Assembly: GCA_003045995.1 (NCBI GenBank)
Contig: PZPG01000010.1
Span: forward strand, 1 to 41,542
Reading direction: 5' to 3'
Length of the DNA stretch: 41,542 nt
DNA from: Bacteroidota bacterium
GTDB taxonomy: Bacteria; Bacteroidota; Rhodothermia; Balneolales; Balneolaceae
Part shown: piece after piece, positions 1 through 41,542 of the stretch
Layout: each line of letters opens with the position of its first letter
Position numbering within the stretch: the first letter of the stretch is position 1
Notes under the pieces: generated by a model
The model's input: only the letters and a program-made list of their open reading frames with translations
Databases searched by the model: none
What the model was told of the DNA's origin: nothing
Made by a program: the position numbers and the translations under genes

Positions 1-306
1 ATTCCCAAGGTACGTTGCATCTTCGTTTGCTCCAGTCACCCGGAGGCCAATCTGAATGGAACTTCCATCGGCAAATGCCAGAGATGCTGGGTTTTCGAGG
101 AATGCCCCTAAACCAACTCCATAGGCGACTTGTGTTGTTGCATCAAATCCGAAGCCTGACTGTCCCTGATGGGATCCAAACAGTAGCGCTTGATTTCCAT
201 ATGCCAGAGGGTTGTTCGGATTTTGAGCAAGAATAGTGGAAGGGAACACGAAACAGACAAAACCGAAAAGAACGAGGGTGAGCGACCGTTTATAAGGATG
301 TTTCAT
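1..306 (-). CDS. FadL/OmpP1-like outer-membrane protein, N-terminal part (runs off the left edge)
   Basis: An open frame of 102 codons starts at the ATG at 306-304 and runs without a stop to base 1, so only the N-terminus is present. The first 27 or so residues form a signal peptide: basic start MKHPYKR, hydrophobic core LVLFGFVCFVF, cleavage after TILA. The mature start is rich in N, G and A and contains the segment FLENPASLAFADGSS, which resembles the NPAGLA region of Bacteroidota OmpP1/FadL/TodX-type barrels. A GGAG ribosome binding site lies 9 nt before the ATG. It follows the lipoprotein gene on the same strand by 63 nt and may be co-transcribed with it. Family placement is by resemblance only; the barrel itself is outside the window. 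Confidence 0.65.
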   Translation of the reverse strand, partial: MKHPYKRSLTLVLFGFVCFVFPSTILAQNPNNPLAYGNQALLFGSHQGQSGFGFDATTQVAYGVGLGAFLENPASLAFADGSSIQIGLRVTGANEDATYLGN

Positions 307-355
307 ATGGATAAACTCCGGGCATGAATCTTAATGGATATACGGATTTTGCACG

Positions 356-373
356 ATAGAGGTACTTCTCTAT
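356..373 (-). terminator. Small hairpin over the lipoprotein stop codon
   Basis: A perfect 6-bp stem, ATAGAG and CTCTAT, with a 6-nt loop spans the stop codon of the lipoprotein gene. No T-tract follows on the minus strand, so termination is uncertain; it could instead be an mRNA-stabilising stem between the two envelope genes. Confidence 0.3.
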
Positions 374-1896
374 TGGCGTTCTACCTTGGAGGAGGACCTG
401 GATCGGCTACTACTACTCCCCGTGCGACTCGTTGTACGAACAGGTTTTGAGGAAACAGATTTCGAGCTACGGCTACTGACTCCCGAGTCCGACCGGCTTG
501 CATTCGAGGGTGACGTACTGCTTCCCAAGTTCGTCCCAGAGTAAGAACGGGTGCGTACTGCATCCAAAATCGTATCAACAGCTCTTGAAGAACTCCCACT
601 TCGGACTCCCGAACCACTCCGGACTCCCGAAACAGGTACTGAAGTAACATCAAACATTTCCCCCAAAACCATCGTGAACTGCCGAAATGCAGATGATGTT
701 CGAGTTGAAGAAGATCGATCTGTATCAAAGATACCCGCTCCGATGGAGCCACTTCTCAGCGCATTATCCACGCCTGCAGAACTCTTTGATAGGGAGCTCA
801 CGCTTCTCTCTTGATCTCTGTCGCGTGAGCTTCCAGAACTGCTGCCACTCCGAACCCGGCTGCCACTGCTACTGCCACTGCTACTTCGCGTGCTGCTGCC
901 AGAACGAACCGTGCCACTGCTGCTTTTCCCGGAACTGTTGCCACTCCGAACCCGGCTGCCACTGCTACTTCGCGTGCTACTGCCAGAACGAGCTGTACTA
1001 CTACTACTGCCAGAACTATTGCTGCTACGAACCCGGTTAATACTACTGCTCCGTGAACTACTCTCCGAGCGAACTCCTGACCGTGTGGAACTTCCGGTCC
1101 GTGTTGATGTCCGGGTTACCGACTGGGTTGCACGATCGCGTAGCTTTGAACGCAAATCGGAACGGGTACTCGATCGAAGATTGCGGGATACGGAAGCCTG
1201 ATCTCCTCCGATCACTCGTGTCCTACCGGACAGAGCAGTCCCCGATCGGAATCCAGTAGAACGGACCGATCGGTCTCTTCTTACAATGTCATTGGTTCCG
1301 CCACCATAGTACCCTCCGTAATAACCACCAAAACCGTAGTATGGATATACCCACCCAGTATATCCCCCCCATGGATGTCCCCATCCTCCCCATGGATACA
1401 CGCTATACGCACCCCAGGGGTAGTACGCAAAGGAAGGACCGAATCCAAAGCCCCAATAGTATCCCGACCATGAAGAATACCAAGGCGTGTACCAAGGTGA
1501 GTACCAGGATGAGTACCATGGGGAATTCCAGGGTGAGTAATATGAATCAAAATAGTAATGGTTATGAACAATCGCCTCTCCTGATAAAGTTACCCCTTTT
1601 TCTTTATACCACTGCGCAGACTCATAATCTTTGAAGTAGTAGCTCTCCGCATCCTCCCAGCCATCTTCATAGCCAAGTGCGTAGTCCTCTTCATTTTCAA
1701 TCATCTGTTCCGCTCCCTCCGCTTCGGCCATGGATGAACGCTGTTCTGCTCTTTCCGACATACCCTCAGAAACTGCGGACGGATCAGCCGGTATAAATAC
1801 TGTTCTCTCGATCACTTCAAACTGTGTGTAGCATCCTGTTAATAGAAATGCCATGATAAGTAAGAGCCAGATACCGTATGATTCAACTCGTTTCAT
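370..1896 (-). CDS. Ser/Arg-rich lipoprotein with Tyr/Trp/Gly-rich segment, function unknown
   Basis: The protein has 508 residues. The N-terminus (MKRVESYGIW, then LLLIMAFLLTGC) is a lipoprotein signal with lipobox LTGC, so Cys22 is the predicted lipidation site. An acidic stretch of about residues 40-90 (EQMIENEEDYALGYEDGWED) is followed by a region of about residues 115-200 dominated by Y, W, S, P and G, with repeated SPWYSSW-type units. From about residue 205 to the end it is almost only S, R, G, T and V, with long repeats such as RSGSSTRSSSG. The C-terminal half is very basic and probably unstructured; binding to polyanions such as LPS, DNA or exopolysaccharide is a guess. The start is supported by GGAGGA 7 nt upstream of the ATG. 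I do not recognise a named family. The composition explains the many spurious plus-strand frames here. Confidence 0.8.
   Translation of the reverse strand: MKRVESYGIWLLLIMAFLLTGCYTQFEVIERTVFIPADPSAVSEGMSERAEQRSSMAEAEGAEQMIENEEDYALGYEDGWEDAESYYFKDYESAQWYKEKGVTLSGEAIVHNHYYFDSYYSPWNSPWYSSWYSPWYTPWYSSWSGYYWGFGFGPSFAYYPWGAYSVYPWGGWGHPWGGYTGWVYPYYGFGGYYGGYYGGGTNDIVRRDRSVRSTGFRSGTALSGRTRVIGGDQASVSRNLRSSTRSDLRSKLRDRATQSVTRTSTRTGSSTRSGVRSESSSRSSSINRVRSSNSSGSSSSTARSGSSTRSSSGSRVRSGNSSGKSSSGTVRSGSSTRSSSGSSSGSRVRSGSSSGSSRDRDQERSVSSLSKSSAGVDNALRSGSIGAGIFDTDRSSSTRTSSAFRQFTMVLGEMFDVTSVPVSGVRSGSGVRSGSSSRAVDTILDAVRTRSYSGTNLGSSTSPSNASRSDSGVSSRSSKSVSSKPVRTTSRTGSSSSRSRSSSKVERQ
838..1040 (-). repeat. In-frame repeat of about 96 bp in the lipoprotein gene
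   Basis: Two long near-identical blocks, beginning at the sequence CTCCGAACCCGG at 848 and again near 944 (plus strand), encode SGSRVRSG(N/S)SSG with RSGSSTRSSSG between. The copies are offset by 96 bp and differ by an in-frame 12-bp indel (ACTGCCACTGCT), which points to slippage or unequal recombination that keeps the frame open. Confidence 0.7.
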
Positions 1897-1956
1897 CGTA
1901 TGTCCTCCGTTGGTTTAACGTTCGGTTTGAAAATACCGATTTCCTCATTAGCATGG

Positions 1957-1976
1957 TATCGCATCATGATGTGATA
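1957..1976. promoter_or_regulatory. 20-bp near-perfect palindrome upstream of the lipoprotein gene
   Basis: TATCGCATCATGATGTGATA is a dyad with one mismatched pair (G/T at positions 5 and 16). Short AGCAT/ATGCT flanks extend it imperfectly. It lies 60-80 nt upstream of the lipoprotein ATG and about 55 nt after the response-regulator stop. Symmetry and position suit an operator, possibly for the adjacent NarL-type regulator, but it could equally be the stem of a terminator for the upstream operon. Binding is inferred. Confidence 0.4.
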
Positions 1977-2012
1977 TGCTACGCATCATTACCTAACATG
2001 CAACTAGATGGT

Positions 2013-2025
2013 AGCACTTAGTGCT
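2013..2025 (-). terminator. Palindrome just after the response-regulator stop
   Basis: AGCACTTAGTGCT is fully self-complementary around one base and starts 7 nt past the stop codon of the response regulator. There is no T-tract, so it is only a candidate 3'-end structure. Confidence 0.25.
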
Positions 2026-2031
2026 TCTCTT

Positions 2032-2679
2032 TCAAATCTCTCCGCGAAGCGATTTTGCAATCACCTCTGCTTTCGAGTTAACGTGAAGTTTCTTGTAAAT
2101 ATTTCGTATATGAGCCCGAACTGTATCTATCGAAATGTCAAAACGATCCGCGATCAGCTTGTAACTAAGACCATCCACCAAACCCTCCACAATATCCTGC
2201 TCCCTGGATGTAAGATTACTGTCTGGCTTTTCATTTGGAGTTTGATCGCTAAAATGCCGGATTACTTTCCTTGCAATCTGAGGCGACATGGGTGCTCCTC
2301 CATCAGCCAGCATTCGAACCGCCTCGGTAATCTCCTCCAGGGATGTATGTTTGAGTAGGTACCCGGAGGCACCCGCCTGAAGCGAATGAAATATTTTGTG
2401 TGAATCGTGATACACCGTGAGCATCATGATCTCTATATCCGGAAAGTTTTTGCGCAAAATCTGAATGCCCTCGATCCCGGACATTCCAGGCAGCTGAATA
2501 TCCATCAAAATTAGATCCGGAGCAGGATGAGCCTCCAGATAGGTCAGCAGATCTTCCACGGACTCCACGGCGACAGGACATTGAATCGACGGTTCCGCAT
2601 CCAGATGATCTCTCAATATGGTGCGGATTACCTCATTATCCTCTACAATTCCTGTAATAATTGTTTTTGTGGTGCTCAT
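2032..2679 (-). CDS. NarL/LuxR-type response regulator
   Basis: The protein has 215 residues. Residues 5-125 are a receiver domain: acidic pocket E13/D14, phospho-acceptor D60 in LILMDIQLPG, T88 and K110 (YLLK). Residues about 148-212 are a LuxR/GerE helix-turn-helix: LTSREQDIVEGLVDGLSYKLIADRF, then DISIDTVRAHIRNIYKKLHV. It lies 11 nt downstream of the sensor kinase gene on the same strand, which strongly suggests a cognate pair. NarL-type regulators dimerise and bind inverted repeats when phosphorylated; the palindrome at 1957-1976 just downstream is a possible target (inference). All catalytic residues needed for phosphotransfer are present. Family assignment is secure, its signal and regulon unknown. 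Confidence 0.95.
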   Translation of the reverse strand: MSTTKTIITGIVEDNEVIRTILRDHLDAEPSIQCPVAVESVEDLLTYLEAHPAPDLILMDIQLPGMSGIEGIQILRKNFPDIEIMMLTVYHDSHKIFHSLQAGASGYLLKHTSLEEITEAVRMLADGGAPMSPQIARKVIRHFSDQTPNEKPDSNLTSREQDIVEGLVDGLSYKLIADRFDISIDTVRAHIRNIYKKLHVNSKAEVIAKSLRGEI

Positions 2680-2690
2680 AGGTTTAACGC

Positions 2691-5600
2691 TTATAGTTTC
2701 CCTCTCATCTCTACCTTGAAGCCATTTGCCCAGCCAACAGATAGTGCGGCTCCGATTCGCTTGGCACGAAGATTCATATTCCTCATCCCCTGCCCACTCT
2801 TTCGTTTCCCCGCACGAAGTTCCGGATCGGACCCATTATCCGTAACCAGCAAGAGGAACGTTCTCCCTTTTAATTCGAACGTAACCTCTACTTTGCTCGC
2901 ATCTGAATGTTTTGCAATGTTATGAATCGCCTCTTTGAATACCAAGTAGATATTTTCTTTCACCTGAACCGGCAGTTTTTCCGACATGTTTAACCGGTCG
3001 AATCTGTAGTGTACCACAGGAGTTTCCGATTTAAATACATGACTTACATAATCCTGCATCCGATCGGTTAGATCTCCTGCCCGATCGTTTCTGCTATCGA
3101 TGGACCAAACAATATCATCCAGACCCGAAACAATTCTCCGGCTTTGCTCACCGAGTTGTTTCAGTGTTTTTTTGATGATTGGATCCTGTTCCCGATGCTG
3201 CAGGAAATCAGTTTGAAGTGCCAGTTCAGTGAGTGACGAACCCACATCATCATGCAGGTCGCTGGCAATCTGAACCCGCATTCGCTCGATTTCAATTTGT
3301 TTGTTGGCAGATACATACCGTAGATAGAGAATAATCAACCCGCTTATCACCAAAAGAATGAAAGCGATGAACCAGATCTGCATCCAAAATGGTGCCGGAA
3401 TACGAAAATCCACTGTCACTGCAGATGTACTGGCGATCCCATCTGCATTGAACGATTCTACGGAAAACTGATAGGTGCCCGGAGAGAGTGATGCGTAGCT
3501 GATGCTAGTTTCCCGGGTGGTTAGCCACTGCTCATCATACCCGTCCAACCGGTACCGGTACAAAATTCGTCCGGGACTTTCATGGCTCAGTCCCATGTAA
3601 TCGAACTCAATGGATTTCTGCATAGAAGAGAGCTCGTTGCTAAGCGTAAATGAACGGCGGTTCTGCCCATGGATAAGATCTAATTCAGCACCACTGGCAG
3701 TCACACTTCGAAGTTCGATACCGGGCGGGTATACGTTTTCACGAAGCTCTCCTGGAAGAAATATACTGAGTCCTTCAATCGTTCCAAGCCACAGAGATCC
3801 ATCCGATGCCATTAGGTACGCGCCTGCATTTAATTCGTTCGCAACAAGCCCCTGATCACGGTTATACAATTTAAACGCTTTAATACGCTCCACTTCGGAA
3901 TCTGCCTCCCGGTACCGGTCTGGCTGGAACCGATACAGTCCACGATTGGTGCCAAGCCAGTAGCGATTCATATCATCCTGAATCGTAAAATAGGTAATGA
4001 TTCCTGTTTGCTCCTCTCCAGAGGGAACTTCAATCTTCCCATCGGCCAGAAACGCTACTCCCTCAAACGTTGAAAACCAAACTCTCTGTTCGTGATCGAT
4101 GTAGATCTGCACGACACCATTGCTGGGGAGTCCATCTTCTGCAGTATAGTGTGTCCACACCTTTCCGTCGTATGAAACTGCGCCACCATAGGTAGCAAAC
4201 CATAGGGTCCCATCTGCACTCTGTTTGATATCCATCACCGTATTATTATTCAAAACATTAGTACGATCATACACGGATTGTATTCCATTTTGATAAAGAA
4301 TGATTCCATCGTAGTACGTACCAATCCAATACATGCCTGTAGTTTCATCCTCAAAAATAGAGCGGACATGCGTGTAAGGAAACGTTGCGGTATTCGGTTT
4401 GATGAAACGTCGGTTTCGGTAAAGATGTAGCCCCTTCTCGCCGCCGATCCAAAGAGTTTTCTTAGAATCTTCAAAAATAACGTACAGCTTACTGTCGGTA
4501 AGTCCGTCCCGGACTCCGTACGTTAGAAACTCTCCATTATGAAAGGATTGTGCCCCCCCTCCAAAGGTTGCAATCCAGATACGGCCATCGGACGATTCCT
4601 CAAAACCAGTAACAACATTGTTACTGAGACCAAGATCGGTATTGTAGTTGAGGAATATTTCACCATAGAATTTGTTGAGGCCTCCGCCAAGTGTACCCAT
4701 CCAGACATTCCCCTCCCGATCCATCATAATACTGTATACAAGCGGTGCAGATAATCCCTCTGCTGTAGTGAAGTGTCGGACAGAACCATCGGGTTGAACC
4801 TGTAAGGCACCGTTGTCAGATCCGATCCAGATATTCCCATCCAGATCACTTGTGAGGGAGTGAAGACGTTCGACCGGAACACCCTCTAATCGACGTAGAG
4901 ATTCTAAACGACGTAGGGATTTAAAATCCATGTCAGTCTGGCCAAAGAGTCCCCGATTGGTAGCAACCCAGAGGGTTCCGTTTTGATCGGTTAGCAGATC
5001 GTTTACGCGGCTACCTACTTCTGAGCGAGTACCATGACCTGGATGGATTGTATATTCCAAGACATCCCCGGCACTGGAAGTATACTCTCCGGCTATGATA
5101 AAAATAGTACCGCCAGCGGTGCCAGCCCATACGGTGCCACCTTCTCCTTGGTGAATAGCCGTAACCCTGTCGTTCGGAAGTTGGGATTCGGGTAGTTGGA
5201 CGGATCGAACGTGAAATGGGTGTGTGGTATAGTTTCGGTCCTGATTGGGTCGTGTAACCTTTGATACTTGGGAAGTTGGGGACTGAGTTTCTGCAGAAGT
5301 TTGGGACTGGGTTTCGGCGGATGGATCCTGAGGAATCTGGGATGAAGTCTGCGCCGGTTTATCTGCCGTTTCAATCTCGGTACTCCAGTTCAGTTTCCAC
5401 AGCCCTTTGTTTTGCGTGGCAATCCAGACAGATTGATCTGGGCCTTCAGTAAGGTCCAGAATGATCTCGCCGTTGAATTTCGGGTGGCTTGTGAAGGTAG
5501 TTTGTCGTTGAGAGATCCTGAGTCGACTGGAGGTTCCTAAGCGTGATGAACCTGTGAAGTTGGATGAAATTCCTGCGTCTTCCGGTCGCAGATATGCGAG

Positions 5601-6020
5601 TCCTCCCTGTGTGCCAACCAAGATGGTTCCGTTACTGGTTTCCAGAATTACGTTTACACGATTGTCTGGCAAGCCGTCCTGTTGATAGAATTTCCGAAAG
5701 TTTTTCCCATCAAACCGATTTAAACCAAACCCTGTACCAACCCAAAGGTGTCCCTCCCGGTCCTGAATGATGTCGTGTACAACGGACTCGCTGAGTCCTT
5801 CCTGGATGGAGTAGGATGTGAAGGGCAGGTGCTGGGCCAAAGGAGCGTGCACTTTTATGGCCAATACCAAACTAATTATTGCGATAAACCCGGTGAGTAC
5901 TCGCCAAGCTCGGCGTACCTTTTTGGGATGATTTGAATGATTTGGGTGCTTAGTTCGACTTAGGCAATCAAATCGTTGGCTGTGCCTGCGGCGTTTCCAA
6001 GAAGAGGATTCCAACCTCAT
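2691..6020 (-). CDS. Two-component sensor histidine kinase with periplasmic beta-propeller
   Basis: I take the ATG at 6020-6018, giving 1109 residues; a TTG one codon upstream is also possible. The ATG shares one base with the rpoD stop (TGATG), implying translational coupling. After a basic N-terminus and one hydrophobic segment (VLTGFIAIISLVLAIKV) come many two-component-regulator propeller repeats of the form DREGHLWVGT.GGLNRF (about residues 70-780), a Y_Y_Y domain at about 803-874 (YRYRLDGYDEQW, LSPGTYQFSVES), one membrane helix at about 879-902, then a HisKA_3 dimerisation domain with phospho-acceptor His about 923 (ASDLHDDVGSSL). A HATPase domain follows, with N-box KEAIHNIAKHSDAS, DNG and GQGMRNM. 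This is the NarX/LytS-like class that pairs with NarL regulators. A low-complexity S/T/E/Q insert breaks one propeller blade. The ligand is unknown. Confidence 0.93.
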   Translation of the reverse strand: MRLESSSWKRRRHSQRFDCLSRTKHPNHSNHPKKVRRAWRVLTGFIAIISLVLAIKVHAPLAQHLPFTSYSIQEGLSESVVHDIIQDREGHLWVGTGFGLNRFDGKNFRKFYQQDGLPDNRVNVILETSNGTILVGTQGGLAYLRPEDAGISSNFTGSSRLGTSSRLRISQRQTTFTSHPKFNGEIILDLTEGPDQSVWIATQNKGLWKLNWSTEIETADKPAQTSSQIPQDPSAETQSQTSAETQSPTSQVSKVTRPNQDRNYTTHPFHVRSVQLPESQLPNDRVTAIHQGEGGTVWAGTAGGTIFIIAGEYTSSAGDVLEYTIHPGHGTRSEVGSRVNDLLTDQNGTLWVATNRGLFGQTDMDFKSLRRLESLRRLEGVPVERLHSLTSDLDGNIWIGSDNGALQVQPDGSVRHFTTAEGLSAPLVYSIMMDREGNVWMGTLGGGLNKFYGEIFLNYNTDLGLSNNVVTGFEESSDGRIWIATFGGGAQSFHNGEFLTYGVRDGLTDSKLYVIFEDSKKTLWIGGEKGLHLYRNRRFIKPNTATFPYTHVRSIFEDETTGMYWIGTYYDGIILYQNGIQSVYDRTNVLNNNTVMDIKQSADGTLWFATYGGAVSYDGKVWTHYTAEDGLPSNGVVQIYIDHEQRVWFSTFEGVAFLADGKIEVPSGEEQTGIITYFTIQDDMNRYWLGTNRGLYRFQPDRYREADSEVERIKAFKLYNRDQGLVANELNAGAYLMASDGSLWLGTIEGLSIFLPGELRENVYPPGIELRSVTASGAELDLIHGQNRRSFTLSNELSSMQKSIEFDYMGLSHESPGRILYRYRLDGYDEQWLTTRETSISYASLSPGTYQFSVESFNADGIASTSAVTVDFRIPAPFWMQIWFIAFILLVISGLIILYLRYVSANKQIEIERMRVQIASDLHDDVGSSLTELALQTDFLQHREQDPIIKKTLKQLGEQSRRIVSGLDDIVWSIDSRNDRAGDLTDRMQDYVSHVFKSETPVVHYRFDRLNMSEKLPVQVKENIYLVFKEAIHNIAKHSDASKVEVTFELKGRTFLLLVTDNGSDPELRAGKRKSGQGMRNMNLRAKRIGAALSVGWANGFKVEMRGKL
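5276..5323 (-). repeat. 24-bp in-frame tandem repeat in the sensor kinase
   Basis: Two 24-bp units (5276-5299 and 5300-5323) encode SAETQSQT and SAETQSPT in a polar linker inside the propeller region. The copies are diverged but clearly aligned. Confidence 0.6.
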
Positions 6021-6874
6021 CAACCCAAATATACTCTCAGGGCTGTGCTTCGATTGTGATGACGCAACTTGCGGAGTGCTTTTTCTTTGATCTGGCGCAC
6101 TCGTTCCCGTGTGAGATCGAACCGCTCCCCGATCTCTTCCAGGGTTAAAGAGTGTTCACGGCCAATACCAAAGTAGAGTCGAATCACTTCTGCTTCCCGA
6201 GTTGTGAGTTTGGACAGGGCTCTCTCGATTTCCACTTTGAGGGATTCGCCCATGAGTTCGTTGTCCGGATTGGGGATCTCCTCATTTTCAAGTACGTCGA
6301 GGAGGCGGTTGTCTTCTCCCTGAGCAAAAGGCGCGTCCATGGAGAGGTGTCGACCGGAAATTTTTAGGGTATCGGCTACCTCTGATACAGTCATTTCAAG
6401 GCTTTCTGCCAATTCTGCGGCAGACGGAATTCGCTCGTACTCTTGCTCCAGTTTTGAGAGCTCTTTTCCGATTTTGTTTAGGGCACCTACCCGATTGAGC
6501 GGGAGTCGAACAATTCTGCTCTGTTCTGCGAGAGCCTGTAAGATTGATTGGCGGATCCACCAAACGGCATAGGAGATAAATTTAAATCCACGTGTTTCGT
6601 CGAATCGTTTTGCTGCTTTGATCAACCCGAGATTGCCTTCGTTAATGAGGTCGCCGAGTGAAAGTCCCTGATTTTGATATTGTTTGGCGACGGAAACCAC
6701 AAACCGAAGATTGGCTTTGGTTAGATCTTCGAGTGCCCGCTGGGATCCTTTCTGAATCTCTTTTGCCAGCCGGACTTCGTCGTCGGGGGTGATCAGTTTT
6801 TCCTTGCCAATCTCATGCAGATACCGATCGAGAGATTCTGATTCGCGGGTTGAAATTCCTGAACCTTTTGCCAC
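6020..6874 (-). CDS. rpoD: RNA polymerase primary sigma factor RpoD/SigA
   Basis: The protein has 284 residues, the short form typical of Bacteroidota-type primary sigma factors, lacking region 1.1 and the non-conserved insert. Region 1.2 starts at [20 protein letters not shown]; region 2 contains [37 protein letters not shown] and [15 protein letters not shown]; region 3 has [16 protein letters not shown]; region 4.2 has [24 protein letters not shown]. The frame begins with GTG (6874-6872), backed by AGAGGA 7 nt upstream. It overlaps the sensor kinase start by one base, an unusual partner for a housekeeping sigma factor. A 180-bp leader separates it from deoB. Confidence 0.95.
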
Positions 6875-7054
6875 GTTTTTTCCTCTTTTTTGAATGTTTG
6901 ATAAATGTAAAAGTGCTACTCGGCGATCAGTGTGTACTCTGAAGTTTTATGTTGCACAGTGCTGAACGCACAAACGTGAAATTTACTTTTTTCCACAATT
7001 ACCAAAAGTACGGAAATTTGTACTGAAATGGAAGATCAATTTCTCTTGATAGCC
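6875..7054 (-). promoter_or_regulatory. rpoD upstream region with candidate -7 box
   Basis: This 180-bp gap between deoB and rpoD holds TACTTTTG (minus strand, 7010-7003), which fits the Bacteroidota -7 consensus TAnnTTTG. No convincing TTTG/TTG element lies 19-21 nt before it, so the promoter call is weak. Nothing else recognisable was seen here. Confidence 0.3.
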
Positions 7055-8491
7055 CTACAAAAACGATTGACCTTTTAAATTATTATCACAGGAAAAGTAC
7101 TCGAGAATCGTAGCGGAAACATCGGAAAAAGTGTCACGAACACCGAGGGGTGACGGAGTGAAATCCGGAGCTTTTTGAAGGACAAAAAGTGGCACAAACT
7201 CTCTGGTGTGATCGGTGCTTTGATCGCCAGGGTCGTTACCATGATCTCCGGTGATGATGATTAGATCCTCATTTTTTAACTCTTTAAGGATGGCAGGGAT
7301 GGCATCGTCGATCTCCCTAAGGCACTCGTAGTATCCCTGCGGGTCTTGCCGATGCCCAAATAGCTGATCGGTATCGATGAGGTTGGCGAACACAAATACT
7401 CCTTTTTTTTCTACTCCTGCGCTTAAGGATTCTTTGGTTTCTGTGGCCTCTTTGGTTTCTGTGGACTCATTGGATTCTGTGATTTCCTGGTCGTCTGCCG
7501 GGAAAGATCGTTTTAGTGTTTTCAGGATCGCATTGAGTCCGTCGCGGTTACTCTTGGTTTTATGAGTTTCATCGAAGCCTTCTGATGCGAACAGATCCGC
7601 GACTTTCCCGATTGAGAGGGTACGTATTCCACAGCTGCGAAGTACACTCATGAGGTTGGGCTTCGGAGGGATGGATGAGTAATCTTTTCGGGAGGATGAG
7701 ATACGCTCATAGGATCCGGAACTGCCGGTAAAGGGTCGTGCAATCACACGCCCTACTTCGTGATCTCCGGTACATATCTCTTCCCGTGCAATACGGCACC
7801 ATTCATACAGTGTTTCAAGCGGGATTGTGTCGGTGTGGGCGGCGATCTGGAAAACACTGTCAGCTGATGTGTACACAATTGGTTTTCCGGTTCTGCGATG
7901 TTCGTCACCAAAGTCACGGATCACATCGGTGCCAGAGTAGGGTTTGTTGCAGAGTACACCTTCGACGCCGGTGCTTCGGCAAAAAAGATCGAGAATCTGA
8001 TTGGGGAATCCATCGGGATACGTGGGGAATGGCTTGGCAAGATGTAAGCCTGCGAGTTCCCAGTGTCCGGTTGTGGAATCTTTTCCGGCGGACACCTCTC
8101 TCATCATTCCGACAGATGCGCTAGGTGTGGTAGTTTCTCCTTGTGTGGTAGTTTCACCTTGTGTGGTAGTTACATCCTGTGTGGTAGTTACATCCTGTGT
8201 GGATGATTTGGTAGGCGCGAAAGGTGTGGCAGACGCTTCAGGCAAATTAGACTCGTGGCCGGGTAGCAGTTTGGCGAATTTTTTTTGGGCCTCCGGATCG
8301 AGGAGTGTGCCTAGTCCGAGCTGTGCAAAATGAATCAGTGGTTTAGCCCCCAATTCCAGCCCGCCCTCCAAAGCGCTTTTGAGCGTGTTTGCATCCGCAT
8401 CACCATAATGAAAAGCATCTTCCTGGGCTCCCACGCCAAGGCCGTCGATCACAATCAAAAATACGCGTTTCATCGCCTGTTTTCTTTTCAT
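7055..8491 (-). CDS. deoB: Phosphopentomutase DeoB with two repeat-rich insertions
   Basis: It converts ribose- or deoxyribose-1-phosphate to the 5-phosphate in nucleoside salvage. Alkaline-phosphatase-superfamily metal motifs are present: VFLIVIDGLGVG near the start, DTDQLFGHRQDPQGY, and TGDHGNDPGDQSTDHTRE near the end. The catalytic threonine loop is GKDSTTGHWELAG (Thr141 in this numbering). The protein has 478 residues, against roughly 390 for the family. The excess lies in two low-complexity inserts: residues about 92-125 (TTQDV/TTQGET units) just before the catalytic loop, and about 335-360 (ESTETKEATETKE). Both are encoded by 18-bp tandem repeats. An internal ATG at 8473 gives MKRVFLIV, closer to the usual DeoB start; the choice is open. 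The gene is 6 nt behind the GAF-domain gene. Confidence 0.9.
   Translation of the reverse strand: MKRKQAMKRVFLIVIDGLGVGAQEDAFHYGDADANTLKSALEGGLELGAKPLIHFAQLGLGTLLDPEAQKKFAKLLPGHESNLPEASATPFAPTKSSTQDVTTTQDVTTTQGETTTQGETTTPSASVGMMREVSAGKDSTTGHWELAGLHLAKPFPTYPDGFPNQILDLFCRSTGVEGVLCNKPYSGTDVIRDFGDEHRRTGKPIVYTSADSVFQIAAHTDTIPLETLYEWCRIAREEICTGDHEVGRVIARPFTGSSGSYERISSSRKDYSSIPPKPNLMSVLRSCGIRTLSIGKVADLFASEGFDETHKTKSNRDGLNAILKTLKRSFPADDQEITESNESTETKEATETKESLSAGVEKKGVFVFANLIDTDQLFGHRQDPQGYYECLREIDDAIPAILKELKNEDLIIITGDHGNDPGDQSTDHTREFVPLFVLQKAPDFTPSPLGVRDTFSDVSATILEYFSCDNNLKGQSFL
7431..7484 (-). repeat. 18-bp tandem repeat, second DeoB insert
   Basis: Three 18-bp units (7431-7448, 7449-7466, 7467-7484) encode six-residue E/T/K/S-rich units. 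The first two differ at a single base; the third is more diverged. Confidence 0.75.
8127..8198 (-). repeat. 18-bp tandem repeat, DeoB insert before the catalytic loop
   Basis: Four 18-bp units of the form GTGGTAGTTNCANCCTGT (plus strand) lie head to tail, with a degenerate fifth after 8198. The two right-hand units are identical, suggesting recent duplication. Because 18 is a multiple of three, copy number can change without breaking DeoB. Confidence 0.85.
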
Positions 8492-8497
8492 TCTAGT

Positions 8498-9931
8498 TTA
8501 TCGTAACCCATCCCGAATGATTTTGTGGGGATCCTCAACTTCGCCGGAAATCGGAACGGTTTGTATTTTGAGGGCGATCGGAATGTCAATATTTCCCTGT
8601 TCCCCATGCAGCTGAATTGGTTTGGCTATCTGATGGTGAACCCTTTCCATCCACTCTTCTGTTGTATTGGGGTGGTCGGAAAACAGAATGACCGGATAGA
8701 TGTAGTCGCTCCGGAATCCGACATAACCCCGGAATCTGTGCATGGTCGGTGCAAGGATCTCCGCACACTGTTTTTGCAACCAATGAAGCGATTCTAGTCT
8801 TAGCCTTGTCTGTAGTTCGCGAATGTTTTCGAGTGTAGCTACTGCAAATACGGTGTGCTCGTGGTTTGCTCCTTCTCTCTTACGTTGCCATGCCGTGTCG
8901 ATGCTTTTCTCCCACAAATTTGGGATAATACATCCTGGGCCTGCGGTAAATAGCGGTTCACCGGCTTGCCTGCGGTTTCCTGCCTCGATTTTCAAGGACG
9001 CGACTCGTACCAGGTTGGAGAGTTTGTGCTTCATCGATTCCGTAAGCGTTAGCGGATCGGAGTGGTTCACAATAAACGCGCCTTGTATCTGTGAAAAGAT
9101 GGTTAGTGGAAGAAGGTAACTGGCACCATTTGTGTGTTTCTCTTTAGAGGAGAGTATTTTCGGGTTTTGATTGAAATGGATGGCAAATTGGGGTTCACCA
9201 CGCTCAAGTACCACGGAGGCCATGGAGCGGATCTCTACTTCAAGTCCGCTGAATCCGGTGTGGGGAGCCTTCACATTGTGGAGTACCGAGATCCAGCGTC
9301 CCCCCGTTTTCAGGATCAGATGGATGGACGCTCCATGCATCCAATATTCCATTTCTGCAATTAGATCCACGAGCAGGTCGGCACGGTGCTTGTTGGAATC
9401 GAGGCGATTCAGCGAGGTTTCGTATCGCTCCCACTCCCCTGCAGCTTCCAGGTTGGAGGTTCTCTGAAGATAGTTGTTTAGCAGATTTTTGAAGGTGTTT
9501 TGGTATGCATCAAATAGTTCATCTGTTTTTGCTTCGGTTTCATGCTCGGATTCCAGTACCGTAAGTGCCACGGTTTCCCCCTGATTCAGAAACGGGATGA
9601 TGGTCATGGTCTTTACCTCCACAGTCCCAAGATGGTGAGTGCACTGCTCTTTGGAAATGTCGGTCCCTATGCGAAGCTGACGTACGTGGTTGAGATCTCT
9701 GTAGGGGTTCAGAAAGCTTTCACGAAATGGGATCCTGTCTGGAAACATCACAGAATGAGAGGTGGTTGTGCCTGCTTCCAGTACGAACTGCTCCCGTTCC
9801 CGGTTAACCCAGCAGATATAGACAGACCTGGAGTGCGTTGCATTTCGAAGCATTACAACCTGCTGATGCAGAATCTCTTTAAACTCTCGGACAGCAGCGT
9901 CTTTCTGATCGTATGGAAAGGGTTCTTTCAT
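8498..9931 (-). CDS. GAF-domain protein with degenerate GGDEF-like C-terminus
   Basis: I choose the ATG at 9931, which overlaps the pepF stop as ATGA and gives 477 residues; an upstream in-frame ATG at 9997 would overlap pepF by 70 nt. Residues about 10-130 look like a GAF domain (ATHSRSVYICWVNREREQFVLEAG, later TMTIIPFLNQGETVALTVLE). Residues about 185-335 look like a second GAF (MHGASIHLILKTGGRWISVLHN, later SYLLPLTIFSQIQGAFIVNH). The C-terminal ~100 residues (VFAVATLENIRELQTRLRLESLHW, then GYVGFRSDYIYPVILFSD) have the spacing of a GGDEF fold but no GG(D/E)EF signature, so cyclase activity is unlikely. No membrane segments: a cytoplasmic sensor or scaffold. The domain calls are by eye and moderately sure; its link to PepF and DeoB is only operonic. 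Confidence 0.6.
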   Translation of the reverse strand: MKEPFPYDQKDAAVREFKEILHQQVVMLRNATHSRSVYICWVNREREQFVLEAGTTTSHSVMFPDRIPFRESFLNPYRDLNHVRQLRIGTDISKEQCTHHLGTVEVKTMTIIPFLNQGETVALTVLESEHETEAKTDELFDAYQNTFKNLLNNYLQRTSNLEAAGEWERYETSLNRLDSNKHRADLLVDLIAEMEYWMHGASIHLILKTGGRWISVLHNVKAPHTGFSGLEVEIRSMASVVLERGEPQFAIHFNQNPKILSSKEKHTNGASYLLPLTIFSQIQGAFIVNHSDPLTLTESMKHKLSNLVRVASLKIEAGNRRQAGEPLFTAGPGCIIPNLWEKSIDTAWQRKREGANHEHTVFAVATLENIRELQTRLRLESLHWLQKQCAEILAPTMHRFRGYVGFRSDYIYPVILFSDHPNTTEEWMERVHHQIAKPIQLHGEQGNIDIPIALKIQTVPISGEVEDPHKIIRDGLR

Positions 9932-11736
9932 AACTGATGATGGAGATTTTCCGCTTCTTTGATCATCCCTTCGAACAGTGTTAATCCCTTGTTCCAAAAC
10001 GATTGATCCTGAATATCAACACCCATCTTGCCAATGAGGGTATGGGGCCAGTCGGAGCCTCCGGCACGAAGGAGATTCAGGTAGTTCTCCTCAAACCCTG
10101 CCCTGCCGGACTGATACAGATCGAAAAGAGCCAGAACGAGAAGTTCGCCGAATGCGTAAGCATAAACGTAGCCCGGTGTGTGTAAGAAGTGAGGAATGTA
10201 AGACCACCATCGTCGGTACCCGTCAGTGAGTTCCACGGAGTCGCCATAGAGATCACTCTGCGTAGCGGCCCAGGCCTCATCGAACTGCTCGGTCGTAAGT
10301 TCTCCCTGTTCGCGCCGCAGGGTATGGATGCGGTCTTCAAAGCGATTCATGGAGATCTGCCGAAATACAGTGGCAATGGTATCATCGATTTTTCCGATAA
10401 GCATGGCAAGCTTCTCTTGAGGATCCTGCTGCTGATCGTAGAGGCGACGGAATACCAGCATTTCTCCAAATACAGATGCGGTTTCTGCTGTGGTGAGTGG
10501 AGTGGAGGATTGGAGTTCTCCCTGTTCCGCAGCGAGGTATTGATGAATTCCATGACCCAACTCGTGCGCCAGTGTTTGAACATCCCGAATCCTTCCGTCA
10601 TAGTTCATAAACACATAGGGATGGACGGTCGTGACCGTACTTGCGGAGTACGCACCACCTCTTTTGCCGGGGCGGATCGCTGCATCAATCCATTTTTTTT
10701 CGAAAAACATCGATGCGATATCTCTCATTGTGGGGTGAAATTCTCCGAATGCGTCCAGTACCATCCGCTTCGCATCATGCCAATGGATGACCTGCGTGCT
10801 TTTCTGGACGGGTGCATACCGGTCGTAGTCTTTCATAGTTTCGAGATGCAGCAGCTTTTTCTTGAATCGATAATATCGTTGTACAAGATCATACCTGCTG
10901 GTTACAGCATTTACCAATGACTGTACGGAGGTATCATCGATCTGGTTTGAAAGGTTTCTTGAGGAGATCCAGGTAGGGTAGCCGCGCAATCGGTCTGTGA
11001 TCTGTTTATCCGACAGGATGGTATTGAACACAAACGTGAGGGTTCGGGAGTGATGTCGAAAGGTATCGGTAAGCGAGCGATGTGCCTCTTCGCGGACGAT
11101 TCTGTCCGGATCGTGAAGTCTGGACAGAGCCTGTTGCTCGGTGAGCTTCTCGCCGTTACATTCAAACCGGGCAGCACCCAGCGTTTCATCAAAATACCGG
11201 TTCCATGCGCTGGCTGAAGTAACCGATTTTGCACTCAGCACCTGTTCTGCTTCCTCTGACAGAATATGTTTCTTGTATTGTCTTGATGTGACCAGATAGT
11301 GCCGCCAGGGTTCCAGTTCGACCGCTTCTATCCACTCCTGGGCGGTTTGATCCTCCAGGGCCAGCCACTCGACATCAAAAAATACCAGCTTCTGATGAAG
11401 TTCAGACAGGATCTCTTTCACAGTCTGCAAAAACTGGCCGTATTCGGGGCGCTCCGTATCGGTTGTCCAGAGCAAATGCGCGTAGGATCCCAGTTTTCCC
11501 ATCGCAGAAAGAATGGATTCATATTGCTGCAACATAACCGCGAATCTTGTAGCATTGAGATCTGCGATGTTTCCTTTGCATGCAACTTCAAATGATTCAA
11601 TGTCTGTGCGTAACTGTTGGATATCGGTTTGTACAGAAGGATCGTCTGGTGACGGATACAGATCGCTGAGATCCCAAATGATGGTTTCTGCGCCGTTCGT
11701 TGCTGTGTTCTCTTTTGCTATTTTGCTTGGATTCAT
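9928..11736 (-). CDS. pepF: Oligoendopeptidase F (M3 family zinc metallopeptidase)
   Basis: It cleaves short cytoplasmic peptides. The open frame extends upstream to 12060, but that part has no family similarity and crosses the divergent kgd start. I therefore start at the ATG at 11736 (MNPSKIAKEN), leading into WDLSDLYPSPDDPSV, the usual PepF opening, for 602 residues. The zinc site is HELGHGIHQYL at about residue 390 with the downstream glutamate in TAETASVFGEMLVF. The N-terminal helical domain includes LGSYAHLLWTTDTE; the C-terminal part has YGDSVELTDGYRRWWSYIPHF and HTPGYVYAYAFGELL, both typical. It heads the pepF-GAF-deoB operon and is divergent from kgd. Confidence 0.93.
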   Translation of the reverse strand: MNPSKIAKENTATNGAETIIWDLSDLYPSPDDPSVQTDIQQLRTDIESFEVACKGNIADLNATRFAVMLQQYESILSAMGKLGSYAHLLWTTDTERPEYGQFLQTVKEILSELHQKLVFFDVEWLALEDQTAQEWIEAVELEPWRHYLVTSRQYKKHILSEEAEQVLSAKSVTSASAWNRYFDETLGAARFECNGEKLTEQQALSRLHDPDRIVREEAHRSLTDTFRHHSRTLTFVFNTILSDKQITDRLRGYPTWISSRNLSNQIDDTSVQSLVNAVTSRYDLVQRYYRFKKKLLHLETMKDYDRYAPVQKSTQVIHWHDAKRMVLDAFGEFHPTMRDIASMFFEKKWIDAAIRPGKRGGAYSASTVTTVHPYVFMNYDGRIRDVQTLAHELGHGIHQYLAAEQGELQSSTPLTTAETASVFGEMLVFRRLYDQQQDPQEKLAMLIGKIDDTIATVFRQISMNRFEDRIHTLRREQGELTTEQFDEAWAATQSDLYGDSVELTDGYRRWWSYIPHFLHTPGYVYAYAFGELLVLALFDLYQSGRAGFEENYLNLLRAGGSDWPHTLIGKMGVDIQDQSFWNKGLTLFEGMIKEAENLHHQL

Positions 11737-12028
11737 GTCTGCCAAAGAAAGTTTTTTACCTCGGTTTTGCCTACTCAGTGGAGCGTTAGGAATATACGAA
11801 AAGTGTAGGGAAAGTGTTTGTAGTATGCTCGAAATGTGCACGTGTTGAACGAGCGGAAACGGAAATAAGAGCTGCGTTATGAAGTGATTTGAAATCGTTT
11901 TTTTCTGAAAATTTGGGTAATTTTGTAATTCAGGAGATCGACAGTATTGCTTGCGTAACGGCAGGCATTTTGTCGTGTAAATGTTTTTTTGGAACACATC
12001 CCCATAATTCGCTACAAAATCTACAAAT
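11737..12028. promoter_or_regulatory. Divergent promoter region between pepF and kgd
   Basis: This 292-bp A/T-rich gap must hold promoters for both genes. On the plus strand TAATTTTG at 11918-11925 fits the Bacteroidota -7 box TAnnTTTG, about 104 nt before the kgd start. The best upstream TTTG (11888-11891) is 26 nt away rather than 19-21, so the match is partial. No clear operator was seen. Confidence 0.35.
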
Positions 12029-15000
12029 TTGAAATCATTAGAAGCTGTTTTTGGCCCCAATTTTCCGTTGGTAGAAGAACTTTACAATCAGTACAAAACC
12101 GATCCGGGATCGGTACCCCTGTACTGGAGAAACTATTTTGATGATCTGGAAGGAATTACGCCTGCTCCGGATTCCGGGAAACAAGTAGGCGGACAAACCA
12201 CCCTGCCTGCTGAATCACGCCCCCCCGCTACCGCAGCAGAAGTTGAAAAGGCGGTTACTACCAAAGAGATTCCGATTCCAGACTCGGCCGAACTGCAAAA
12301 GATCAAAGGAGTAGCTTCTAAGATAGCCGAAAATATGGACGAGAGTGTCGAAGTTCCCACAGCAACCTCGTTGCGAGTGCTTCCCATGAAAATGCTTTCG
12401 GAAGACAGGACTCTCATCAACAATTACCTTGTTAAGCATGGTCAGCCGAAAGCGTCCTTTACGCACTTTATCGCATGGGCTGTAATTCAGGCGCTTAAAG
12501 AGTATCCAAATCTGAATACTTTCTATGCTAAAAAGGGGAAAACACACTATCGCGTTGTACCGGAGCATATCAACCTAGGAATTGCTGTTGATGTAGAGGG
12601 CAAAAACGGAGAACGAAATCTGGTGGTTCCGAATATTAAGGCTGTCGACACGATGGACTTTAAAGAGTTTCTTCATGCCTATGCGGATATCGTGCGTAAA
12701 GCCAGAACCGGGACGCTTGCCATTGAAGATTTCCAGGAGACCACCATCAGTGTTACCAATCCCGGTACGATTGGCACAATCTCCTCGGTACCCCGATTGA
12801 TGAAGGGGCAGGGTGCTATTATTGCTACAGGGGCGATTAACTATCCTGCAGAGTTTCAGTCGATGTCGCAAGAGGTTCTGAATCATCTTGGTGTGAGTAA
12901 GGTGATGTCGATGACTTGTACCTACGATCACAGGATTATACAGGGTGCTGAGTCGGGTTCATTTCTGCAAAAAATTGGGGCTCTGCTCAATGGGGAGGAG
13001 GACTTTTTCGACTCCATTTTTAAGGATCTGGCTATTCCGTACGAGCCTCTGCCATTTGGGGATGATAAGTTTACAGGGCTGTTTGGAGGCAATGGTACTT
13101 CCCTGGAAAGTGATAAAAGAGCGATTTCGGTTTGGCGACTCATTAATATGTACCGAATGAGAGGGCATGTATTAGCAGATCTGGATCCGTTACAGAATAA
13201 ACCGGGTCACAGTCCCGAATTGGATCTGGAGTATTACGGACTAACCCTCTGGGATCTGGATCGAGAATTTTTTTGTGACGGACTGGGCGGTTATACGACG
13301 GCAAAACTACGCGATATTCTCGCTTTGCTTCGGGAAACGTATTGCGGAAAGATTGGGGCTGAATATATGCATCTGCTGGATCTGGATGAGCGAAAGTGGC
13401 TTCGAGAGTATATGGAAAGCACCACCAATAAACCCAATCTGGAGAAGCAGGATAAACAAGCGATTCTGCACAAGTTAAACCAGGCGATGGCGTTCGAGCA
13501 GTTTCTGCACAAAAAGTATATCGGGCACAAACGATTTTCACTGGAAGGCGCCGATACGCTTATCCCGATAATGCACTTTTTGATGATGAGAGCCGGGGAA
13601 ACCGGTGTTGAAAAGTTCTATCTGGGTATGGCGCACAGAGGCCGTCTCAACATTCTGGTGAATGTGATGAACAAACCCTATCACAAGGTATTTGCAGACT
13701 TTGAGGGAAACATTGATCCCGATACGATTCAAGGGTCTGGTGACGTGAAGTATCATTTGGGTTCATCAGGCTATTACGATACCGACAGTGGCCAGACCAT
13801 TCAGCTGGAACTTCTTCCAAACCCGAGCCATCTGGAGTCTGTGAATCCTGTTGTGGAGGGCGCTGTACGGTCTCATCAGGATCGTGTTTTGGCCGAAGAT
13901 CCTGATGCCACGAAGAAAATTGCGCCCATTTTGATTCATGGGGATGCTGCCTTTGCAGGCCAGGGGGTCGTTGCGGAGACCCTAAACATGTCGCAGCTTC
14001 GCGGGTACGACACCGGAGGAACGATTCACATCATCATCAACAATCAAATTGGTTTTACGACACTTCCAAATGATGCGCGATCGACGGAGTACGCATCTGA
14101 CATCGCGAAGATGATTCTGGCACCGATCTTCCACGTCAATGGTGATAACCCTGAAGAAGCGGTGCACACCATTCAGATGGCTCTGGATTACCGGCAAAAA
14201 TTCGGGAAGGATGTGGTGATTGATCTGATTTGCTTCCGAAAACATGGCCACAATGAGGGAGATGAGCCCGGATTTACGCAGCCAGGCATGTATAAGGACA
14301 TTGAAACGCACGAGACGGTTCGGGATATCTATATGAAGGAACTTCTGAGAAAGAAGGAGTTCACGGAGGAGGAAGTACAGGAAATTTTTGACGAATTCGA
14401 AGAACTGTTGCAACAAGCCTTTGAGGATGCTAAAAACTCGCCGGCATTGGAAGTGACCAACAAAATGATGGACAGGACTGAGAAAGTCCAAAAAGAGTGG
14501 GCAACCTATCCGGATACAACCTACCCTCTTGAGGATCTGCAGGAGATTGCTGTAAAACTAAATACGGTTCCTGCAGGATTTGATGCAAATCCAAAGTTAC
14601 TACGACAGCTTGCCAAACGAGCTGAGATTGTTCAGAAAAATGAAAAAAAGATCGATTGGGGCTTTGCAGAAGCGTTGGCGCTCGGATCCCTTCTAAAGAG
14701 CGGGGTTACGGTACGGCTCACAGGACAGGATGCAGAGCGGGGTACTTTTAGTCATCGTCATGCTGTGTTGCACGGAACCGAGACCGAGCATTCCTTTATT
14801 CCACTCAATCATCTTTCGGATAATCAGGCAACGTTTTATCCATACAATAGTCATTTGAGTGAATTCGCAGCACTCGGTTTTGAGTTTGGCTATAGTGCTA
14901 CAAATCCCGATGCACTTGTGATCTGGGAGGCTCAGTTTGGAGACTTTGCAAACGGAGCTCAGGTGATCATCGACCAGTATATATCCTCTTCGGAGGCCAA

Positions 15001-15691
15001 ATGGGGGCAACGCTCTCCTCTTGTGATGACCCTTCCACATGGGTATGAAGGACAGGGACCTGAACACTCTTCCGCTCGGCTGGAGCGTTTTCTGCAGCTT
15101 TGTGCCGAAGATAACATGCAGGTGATGAATCTCACCTCACCTGCTCAGTATTATCATGCTCTTCGAAAGCAAGCACTTCAGACAAAGAAAAAACCGATGA
15201 TCGTGATGTCTCCAAAAAGTTTACTCCGTCATCCTCTGGCCGTCTGTTCTGCAGAGGAGCTTTCTCAGGGAGTATTTCAACCATTTTTGAAGGATCCTGT
15301 TGTAGACGATCCTGCCAAAATCACTCGCTTGGTTATCTGTTCCGGCAAGGTGTATTACGATCTCTTAAAAACGAAAAGCGATCGTGAGAAAAACGGGGAG
15401 GCCTTGGACCACATCGCCATTGCCCGTCTGGAACAGTTATATCCCTTCCCTAACAGGGATATAAAGGCTGTTTTACAAAGCTATAAGGGTTTGAAACAGG
15501 TTGTTTGGTGTCAGGAAGAGCCAAAAAATATGGGAGGTTGGAGTTTCGTCTTCCCGCGCCTGAGCAGTCTTTTGAAAAAGACGTTGCTATTGGAATATGC
15601 CGGGCGTCAGGCGTCTGCATCACCTGCCACTGGACAGAAAAAGATTCATGAAGCGGAACAGAGCCGGTTGCTCGACGAAGCACTAGGATAG
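12029..15691 (+). CDS. kgd: Multifunctional 2-oxoglutarate dehydrogenase/decarboxylase, E2-E1 fusion (KGD/OdhA type)
   Basis: The protein has 1220 residues with the order of mycobacterial KGD and corynebacterial OdhA. Residues 1-45 are the E1 N-terminal helix (FGPNFPLVEELYNQY). About 46-90 is an Ala/Pro/Glu linker. About 100-330 is the acyltransferase core of E2, with catalytic His301 in TYDHRIIQGAESG. From about 350 to the end is thiamine-diphosphate-dependent E1, with AHRGRLNILVNV, ILIHGDAAFAGQG, the FRKHGHNEGDEP motif near residue 739, and HLSDNQATFYPYNSHLSEFA. No lipoyl domain is present, so lipoyl groups must come from another protein. The TTG at 12029 is the only plausible start: a stop lies seven codons upstream and no ATG occurs before the conserved N-terminus. 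No strong ribosome binding site precedes it. It feeds the TCA cycle at 2-oxoglutarate. Confidence 0.94.
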   Translation: MKSLEAVFGPNFPLVEELYNQYKTDPGSVPLYWRNYFDDLEGITPAPDSGKQVGGQTTLPAESRPPATAAEVEKAVTTKEIPIPDSAELQKIKGVASKIAENMDESVEVPTATSLRVLPMKMLSEDRTLINNYLVKHGQPKASFTHFIAWAVIQALKEYPNLNTFYAKKGKTHYRVVPEHINLGIAVDVEGKNGERNLVVPNIKAVDTMDFKEFLHAYADIVRKARTGTLAIEDFQETTISVTNPGTIGTISSVPRLMKGQGAIIATGAINYPAEFQSMSQEVLNHLGVSKVMSMTCTYDHRIIQGAESGSFLQKIGALLNGEEDFFDSIFKDLAIPYEPLPFGDDKFTGLFGGNGTSLESDKRAISVWRLINMYRMRGHVLADLDPLQNKPGHSPELDLEYYGLTLWDLDREFFCDGLGGYTTAKLRDILALLRETYCGKIGAEYMHLLDLDERKWLREYMESTTNKPNLEKQDKQAILHKLNQAMAFEQFLHKKYIGHKRFSLEGADTLIPIMHFLMMRAGETGVEKFYLGMAHRGRLNILVNVMNKPYHKVFADFEGNIDPDTIQGSGDVKYHLGSSGYYDTDSGQTIQLELLPNPSHLESVNPVVEGAVRSHQDRVLAEDPDATKKIAPILIHGDAAFAGQGVVAETLNMSQLRGYDTGGTIHIIINNQIGFTTLPNDARSTEYASDIAKMILAPIFHVNGDNPEEAVHTIQMALDYRQKFGKDVVIDLICFRKHGHNEGDEPGFTQPGMYKDIETHETVRDIYMKELLRKKEFTEEEVQEIFDEFEELLQQAFEDAKNSPALEVTNKMMDRTEKVQKEWATYPDTTYPLEDLQEIAVKLNTVPAGFDANPKLLRQLAKRAEIVQKNEKKIDWGFAEALALGSLLKSGVTVRLTGQDAERGTFSHRHAVLHGTETEHSFIPLNHLSDNQATFYPYNSHLSEFAALGFEFGYSATNPDALVIWEAQFGDFANGAQVIIDQYISSSEAKWGQRSPLVMTLPHGYEGQGPEHSSARLERFLQLCAEDNMQVMNLTSPAQYYHALRKQALQTKKKPMIVMSPKSLLRHPLAVCSAEELSQGVFQPFLKDPVVDDPAKITRLVICSGKVYYDLLKTKSDREKNGEALDHIAIARLEQLYPFPNRDIKAVLQSYKGLKQVVWCQEEPKNMGGWSFVFPRLSSLLKKTLLLEYAGRQASASPATGQKKIHEAEQSRLLDEALG

Positions 15692-15721
15692 CGGAGCTAA
15701 CGTTTTGGTAGAACTCAGTGT

Positions 15722-15753
15722 GAGGTGTAAAAAATCTTTATTTTGTACGCCTC
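15722..15753. terminator. Bidirectional terminator between kgd and folE2
   Basis: GAGGTGTAAAA pairs with TTTTGTACGCCTC, with one G-T wobble and one A-G mismatch, around a short A/T loop. The arms are A-rich then T-rich, so a T-run follows the stem in both directions. It sits in the 74-nt gap between two convergent genes. Confidence 0.65.
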
Positions 15754-15765
15754 GCCACCACCTCG

Positions 15766-16665
15766 CTAGCGAAGACCACCGGGAATCCCTTTGCAGATGC
15801 GGCTTACAGCATCATGGCTATGCAGACTTTCGAGGTGTGCGCATCGAACAACAAAATCGTGAATAGCAGGAATGTCGTTCAGTTCTTCGTAAAGTAATCT
15901 GGCCGCATCTTCTACAAATTTTTGGTAGGCACCATTCATCTCAGCAAATGCCTGTTCATCCTCCCGCTTCACCATCACTTGAGTTTCCGTTTGAAGGGCA
16001 GATCTTGCCGCCATAATCAGATCATCCGGTAACATAGCATCTCTCATCTCAATTGTAATATTGGCGATGCTACGTTGGCTATGCGGGATTGCTGCAACTT
16101 CACGTGTTTCTCTTGCATGTTCCGATAGCTCAAAGGAACATGGGCACGCACTGCTGTAGACAAATTCCAAATGCATCAAACTACGGAATTGTCCCTCTTC
16201 ATCTAAAATTCCCTCGTACGAAATTTCGTAATATTGATATCCCTCAAGACTGGATCGAAGGCTTTTCTTGAGTAGAGGATAGTTGAATGTTAGTTTCAGA
16301 AATGCAGAGCGACATTCAAGATCTTCTCGGTATGACTGCAGAATCTCCCTGAGTTTGGCAGGATAGAAGATCTCATCACGATACTCGTAAAAGGTTCTCA
16401 TGATCCTGCTCATGTTGATCCCTTTTTTGCCGGCATCCAGCCCAACATACCCGTCTACCGATGTCTCTAGCGTACGTAGATCGCCTTGGGGTGTAGGATA
16501 TTTGAGGGGTAGTCGAAAGTTAGAAATCCCTACCTGCTGAATAGGTACGTTAGCACCCTCAATGAGGGATGCAGGTCCATTTTGAAGATCCGGCAGGCTC
16601 TCTTTATATGCCGGGGTGACCGTAAAGGACGGATCGTAAAATCGTTTAATGCTTGTCTGTATCAT
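15766..16665 (-). CDS. folE2: GTP cyclohydrolase FolE2 (type IB)
   Basis: It converts GTP to 7,8-dihydroneopterin triphosphate, the first step of folate and other pterin synthesis, using metals other than zinc when needed. It has 299 residues, the usual FolE2 length. Visible family motifs: [20 protein letters not shown] and [10 protein letters not shown] near the start, [19 protein letters not shown] around residue 80, the metal-binding [13 protein letters not shown] near residue 175, and the C-terminal [17 protein letters not shown]. FolE2 replaces zinc-dependent FolE in many bacteria. It is 30 nt downstream of a pterin synthase gene on the same strand, so the pair makes a pterin from GTP. 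No strong Shine-Dalgarno; the ATG at 16665 is the only good start. Confidence 0.93.
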
Positions 16666-16695
16666 AGGTTTAAAAAAAATCTTTTATGCAGTAAT

Positions 16696-17124
16696 CTACT
16701 TCAAGGCAGATCTGTATTCCGCTATATTGCGATCGGTTTCGTACAGTTTCACTGAGTAAAGTCTCGAGCTTCCAAAAGCTTCCTGGTTAATCTCAGCTTC
16801 TAGCTGTTGAAAAAATACGCGAACCAGGTTTTCGGAGGATGGTATCACACCTTGCAAAAAATCAACCTCCAGATTAAGATTTTTGTGGTCGCATGGGTCC
16901 AAAATCCTTCGTTGGATAATCGATTTGAGAACACCCAGATCGATAACGTATCCAGTCTCCGGATCAGGTTCTCCAGCAACGGTTACCTCGAGTTGATAAT
17001 TATGACCATGCCAGTATGGATTGTTGCACTTTCCAAATTTCTCTTGATTCCATTGCTCCGAGCGATCGGGATTATGGAGCCGGTGTGCAGCGTTAAAGTG
17101 TGCTTTCCTTGTTACGAAGATCAA
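16696..17124 (-). CDS. 6-pyruvoyl-tetrahydropterin synthase / QueD family protein (PTPS-like)
   Basis: The protein has 142 residues and one T-fold domain. Zinc ligands are the His of HFNAAHRL and both His of WHGHNYQL; the catalytic Cys lies in FGKCNNPYWHGHNY. That motif, and DHKNLNLEVDF and VKLYETDRNI, match animal PTPS more closely than E. coli QueD (shorter Cys-to-His spacing). It may therefore make 6-pyruvoyl-tetrahydropterin for a biopterin-type cofactor instead of, or besides, 6-carboxy-tetrahydropterin for queuosine. The frame begins with TTG at 17124, well supported by AAAGGAG six nt upstream. It sits between ftsH and folE2; folE2 supplies its substrate. Substrate choice is inference. 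Confidence 0.88.
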   Translation of the reverse strand: MIFVTRKAHFNAAHRLHNPDRSEQWNQEKFGKCNNPYWHGHNYQLEVTVAGEPDPETGYVIDLGVLKSIIQRRILDPCDHKNLNLEVDFLQGVIPSSENLVRVFFQQLEAEINQEAFGSSRLYSVKLYETDRNIAEYRSALK

Positions 17125-17213
17125 AAGTTGCTCCTTTGCTAAGCGTGGTTACAAACTTCTTATAGTAACAAGAAGAAACACGAATCTGTTCCCAACATAC
17201 GAGTACTGCAACG

Positions 17214-19271
17214 CTATCCGAGGCTTTCGCTTTCGGAATTTTCCTCGGATAGTACGTCTGGTACCGTAGCCTCTTTTCTCTTCCCATTTTTCTTGGGGGT
17301 ACCATTTCTCTTGTTTCGTGCTTCTTCACTCTCGAAGATTCCCTCCGGATACTCCCCATTGGGTCTGTCACCCAGTAATTCGCGAATATCCAGATGATTG
17401 ATCACCTCTTTCTTCAGCAGTGTTTCCGCCATCTCATTGAGCTTGTCTTCATGCTTCTTTAATAGCTCATACGTACGCTCGTAATTCTTCTTGATGATTC
17501 TTTGCACGGCTTGGTCGATATCCTGAGCAGTTTTCTCGGAGTATTTCTTATTGAACCCATAGCTATTTCCGGGGTCATTTGAATTTCTGAGAGATAAATA
17601 ACCCAGTTCCGGGCTCATCCCAAACTCAGCAACCATGGCAAATGCCATGTTGTAGATACGTTCAAGGTCATTCTGTGCACCTGTTGAAATCTTTCCAAAA
17701 GCGATCTCTTCAGCAACACGCCCACCTAGCAATGCACAAATCTTGTCATCCAGCTCTTCTGTTGTCATCAAAAATCGATCTTCAAGGGGTGTCTGCAATG
17801 TGTAGCCAAGAGCAGCCAGCCCACGGGGGACAATACTAACTTTCAATACCGGATCGGTATATTCCATGTACCATCCCACAATGGCATGCCCGGCTTCATG
17901 ATACGCCACTATTTTCCGTTCGTTCGGGTTGATGAGTTTGTTCTTCTTCTCAAGCCCGGCGACTACTCTCTCAATGGAATCCTGAAAATCGATCATTTCC
18001 ACGGACTTCTTCTTACGGCGGGCAGCCAACAACGCCGCCTCATTACACAAGTTGGCCAGTTCTGCACCAGCAAATCCGGGTGTCTGTGATGCAAGTACTT
18101 TCAGATCAATCTCTTTCCCAAGTTTGATCTTCTTGGTGTGAACCTCCAGTATTTGTATCCGTCCATTCAGATCCGGTTTGTCGATTAAAATCTGCCGGTC
18201 AAAACGTCCGGGTCGTAAAAGTGCTGAATCAAGGATATCCGGACGGTTTGTAGCCGCCATAATAATGACACCCTTATCGGAGTTAAACCCGTCCATTTCG
18301 CTGAGGAGCTGATTCAGGGTATTTTCCCGTTCATCATTGGAGCTCATCGCCATCCCTTTACCTCTGCTTCGTCCGATCGAATCGATCTCATCAATGAATA
18401 CAATACAGGGAGCTTTCTCTTTTGCCTGTTTAAACAGATCCCGGACACGGGCTGCTCCGACCCCCACAAACATCTCCACAAAATCGGATCCGCTTAGTGA
18501 GAAGAACGGAACATCTGCCTCCCCTGCTGTCGCTTTTGCGAGCAACGTTTTCCCCGTTCCGGGAGGTCCCACTAGCAATACGCCTTTGGGAAGCGTTCCA
18601 CCAAGCCCTGTGAATCGCTTCGGATTTTTTAGGAACTCGACTACTTCTTCAACCTCTGCCTTCGCTTCTTGCAAACCGGCTACATCGGCAAATGAAACTT
18701 TACTGTTGGATTGCTTGTCATAGAGCGATGCTTTGTTTTTACCAATATTCAGAACTTGCTGACCGGGATTCATTCGCTTGAAGATAAAAAACCAAAATGC
18801 CACGATGAGAAGCAGAGGAAGCAACCAAATAAACATCCCGCCAAACCAATCTTCCTCAATGCGGCTGTCGTAACTAATCCCTTTTTCATCCAGCAGAGCA
18901 CGGATTTCATCTCCTTCAATCATGGTAGTCTGAAATCTGGGAGGGCCTGCAGGTCTGCTTGCCCAACTGTTTTCACTGGGTTGAGGTTTCTCAATCACTC
19001 CCTCCTGAATGGCTTTTTCCGTGTAAACTCCCTCAATTCGTTGCGAGTTCACAATTACAACATCATCCACATATCCTTTTTCGATATAGGAGATAAACTC
19101 GCTATACTTGATCCGGTTGGATGTGTCTTCAGCGGTGAGTACAAAATGAAATGCCAGCAGTACCATGAACAAAAACACATAGATCCAGTTGGAAAGACGT
19201 GGTTTCATCTTTGGATCTGTTTTTTTGGGGGGTGCCGCAGGACCCTGTTTTTTGGGTTTGTTATTCTTCAT
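17214..19271 (-). CDS. ftsH: ATP-dependent zinc metalloprotease FtsH
   Basis: This membrane-anchored AAA+ protease degrades misfolded membrane proteins and short-lived regulators. It has 685 residues: cytoplasmic Pro/Lys-rich start, first membrane helix at about residues 28-46 ([18 protein letters not shown]), periplasmic domain, second helix at about 147-166 ([19 protein letters not shown]). The AAA domain has Walker A GPPGTGKT, Walker [12 protein letters not shown] and the second region of homology [20 protein letters not shown]. The zinc protease site is HEAGH, followed by the third ligand region after [11 protein letters not shown]. The C-terminal tail (about 635-685) is charged, Lys then Ser/Glu. 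It lies 38 nt after the ThiL-like gene and 89 nt before the PTPS-like gene. Confidence 0.96.
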
Positions 19272-19309
19272 AGATCGTTATATTTCTTTACCTCTCTCTA
19301 AACGCAAAA

Positions 19310-20404
19310 CTACGGTCGTTTGTTTCCTTCTGCTTCAATTATTATTCGATCCCCTTCACCGGTATACAGGACTACGACAGGACCCTCTCCGTGATCTTCC
19401 AATTCAGCATCCTCTTTCGTGACCTCACCAATCACTGAAAAACCGTGATATTCGGTTTCGAGTTGAGGCACAACGTGATCGGGTAGTGTGAAAAGAAATT
19501 CAAAATCTTCACCCCCGTAGAACGCATATTTGTCTGCGTCTTCTTCCATTTCATCTGCCACTGCTCTAGTTTCAATCGCAATCGGGATGGCAGGAGAGTA
19601 CACTTTTACAGAGCGTTTACTAATTCTCAGTAGATTTTTTAGCGTAGGAATGAGTCCTTCTGTTACGGGTAGAATGATTCCTGGTTTGATGGACGTTGAC
19701 TGTAGTGCAAGGAGGAATGGAAGTGGATTTTCGGGGTGAAGTTGCCGTCCCACTACATATTCATACCCTGTGAAATCCGGCTGAAAATCTTGTTCCGGTT
19801 GTTCCATCCAGAATTTTTTCTCTCTAAGAAGGATACGAAGCCCTGCGAAGGCTGCGCCCAGATCCCCGGTTACACAGATCAGATCTCCGGGTTCAGTAGA
19901 ACGGTTGGCATTCGTACCCGAATCAGAGGACAAAAGGATCTTCTCGTAACCACTGCAATGCACAGAAACTACAAATTGTTGATGTGAAGCCGTTACATCG
20001 GCACAAGTAAGTACTAAATCTAGATTTTTACATTGCTGATCGGCACCGCTGAAAAATTCCTCTATCATCTCAACAGAGTACTTGTTGGGGACAGCAACGG
20101 TAACCGTCATATGAGTAGGTTTCACCCTACGGGCAATCAGGGGGCTCATTGCCGCAATCATCATCTTGTTCCCGAGAAGTGCAAATGGCGTGTAGGTGGG
20201 ATCGAAATGAACACCTTCCAGGAAGAGTCTGGACGCAGAGCAAACAGAGTGATGATCGGGTGGAATTTGGGTAACTGTGTCAATATGCCCCTCGACACTG
20301 CTAATGGAATCCATCTCTACATTCGCCCCGGTGAATACACTTAGGCGTTCTTTGAGTGCAAATGCACCAATTTCCTGAATAGTCTGAAAAGATTTTTGAT
20401 TCAT
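19310..20404 (-). CDS. ThiL-family (AIR-synthase fold) protein lacking catalytic aspartates
   Basis: I take the ATG at 20404 (MNQKSFQTIQEIGAF), 364 residues. The fold markers of thiamine-monophosphate kinase are clear: FLEGVHFDPTYTPFALLGNK (about 61-80), TVTVAVPNKYSVEMIEEFFSG, GDLICVTGDLGAAFAGLRIL (173-192) and YGGEDFEFLFTLP (296-308). The active-site motifs are changed. The usual GDDAAV is absent; (T)DLLLEGVHF reads SASRLFLEGVHF; the N-S-D motif (NFSDI) reads MIAAMSPLI; GGDTT reads TCADVTAS with one Asp left; DISDGL reads LPVTEGL. These Asp residues hold Mg-ATP in ThiL, so kinase activity is doubtful. It may be a regulatory or binding paralogue. It follows the exb operon terminator by 13 nt and precedes ftsH. 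The motif comparison is from memory of the family, not an alignment. Confidence 0.75.
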   Translation of the reverse strand: MNQKSFQTIQEIGAFALKERLSVFTGANVEMDSISSVEGHIDTVTQIPPDHHSVCSASRLFLEGVHFDPTYTPFALLGNKMMIAAMSPLIARRVKPTHMTVTVAVPNKYSVEMIEEFFSGADQQCKNLDLVLTCADVTASHQQFVVSVHCSGYEKILLSSDSGTNANRSTEPGDLICVTGDLGAAFAGLRILLREKKFWMEQPEQDFQPDFTGYEYVVGRQLHPENPLPFLLALQSTSIKPGIILPVTEGLIPTLKNLLRISKRSVKVYSPAIPIAIETRAVADEMEEDADKYAFYGGEDFEFLFTLPDHVVPQLETEYHGFSVIGEVTKEDAELEDHGEGPVVVLYTGEGDRIIIEAEGNKRP

Positions 20405-20417
20405 AGTTCTTTCATAC

Positions 20418-20449
20418 AAAAAAGGCACATGCACTAAGTACACATGCCT
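20418..20449 (-). terminator. Rho-independent terminator after the exb operon
   Basis: On the minus strand, AGGCATGTGTA and TGCATGTGCCT form an 11-bp stem (three G-T wobbles) with loop CTTAG, directly followed by a run of six T. It lies between the second exbD and the ThiL-like gene, whose ATG is only 13 nt beyond the T-tract, so that gene depends on read-through or on a promoter inside this region. Confidence 0.75.
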
Positions 20450-20475
20450 CGTAGGTCATCGACTGTTCGACAGAA

Positions 20476-20925
20476 TCAGAGGGTCTCAAATAATGTAGAA
20501 TAGTTGATTCGTAATGTCCCTGCATGTCGCAATTCTTGTTGCACATCCGTAACGATCCCAAATTCCGATTCCTGATCCACCCTGAGCGATACGATTAATC
20601 TCGGCTCTTCCAGAAGTTTATCATACATGATGTTACGTATCGCTCCAATATCATCAATGAGAGCATCATCAATCTGTACCCGTGTATCGCCAACTCTGGA
20701 ATTAGCCAATTTTTCCGGACCAATATATACATAGCTAACCAGTCGCTTCTGTTCAATCTTTTCGATGTTTTCCGCTCGCGAATATTGAACCTGTACCTGC
20801 AACTCAACTTCCCGGAGAACGGTTGTCACCATAAAAAAGATGAGCAACATGAAAACGATGTCAGGCATTGCAGAGGTAGGAATCGCCTGGTTTGTTTTTG
20901 CTGATTTCTTTTTGAATTTACTCAT
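20476..20925 (-). CDS. exbD: ExbD/TolR-type biopolymer transport protein (second copy)
   Basis: The protein has 149 residues: short basic cytoplasmic start (MSKFKKKSAKTNQAIPTSAM), one membrane helix (IVFMLLIFFMVTTVL) with the ion-pathway Asp just before it (PDIVFML), then a periplasmic domain. With ExbB it forms the proton-driven motor that energises TonB- or Tol-type outer-membrane processes. It follows the first exbD by 22 nt and has a strong GGAGG ribosome site. The two ExbD copies differ in length and sequence, so they probably form a hetero-assembly or serve different partners. No tonB gene is in the window. Confidence 0.9.
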   Translation of the reverse strand: MSKFKKKSAKTNQAIPTSAMPDIVFMLLIFFMVTTVLREVELQVQVQYSRAENIEKIEQKRLVSYVYIGPEKLANSRVGDTRVQIDDALIDDIGAIRNIMYDKLLEEPRLIVSLRVDQESEFGIVTDVQQELRHAGTLRINYSTLFETL

Positions 20926-20947
20926 GTTTGCCTCCTAAAGTTTCCTG

Positions 20948-21484
20948 CTAATCCGGTTCAGCGATCGAAATCCGTTTGGGGAAAGCATTTTTAATCTCCT
21001 CATATTGTTCGCTTTCCTCATTGAGAGCATCGAATGAAACTCCAAATCGTGCCATGGATTCATTATTCCGGAGTTCAGCGTAAGCACCCATGACCTCATC
21101 CAGCATGTCGATGTAGATGTTATATGGGGTGCGACGATCTGTTTTGATCGATACAATAGCGTCATCGGGCGAATCGGACAGCTCCGGATCTGCCCCGTTA
21201 TTGTTCACAAACCGCACAATTTTATCCTTGACCTGTACCACTGCTGTGAGCTCACCATCCATGAGAACCCTGCCCTGAGCATCGACAAGAATATTCAGAA
21301 TATTTCTCTCACGGATGGGGGGTGGTTCAATGTCGTCAGGAATGGGTGGTAGCACAAGGCCAATCCCCGTATCCACATCGATGGTTGTCACAACGAGAAA
21401 GAAGATCAGCAACAAAAAAGCGATATCTGCAAGGGAAGAACCGTTGATTTCCGGTGTTTCCCGGTTTCGTTTCTTTTTAAGCAT
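20948..21484 (-). CDS. exbD: ExbD/TolR-type biopolymer transport protein (first copy)
   Basis: The protein has 178 residues. The basic N-terminus (MLKKKRNRETPEI) is followed by SSLADIAFLLLIFFLVVTTID, the single membrane helix with the conserved Asp of the ExbD/TolR proton path, then a longer periplasmic domain (VLPPIPDDIEPPPIRERN, VLMDGELTAVVQVKDKI) ending in an acidic tail. The gene begins 6 nt after the 88-residue membrane protein and belongs to the same operon. In Bacteroidota-type genomes paired, diverged exbD genes beside exbB are common. Confidence 0.92.
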   Translation of the reverse strand: MLKKKRNRETPEINGSSLADIAFLLLIFFLVVTTIDVDTGIGLVLPPIPDDIEPPPIRERNILNILVDAQGRVLMDGELTAVVQVKDKIVRFVNNNGADPELSDSPDDAIVSIKTDRRTPYNIYIDMLDEVMGAYAELRNNESMARFGVSFDALNEESEQYEEIKNAFPKRISIAEPD

Positions 21485-21490
21485 AGCTGA

Positions 21491-21757
21491 TTAAAGATTA
21501 AATGTTCGCTTGATACTGGAGACCACAATACCAAGAGCCATCAGCGCGATCATCACAATCATGGTAGCTACTCCAGCCTGCTCGAGTGTCCCTAGTGCCG
21601 CATAAGAGCCTCCGAGGACAACGGCTGGAACTGCCATGATGGCGACTTTTTTGAGATCTGAGCGTCCGTCGATGACATTGCGAACACCTGCCAAAAGAGC
21701 AACCAACAGTCCCACTGCGATCAGTACTGATACTGCGATTATTGCTATATAACTCAT
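21491..21757 (-). CDS. Small three-helix membrane protein in the exb operon
   Basis: The protein has 88 residues and little besides three predicted membrane helices: MSYIAIIAVSVLIAVGLLVA, then VAIMAVPAVVLGGSYAALGT, then VATMIVMIALMALGIVVSS, joined by short basic loops (RNVIDGRSDLKK) and ending KRTFNL. I do not recognise a named family. It lies 40 nt after exbB and 6 nt before exbD, so it is made together with the motor and may be an accessory or assembly subunit (inference from position). Confidence 0.75.
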   Translation of the reverse strand: MSYIAIIAVSVLIAVGLLVALLAGVRNVIDGRSDLKKVAIMAVPAVVLGGSYAALGTLEQAGVATMIVMIALMALGIVVSSIKRTFNL

Positions 21758-21797
21758 AATAGTTGTATTTGGGTTGTTACGTTACTGATTCGCAGAA

Positions 21798-22499
21798 TTA
21801 CTCGTCGGTGCTTTTTACAATTTTCTTACCCTCTTTCATGAGGATGATAGAATCGATCAGAGCGATGGAGCTCTCTTCCATGTCTGCAATGATACGGTCG
21901 ATTTTGGAAACGCAGTAGTTGTAACCAACCTGAAGGATGATACCGGCCATCAAACCACCTGCCGTAGTAAGAAGAGCCACTTTAATCCCCTCGGCCACAA
22001 TGCTTGGAGAGATATCGGCTGCGGCTGCAATCGCATCAAACGCCTGGATCATACCAACCACGGTTCCAAGGAAGCCAAGCAAGGGAGCTACCGCGATAAA
22101 AAGAGCCAACCATACGAGACCACGCTCCAGAAAACTCATTTCGATAGACCCGTACGTGGTGATCGCCTTCTCAGCAGCATCTACTCCTTCATCGGCTCTC
22201 ATCAAACCGGCTTGAAAAACAGAAGCTACCGGGCCACGTGTGTTCGCACAGATCTCTTGGGCCGCTTCAATACCTCCATTATCGAGGGCTTCCTGTACCT
22301 CTTTGGTAAATTTTGCGGTGTTGATGTCTGCAAGGTTGAGTGTAATAACCCGCTCCAGAAAGATGGCAAGACCCAGAATCAGTGCCACGAGAACCGGCCA
22401 CATCCAGTTTCCACCTTGATTAAACTGTTCGACGATTACATTAAAAAAGCCGGCATCAGCTCCAGACTGTAGAAAAATGAGAGCTAAGGATGAAGTCAT
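21798..22499 (-). CDS. exbB: MotA/TolQ/ExbB proton-channel protein
   Basis: The protein has 233 residues and typical ExbB architecture: N-terminal helix (MWPVLVALILGLAIFLERVIT), a cytoplasmic loop, then two helices in the family-defining MotA_ExbB segment (RGLVWLALFIAVAPLLGFLGTVVGMIQAF and VAEGIKVALLTTAGGLMAGII). The C-terminus is a cytoplasmic helix. It is the pentameric channel part of the ExbB-ExbD motor. The start ATG at 22499 has GGAG 9 nt upstream, and a near-consensus promoter lies 50-80 nt upstream. It heads the operon exbB, small protein, exbD, exbD. Confidence 0.93.
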   Translation of the reverse strand: MTSSLALIFLQSGADAGFFNVIVEQFNQGGNWMWPVLVALILGLAIFLERVITLNLADINTAKFTKEVQEALDNGGIEAAQEICANTRGPVASVFQAGLMRADEGVDAAEKAITTYGSIEMSFLERGLVWLALFIAVAPLLGFLGTVVGMIQAFDAIAAAADISPSIVAEGIKVALLTTAGGLMAGIILQVGYNYCVSKIDRIIADMEESSIALIDSIILMKEGKKIVKSTDE

Positions 22500-22549
22500 A
22501 AGAATTACTCCGAAATTTTGGTTTTGGTTTTACCCGTGAAGGGCACGAA

Positions 22550-22578
22550 ATGATACTTTATTTCGATTAAAATGTCAA
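22550..22578 (-). promoter_or_regulatory. Sigma-70-like promoter for the exb operon
   Basis: On the minus strand TTGACA (22578-22573) is followed after exactly 17 nt by TATCAT (22555-22550), five of six -10 bases and all six -35 bases of the classical consensus. It is about 50 nt from the exbB ATG. This differs from the TAnnTTTG type seen before rpsF. A short inverted repeat GCCAA-TTT-TTGGC (22586-22598) lies just upstream of the -35 and could bind a regulator. Confidence 0.6.
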
Positions 22579-22673
22579 AATCTTGGCCAATTTTTGGCTG
22601 GCTCTAAAATAACTGAAACTTGCCCACTTTGAAAGCGGAACCTGTAATTTGTTTTAAATTGTTGAATTTTGTT

Positions 22674-25600
22674 TCAAAAGTTTGCCTGCACGGAAAATTT
22701 TGCAGTCTGAATAATTCGGTTCATCATTGTGGTGCGACCGTGAACCTGCAAAGTAAAGGTGAGCTGACCCCTTGTACGGTAACTGGAAGACGCATTCCAT
22801 CGAATTCTGGAGCCGCCGCCAAGCCCGTTGCTAACCTCATAGACCAGATGCGGATTCCCCTCATCCGAAAGATCTGTATGCTGAATTTCGATGCCAGCGC
22901 GGTTTTGCAATCGTTGAAAAAGGGAAACCTGGGTGTTTAGTTTGAGCATCCAAACGGTTGCCTTTAGCGCTTCTCCCGGAATACGGTTCCGGTTATCTGC
23001 CCACGAAATTACAAAATCCAACTTTGCTGAGCGATTGGGAATGAACTCTAATCCGTGCTGAAGCTCAGTAGAAACGATTTGAAAATTTCTGGTTGCGATC
23101 TCTTCGGAGTCAGACTCCGTCCGACCTCTCAACCACTGCCAATGCGTTCTCCAGCGCGATGAAATGCGTACGCCTCCTTCCCATTCGGCCTGTTCGCGAA
23201 ATCGCATCTCCAATCCTCCCGCACGACGGTTCACTGACCGGAGCGAACGATATTGAAAAGAACCCTCATGCGTCCGTTTTTCATTTTGCCAGTCGATTCG
23301 CTGAAGATGCAGGATCGATCCATTCAATGTTGTTTCATCATTGAGCAGAACCTCAGGGCGGAGTAAATACACGCTTTTCAAATCCTGCTCGGTGCTCACC
23401 TCATTGATGTCCAATGTGCCAGACCATAGGATTCGGTTTGATGGAGTACGATCTCGCCCAAAAAGTTTTTGGTATGATTGGAGCAGATCCATTTCCCCGG
23501 TGAATCGTACATGGAGGTCTGCGGTTGTGAACAATTCATCGGACGGCATGTACTGCAGAACGTACATTCCCTCATCCGGACTAGCCTCCGGGAAAAATTC
23601 GTCTAACTGCTGCAGTCCGTCTTCATTCAGATCCTCCCAGACATAAAATCCAACTTCCGGTCCCACCTCAATGAATCTTTCCTGATAGAGCGATTTTTGC
23701 CCTGTGTTGACTTCATAAAGAAGATCCGTTTCTAGTCCAAAAAGAGTTGTATATCGAGTAAAGGATCGAACGAGTATGGTATTTTTATTCAGGTTGGGTG
23801 TGTTGGATGTGGTGGGTGTGGTGGATGTGGTGGGTGTGGTGGTGTTTGGTGATTCTGCTTTTGGTGCGGCCTCGTCATCTGTGTTCATTTCGAACGTATT
23901 CATGGAAGCTTCAAATGACTCTGTAGCGGTTTGATTTTGGAGGTCCCTTCTTCGGAACTGGAAGCTGTTTTCTGAAGAAAATCTAGAGTTTGGACGAATT
24001 CTCATTGTTAGGGTTGATGTTCTGGCTTTGGATGAGGTTTGAAGCTTATTACCTATGGGCAGGCGCTGATTACGAAATGCGATGCCCGCTTCAACATCAT
24101 ACCAGGAGCCATTCATGGACAAACCAGGGTGGATTTCGTCGAAAGCGAGGCTCTCCGCCGAAAGGAGCCCCTCTTGCGATCGAATCGAGCGGTGCTCCAG
24201 CTCCCATCGGAAAAACGGCGAAAGCCCGAGTCGTCCGGCCCTTTGCCATATGGAATGCAGCCAATCGGGGCCACGGGAATCCCTTGTTCTGCCGTTTTCA
24301 TATGTGGCAGCACCGACCCCAAGCTCCTTTCGAATGCGGCCGGCCTGTCGAAACCAATCTCCGAACAACCCAAACTGCCTGTCATCCTGCCGCACCCACT
24401 CCGTGCGCACATCCATCTCAGGCCAGGCCGGCCCCATATGCCGAATCTCCGATTCGGCGCGGAGAGCCTCCGCCCCTGCCATCTGCAAATATCCCCCTCC
24501 TGCCGAAACAATCGTCTCACTCTCCAGTTCCACCTGCATCTCCAGCTCAAGCTCATCCCTTCGGGCACCCGACTCTGCCATCGACTGCCTCTCCATTCCC
24601 AAATTCCAATATCGCTCGTACTCTATTGGATTCTGTCTTCCAAACTGCCGAAATCCATCCGTCTGACCTCGGTACCGAAGATGTGCCGAAAGCGATCCTC
24701 TACCAACATCCAGATCCTCCACAACCCACTCATGGCGGATTGCCTGATCGGACAATGCTGTGCCGGTCGAAAACCTGTTCGTCTGCACCTGGCTCACAGC
24801 CCACTCCGAATAGGTTCGCACCTTTTCATGAAAGCGATACTCACTCGTCAGACTTACCATCTGATGGCTTTCCGGTGGCTTGATCTGAATCACAGGTTCA
24901 TAGCGCCCCTGGCCGAAACCGGTCCAGAGAAATACCGCCCCATTCTGGTTCCCCGACGAACGACGATAACTCCCTCTGCCTTCCCCCACGTCGGTAAACT
25001 GTACCCGATACAGGGTCTCCTCTAATCCACTTGCCGGCAGATAGATGGTGACAAGTTGGCCCGCCTCCAGGGTATCACGCCGAACATAAACAGGCCCGTC
25101 CGGCTGCTCACCCGGTTCCAATGGATCCGCACCGGATATGCGGAGTAACTCACCCGCCTCCAGCATCTGAAGCTCTGCCAACTGCTGGTCTGATAGCGAT
25201 GGATAGAACAACAGATTCTTGCCGTCTGCCTCGCGCACGTACGCTGCCCCAACCGAAAGCTTTCCATCCATCATCCTGTCTTCCCGGCCTTGCGCAGCAA
25301 TCAACGATCTGGAGTAGTCTCCGGTACGATACTCAAAATCAACTGAAATCCTATGATTCTCCGTAATCAGCCTTCGATGTGTAAACGTAATCTCCCCAAG
25401 CGAATAATCAATCATGTAATCGTGGTCCCGTCCTCTTGTGAGAAGCTCGCCGTCAAGAAATACCCTTTCTGATCCTGCAATCACCAATACCGGACGCTCT
25501 CCCGAAATTCCCTGAAGCCGATATGGTCCCTGAACCCCCTCCGTCCCGCGAAAATCAATCGAATGAAACGTCCCCCGAACCAGTGAGAAGGCAGACCGGA

Positions 25601-26657
25601 CCTCCCTGTTTTCCCGTCGAAACTCTCCCGAAGCGCCCTGTACTCGTCGCCGGATCGCTGCAAACTCTACATCTGCAATCTCAAGATCCACATCCCCCAT
25701 CTGTAAACGACTCTCCTCCGAGCGCATCTCAATAAAGATCCGATCGAACTCCCTCAGCGTCTGCGTAGTCCCATCCGGCTGAATCGGCGTGGAACGATCT
25801 GTCAACACTGCCGTTACCGATACACCTTCTGCAATCTCACCACTTAGGTTTAACCTCAATCCGCTCTCTAGCGAAAGATCCTGCCTGTTTCCAATGGTAA
25901 ACCCTCTGGACAAGGACCCGCTTTGAATTAGATTCGATCCGTCTAGATTCGGAGAAGTGCTGCCCCCTGTGCCCCAGCTGCTACCTGTGTCCCTACTGCC
26001 TTTTGCTCCCCCAATGCCCCCTGTTCCCCCACCGCTCTTTCTACCTCCATCATGCACGTCATCCCCTACAGAGTATGTTTCGTTTTCGTTTTGTATTGTG
26101 CGGGTTGATGGCGATGCTACATCGCCCTGCATATCTACATGTGCGGGCGGGAGTACGTATTGATAAAATGCAGGGATTTGCAGGATGGGTTTGTGGTATC
26201 GGATGGTGACTAGCCGGCTTTGTGAAAATCTGGCGGCGCTAACCCGAAAGTAGATCCGGCCAGCGGGTGCCGAGAATTTCCACTCTTCCGAGGGCAAAGG
26301 TTTATTTTCGTGAACAACTTGAATCTCATCATCCCTCAAAAAAAAGCTTACATATATGGTATCAGCAGGGGTCTTCAGGTCAAAAGTACGCTCGATGATT
26401 TCTGGTACATGTTGCGGAGCATGCACAGAATCCACGTCCACAGAATCCATGTCCTTAGAATTCACGTCCAAAGAGTCTAGAATCACTGTATTTGCAACCA
26501 CTGATTCCAATACCAAAGAATCCACATCTGCAGAATTAAAAAGAACTGAATTTGCAACCATTGCATGAACTTTAGCAGACACTCCAGCCACTGAGTTCTC
26601 GATCGAAGGGCGCATCTTCTCAACTGCCTGCACCGCATCCGGGGCAACCGTCTTCAC
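22674..26657 (-). CDS. Large outer-membrane barrel-like surface protein, function unknown
   Basis: The longest frame from a usual start codon begins at GTG 26657 and gives 1327 residues. The codons just upstream in frame (26711 to 26658) encode a textbook signal peptide, xRAVAIIHVVLLLLFAVA, but contain no ATG, GTG or TTG; the natural position would be the ATC at 26711-26709. The true start is therefore uncertain. After a D/S/V-rich repeat come a strand-rich region (RIYFRVSAARFSQSRLVTIRY), a Gly/Ser spacer, then motifs such as SLSRGFTIGNRQDLSLESG and GDVDLEIADVEFA, and hundreds of residues of alternating beta strands. It ends in FSVQANF, a terminal Phe as in barrels recognised by BAM. Similar large proteins occur in Balneolota/Ignavibacteria-type genomes (recalled, not checked). 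No catalytic motif seen. Confidence 0.7.
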   Translation of the reverse strand: MKTVAPDAVQAVEKMRPSIENSVAGVSAKVHAMVANSVLFNSADVDSLVLESVVANTVILDSLDVNSKDMDSVDVDSVHAPQHVPEIIERTFDLKTPADTIYVSFFLRDDEIQVVHENKPLPSEEWKFSAPAGRIYFRVSAARFSQSRLVTIRYHKPILQIPAFYQYVLPPAHVDMQGDVASPSTRTIQNENETYSVGDDVHDGGRKSGGGTGGIGGAKGSRDTGSSWGTGGSTSPNLDGSNLIQSGSLSRGFTIGNRQDLSLESGLRLNLSGEIAEGVSVTAVLTDRSTPIQPDGTTQTLREFDRIFIEMRSEESRLQMGDVDLEIADVEFAAIRRRVQGASGEFRRENREVRSAFSLVRGTFHSIDFRGTEGVQGPYRLQGISGERPVLVIAGSERVFLDGELLTRGRDHDYMIDYSLGEITFTHRRLITENHRISVDFEYRTGDYSRSLIAAQGREDRMMDGKLSVGAAYVREADGKNLLFYPSLSDQQLAELQMLEAGELLRISGADPLEPGEQPDGPVYVRRDTLEAGQLVTIYLPASGLEETLYRVQFTDVGEGRGSYRRSSGNQNGAVFLWTGFGQGRYEPVIQIKPPESHQMVSLTSEYRFHEKVRTYSEWAVSQVQTNRFSTGTALSDQAIRHEWVVEDLDVGRGSLSAHLRYRGQTDGFRQFGRQNPIEYERYWNLGMERQSMAESGARRDELELEMQVELESETIVSAGGGYLQMAGAEALRAESEIRHMGPAWPEMDVRTEWVRQDDRQFGLFGDWFRQAGRIRKELGVGAATYENGRTRDSRGPDWLHSIWQRAGRLGLSPFFRWELEHRSIRSQEGLLSAESLAFDEIHPGLSMNGSWYDVEAGIAFRNQRLPIGNKLQTSSKARTSTLTMRIRPNSRFSSENSFQFRRRDLQNQTATESFEASMNTFEMNTDDEAAPKAESPNTTTPTTSTTPTTSNTPNLNKNTILVRSFTRYTTLFGLETDLLYEVNTGQKSLYQERFIEVGPEVGFYVWEDLNEDGLQQLDEFFPEASPDEGMYVLQYMPSDELFTTADLHVRFTGEMDLLQSYQKLFGRDRTPSNRILWSGTLDINEVSTEQDLKSVYLLRPEVLLNDETTLNGSILHLQRIDWQNEKRTHEGSFQYRSLRSVNRRAGGLEMRFREQAEWEGGVRISSRWRTHWQWLRGRTESDSEEIATRNFQIVSTELQHGLEFIPNRSAKLDFVISWADNRNRIPGEALKATVWMLKLNTQVSLFQRLQNRAGIEIQHTDLSDEGNPHLVYEVSNGLGGGSRIRWNASSSYRTRGQLTFTLQVHGRTTMMNRIIQTAKFSVQANF
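23803..23838 (-). repeat. 18-bp tandem repeat in the barrel gene
   Basis: Two 18-bp units (23803-23820 and 23821-23838), differing at one base, encode a Thr/Pro/Ser linker (TTPTTS units). Diverged copies flank them on both sides. Confidence 0.7.
26425..26469 (-). repeat. 15-bp tandem repeat near the barrel protein N-terminus
   Basis: Three 15-bp units (26425-26439, 26440-26454, 26455-26469) encode DVDSV/DMDSV/DVNSK pentapeptides. More diverged copies continue toward 26530. Confidence 0.65.
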
Positions 26658-26766
26658 TGCAACCGCGAAAAGCAGAAGCAGGACAACATGTATGATAGCA
26701 ACAGCTCTGATGGGGGTCGGGATTGGGTTACTTGTTGGTTGTACGAATGGCCGTGATGGCTTCCTT

Positions 26767-26811
26767 AGTATCGTAGCTAAGTATCGTAGCTAAGTATCGT
26801 AGCTAAGTATC
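26767..26811 (-). repeat. 13-bp tandem repeat upstream of the barrel gene
   Basis: Three exact copies of GATACTTAGCTAC (minus strand, 26811 down to 26773) plus a partial copy (to 26767) lie between dsbD and the barrel gene. Because 13 is not a multiple of three, copy-number change shifts the reading frame between upstream start codons and the signal-peptide codons, and also alters promoter or leader spacing. Confidence 0.85.
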
Positions 26812-26842
26812 GTAACAACTATCCCATAAGAAAAGCAGTTTT

Positions 26843-28882
26843 TTACGGTTTGTTCCACTCTCGGTGACGATCGAGCCCCTGCTGGAGAAAAGCTTCGAAA
26901 TCGGTAGTTTTTGTGTACCCTATAAGCTGATCGAGAACCTGCCCGGTTTGCGGATCAACAATGGCGTACGTGGGGAGTGCAAGGGTTCCCGTAAGTTCGA
27001 ATTGAAAGGTTTGATTTTTTTCTGCATCCGCACCACCATCGGTATACAGTTTTACCTTTTCCATCTGAGCAAATAGCTCCTGTACTTTGGGATCCGGAAA
27101 TACGTTGGCTTCCATAGCCTTGCAGTTGGTACAAGTGTAACCTGTGAAATCGATGAATACGGGCTGATTATTCTCAATTGCGCTGGTTACTGAAGCATCA
27201 TAACTGGATGACCATGCTCCCTCGTTTGATTCCAGCGCCCCTCCTGTGCCTGCGTACCGTCCAAGAGATTGAATTAGGCTCACTTCGTTCACTTGTCTTG
27301 AAGGCAGGTAGGCATCCCAGAATCCAAGATTGGCTCCCATCAACCCGGGAAAAAGATAAAATGAGAAGAGGAAGAAGGGTATAGATAGCATAACCCGGCC
27401 GGCAGTAATTGAATCGGGGCGTTTTTCACCGTGGAGGCCGTACATTCCTAAAATGTAGAGACCTGCAAGGAAGAAGAAGGTGATCCATGCAGCGATACCG
27501 AGTGGTCTTGAGATAAAGCCCCAGCCAAAGATGATATCGGCATTGGCCAGGAATTTTATGGAGGCGGCTAAGATAATGAAGGCGAGCACACTTTTTACTG
27601 CATTCATCCATGACCCGCTTTTCGGAAGACGTTGGAGCCAGTTGGGGAACATGGCAAAAAGAACGAATGGACTAGACAGGGCGGCTGAGAATCCGATCAT
27701 CCCGATCATAGGGGTAAACCACTCTCCGGACGTTGTGGCTGCCAGAACTGCCCCGATGAATGGAGCTGTACATGAGAAGGAAACCGCACTCACCGTAAGT
27801 GCCATAAAGAGCGTGCCAATTGATCCGCCACTATCATTACTTTTTTTGTTGAGCCAGTTGGTGACCTGGTACGGCAGGCGGAGTTCGAACATGCCAAGCA
27901 TGCTCATGGCAAAGAGAATGAATATCAACCCGATGAATGTGTTTACATACGGGTTGGAGGCGAATTGACTTACTCCGGAAACCCCAAGAATGAGGGATAG
28001 AAGGCCGCCAAGCAAGGTGAAGATAAATACGATAGAAAGACCGAAAATGAGGGCTTGAATCCATGGGGACCCGTTGTTGCGATTGGCATCCGCCGAAAAA
28101 TAGGAGACGGTTAACGGTATAAGTGGGAACACACAAGGGGTCAGGATCGCAGCAAATCCGGCGAGTATGGCGAGCCACAAAAATGACCAGATGTTGTCGC
28201 TTGCGATATCGGAGCTACTGGTGAGTGTAAAGGGAGTATCGCGATCGGAACCGGAGGATGAGTCCAGACTGGATTCTGAGTCAGAATCGGAAGCCGAATC
28301 AGAGCCAGATTCTCCTGTTAAATCAGAAGAGTCTAGTGGCCCGAAAGATGCAAACAAAAGTGAGGGTTCGGGATCCCCCTGCAATCGTATTTCAGCGTCA
28401 ATGGTTTTGGTTTTCGGGGGTAGGCAGGATATGTCGTCGCAGACCTGATATAGGACATCCAGAACGATTTTCTGGTTTCCAGTCAGTTCCGGATGGAATG
28501 CAAGGGGTATTGTAAACAGAGCTGATTTCGCATGCCACCCTAACTCCGTTTGAAAATTTGGATCGAAGACGATGGTTGGCTCCGTTTCCTGAACGGCTCC
28601 GGCAAGAAGAAGATTGGTCCTGCCACTACTGAACTGAGTCGGATAAGGACCGTCTGCCGGATCGTTATTCACAGAGTAAAGATGCCACTCTCCCTCAATC
28701 GTTGCCTCCACCTGGATGGAAAAGATCTCTCCTGCTGCTACTTCTTCCGGCGCCTGCTTTATTTCGTAAGTGACCGGGTCCAGTAGCTGTGCCATAACGC
28801 CCATTGGCAAACACAACATGAACACAATGAAAAGCAGCAGCGAGATTCGATCCCCTTTCAGGTGGCTGGTACGGGTGACCAT
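26843..28882 (-). CDS. dsbD: Thiol:disulfide interchange protein DsbD
   Basis: It carries electrons from cytoplasmic thioredoxin across the membrane to periplasmic reductants. It has 679 residues. Signal peptide (SLLLFIVFMLCLPMGVMA), then an alpha domain with Cys pair VCDDISCLPPKTK. A Ser/Asp linker at about 185-220 follows, then the CcdA-like membrane domain with Cys in AILTPCVFPLIPLTVSYF and SFSCTAPFIG. The C-terminal thioredoxin-like gamma domain has the CTNC active site in DFTGYTCTNCKAMEANVF. All three Cys pairs are present. It starts 11 nt after rplI and probably shares its operon. The acidic Ser/Asp linker is longer than in E. coli DsbD, possibly a salt adaptation (inference). Confidence 0.93.
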   Translation of the reverse strand: MVTRTSHLKGDRISLLLFIVFMLCLPMGVMAQLLDPVTYEIKQAPEEVAAGEIFSIQVEATIEGEWHLYSVNNDPADGPYPTQFSSGRTNLLLAGAVQETEPTIVFDPNFQTELGWHAKSALFTIPLAFHPELTGNQKIVLDVLYQVCDDISCLPPKTKTIDAEIRLQGDPEPSLLFASFGPLDSSDLTGESGSDSASDSDSESSLDSSSGSDRDTPFTLTSSSDIASDNIWSFLWLAILAGFAAILTPCVFPLIPLTVSYFSADANRNNGSPWIQALIFGLSIVFIFTLLGGLLSLILGVSGVSQFASNPYVNTFIGLIFILFAMSMLGMFELRLPYQVTNWLNKKSNDSGGSIGTLFMALTVSAVSFSCTAPFIGAVLAATTSGEWFTPMIGMIGFSAALSSPFVLFAMFPNWLQRLPKSGSWMNAVKSVLAFIILAASIKFLANADIIFGWGFISRPLGIAAWITFFFLAGLYILGMYGLHGEKRPDSITAGRVMLSIPFFLFSFYLFPGLMGANLGFWDAYLPSRQVNEVSLIQSLGRYAGTGGALESNEGAWSSSYDASVTSAIENNQPVFIDFTGYTCTNCKAMEANVFPDPKVQELFAQMEKVKLYTDGGADAEKNQTFQFELTGTLALPTYAIVDPQTGQVLDQLIGYTKTTDFEAFLQQGLDRHREWNKP

Positions 28883-28893
28883 AGAGGCAAGAT

Positions 28894-29343
28894 TTAGTTT
28901 TCCTCTTTGACAACCATAATTTTCACTTGCGGCTTGATATCTGCAACCAGCTGAATGGTAGCGGTGTATTCGCCGAGTGTTTTGATGTCCTGATCCAGTG
29001 AAATTTTCCGACGGTCTACGATCATACCACGCTGCTCGAGCGCATCCGCGATCTGAGCATTTGTAACCGTTCCGAAGATCTTATCATCTTCACCAACGGT
29101 TGCTGAGATGGTAAGGGATGTGCTTTCGATCTTTTCAGCAAGCTCTTTCGCATTTTCTACGGTGAGAGCCGCTTTTTGCTCGGCATCCTTTCGAAGATTT
29201 TCATAGTGCCGTATGGCACCGGGTGTGGCAAATACAGCTTTGGACTGCGGTACAAGATAGTTCCTTCCGTAACCGTCCTTTACCTCGACCAGATCCCCGG
29301 CAAAACCAAGATTTTCAACGTCTTCAGTGAGTATCAATTTCAT
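28894..29343 (-). CDS. rplI: 50S ribosomal protein bL9
   Basis: The protein has 149 residues, the full usual length. The N-terminal rRNA-binding domain reads MKLILTEDVENLGFAGDLVEVKDGYGRNYLVP with the conserved GY.RN.L.P signature; a long helix (LRKDAEQKAALTVENAKELAEKI) links to the C-terminal domain (TVGEDDKIFGTVTNAQIADAL). It has GGAGAT before the ATG. It lies 15 nt after rpsR and 11 nt before dsbD, in the standard rpsF-rpsR-rplI order; ssb, often between rpsF and rpsR, is absent. Confidence 0.97.
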   Translation of the reverse strand: MKLILTEDVENLGFAGDLVEVKDGYGRNYLVPQSKAVFATPGAIRHYENLRKDAEQKAALTVENAKELAEKIESTSLTISATVGEDDKIFGTVTNAQIADALEQRGMIVDRRKISLDQDIKTLGEYTATIQLVADIKPQVKIMVVKEEN

Positions 29344-29358
29344 AATTATCTCCGGTGA

Positions 29359-29610
29359 TTATCTAAGGTTTTCGGCAACAAATGGGATTAGAGCCATAAA
29401 CCGAGCCTGTTTGATAGCTCTGGACAGCATTCTCTGATGCTTGGCACTGGTTCCCGTCACTCTTCGGGGCAATATTTTGCCTTGATCATTCATGAACTTG
29501 AGGAGGGTCTCTGTGTCTTTATAGTCGATGAACTCAACACCTGCCTTACTGAACTTACAGTCTTTGGTCTTTAGATGACCTTTCTTTGGGTGGGATGGAT
29601 TATTAATCAT
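29359..29610 (-). CDS. rpsR: 30S ribosomal protein bS18
   Basis: The protein has 83 residues. The S18 core is clear: [53 protein letters not shown], in pieces [29 protein letters not shown] and [12 protein letters not shown]. It forms a heterodimer with bS6 on the 30S platform. The single Cys (KDCKFSK) near the N-terminus replaces the zinc-binding cluster seen in some C+ forms. GGAGATA precedes the ATG, and it lies 12 nt after rpsF. Confidence 0.96.
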
Positions 29611-29622
29611 TGTTGTATCTCC

Positions 29623-30003
29623 TTAATCTTGATCTTTGGTAATTTCTTCATCGGACTCAAAGATCCGGGGCAGGTTGCCACTTTTTCGAAGCTCATAATG
29701 CCGCTTCATTTTGGCATCATACTTCAATGTCATGTAGCGCATCACAAAATCACTGATCTGCATACTTCTTTCTACCGGCTTAATTGCGGTATGGGGAGCG
29801 TCAAAGTAGAGATTAACGTAGTATCCTGTTTTCTTTTTGTCGATTTCATAGGCAAGCGAACGGGTGCCCCACTCATCCTGCTCGGTAATAGTACCACCCA
29901 ACTCTTTGATCTGGCCGGCAATACTATCTACCAGTTTCTGGCGATCATCCTCTTCCATGACCGGACTGAGGATATAGGTCATTTCATAAAAATCTGTCTT
30001 CAT
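29623..30003 (-). CDS. rpsF: 30S ribosomal protein bS6
   Basis: The frame is open to 30111, but the conserved protein begins at the ATG at 30003 (MKTDFYEMTYILSP), giving 126 residues. bS6 motifs: YEMTYILSPVMEEDD, GGTITEQDEWGTRSLAYEI, KKKTGYYVNLYFDAP, and a charged C-terminal tail. Upstream codons overlap the promoter and leader, which supports this start. First gene of the operon rpsF-rpsR-rplI-dsbD. Confidence 0.95.
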   Translation of the reverse strand: MKTDFYEMTYILSPVMEEDDRQKLVDSIAGQIKELGGTITEQDEWGTRSLAYEIDKKKTGYYVNLYFDAPHTAIKPVERSMQISDFVMRYMTLKYDAKMKRHYELRKSGNLPRIFESDEEITKDQD

Positions 30004-30022
30004 AGGTTTTGTCTTTGGTTGT

Positions 30023-30038
30023 TTTCCACTATTGGAAA
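30023..30038 (-). promoter_or_regulatory. Hairpin in the rpsF leader
   Basis: TTTCCA and TGGAAA form a 6-bp stem with loop ATAG (minus-strand reading), 20 nt before the rpsF ATG and inside the transcribed leader. S6:S18 operons often carry an autoregulatory leader structure; this small stem is not enough to identify one. Confidence 0.25.
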
Positions 30039-30071
30039 CAGTCATCGTGCTAGCGCCGATAACAGAGCCAA

Positions 30072-30103
30072 CAAAGATAAGGAAAGATTCCCTATCTGGC
30101 AAT
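30072..30103 (-). promoter_or_regulatory. Bacteroidota-type promoter for the rpsF operon
   Basis: On the minus strand ATTG (30103-30100) is followed after 20 nt by TATCTTTG (30079-30072), an exact match to the TAnnTTTG -7 box with the TTG-type -33 element at the expected distance. Predicted transcription starts about 60 nt before the rpsF ATG. Confidence 0.7.
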
Positions 30104-30165
30104 TCGTCCAACCGATGTAATTAGTGTGCGCGAAACTACGCTGATGTGAGAGAAAGGTTCATAAA

Positions 30166-30190
30166 ACAGGAATTAAGGCGAGATTCCTGT
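30166..30190 (-). terminator. Terminator at the end of the nuo operon
   Basis: ACAGGAAT and ATTCCTGT form a perfect 8-bp stem with a 9-nt loop that contains the nuoN stop codon; TTTTAT follows on the minus strand. The T-run is short, so efficiency is uncertain. Confidence 0.6.
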
Positions 30191-31600
30191 CACAAATCCA
30201 AACAGGTCTGTCACAGAGACAAGAGGCTCAATTCCAAAGTAGAGCGTACTTGCAGCCAAAAGAATCAAGGTAGCAGTAAAAAGAACACTGGCTTTTTCGA
30301 GATGAACCGGTTTGTGTTCCGGTTTGAAGTAGAGGTAAACCATCACGCGAAGGTAGTAGTAAACACTGGCAGCACTTGCCAGAACCCCGATTACTGCAAG
30401 TGGAATCATTCCCGCTTGCACGGCTGAAGCAAACACATAATATTTACCCATAAATCCGGCAAACGGAGGTATGCCAATGAGAGAAAAGAGAAATACAGAT
30501 AATAAAACACCCATCAAGGGGGCACGGGAGCCAAGCCCGGCGTAACTCTCGATGGACGTGAAATCAAAATTTTTCGTTCGTTCGAAGTAGGCAATTACGC
30601 CGAATGCCCCAAGATTCATAATCGTGTAGGCGAACAGATAGAACAAAACAGCACTATATCCGCCGGAGGCCATCCCTACTAGAAGGTAACCTGCGTGTGC
30701 AATACTGGAATAGGCCAGCATGCGCTTTACGTTTTCCTGAACGAGCGCAATTACATTACCCACAATCATCGTGAGGATTGCGATCACCTGAATCACCGAC
30801 TGCCAGGACTCGTACGAGGTTTCCGGCACCATACGAACCAGAATAAGTGCAAATGCTACGAACGAAGCCGTTTTGGCGGAGGTAGCCATAAATCCAGTAA
30901 GTGTGGTCGGCGTCCCCTCATATACATCCGGGGTCCACATATGAAACGGAACTGCACCAATCTTGAAGAAAATTCCCGTGAGAAGAAGTCCGGATCCGGC
31001 AAGAAACAAAGGAGTCGGAGATGCAGCAGCCGCCACGGAAGTGAGGGTCATCTCACCGGTAGAACCGTAAATCAGCGCGATCCCAAACAAAAGGAATCCA
31101 GTTGCAAAGGCTCCCAGCAGGAAGTATTTCAATGCCGCTTCCGCGCCGGTTTTACGATAGTGCATGAGCCCCGCAAGCACATACAGAGCTACTGACATCG
31201 TTTCAATCCCTAAGAATAACGTAATCAGATGGTTGGAAGCAGCCAATACCAGCATTCCTAGTGAAGCAAACAAGATCATGGCATATACTTCACCAAAATG
31301 AAGAGATTTGGACTTGAGATAATCTGCCGAAAGTAAAATCGAAAATAGAGTTCCAATCAGGATGATCACCTGCCCAAAACTGCTCCATCCTCCATATACA
31401 ATGGCATCCGTAAATGCTGTGCCTCCCTCCGATGTTGACGATAGAATTGCAGCAATAAGTGCTGCCAGCACCCCTGCAGCAGACACCCCATACATGGTTC
31501 TGACATCCCGTTTCAGGGATTCGAGCAGGATCGTGATAAGACCGGTAAAAGCAATGATCACACCGGGTAAAAAAGCCTGAATGTCGTGTAAATAGTTCAT
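30173..31600 (-). CDS. nuoN: NADH-quinone oxidoreductase subunit N
   Basis: Membrane-arm antiporter-like subunit of respiratory complex I. The ATG at 31600 gives 475 residues and shares one base with the phhB stop (TGATG); a TTG one codon earlier is possible. About 14 hydrophobic helices are visible. Family marks: ETMSVALYVLAGLMHYRKTGAEAALKYF in pieces SVALYVLAGL and EAALKYFLLGAFATG, PFHMWTPDVYEGTPTT, KRMLAYSSIAHAGYLLVG, and FSLIGIPPFAGFMGKYY. It is the last gene of nuoL-nuoM-phhB-nuoN; the other complex I genes must lie elsewhere. Confidence 0.95.
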   Translation of the reverse strand: MNYLHDIQAFLPGVIIAFTGLITILLESLKRDVRTMYGVSAAGVLAALIAAILSSTSEGGTAFTDAIVYGGWSSFGQVIILIGTLFSILLSADYLKSKSLHFGEVYAMILFASLGMLVLAASNHLITLFLGIETMSVALYVLAGLMHYRKTGAEAALKYFLLGAFATGFLLFGIALIYGSTGEMTLTSVAAAASPTPLFLAGSGLLLTGIFFKIGAVPFHMWTPDVYEGTPTTLTGFMATSAKTASFVAFALILVRMVPETSYESWQSVIQVIAILTMIVGNVIALVQENVKRMLAYSSIAHAGYLLVGMASGGYSAVLFYLFAYTIMNLGAFGVIAYFERTKNFDFTSIESYAGLGSRAPLMGVLLSVFLFSLIGIPPFAGFMGKYYVFASAVQAGMIPLAVIGVLASAASVYYYLRVMVYLYFKPEHKPVHLEKASVLFTATLILLAASTLYFGIEPLVSVTDLFGFVTGISP

Positions 31601-31884
31601 CAACGTAATATCTTATCAATTTTTCCGGCCAGCCGAAGATCTTTTTCTGTTACTTTATCACCCACATCATGAGTGTTCAAGCGAATCTCCACCCGGTTGT
31701 AAACATTTTTTAATTCGGGGTGATGGGATTCTTTCTCTGCCTCTAGCCCCACCCGAACTATAAACGCAAGCGCTTCACTGAAATCGCAAAATTGGTACTG
31801 TTTTCGGAGCTGATCATCCTCATAACTCCATCCTTCCAGATTTTCCAGACTTTGCTGAATTGTATGTACATCTAACGGGTTCAT
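31600..31884 (-). CDS. phhB: Pterin-4a-carbinolamine dehydratase embedded in the nuo operon
   Basis: It dehydrates 4a-hydroxy-tetrahydropterin, the product of aromatic amino acid hydroxylases. It has 94 residues, the full length. The family motif is intact: AEKESHHPELKNVYNRVEIRL, then THDVGDKVTEKD, giving E..SHHP, Y and H/D residues in order. It sits 26 nt after nuoM and overlaps nuoN by one base, so it is translated with complex I genes. No phenylalanine hydroxylase is in the window. It may have a second, moonlighting role, as DCoH does in animals; that is speculation. The presence of a PTPS-like gene 14 kb away fits a biopterin-type cofactor. Confidence 0.92.
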   Translation of the reverse strand: MNPLDVHTIQQSLENLEGWSYEDDQLRKQYQFCDFSEALAFIVRVGLEAEKESHHPELKNVYNRVEIRLNTHDVGDKVTEKDLRLAGKIDKILR

Positions 31885-31910
31885 ACCTTTCGGATTAAAT
31901 CACTTTCCTA

Positions 31911-33527
31911 CTACTGGTTTTTGGTTTTGTAGATGTTCCGATAATCGAATGCATCCTTGTCGTACAGGTTCGTGATCCATTCGGGTTCGGTTGCAGAATC
32001 CCGGCTGTCAATGATCATTTCCGCCTTTAGTGCAGACTGTTCGAGACTGTGATCCACCCAGTTTTCGGAGTACCGGGTGAAGTCTGCTGGCCGTACTCCA
32101 ATCCAGATCATAAATAGAACAAGCGGTATTAATAGACCCAACTCTCTGGCGTTCAGATCTTTCATGGATCTGTTTTCATCGCTGGTCAACGGTCCAAACA
32201 TCACTCTTTGAACCATCCAGAGCATATATATAGCTGCAAGGATTACCCCCAGTGCGGCAATCACCGCAAAGATCGTATGGTCGTATAGGTTCGAGTTAAA
32301 GGAGCCGATCAAAATGAAAAACTCACCAATAAATCCGTTGAGACCCGGAAGTCCAATCGAAGCCATCGTAGCAATCAAAAACAGAACTGCGAAGAGGGGC
32401 ACACTTTTCGCTATACCCCCAAAATCACGAATCATACGTGTATGTCGGCGATCGTAGATCATACCGACCATCAAAAATAGTGCGCCGGTAGATAAACCGT
32501 GGTTAATCATCTGAATCACAGCACCCTGGACTGCAATTGTGTTAAAAGCAAAGATACCAAGAACCACAAATCCGAGGTGACTGACTGATGAGTAGGCGAC
32601 CAGCTTTTTGATATCTTTTTGGACCATCGCAACAAGGGCTCCATAAATAATGCCGATGACAGCGAGTGTGGCGAAATAGGGAGCCAGCTCCATAAATGCG
32701 TTTGGAAACACCGTCATGTTTACACGAATCAGACCGTATGTTCCAAGTTTCAGCATAATAGCAGCCAGCACAACTGAACCGGCCGTTGGCGCTTCCGTGT
32801 GTGCAAAAGGTAGCCAGGTGTGAAATGGAAACAAGGGGACTTTGATCGAAAATGCGAGGGCAAATGCCAGAAAGAGCCACGTTTGTTGAAGTAAATTCGG
32901 CAGATAGGATGTTCCGGAGATAAATCTCCAATCTGTTGTAAACTGAGCGCCCTGCATCACAGATCCTGCATCAAATCCAAGATAGATGAGTGCAACGAGC
33001 ATGATAAGGGATCCAACCAGAGTGTAGATGAAAAATTTTAGAGTAGCATGGATTCGTCCTTCCCCTCCCCAGATCCCGATCAAGAAGTACATGGGAATGA
33101 GTGACAACTCAAAGAAAATGTAAAAGACAAAAAGATCCAGGGAGGCAAATACCCCCAAAGATGCTGTTTGCAACACAAGAAGCATGGCGTAGTACCCCTT
33201 CACGCTTTTAGCCACGGAACTCCAAGATGACAGAATCACCAAGGGCCCCATAAAGGTGGTAAGCATAAACAACAACAAACTCAACCCATCGAGACCGATC
33301 AGATATTTGATGTCTGTAGACTCGGTAATTCGCGCCCCTTCTGTTACAAATTGTGGTAGATGTGACGCCTCTAGATCAAACCCAAAAAGTAGTGGAAGTG
33401 AAGCAACAAATGCAGCAAGTGTAGCAGCAAGACTCACCCATCGAATGTGGTTTTCATTGCGAAGCAGCAGCAACAGTACTGCGCCGGCCAGTGGGAGATA
33501 GATAACCAGGTTTAGCAAGGACTCCAT
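31911..33527 (-). CDS. nuoM: NADH-quinone oxidoreductase subunit M
   Basis: Antiporter-like subunit of complex I, 538 residues, about 14 membrane helices. Family marks: FYIFFELSLIPMYFLIGIWGG with the essential Glu of FFELSLIP, FPFHTWLPFAHTEAPTAGSV, KLGTYGLIRVN, KKLVAYSSVSHLGFVVLG and ASIGLPGLNGFIGEF. The C-terminal 40 residues (EMIIDSRDSATEPEWITNLY and on) form a hydrophilic tail longer than usual. It lies 19 nt after nuoL and 26 nt before phhB. Confidence 0.96.
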   Translation of the reverse strand: MESLLNLVIYLPLAGAVLLLLLRNENHIRWVSLAATLAAFVASLPLLFGFDLEASHLPQFVTEGARITESTDIKYLIGLDGLSLLLFMLTTFMGPLVILSSWSSVAKSVKGYYAMLLVLQTASLGVFASLDLFVFYIFFELSLIPMYFLIGIWGGEGRIHATLKFFIYTLVGSLIMLVALIYLGFDAGSVMQGAQFTTDWRFISGTSYLPNLLQQTWLFLAFALAFSIKVPLFPFHTWLPFAHTEAPTAGSVVLAAIMLKLGTYGLIRVNMTVFPNAFMELAPYFATLAVIGIIYGALVAMVQKDIKKLVAYSSVSHLGFVVLGIFAFNTIAVQGAVIQMINHGLSTGALFLMVGMIYDRRHTRMIRDFGGIAKSVPLFAVLFLIATMASIGLPGLNGFIGEFFILIGSFNSNLYDHTIFAVIAALGVILAAIYMLWMVQRVMFGPLTSDENRSMKDLNARELGLLIPLVLFMIWIGVRPADFTRYSENWVDHSLEQSALKAEMIIDSRDSATEPEWITNLYDKDAFDYRNIYKTKNQ

Positions 33528-33546
33528 ATATGACAGATACCTGTGA

Positions 33547-35565
33547 TTAAAACAGTAAAATTGACAGAATAATGACTACACCCAAGATTAGGAATAGCGC
33601 ATACTGACCCGTAATTCCAGACTGTGAGTACCGAGCCAGGCTTCCGAAAAAACGAACGGTGCCTCCCGTAAGATTCACGATGCCGTCCAGAACTTTAAGA
33701 TCAAATACAGCCAGCACTTTTTCCGAAAAAGTAACCACCGGCCGGATCACCACAGAGTGATAAAATTCGTCAAGCCTGTACTTTTCTCTCCAAACAGGAT
33801 ACAGGGCAGGAAATTTAAGCTCGATCTCCTCGTCAGAAAACTCCATCTGCCCATCGTCGTACATCTCTTTTGCCAGATAGACTCCTGCAAGTGCAATCAG
33901 AATTGCCACAATCATCAAAAACCACTCGAATCCAACTGAGAGTGTAAGCGGTATGGCAGAAACAACAGGATCTAGCCAATGCTCGAGAAGATGAAGTTCA
34001 GCATAGGATCCAAACGTTTTCGCAAAAAAGTTCGGGATTCCGATCAGGCCGCCAAGGATTGCGAGAGAAGCCAATACCCAAAGTGGCAGGGTCATGGTTT
34101 TAGGACTTTCGTGCAAATAGGATTCCGACTCCGGGATATCCTTGAACAATGTTGGAAGACGAAATTCACTGAAAAACGTCGAATATGTGAGACGGAACAT
34201 GTAAAAAGCAGTGAGAAATGCAGTCAGACTGGCAACGAACCAAAGCATAAAATAAAGAACTCCGGCAAATTCAGATGTACCCATATTGATGGTATGCATA
34301 AGAATCTCATCTTTCGAAAAGAATCCGGCTAGAGGCGGTATGCCCGCGATGGCGATCGTTGAGATAAGAAAGGTTTTGTAGGTAGATGGCATCACATTTT
34401 TCAGCCCACCCATATAACGAATATCCTGATGATCGAACTCGATGTGCTTGCCATTTTCATGCAACTTATGCTTCACATGCTCCATGGCATGGATCACGGA
34501 ACCGGATCCAAGGAACAGACATGCCTTAAAAAATGCGTGGGTGACCACATGGAAAATCGCTGCTGTAAATGCTCCTGAACCCAAGGCAAGAAACATGAAA
34601 CCAAGTTGCGATACTGTAGAATAGGCGAGAACCCCCTTAATATCGGTCTGGGTAATAGCAATAGTAGCGGCAACAATTGCAGTTAACGCACCGATAACAG
34701 CAACAATCATCATCGCCTCAGGGCTAAGAATGACCATTGGGGACATTCGTGCAAAGAGATAGATTCCCGAGGTAACCATCGTCGCCGCATGGATCAGTGC
34801 CGATACAGGAGTTGGTCCAGCCATGGCATCCGGAAGCCAAAGAAAAAGTGGAAACTGAGCGCTTTTTCCGGTGGCGCCAATCAGCATGAGCAGAGAGATC
34901 CAAAAAATTTGATCCGAAGAGAAGAGATATAATTGATCGAGGATCTGATCGAAGTTCAGACTGCCAACCGTTCCGAAAATCATAAACATGGCAACGAGAA
35001 ATGCAAAATCCCCAACCCGATTGTAGATGAATGCTTTTTTCGCTGCATCCGATTTTTTCATGTCAGTATACCAGAATCCGATCAGCAGATACGAACAAAC
35101 ACCGACCCCTTCCCAGCCCAGAAACATAAGGAGCATGTTGTTGCTGAGTACCAGATTCAGCATTGCAAAAATAAAGAGATTGAGATAGGCAAAAAACTTC
35201 CAGTACCCTTTGTCGTGGGACATGTAGCCCATCGAGTAGAGATGAATTAAAGAGCCAACGCCGGTGACCACTAAGGACATTACCAATGAGAGCTGGTCGA
35301 TCCGGTAAGCAGCATCAATCTGCAAACTTCCCACATCAACCCATCGGAAAAGACTTACGTAGAGTGGTTCAGACTCCGCGGTGAATTGAAAAAAGATGGA
35401 AAGCAACAGCAGAAAGGGAATGAACACAAACAGTGTCGAAAGAGTCCCGATAAATATGTGTTTTGTGCGGTATTCCTTGGAGGAGAGTCCGGCGATGCCG
35501 TGAATGAGAAACCCAAGGAGTGGTAATCCGATGATGAAGCTGATGAGCGCTGTCGATGATTCCAT
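33547..35565 (-). CDS. nuoL: NADH-quinone oxidoreductase subunit L
   Basis: The distal antiporter-like subunit of complex I, 672 residues, about 16 helices and a C-terminal extension for the lateral helix. Family marks: MLLMFLGWEGVGVCSYLLIGFW (Glu of WEGVG), QFPLFLWLPDAMAGPTPVSA, IHAATMVTSGIYLFAR, KGVLAYSTVSQLGFMFLA, and IAIAGIPPLAGFFSKDEIL. The C-terminus includes KYRLDEFYHSVVIRPVV, found in NuoL and MrpA-type proteins. It is the first nuo gene in the window and is transcribed away from the Mrp operon. Confidence 0.96.
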   Translation of the reverse strand: MESSTALISFIIGLPLLGFLIHGIAGLSSKEYRTKHIFIGTLSTLFVFIPFLLLLSIFFQFTAESEPLYVSLFRWVDVGSLQIDAAYRIDQLSLVMSLVVTGVGSLIHLYSMGYMSHDKGYWKFFAYLNLFIFAMLNLVLSNNMLLMFLGWEGVGVCSYLLIGFWYTDMKKSDAAKKAFIYNRVGDFAFLVAMFMIFGTVGSLNFDQILDQLYLFSSDQIFWISLLMLIGATGKSAQFPLFLWLPDAMAGPTPVSALIHAATMVTSGIYLFARMSPMVILSPEAMMIVAVIGALTAIVAATIAITQTDIKGVLAYSTVSQLGFMFLALGSGAFTAAIFHVVTHAFFKACLFLGSGSVIHAMEHVKHKLHENGKHIEFDHQDIRYMGGLKNVMPSTYKTFLISTIAIAGIPPLAGFFSKDEILMHTINMGTSEFAGVLYFMLWFVASLTAFLTAFYMFRLTYSTFFSEFRLPTLFKDIPESESYLHESPKTMTLPLWVLASLAILGGLIGIPNFFAKTFGSYAELHLLEHWLDPVVSAIPLTLSVGFEWFLMIVAILIALAGVYLAKEMYDDGQMEFSDEEIELKFPALYPVWREKYRLDEFYHSVVIRPVVTFSEKVLAVFDLKVLDGIVNLTGGTVRFFGSLARYSQSGITGQYALFLILGVVIILSILLF

Positions 35566-35843
35566 TCAAAAATTATTGATTTTGCGCTTCCTTACGATGA
35601 TGTAGTTAGCAAGGTTTTGAACTTGCGTGTATGCAAAAATCTTGATTTCTGTTGAAATTTGCCAACACGCCTTCGTCGAAACGGTGTTTCAAAGAGCGAA
35701 AAGATACGAAAATCTGCTTCAAGTTAAACTCCAATCTTCCGGATTTAAAGAGAACTCTTTTTCGGGTTTTCTTGCTATGAATAGAGGTTTTTTTCTATGT
35801 TCTGCTTTCATTCAGACTGACTGTCGCTCTAGCATAAATCAAG
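35566..35843. promoter_or_regulatory. Divergent control region between nuoL and mrpE
   Basis: This 278-bp A/T-rich gap separates the complex I genes (minus) from the Mrp operon (plus) and must hold at least two promoters. I saw no convincing TAnnTTTG with a paired -33 element, no clear dyad and no RNA gene. A small open frame at 35627-35932 overlaps mrpE and has no gene-like features. Confidence 0.5.
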
Positions 35844-36491
35844 ATGAAAGCAAAGAAAATCTCTGTTCTCTCTACGTTGCTGTCCTTCATCTCACTGATG
35901 GCTTTCTGGCTGCTGATGAGCGGGTATTTTGATTTGATTCATATTGCATATGGTGTAGTATCTGTGATTGGTGTGATGATGGTAAATCGGAGCCTTGCGA
36001 CCTACGCTTTTTTTGAAGATGATCACAACGAGTCATTCCGGATACGGCCCATAAGAGCGCTACTTTATCTTTTTTGGATTCTTGGGCAGATTCTTATCGC
36101 TGGATGGCGCGTTGCAGTATTGATCCTCCGCCCTTCCCTTCCTGCAAAACCAGCCATGGTTACATTTCGGGCTGATCTCCCAACCGCACGCGCAAAAATG
36201 ATCCTCGGAAATTCCATTACACTTACGCCGGGAACGCTCACTGTGGACATTGAAGGGGACCAGTTTACCGTCCACTCAGTGGATTCATTTTCATACGAGG
36301 GAATCATTAATGATGATATGCCAAAGCGGGTTCTAAAACTTTTTTCTACTGAAGACCGGCCAGTGGTATACGATGTTGTAATTCATGATGTTGTAAAGCA
36401 CAATGAGATGAATCGAAATGAGGGTCAAGATGGATTGGATCATCAAGCTAATGTAGAAGGCGACGAAGATAGAAGTACTGGAGGCGCCTGA
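35844..36491 (+). CDS. mrpE: Mrp Na+/H+ antiporter subunit E
   Basis: First gene of the Mrp operon. It has 215 residues: two N-terminal membrane helices (ISLMAFWLLMSGYFDLIHIA, and GVVSVIGVMMV), another pair at ALLYLFWILGQILIAGWRVAVLIL (two pieces), then the MrpE signature PAMVTFRADLPTARAKMILG and NSITLTPGTLTVDIEGDQF. The ~40-residue tail (KHNEMNRNEGQDGLDHQAN, acidic and Asn-rich) is longer than in typical ~160-residue MrpE. Mrp complexes exchange Na+ for H+ and support growth in salt or at alkaline pH. It ends 1 nt before mrpF. Confidence 0.9.
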   Translation: MKAKKISVLSTLLSFISLMAFWLLMSGYFDLIHIAYGVVSVIGVMMVNRSLATYAFFEDDHNESFRIRPIRALLYLFWILGQILIAGWRVAVLILRPSLPAKPAMVTFRADLPTARAKMILGNSITLTPGTLTVDIEGDQFTVHSVDSFSYEGIINDDMPKRVLKLFSTEDRPVVYDVVIHDVVKHNEMNRNEGQDGLDHQANVEGDEDRSTGGA

Positions 36492-36492
36492 A

Positions 36493-36768
36493 ATGAATGA
36501 TTTTCTACTCTACGCGACCATTGTGTTAACCTTCATTATCGCCATTCCACTCATTCGGGTGGTTAAAGGTCCTACATTGTTCGATCGCATCCTGGCAACC
36601 AATGCAATCGCTACGAAAACTATTGTACTGATCTGCCTGATTGGTTTTCTTTTTGGACGTATTGAGATGTTTATCGATATCATCCTGGCCTATGCCATTT
36701 TAGGATTCATCGGGTCGCTGGCGATCGCTAAGTTTATACAATCCCCTAAAATTCGGCGCCATGACTGA
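36493..36768 (+). CDS. mrpF: Mrp Na+/H+ antiporter subunit F
   Basis: The protein has 91 residues and three membrane helices. The MrpF/PhaF signature is clear: PLIRVVKGPTLFDRILATNAI (the GPT..DRI..N segment), IVLICLIGFLFGRIEMFIDI, and AYAILGFIGSLAIAKFI. GGAGGCGCC precedes the ATG. It overlaps mrpG by 8 nt, so the small subunits are translated together. Confidence 0.93.
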   Translation: MNDFLLYATIVLTFIIAIPLIRVVKGPTLFDRILATNAIATKTIVLICLIGFLFGRIEMFIDIILAYAILGFIGSLAIAKFIQSPKIRRHD

Positions 36769-37159
36769 GCCATCATTGTTTACAGGTACATTTACCGAAA
36801 TCGCTCCGGTAATTGCGATGCTTCTCATATCAGCGGGAATTTTCTTTATTTTGATTGGAAGTATAGGAATTTTGCGACTTCCCGATTTTTTCTCTCGCTC
36901 TCATGCTGTCAGCAAAAGCGACACATTGGGAATTATGTGCGTGATAGCCGGACTGATGATCGTTGAAGGATCCTCCTTAAATAGTCTGAAACTTTTGCTG
37001 GTCATCCTGTTCGTTTTTCTTGCAAATCCAATCGGAACACACGCACTTGCAAGGGCTGCGATTGCAAAAGGAATTCGACCGGTTCTTGGCGGCTCTCCAT
37101 GGAATGAAACAGATGAACACAAAACCCATCAATCCAAGACCACAAGAAGTAATCGATGA
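36761..37159 (+). CDS. mrpG: Mrp Na+/H+ antiporter subunit G
   Basis: The protein has 132 residues, three helices. MrpG/PhaG marks: MLLISAGIFFILIGSIGILRL, PDFFSRSHAVSKSDTLGIM (the R.H....D..G segment), and LLLVILFVFLANPIGTHALARAA. A hydrophilic tail (ETDEHKTHQSKTTRSNR) follows the core. It overlaps the next gene by 4 nt. Confidence 0.92.
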   Translation: MTEPSLFTGTFTEIAPVIAMLLISAGIFFILIGSIGILRLPDFFSRSHAVSKSDTLGIMCVIAGLMIVEGSSLNSLKLLLVILFVFLANPIGTHALARAAIAKGIRPVLGGSPWNETDEHKTHQSKTTRSNR

Positions 37160-37401
37160 TCTGGCAACTTGAAATCACCCTTTTTCTGTTTCTTCTGATC
37201 TCCGCTATCGTAGCACTGGAGTCGAAAGACCTTCTTGTGGCTGTAGTTATGATGACCATTTTCAGTTTCCTTATGGCCCTGCTGTTTGTAACGATGGGCG
37301 CCGTAGATGTTGGATTTACAGAGGCTGTTGTTGGTGCAGGGGTAACCGGGATCCTCTTCGTGGTTGTAATCTATCAAACTTCAAGGAGGTCAAACGATTG
37401 A
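37156..37401 (+). CDS. Mrp/Mbh-type subunit with DUF4040 (MbhD-like) fold
   Basis: The protein has 81 residues and about three helices: ITLFLFLLISAIVALESKDL, LVAVVMMTIFSFLMALLFVT and GVTGILFVVVIYQ, with VDVGFTEAVVGAG between. It matches the MbhD-like piece that in classical Mrp systems is fused inside the C-terminal part of MrpA and is separate in Mbh/Mbx hydrogenase-type complexes. It sits directly after mrpG, overlapping both neighbours by 4 nt. Assignment rests on the VGFTEAVVGAG segment and operon position. Confidence 0.82.
   Translation: MIWQLEITLFLFLLISAIVALESKDLLVAVVMMTIFSFLMALLFVTMGAVDVGFTEAVVGAGVTGILFVVVIYQTSRRSND
37383..37390 (+). promoter_or_regulatory. Strong Shine-Dalgarno deciding a TTG start
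   Basis: AAGGAGGT inside the end of the preceding gene lies 7 nt before the TTG at 37398 and 15 nt before the next ATG, so it selects the TTG. Confidence 0.75.
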
Positions 37402-37727
37402 AAGCAATGATATCGAAGGTACTTACATGGTTAGGGCTTCTTCTGTTTGCGTCTCTGATGGTCTATGCAGTAACCGACCTCCCCATGCGGGGAACTGCAA
37501 ACCAGCCCATTAATCTTGAGACGAATGCCAATCAAAATCTGGTAGCCGGAACCTATTATATACAACATGCTTACAAGGACGCAAAAACCCCCAACATCGT
37601 AACCGTCGTTTTGGGCGACTACCGAAGCATCGACACCTTTGGTGAACAGATTGTAATTTACACCGCCGGCCTCATCACGCTTCTGGTCCTTCGAAGAAAT
37701 CGCCGAATTCGGGGAGGCGGATCATGA
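37398..37727 (+). CDS. MbhE-like subunit (MrpA C-terminal / MrpB N-terminal piece)
   Basis: The protein has 109 residues: N-terminal helix (VLTWLGLLLFASLMVYAVTDL), a periplasmic loop with YYIQHAYKDAKTPNIVTVVLGDYRSIDTFGEQ, then a helix (IVIYTAGLITLLVL). The N.V..V..DYR..DT.GE segment is the signature of the MbhE domain found at the C-terminus of fused MrpA proteins. It starts at TTG 37398, in the TTGA overlap with the previous stop; a perfect AAGGAGGT ends 7 nt before the TTG, whereas the ATG at 37406 is too far from it. Confidence 0.85.
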   Translation: MKAMISKVLTWLGLLLFASLMVYAVTDLPMRGTANQPINLETNANQNLVAGTYYIQHAYKDAKTPNIVTVVLGDYRSIDTFGEQIVIYTAGLITLLVLRRNRRIRGGGS

Positions 37728-38164
37728 GAAGACGACACGAAAGCCCCATCGTCCTGCTTGGATCTCGATTTTTAAGTCCTTACATCATGGTCTTTGGATG
37801 GTATGTCATTTTTCACGGACACTACAGCCCTGGCGGAGGGTTTCAGGGGGGAGCCCTTTTGGCTGCATCCCTCCTGCTGATTCGTGTCTCGGGAGGCCGT
37901 CGTATTTCCCGTAAACAGATTCGGGAGTTCGCAACTACTCCGCTGGCGATCATCGGTGTTGTCATCTACTTTGCAACCGGACTAACCGCCATGCTCTATG
38001 GAGGAATGTTCCTGGATTATGCACAACTTCCTCTCCCCGGACTCGATCCGGAATGGCTTCGTTATTACGGCATTCTTATCATTGAAGTTGGTATTGGCCT
38101 GGCTGTGATGGCAATCCTCGTAATGATTTTCGATAACCTGGTAAAAGGAGAAGATTATGGGTGA
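37724..38164 (+). CDS. mrpB: Mrp Na+/H+ antiporter subunit B (MnhB domain)
   Basis: The protein has 146 residues, four helices. MnhB signature: FLSPYIMVFGWYVIFHGHYSPGGGFQGGALLA (seen as GHYSPGGGFQGGAL), later GLTAMLYGGMFLDYAQLPL and IEVGIGLAVMAILVMIF. GGAGGCGGATC precedes the ATG, which overlaps the previous stop by 4 nt. It overlaps mrpC by 8 nt. Confidence 0.93.
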   Translation: MRRRHESPIVLLGSRFLSPYIMVFGWYVIFHGHYSPGGGFQGGALLAASLLLIRVSGGRRISRKQIREFATTPLAIIGVVIYFATGLTAMLYGGMFLDYAQLPLPGLDPEWLRYYGILIIEVGIGLAVMAILVMIFDNLVKGEDYG

Positions 38165-38525
38165 ACTTTTTTTCGGATACTATGCCTATGGCTTTACAAT
38201 GATCCTTCTCTGTGCAGGGCTTTACGGCATCCTGTTTAAGAAAAATTTAGTGAAGAAGACGATCGGTTTGGCCATTTTCCAATCTGCAGTCATTCTTTTC
38301 TATGTTTCAGTTGCCTCAAAATTCAATGCTACCGTGCCGGTTAAAGACCCTTCGATCCCTCTGGAACAGGCAGAACTGTATCTTAATCCCCTCCCTCATA
38401 CGCTTATGCTTACCGCCATTGTTGTTGGCGTAGCAACCCTGGGAGTAGCCTTCACGCTTATGATCGGCATCTACAATCGATATCAGACGCTCGATGAACA
38501 GGAATTGTTAGACAAGCTTTCATGA
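38157..38525 (+). CDS. mrpC: Mrp Na+/H+ antiporter subunit C (NuoK-like)
   Basis: The protein has 122 residues and three helices like complex I NuoK: TMILLCAGLYGILFKKNLVKK, IGLAIFQSAVILFYVSVASK, and NPLPHTLMLTAIVVGVATLG with ALTLMI-type end (AFTLMIGIYNRY). The PLPHTLMLTAIVV segment is diagnostic for MrpC/MnhC. It overlaps mrpD by 4 nt. Confidence 0.94.
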   Translation: MGELFFGYYAYGFTMILLCAGLYGILFKKNLVKKTIGLAIFQSAVILFYVSVASKFNATVPVKDPSIPLEQAELYLNPLPHTLMLTAIVVGVATLGVAFTLMIGIYNRYQTLDEQELLDKLS

Positions 38526-40003
38526 TCGAAACACAACTCCCCGTTCTGCTGATTCTCAGCTACATCCTTTTTGCCCTTTTGGTGCCGGCTTTTGGTCTCT
38601 TTCGGGAACAATGGGCTCAACCACTCGCAACTCTGGGCAGCGGTATCGCGACATCTCTGTCGGTGTATGGCTTCTGGTACGTACTTCAGAACGGTGCGAT
38701 TCGATACTTTTTTGGAAACTGGGCACCTCCGATCGGAATTGAATTTGTATACGATGGGCTATCCGCCTTTTTTGTACTTATCATTAATAGTATCGGGTTG
38801 ATGGTTTTGCTACACTCGGCTCAAACCGGGCAAAAAGAACTTGCCAGTAAACGCATGCCCTACTATGCATTGAGCATGCTGATGCTACTTGGCTTTAACG
38901 GGATGATCCTGACGGGAGATCTCTTCAACCTCTTTGTATTCCTTGAAATCGCCTCTCTCTCGGGCTACGCTCTCATCGCGGTTGGCGATCGGCCTGCACC
39001 ATACGCAGCTTTCAGATATCTGATTATTGGTACCGTTGGCGGGACACTTTACCTATTAGGAGTGGGACTACTATATACCGTCACAGGTACACTGAATATG
39101 ATCGACATGGCCAGTCTGCTTCCAGAGTTGGCCTCTCACCGGTCTGTCATTGCGGCACTCATACTCATCGTAGCCGGCATGGGAATCAAAGCTGCTCTCT
39201 TTCCGTTGCACGGATGGCTGCCGGATGCCTACACCTTTGCACCATCAGTAACCTCTTCCCTCATCGCCCCGATTGGCACCAAAGTCGCGGCCTATGTACT
39301 TTTTCGCCTTCTGTACTGGGTCTTTGGCACCCCATTCATGGATGGGACTCTACCCATACTAGAGGTGATCGGAGTTTTATCCGGTGTCGGAATTGTGTTT
39401 GGATCTGTGATGGCCATCGCTCAAACCGAGATAAAACGAATGCTTGCGTACAGCAGTGTATCTCAAATTGGATACATCCTTATGGGACTAAGTCTGGCGA
39501 ATCCATGGGGATTTGCAGGGGCTCTTCTGCATGTTCTCAATCATGCCGTGATGAAAGCACTTCTATTTATGGTATCCGGGCATCTCCGACTCAAAGAGGG
39601 CCATTCCGATATCCGGCGATTTCATGATGCCTACCGGAAAAAGTATCCCTGGACCATGGCCGCTTTCACCGTAGGTGCTGTCTCTATGGTCGGTTTACCA
39701 CCTCTTGCAGGTTTTTTTAGCAAGTGGTATCTGGCTCTGGGAACCGTTGAAAACAGCAATTGGGTTCTGCTAAGTGTCATTCTTGTGAGCTCATTGCTGA
39801 ATGCGGTCTATTTTTTCCGAATCCTGGAAAAAGTCTACATGGCCGATCCCTCCAAGGCACAAAAAGAACCCGGTGATGGTGCTTATTCCGAGCCTGGCTT
39901 TAGTGCTATGCTTCCGTTGGCTGTACTCGCATTGTCGCTGTTTGTCATCGGTTTTGCTAACGCCGCCATCGTCAGTTTTCTCCTAAACCTATACCCATTT
40001 TGA
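38522..40003 (+). CDS. mrpD: Mrp Na+/H+ antiporter subunit D
   Basis: The protein has 493 residues, about 14 helices, related to NuoM/NuoN. Motifs: GDLFNLFVFLEIASLSGYAL (Glu of FLEI), IKAALFPLHGWLPDAYTFAP, IGTKVAAYVLFRLL (Lys), KRMLAYSSVSQIGYILMG, and VGLPPLAGFFSKWYLALG. It is the main candidate for cation or proton translocation in the complex. It follows mrpC with a 4-nt overlap and is 24 nt before a second D-like subunit. Confidence 0.93.
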   Translation: MIETQLPVLLILSYILFALLVPAFGLFREQWAQPLATLGSGIATSLSVYGFWYVLQNGAIRYFFGNWAPPIGIEFVYDGLSAFFVLIINSIGLMVLLHSAQTGQKELASKRMPYYALSMLMLLGFNGMILTGDLFNLFVFLEIASLSGYALIAVGDRPAPYAAFRYLIIGTVGGTLYLLGVGLLYTVTGTLNMIDMASLLPELASHRSVIAALILIVAGMGIKAALFPLHGWLPDAYTFAPSVTSSLIAPIGTKVAAYVLFRLLYWVFGTPFMDGTLPILEVIGVLSGVGIVFGSVMAIAQTEIKRMLAYSSVSQIGYILMGLSLANPWGFAGALLHVLNHAVMKALLFMVSGHLRLKEGHSDIRRFHDAYRKKYPWTMAAFTVGAVSMVGLPPLAGFFSKWYLALGTVENSNWVLLSVILVSSLLNAVYFFRILEKVYMADPSKAQKEPGDGAYSEPGFSAMLPLAVLALSLFVIGFANAAIVSFLLNLYPF

Positions 40004-40027
40004 TCGTTTCAATTATGATCTGAAGCT

Positions 40028-41542
40028 ATGATATATCCAGAGTCCATGATCGAATTGGTACCCTTATTTGCGATTCTTACATCGCTTGGAGCCGTTGTGC
40101 CGATCCTACTGAGCCGATCCTATCCAAATCTAAGAGAATTCTGGACGATTCTAGCAGGTATCATTAAGTTCTGGCTTGTCCTTCAGTTGCTACCCTACGC
40201 TATTGCCGGTACTTCTGTTGAGATCCAACTCTTTGATCTCGCTCCGGGACTTCCTTTTGCGCTGAAAGCTGATCCGCTTGGTGTGTATTTTGCCGTGATT
40301 GCGTCTGGTTTGTGGATCTTTACCTCCTTCTACTCCATTGGCTATATGCGCGGGGCTGGCGAAAAAAAACAAACCCGCTACTTTGCCAGTTTTGCTCTTT
40401 GCCTGTCTGCCACCATTGGAATTGCCTTCTCAGCCAACCTGATCACCTTCATCCTGTTTTATGAAATGCTAACGCTGGCCACCTATCCACTGGTGATCCA
40501 CAAAGAAAATCGTGACGCGATCCAGGCTGGCAGAAAGTATCTTTCCTACACATTAACAGCTGGATTGATGCTGATTGCAGCAACCGCTCTGGTCTATCAC
40601 TATACAGGATCACTCGATTTCACACCAGGGGGCTTGTTCTCTGAATCCGATCTGCCCCGCCCCGTAATGCTTCTCATTTTTGTTCTCTTCCTGGGAGCCG
40701 TTGGCGTGAAGGCCGGACTGATGCCGATCCATAGCTGGCTACCGGCCGCGATGGCTGCTCCTACACCGGTGAGCGCGTTGTTGCATGCAGTAGCAGTTGT
40801 GAAGTCTGGTGTATTTGCTGTAACCCGTGTTGCGGGATATGTATTCGGAGTAGAGACCATGGAACTCTATTCGCTGAATGATATACTTATTGTTTTGTCG
40901 GGAACTACCATCATACTGGCATCACTCATCGCTTTTGCGCAGGACAATCTAAAGCGCCGGCTTGCCTACTCCACCGTCGGGCATCTTTCCTACATCGTAT
41001 TGGGAATCGCTCTGCTGACGCCACTAGGTATCCAGGGGGGTATCATGCACATCGCGGCACATGCAACCATGAAAATTACACTCTTTTTCTGTGCCGGAGC
41101 GATTTACGTAAGCTTGCATAAAACGGAAATTTCCCAACTGGACGGAATTGCCAAAGTGATGCCCTGGACGATGGGTGCGTTTGCAGTCGGAGCCATGGGA
41201 TTGGCTGGTATTCCTCCCATCAACGGATTTTTTAGCAAGTGGACGCTCATTCTGGGTTCTCTGGAGGGTGATAGGATGATCCCGGTCATCATCCTGATCG
41301 TCAGCGGACTTCTTAATGCCGGATACTTTTTCCCCATTCTCTACAGAGCCTACTTCAAAACAGGGTCCGGACTCGAACATGCCAAAGAAGCTTCCCCATT
41401 TATGGTCGTTCCTCTTGTGATCACCGCGCTGCTTTCGGTTTTATTCGGACTCTTTCCCAATTTATTTTTCAATTTTCTGGATCTTGCGACCGACATCAGT
41501 CAGTCCCTCTTTGCGATCGTAGCTGACACAGCGGGAGCTGAC
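40028..41542 (+). CDS. Second MrpD/NuoM-like antiporter subunit (runs off the right edge)
   Basis: The ATG at 40028 opens a frame of 505 codons with no stop before base 41542, so the C-terminus is missing. It has about 14 helices and the proton-antiporter (Proton_antipo_M) motifs: FILFYEMLTLATYPLVIHKEN (Glu of FYEMLT), GLMPIHSWLPAAMAAPTPVS, LLHAVAVVKSGVFAVTR, KRRLAYSTVGHLSYIVLG, and LAGIPPINGFFSKWTLILG. It is distinct from the preceding MrpD. As no full MrpA is present in this operon and two MrpA pieces are separate genes, this subunit may take the place of the large N-terminal part of MrpA (inference). More genes of the operon may follow. Confidence 0.88.
   Translation, partial: MIYPESMIELVPLFAILTSLGAVVPILLSRSYPNLREFWTILAGIIKFWLVLQLLPYAIAGTSVEIQLFDLAPGLPFALKADPLGVYFAVIASGLWIFTSFYSIGYMRGAGEKKQTRYFASFALCLSATIGIAFSANLITFILFYEMLTLATYPLVIHKENRDAIQAGRKYLSYTLTAGLMLIAATALVYHYTGSLDFTPGGLFSESDLPRPVMLLIFVLFLGAVGVKAGLMPIHSWLPAAMAAPTPVSALLHAVAVVKSGVFAVTRVAGYVFGVETMELYSLNDILIVLSGTTIILASLIAFAQDNLKRRLAYSTVGHLSYIVLGIALLTPLGIQGGIMHIAAHATMKITLFFCAGAIYVSLHKTEISQLDGIAKVMPWTMGAFAVGAMGLAGIPPINGFFSKWTLILGSLEGDRMIPVIILIVSGLLNAGYFFPILYRAYFKTGSGLEHAKEASPFMVVPLVITALLSVLFGLFPNLFFNFLDLATDISQSLFAIVADTAGAD

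Follow-up and report, generated by a model that had tools for sequence, protein, structure and literature searches.

In a stretch of Balneolaceae DNA of 41,542 nucleotides (hereafter the window), located on contig C10 of a 2.37-Mb draft genome with 117 contigs, the gene for a large outer-membrane beta-barrel is the extreme case of a lineage-wide avoidance of ATG as start codon. The gene appears to be intact, and it is rather likely that it is translated together with its signal peptide from a conserved weak non-AUG site, which in this genome would be a near-cognate codon. On the minus strand the gene order is ribosomal protein L9, DsbD-like, barrel, ExbB, two ExbD and a thiamine-phosphate-kinase-like gene (Table 1).

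The preliminary description of the 5' end of this gene was right in every detail that was checked. Reading of the frame confirmed that signal-peptide codons (26711-26658 on the minus strand: ATC AGA GCT GTT GCT ATC ATA CAT GTT GTC CTG CTT CTG CTT TTC GCG GTT GCA) stand directly ahead of GTG 26657, the junction being IRAVAIIHVVLLLLFAVA followed by VKTVAPDAVQA, with cleavage predicted by eye after AVQA. The barrel frame comprises 1327 codons from this GTG, preceded by the 18 in-frame codons that encode IRAVAIIHVVLLLLFAVA. No ATG, GTG or TTG is present in frame between TAG 26792-26790 and GTG 26657, and the in-frame near-cognate codons are ATA 26771, ATC 26723, ATC 26711, ATC 26696, ATA 26693 and CTG 26681/26675. 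The ATC at 26711-26709 is indeed found where Met would be expected, one base away from ATG. Hydrophobicity as high as that of the 18 codons was reached by only 28 of 45,660 open stretches in the window (0.06%), and in orthologues the place equivalent to IRAVAIIHVVLLLLFAVA is occupied by a signal peptide; given this background and this correspondence, the hydrophobic stretch is not a product of chance.

Table 1. Features of the barrel locus (positions within the window)
Feature	Position	Strand	Remarks
SprA-N-like outer-membrane beta-barrel gene	22674..26711	-	1345 codons if read from ATC 26711, the near-cognate start considered most likely; open frame
ATC, most likely start codon (putative)	26709..26711	-	distance to hydrophobic core as in the CTG/TTG starts of relatives; no NTG available
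Signal peptide n-/h-region IRAVAIIHVVLLLLFAVA	26658..26711	-	homologous position in relatives
GTG, first canonical in-frame start codon	26655..26657	-	initiation there would lose the signal peptide
In-frame TAG closing the frame, within the repeat array	26790..26792	-	
13-bp tandem repeat, unit ACGATACTTAGCT	26767..26814	-	three exact copies and one partial; intergenic
ATG GGA TAG TTG	26816..26827	-	joins the signal peptide frame only with one repeat unit left
DsbD-like gene, upstream	26843..28882	-	Pfam DsbD_TM 7.5e-26; ends 131 bp before ATC 26711
Ribosomal protein L9 gene	28894..29343	-	precedes the barrel gene in 65 fetched loci
ExbB-like gene, downstream	21798..22499	-	
ExbD-like gene, downstream	20948..21484	-	
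Second ExbD-like gene	20476..20925	-	

Orthologues of the barrel were found in 72 of the 129 genomes of the order, and also in Ignavibacteria and Chlorobi. A Pfam search of the barrel returned no family, and its local match to SprA positions 604-653 (TIGR04189, E 9e-8) scored 29.7 bits, below the curated cut-off of 200. The AlphaFold2 model of its last 1091 residues (mean pLDDT 73) is a large beta-barrel, for which Foldseek reported many matching outer-membrane barrels, with SprA (6h3i_A) being the closest in size (query TM 0.38, rank 10). SprA/Sov, the type 9 secretion translocon (TIGR04189), is also a giant beta-barrel, and SprA genes of the same order likewise have no ATG starts; however, SprA/Sov has ~2400 aa, compared to ~1200-1345 aa for the present barrel, and a full-length SprA (2455 codons, 1551 bits) is encoded separately in the same genome. 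We named the barrel SprA-N-like and did not class it as SprA. A PDB sequence match to an SdrD repeat was short and of low complexity and was disregarded. The 1327-aa frame contains no stop and aligns with the relatives to its end, and most of the residues that are invariant in the family are retained. The branch leading to the window gene is long (1.68 changes per column), so that relaxed constraint on the barrel is possible. Two repeat-rich segments were also observed in its coding region: an insertion of ~65 low-complexity residues (26424-26474, surrounding 26400-26650), which follows the signal peptide, contains a 15-bp tandem repeat and is absent from relatives, and a 9-bp/18-bp tandem repeat in a Pro-Thr-rich stretch (23795-23851).

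For the comparison of start codons, 69 orthologous loci were fetched, the named relatives being Balneolaceae and other Balneolales, and start codons within 25 codons before the hydrophobic core were considered, using a home-made signal-peptide rule rather than SignalP. Among the 67 Balneolia loci with a recognizable signal peptide (window included), 17 have an ATG, 31 have only GTG/TTG, 18 have only CTG, and one, the window, has none of these; the number of 17 is an upper bound within the 25-codon reach because the rule favors ATG. At L060, TTG-ATG is located just beyond this reach. When the loci were grouped by hand into genera, 19 of 27 were without ATG. The window gene groups with L061, L069 and L072 (SH-aLRT 100), and no ATG was found ahead of the core in any of these three nearest relatives; the alignment of relatives thus shows to be false the possibility, considered in the preliminary description, that all relatives carry an ATG at a fixed distance. 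One of the three, L072 (from genome G019), is counted among the 18 CTG-only loci and has no usable NTG ahead of the core, since its only CTG lies inside the core.

Balneola (g17) and Gracilimonas (g4) have a CTG at corresponding positions, TTG is found throughout most of family f3, and GTG in g6. In Balneola and Gracilimonas, CTG has been retained despite differences of up to 0.65 between species at four-fold degenerate sites, and only three changes are needed to place the CTG label on the family tree. Beyond the order, 19 of 38 loci in Ignavibacteria/Chlorobi are without ATG, including two with CTG only. Just ahead of the CTG, the few differences seen within Balneola and within the closest Gracilimonas pair are synonymous when read in the barrel frame. 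This would not be expected if translation began at the CTG and hints at a start in another place; unless the pattern is due to chance, the frame would be entered a few codons farther upstream. No near-cognate codon is conserved in this upstream stretch. In four of the five aligned Gracilimonas loci (L079, L084, L086 and L090), the putative CTG start is preceded, at a distance of two codons, by ATG TAG or ATG TAA.

In contrast to the barrel, its neighbors at the same loci almost always start with ATG (ExbB 55/55, ExbD 52/52, L9 63/65). Signal-peptide-like ORFs, taken from 80-kb stretches of eight relatives and ~49 kb of the window's genome, had ATG in 85 of 98 cases, and most of the non-ATG ones look like mis-called frames. 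TonB-dependent receptors, which are also large outer-membrane barrels, have ATG in 28 of 29 cases, and the barrel differs from them with Fisher p values of 2e-11 by locus and 1e-7 by genus. On the other hand, a conserved weak non-AUG start seems to be common to the barrel, SprA and BamA. Within Balneolales, ATG was found in none of the 15 usable SprA loci and was missing from 15 of 19 BamA loci, and both genes mostly have GTG or TTG starts in Balneolia (SprA N-termini, L248-L265; BamA, L266-L284). The SprA gene of G010, another member of the Balneolaceae (L263), has a signal peptide preceded by no ATG, GTG, TTG or CTG, and its start is most plausibly ATT (ATT ATT TCG). Outside the order, 18 of 30 SprA loci are without ATG. 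DsbD is an exception to a reading that would confine the trait to barrels: the protein is not a barrel and not giant, yet in 12 of 34 loci the start codon closest to hand is one other than ATG. In several Balneolaceae, the expected start of the DsbD-like gene is GTG, TTG or no canonical codon, namely at L066, L067, L071, L077, L079, L080, L082, L084, L086, L088 and L090. LptD could not serve as a further translocon control, as no PF04453 match was found in these genomes.

Further examination of initiation signals revealed that none of the 67 barrel loci has a strong Shine-Dalgarno core, defined as AGGA, GGAG or GAGG between -20 and -5, compared to 96% for ExbB, 57% for ExbD and 46% for L9. A terminator-like hairpin with a T-run was observed ~25-67 nt upstream of the barrel start in most of f3 (L087, L093, L096-L098, L100, L103-L107 and L116) and in f5 (L115 and L118-L120); therefore, transcription reading through from the L9 operon may also be needed for the barrel in those genomes. 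A relaxed initiator tRNA was rejected as the cause, because the anticodon stem-loop of tRNA-fMet is an exact canonical match in the window's genome and five others, with no loss of its three G-C pairs. An Rfam search over 14 loci detected nothing at the start region; an IRE_II match elsewhere (E 0.045) was taken as chance.

Several other explanations were weighed against a conserved weak start. A sequencing or assembly error might conceal a real canonical start, or an indel in the upstream C run or a collapsed repeat that would join an upstream start to the frame. The genome is a draft of 117 contigs, no congener is available among the compared genomes to check one base, and a single base separates ATC from ATG. 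We nevertheless regard such an error as unlikely; the three nearest relatives are without ATG, as are 50 of the 67 orthologues, including isolates such as Gracilimonas and Balneola strains, and an error need not be invoked because relatives normally have no ATG at the start of this gene. The same distribution bears on the possibility that the gene was recently broken by a fixed mutation that removed its start, and that it is now decaying while producing a protein without signal peptide from GTG 26657, or no protein at all. Although the long branch and the low-complexity insertion after the signal peptide would fit such decay, the 1327-codon frame has neither stop nor frameshift and is aligned to its end, the invariant family residues are largely kept, and none of the relatives in its clade possesses an ATG that could have been lost, making a broken gene quite improbable. 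As the three closest relatives also have no ATG, its recent loss is unlikely, and the proposal that a point mutation had switched secretion off is not supported. A similarly low probability is given to entry from upstream by programmed frameshifting or reinitiation, with the near-cognate codons as bystanders. Such entry could account for the exclusively synonymous changes that precede the CTG in Balneola and one Gracilimonas pair, and for the ATG with an in-frame stop preceding the CTG in Gracilimonas; however, neither a slippery site nor an upstream reading frame is conserved across genera, many loci have in-frame stops directly upstream of the start region, and the terminator region of f3 carries indels that shift the upstream frame.

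Phase variation had also been proposed, in which slippage of the 13-bp repeat would, in part of the cells, bring TTG 26818 into frame with the signal peptide. The array resembles those of repeat-driven phase-variable surface genes, in that a surface-protein frame is preceded by a short tandem repeat whose unit length is not a multiple of three; here the repeat lies between the TTG and the signal peptide. The three exact copies and the partial one were verified, and frame arithmetic confirmed that the TTG following ATG GGA TAG comes into frame with the signal peptide once two units are removed. When 0 to 11 units were simulated, the frame was open only with one unit or zero and closed for 2 to 11 units, because three successive 13-bp units always present a TAG; therefore, a gain or loss of one unit by slippage cannot switch the frame on. 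Unlike in phase-variable surface genes, the frame is thus unable to cycle at two or more copies, and a single remaining unit is no longer a repeat. Moreover, the repeat is private to this locus: no second locus was found in the genome, which also rules it out as a dispersed element, and the intergenic regions of relatives do not contain it. Both the frame arithmetic and this absence contradict phase variation, which we consider very improbable.

Of the three options in the preliminary description, a rare non-canonical start such as ATC is therefore the best supported one, because ATG is avoided across the order and because L072 of G019 has no NTG ahead of the hydrophobic core and the SprA gene L263 of G010 has none either. 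According to the weak-start explanation, the barrel would be made with its signal peptide from a deliberately poor site that has neither AUG nor Shine-Dalgarno sequence, with UUG, GUG and, judging by position, CUG being kept in place of AUG across the family as well as in SprA and BamA of Balneolales. In the window's genome a near-cognate codon would initiate, the best candidate being AUC 26711, with AUA 26771 or another AUH as alternatives. We infer the start at ATC 26711 only tentatively, with a chance slightly short of even; it would yield an ordinary n-region and lies approximately where the CTG/TTG of relatives is located. ATA 26771, a distinctly weaker candidate, would yield a long n-region like that of L061, and the remaining probability is spread over the other codons. 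Weak initiation would then keep synthesis of the giant barrel low despite its position downstream of L9, with the DsbD gene between them, and this limited dose would be the reason for the poor site. On the other hand, AUC initiation without a Shine-Dalgarno sequence would be expected to be very poor, which counts against the weak-start explanation.

Conserved near-cognate starts that limit expression are likewise known for infC (IF3; AUU/AUA) and pcnB (AUU; Binns and Masters 2002, as cited in PMC13009471). In Staphylococcus aureus, infC has an AUA start, a conserved non-AUG codon that limits expression, and non-canonical starts give ~10% of the AUG yield, one of them up to 30% in rich medium (PMC13009471). 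The barrel shares two marks of the infC/pcnB type, namely no AUG, GUG or UUG at the required start and a weak start that is kept while AUG is used elsewhere. However, the S. aureus AUU/AUA genes have a strong extended Shine-Dalgarno sequence (PMC13009471), which the barrel does not. Furthermore, infC and pcnB encode regulators and enzymes, whereas here outer-membrane barrels are concerned, the trait extends over an order, and CUG is indicated by position. Since a reconstruction found only 2 switches from AUG to CUG among 61,358 ancestral AUG starts (PMC5622118), a CUG inherited through two genera would be unusual. Within the partial coverage of our literature search, no publication came up that describes weak starts as a trait of outer-membrane translocon genes in Balneolales, and nothing on point for CUG/CTG starts in Bacteroidota or for BamA with GTG.

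It is an even bet whether this can be generalized to the view that in Balneolales, and partly in Ignavibacteria, translocon-type barrels (SprA-like, SprA and BamA) are held on poor starts as a translational throttle, with AUG serving the other outer-membrane proteins of the same cells. The poor starts would include a stably inherited CUG in Balneola and Gracilimonas and, in some genomes, codons of the AUC/AUA/AUU type. If confirmed, cells would tune the dose of these barrels at the start codon. CUG and AUC starts are almost never called in bacterial annotation, and pipelines would place the start inside or after the signal peptide, hiding the export signal. The weak-start reading can be tested directly in cultured species (Gracilimonas and Balneola).

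Some additional features of the region were observed. No plasmid relatives of the region were found. A putative element, GTTGACCCT..CTTTAGCC, also given as GTTGACCCT-N-CTTTAGCCTT, is conserved just after the DsbD stop (L062, L070, L077, L079, L081 and others). In the five genomes searched, the GTTGACCCT element occurs once per genome and solely at the barrel locus, and by its spacing (TTG, ~20 bp, TAGCCTT) it looks like a Bacteroidota promoter. Elsewhere in the window, 84-bp and 18-bp tandem repeats are located at 875-1036 and 8125-8202.
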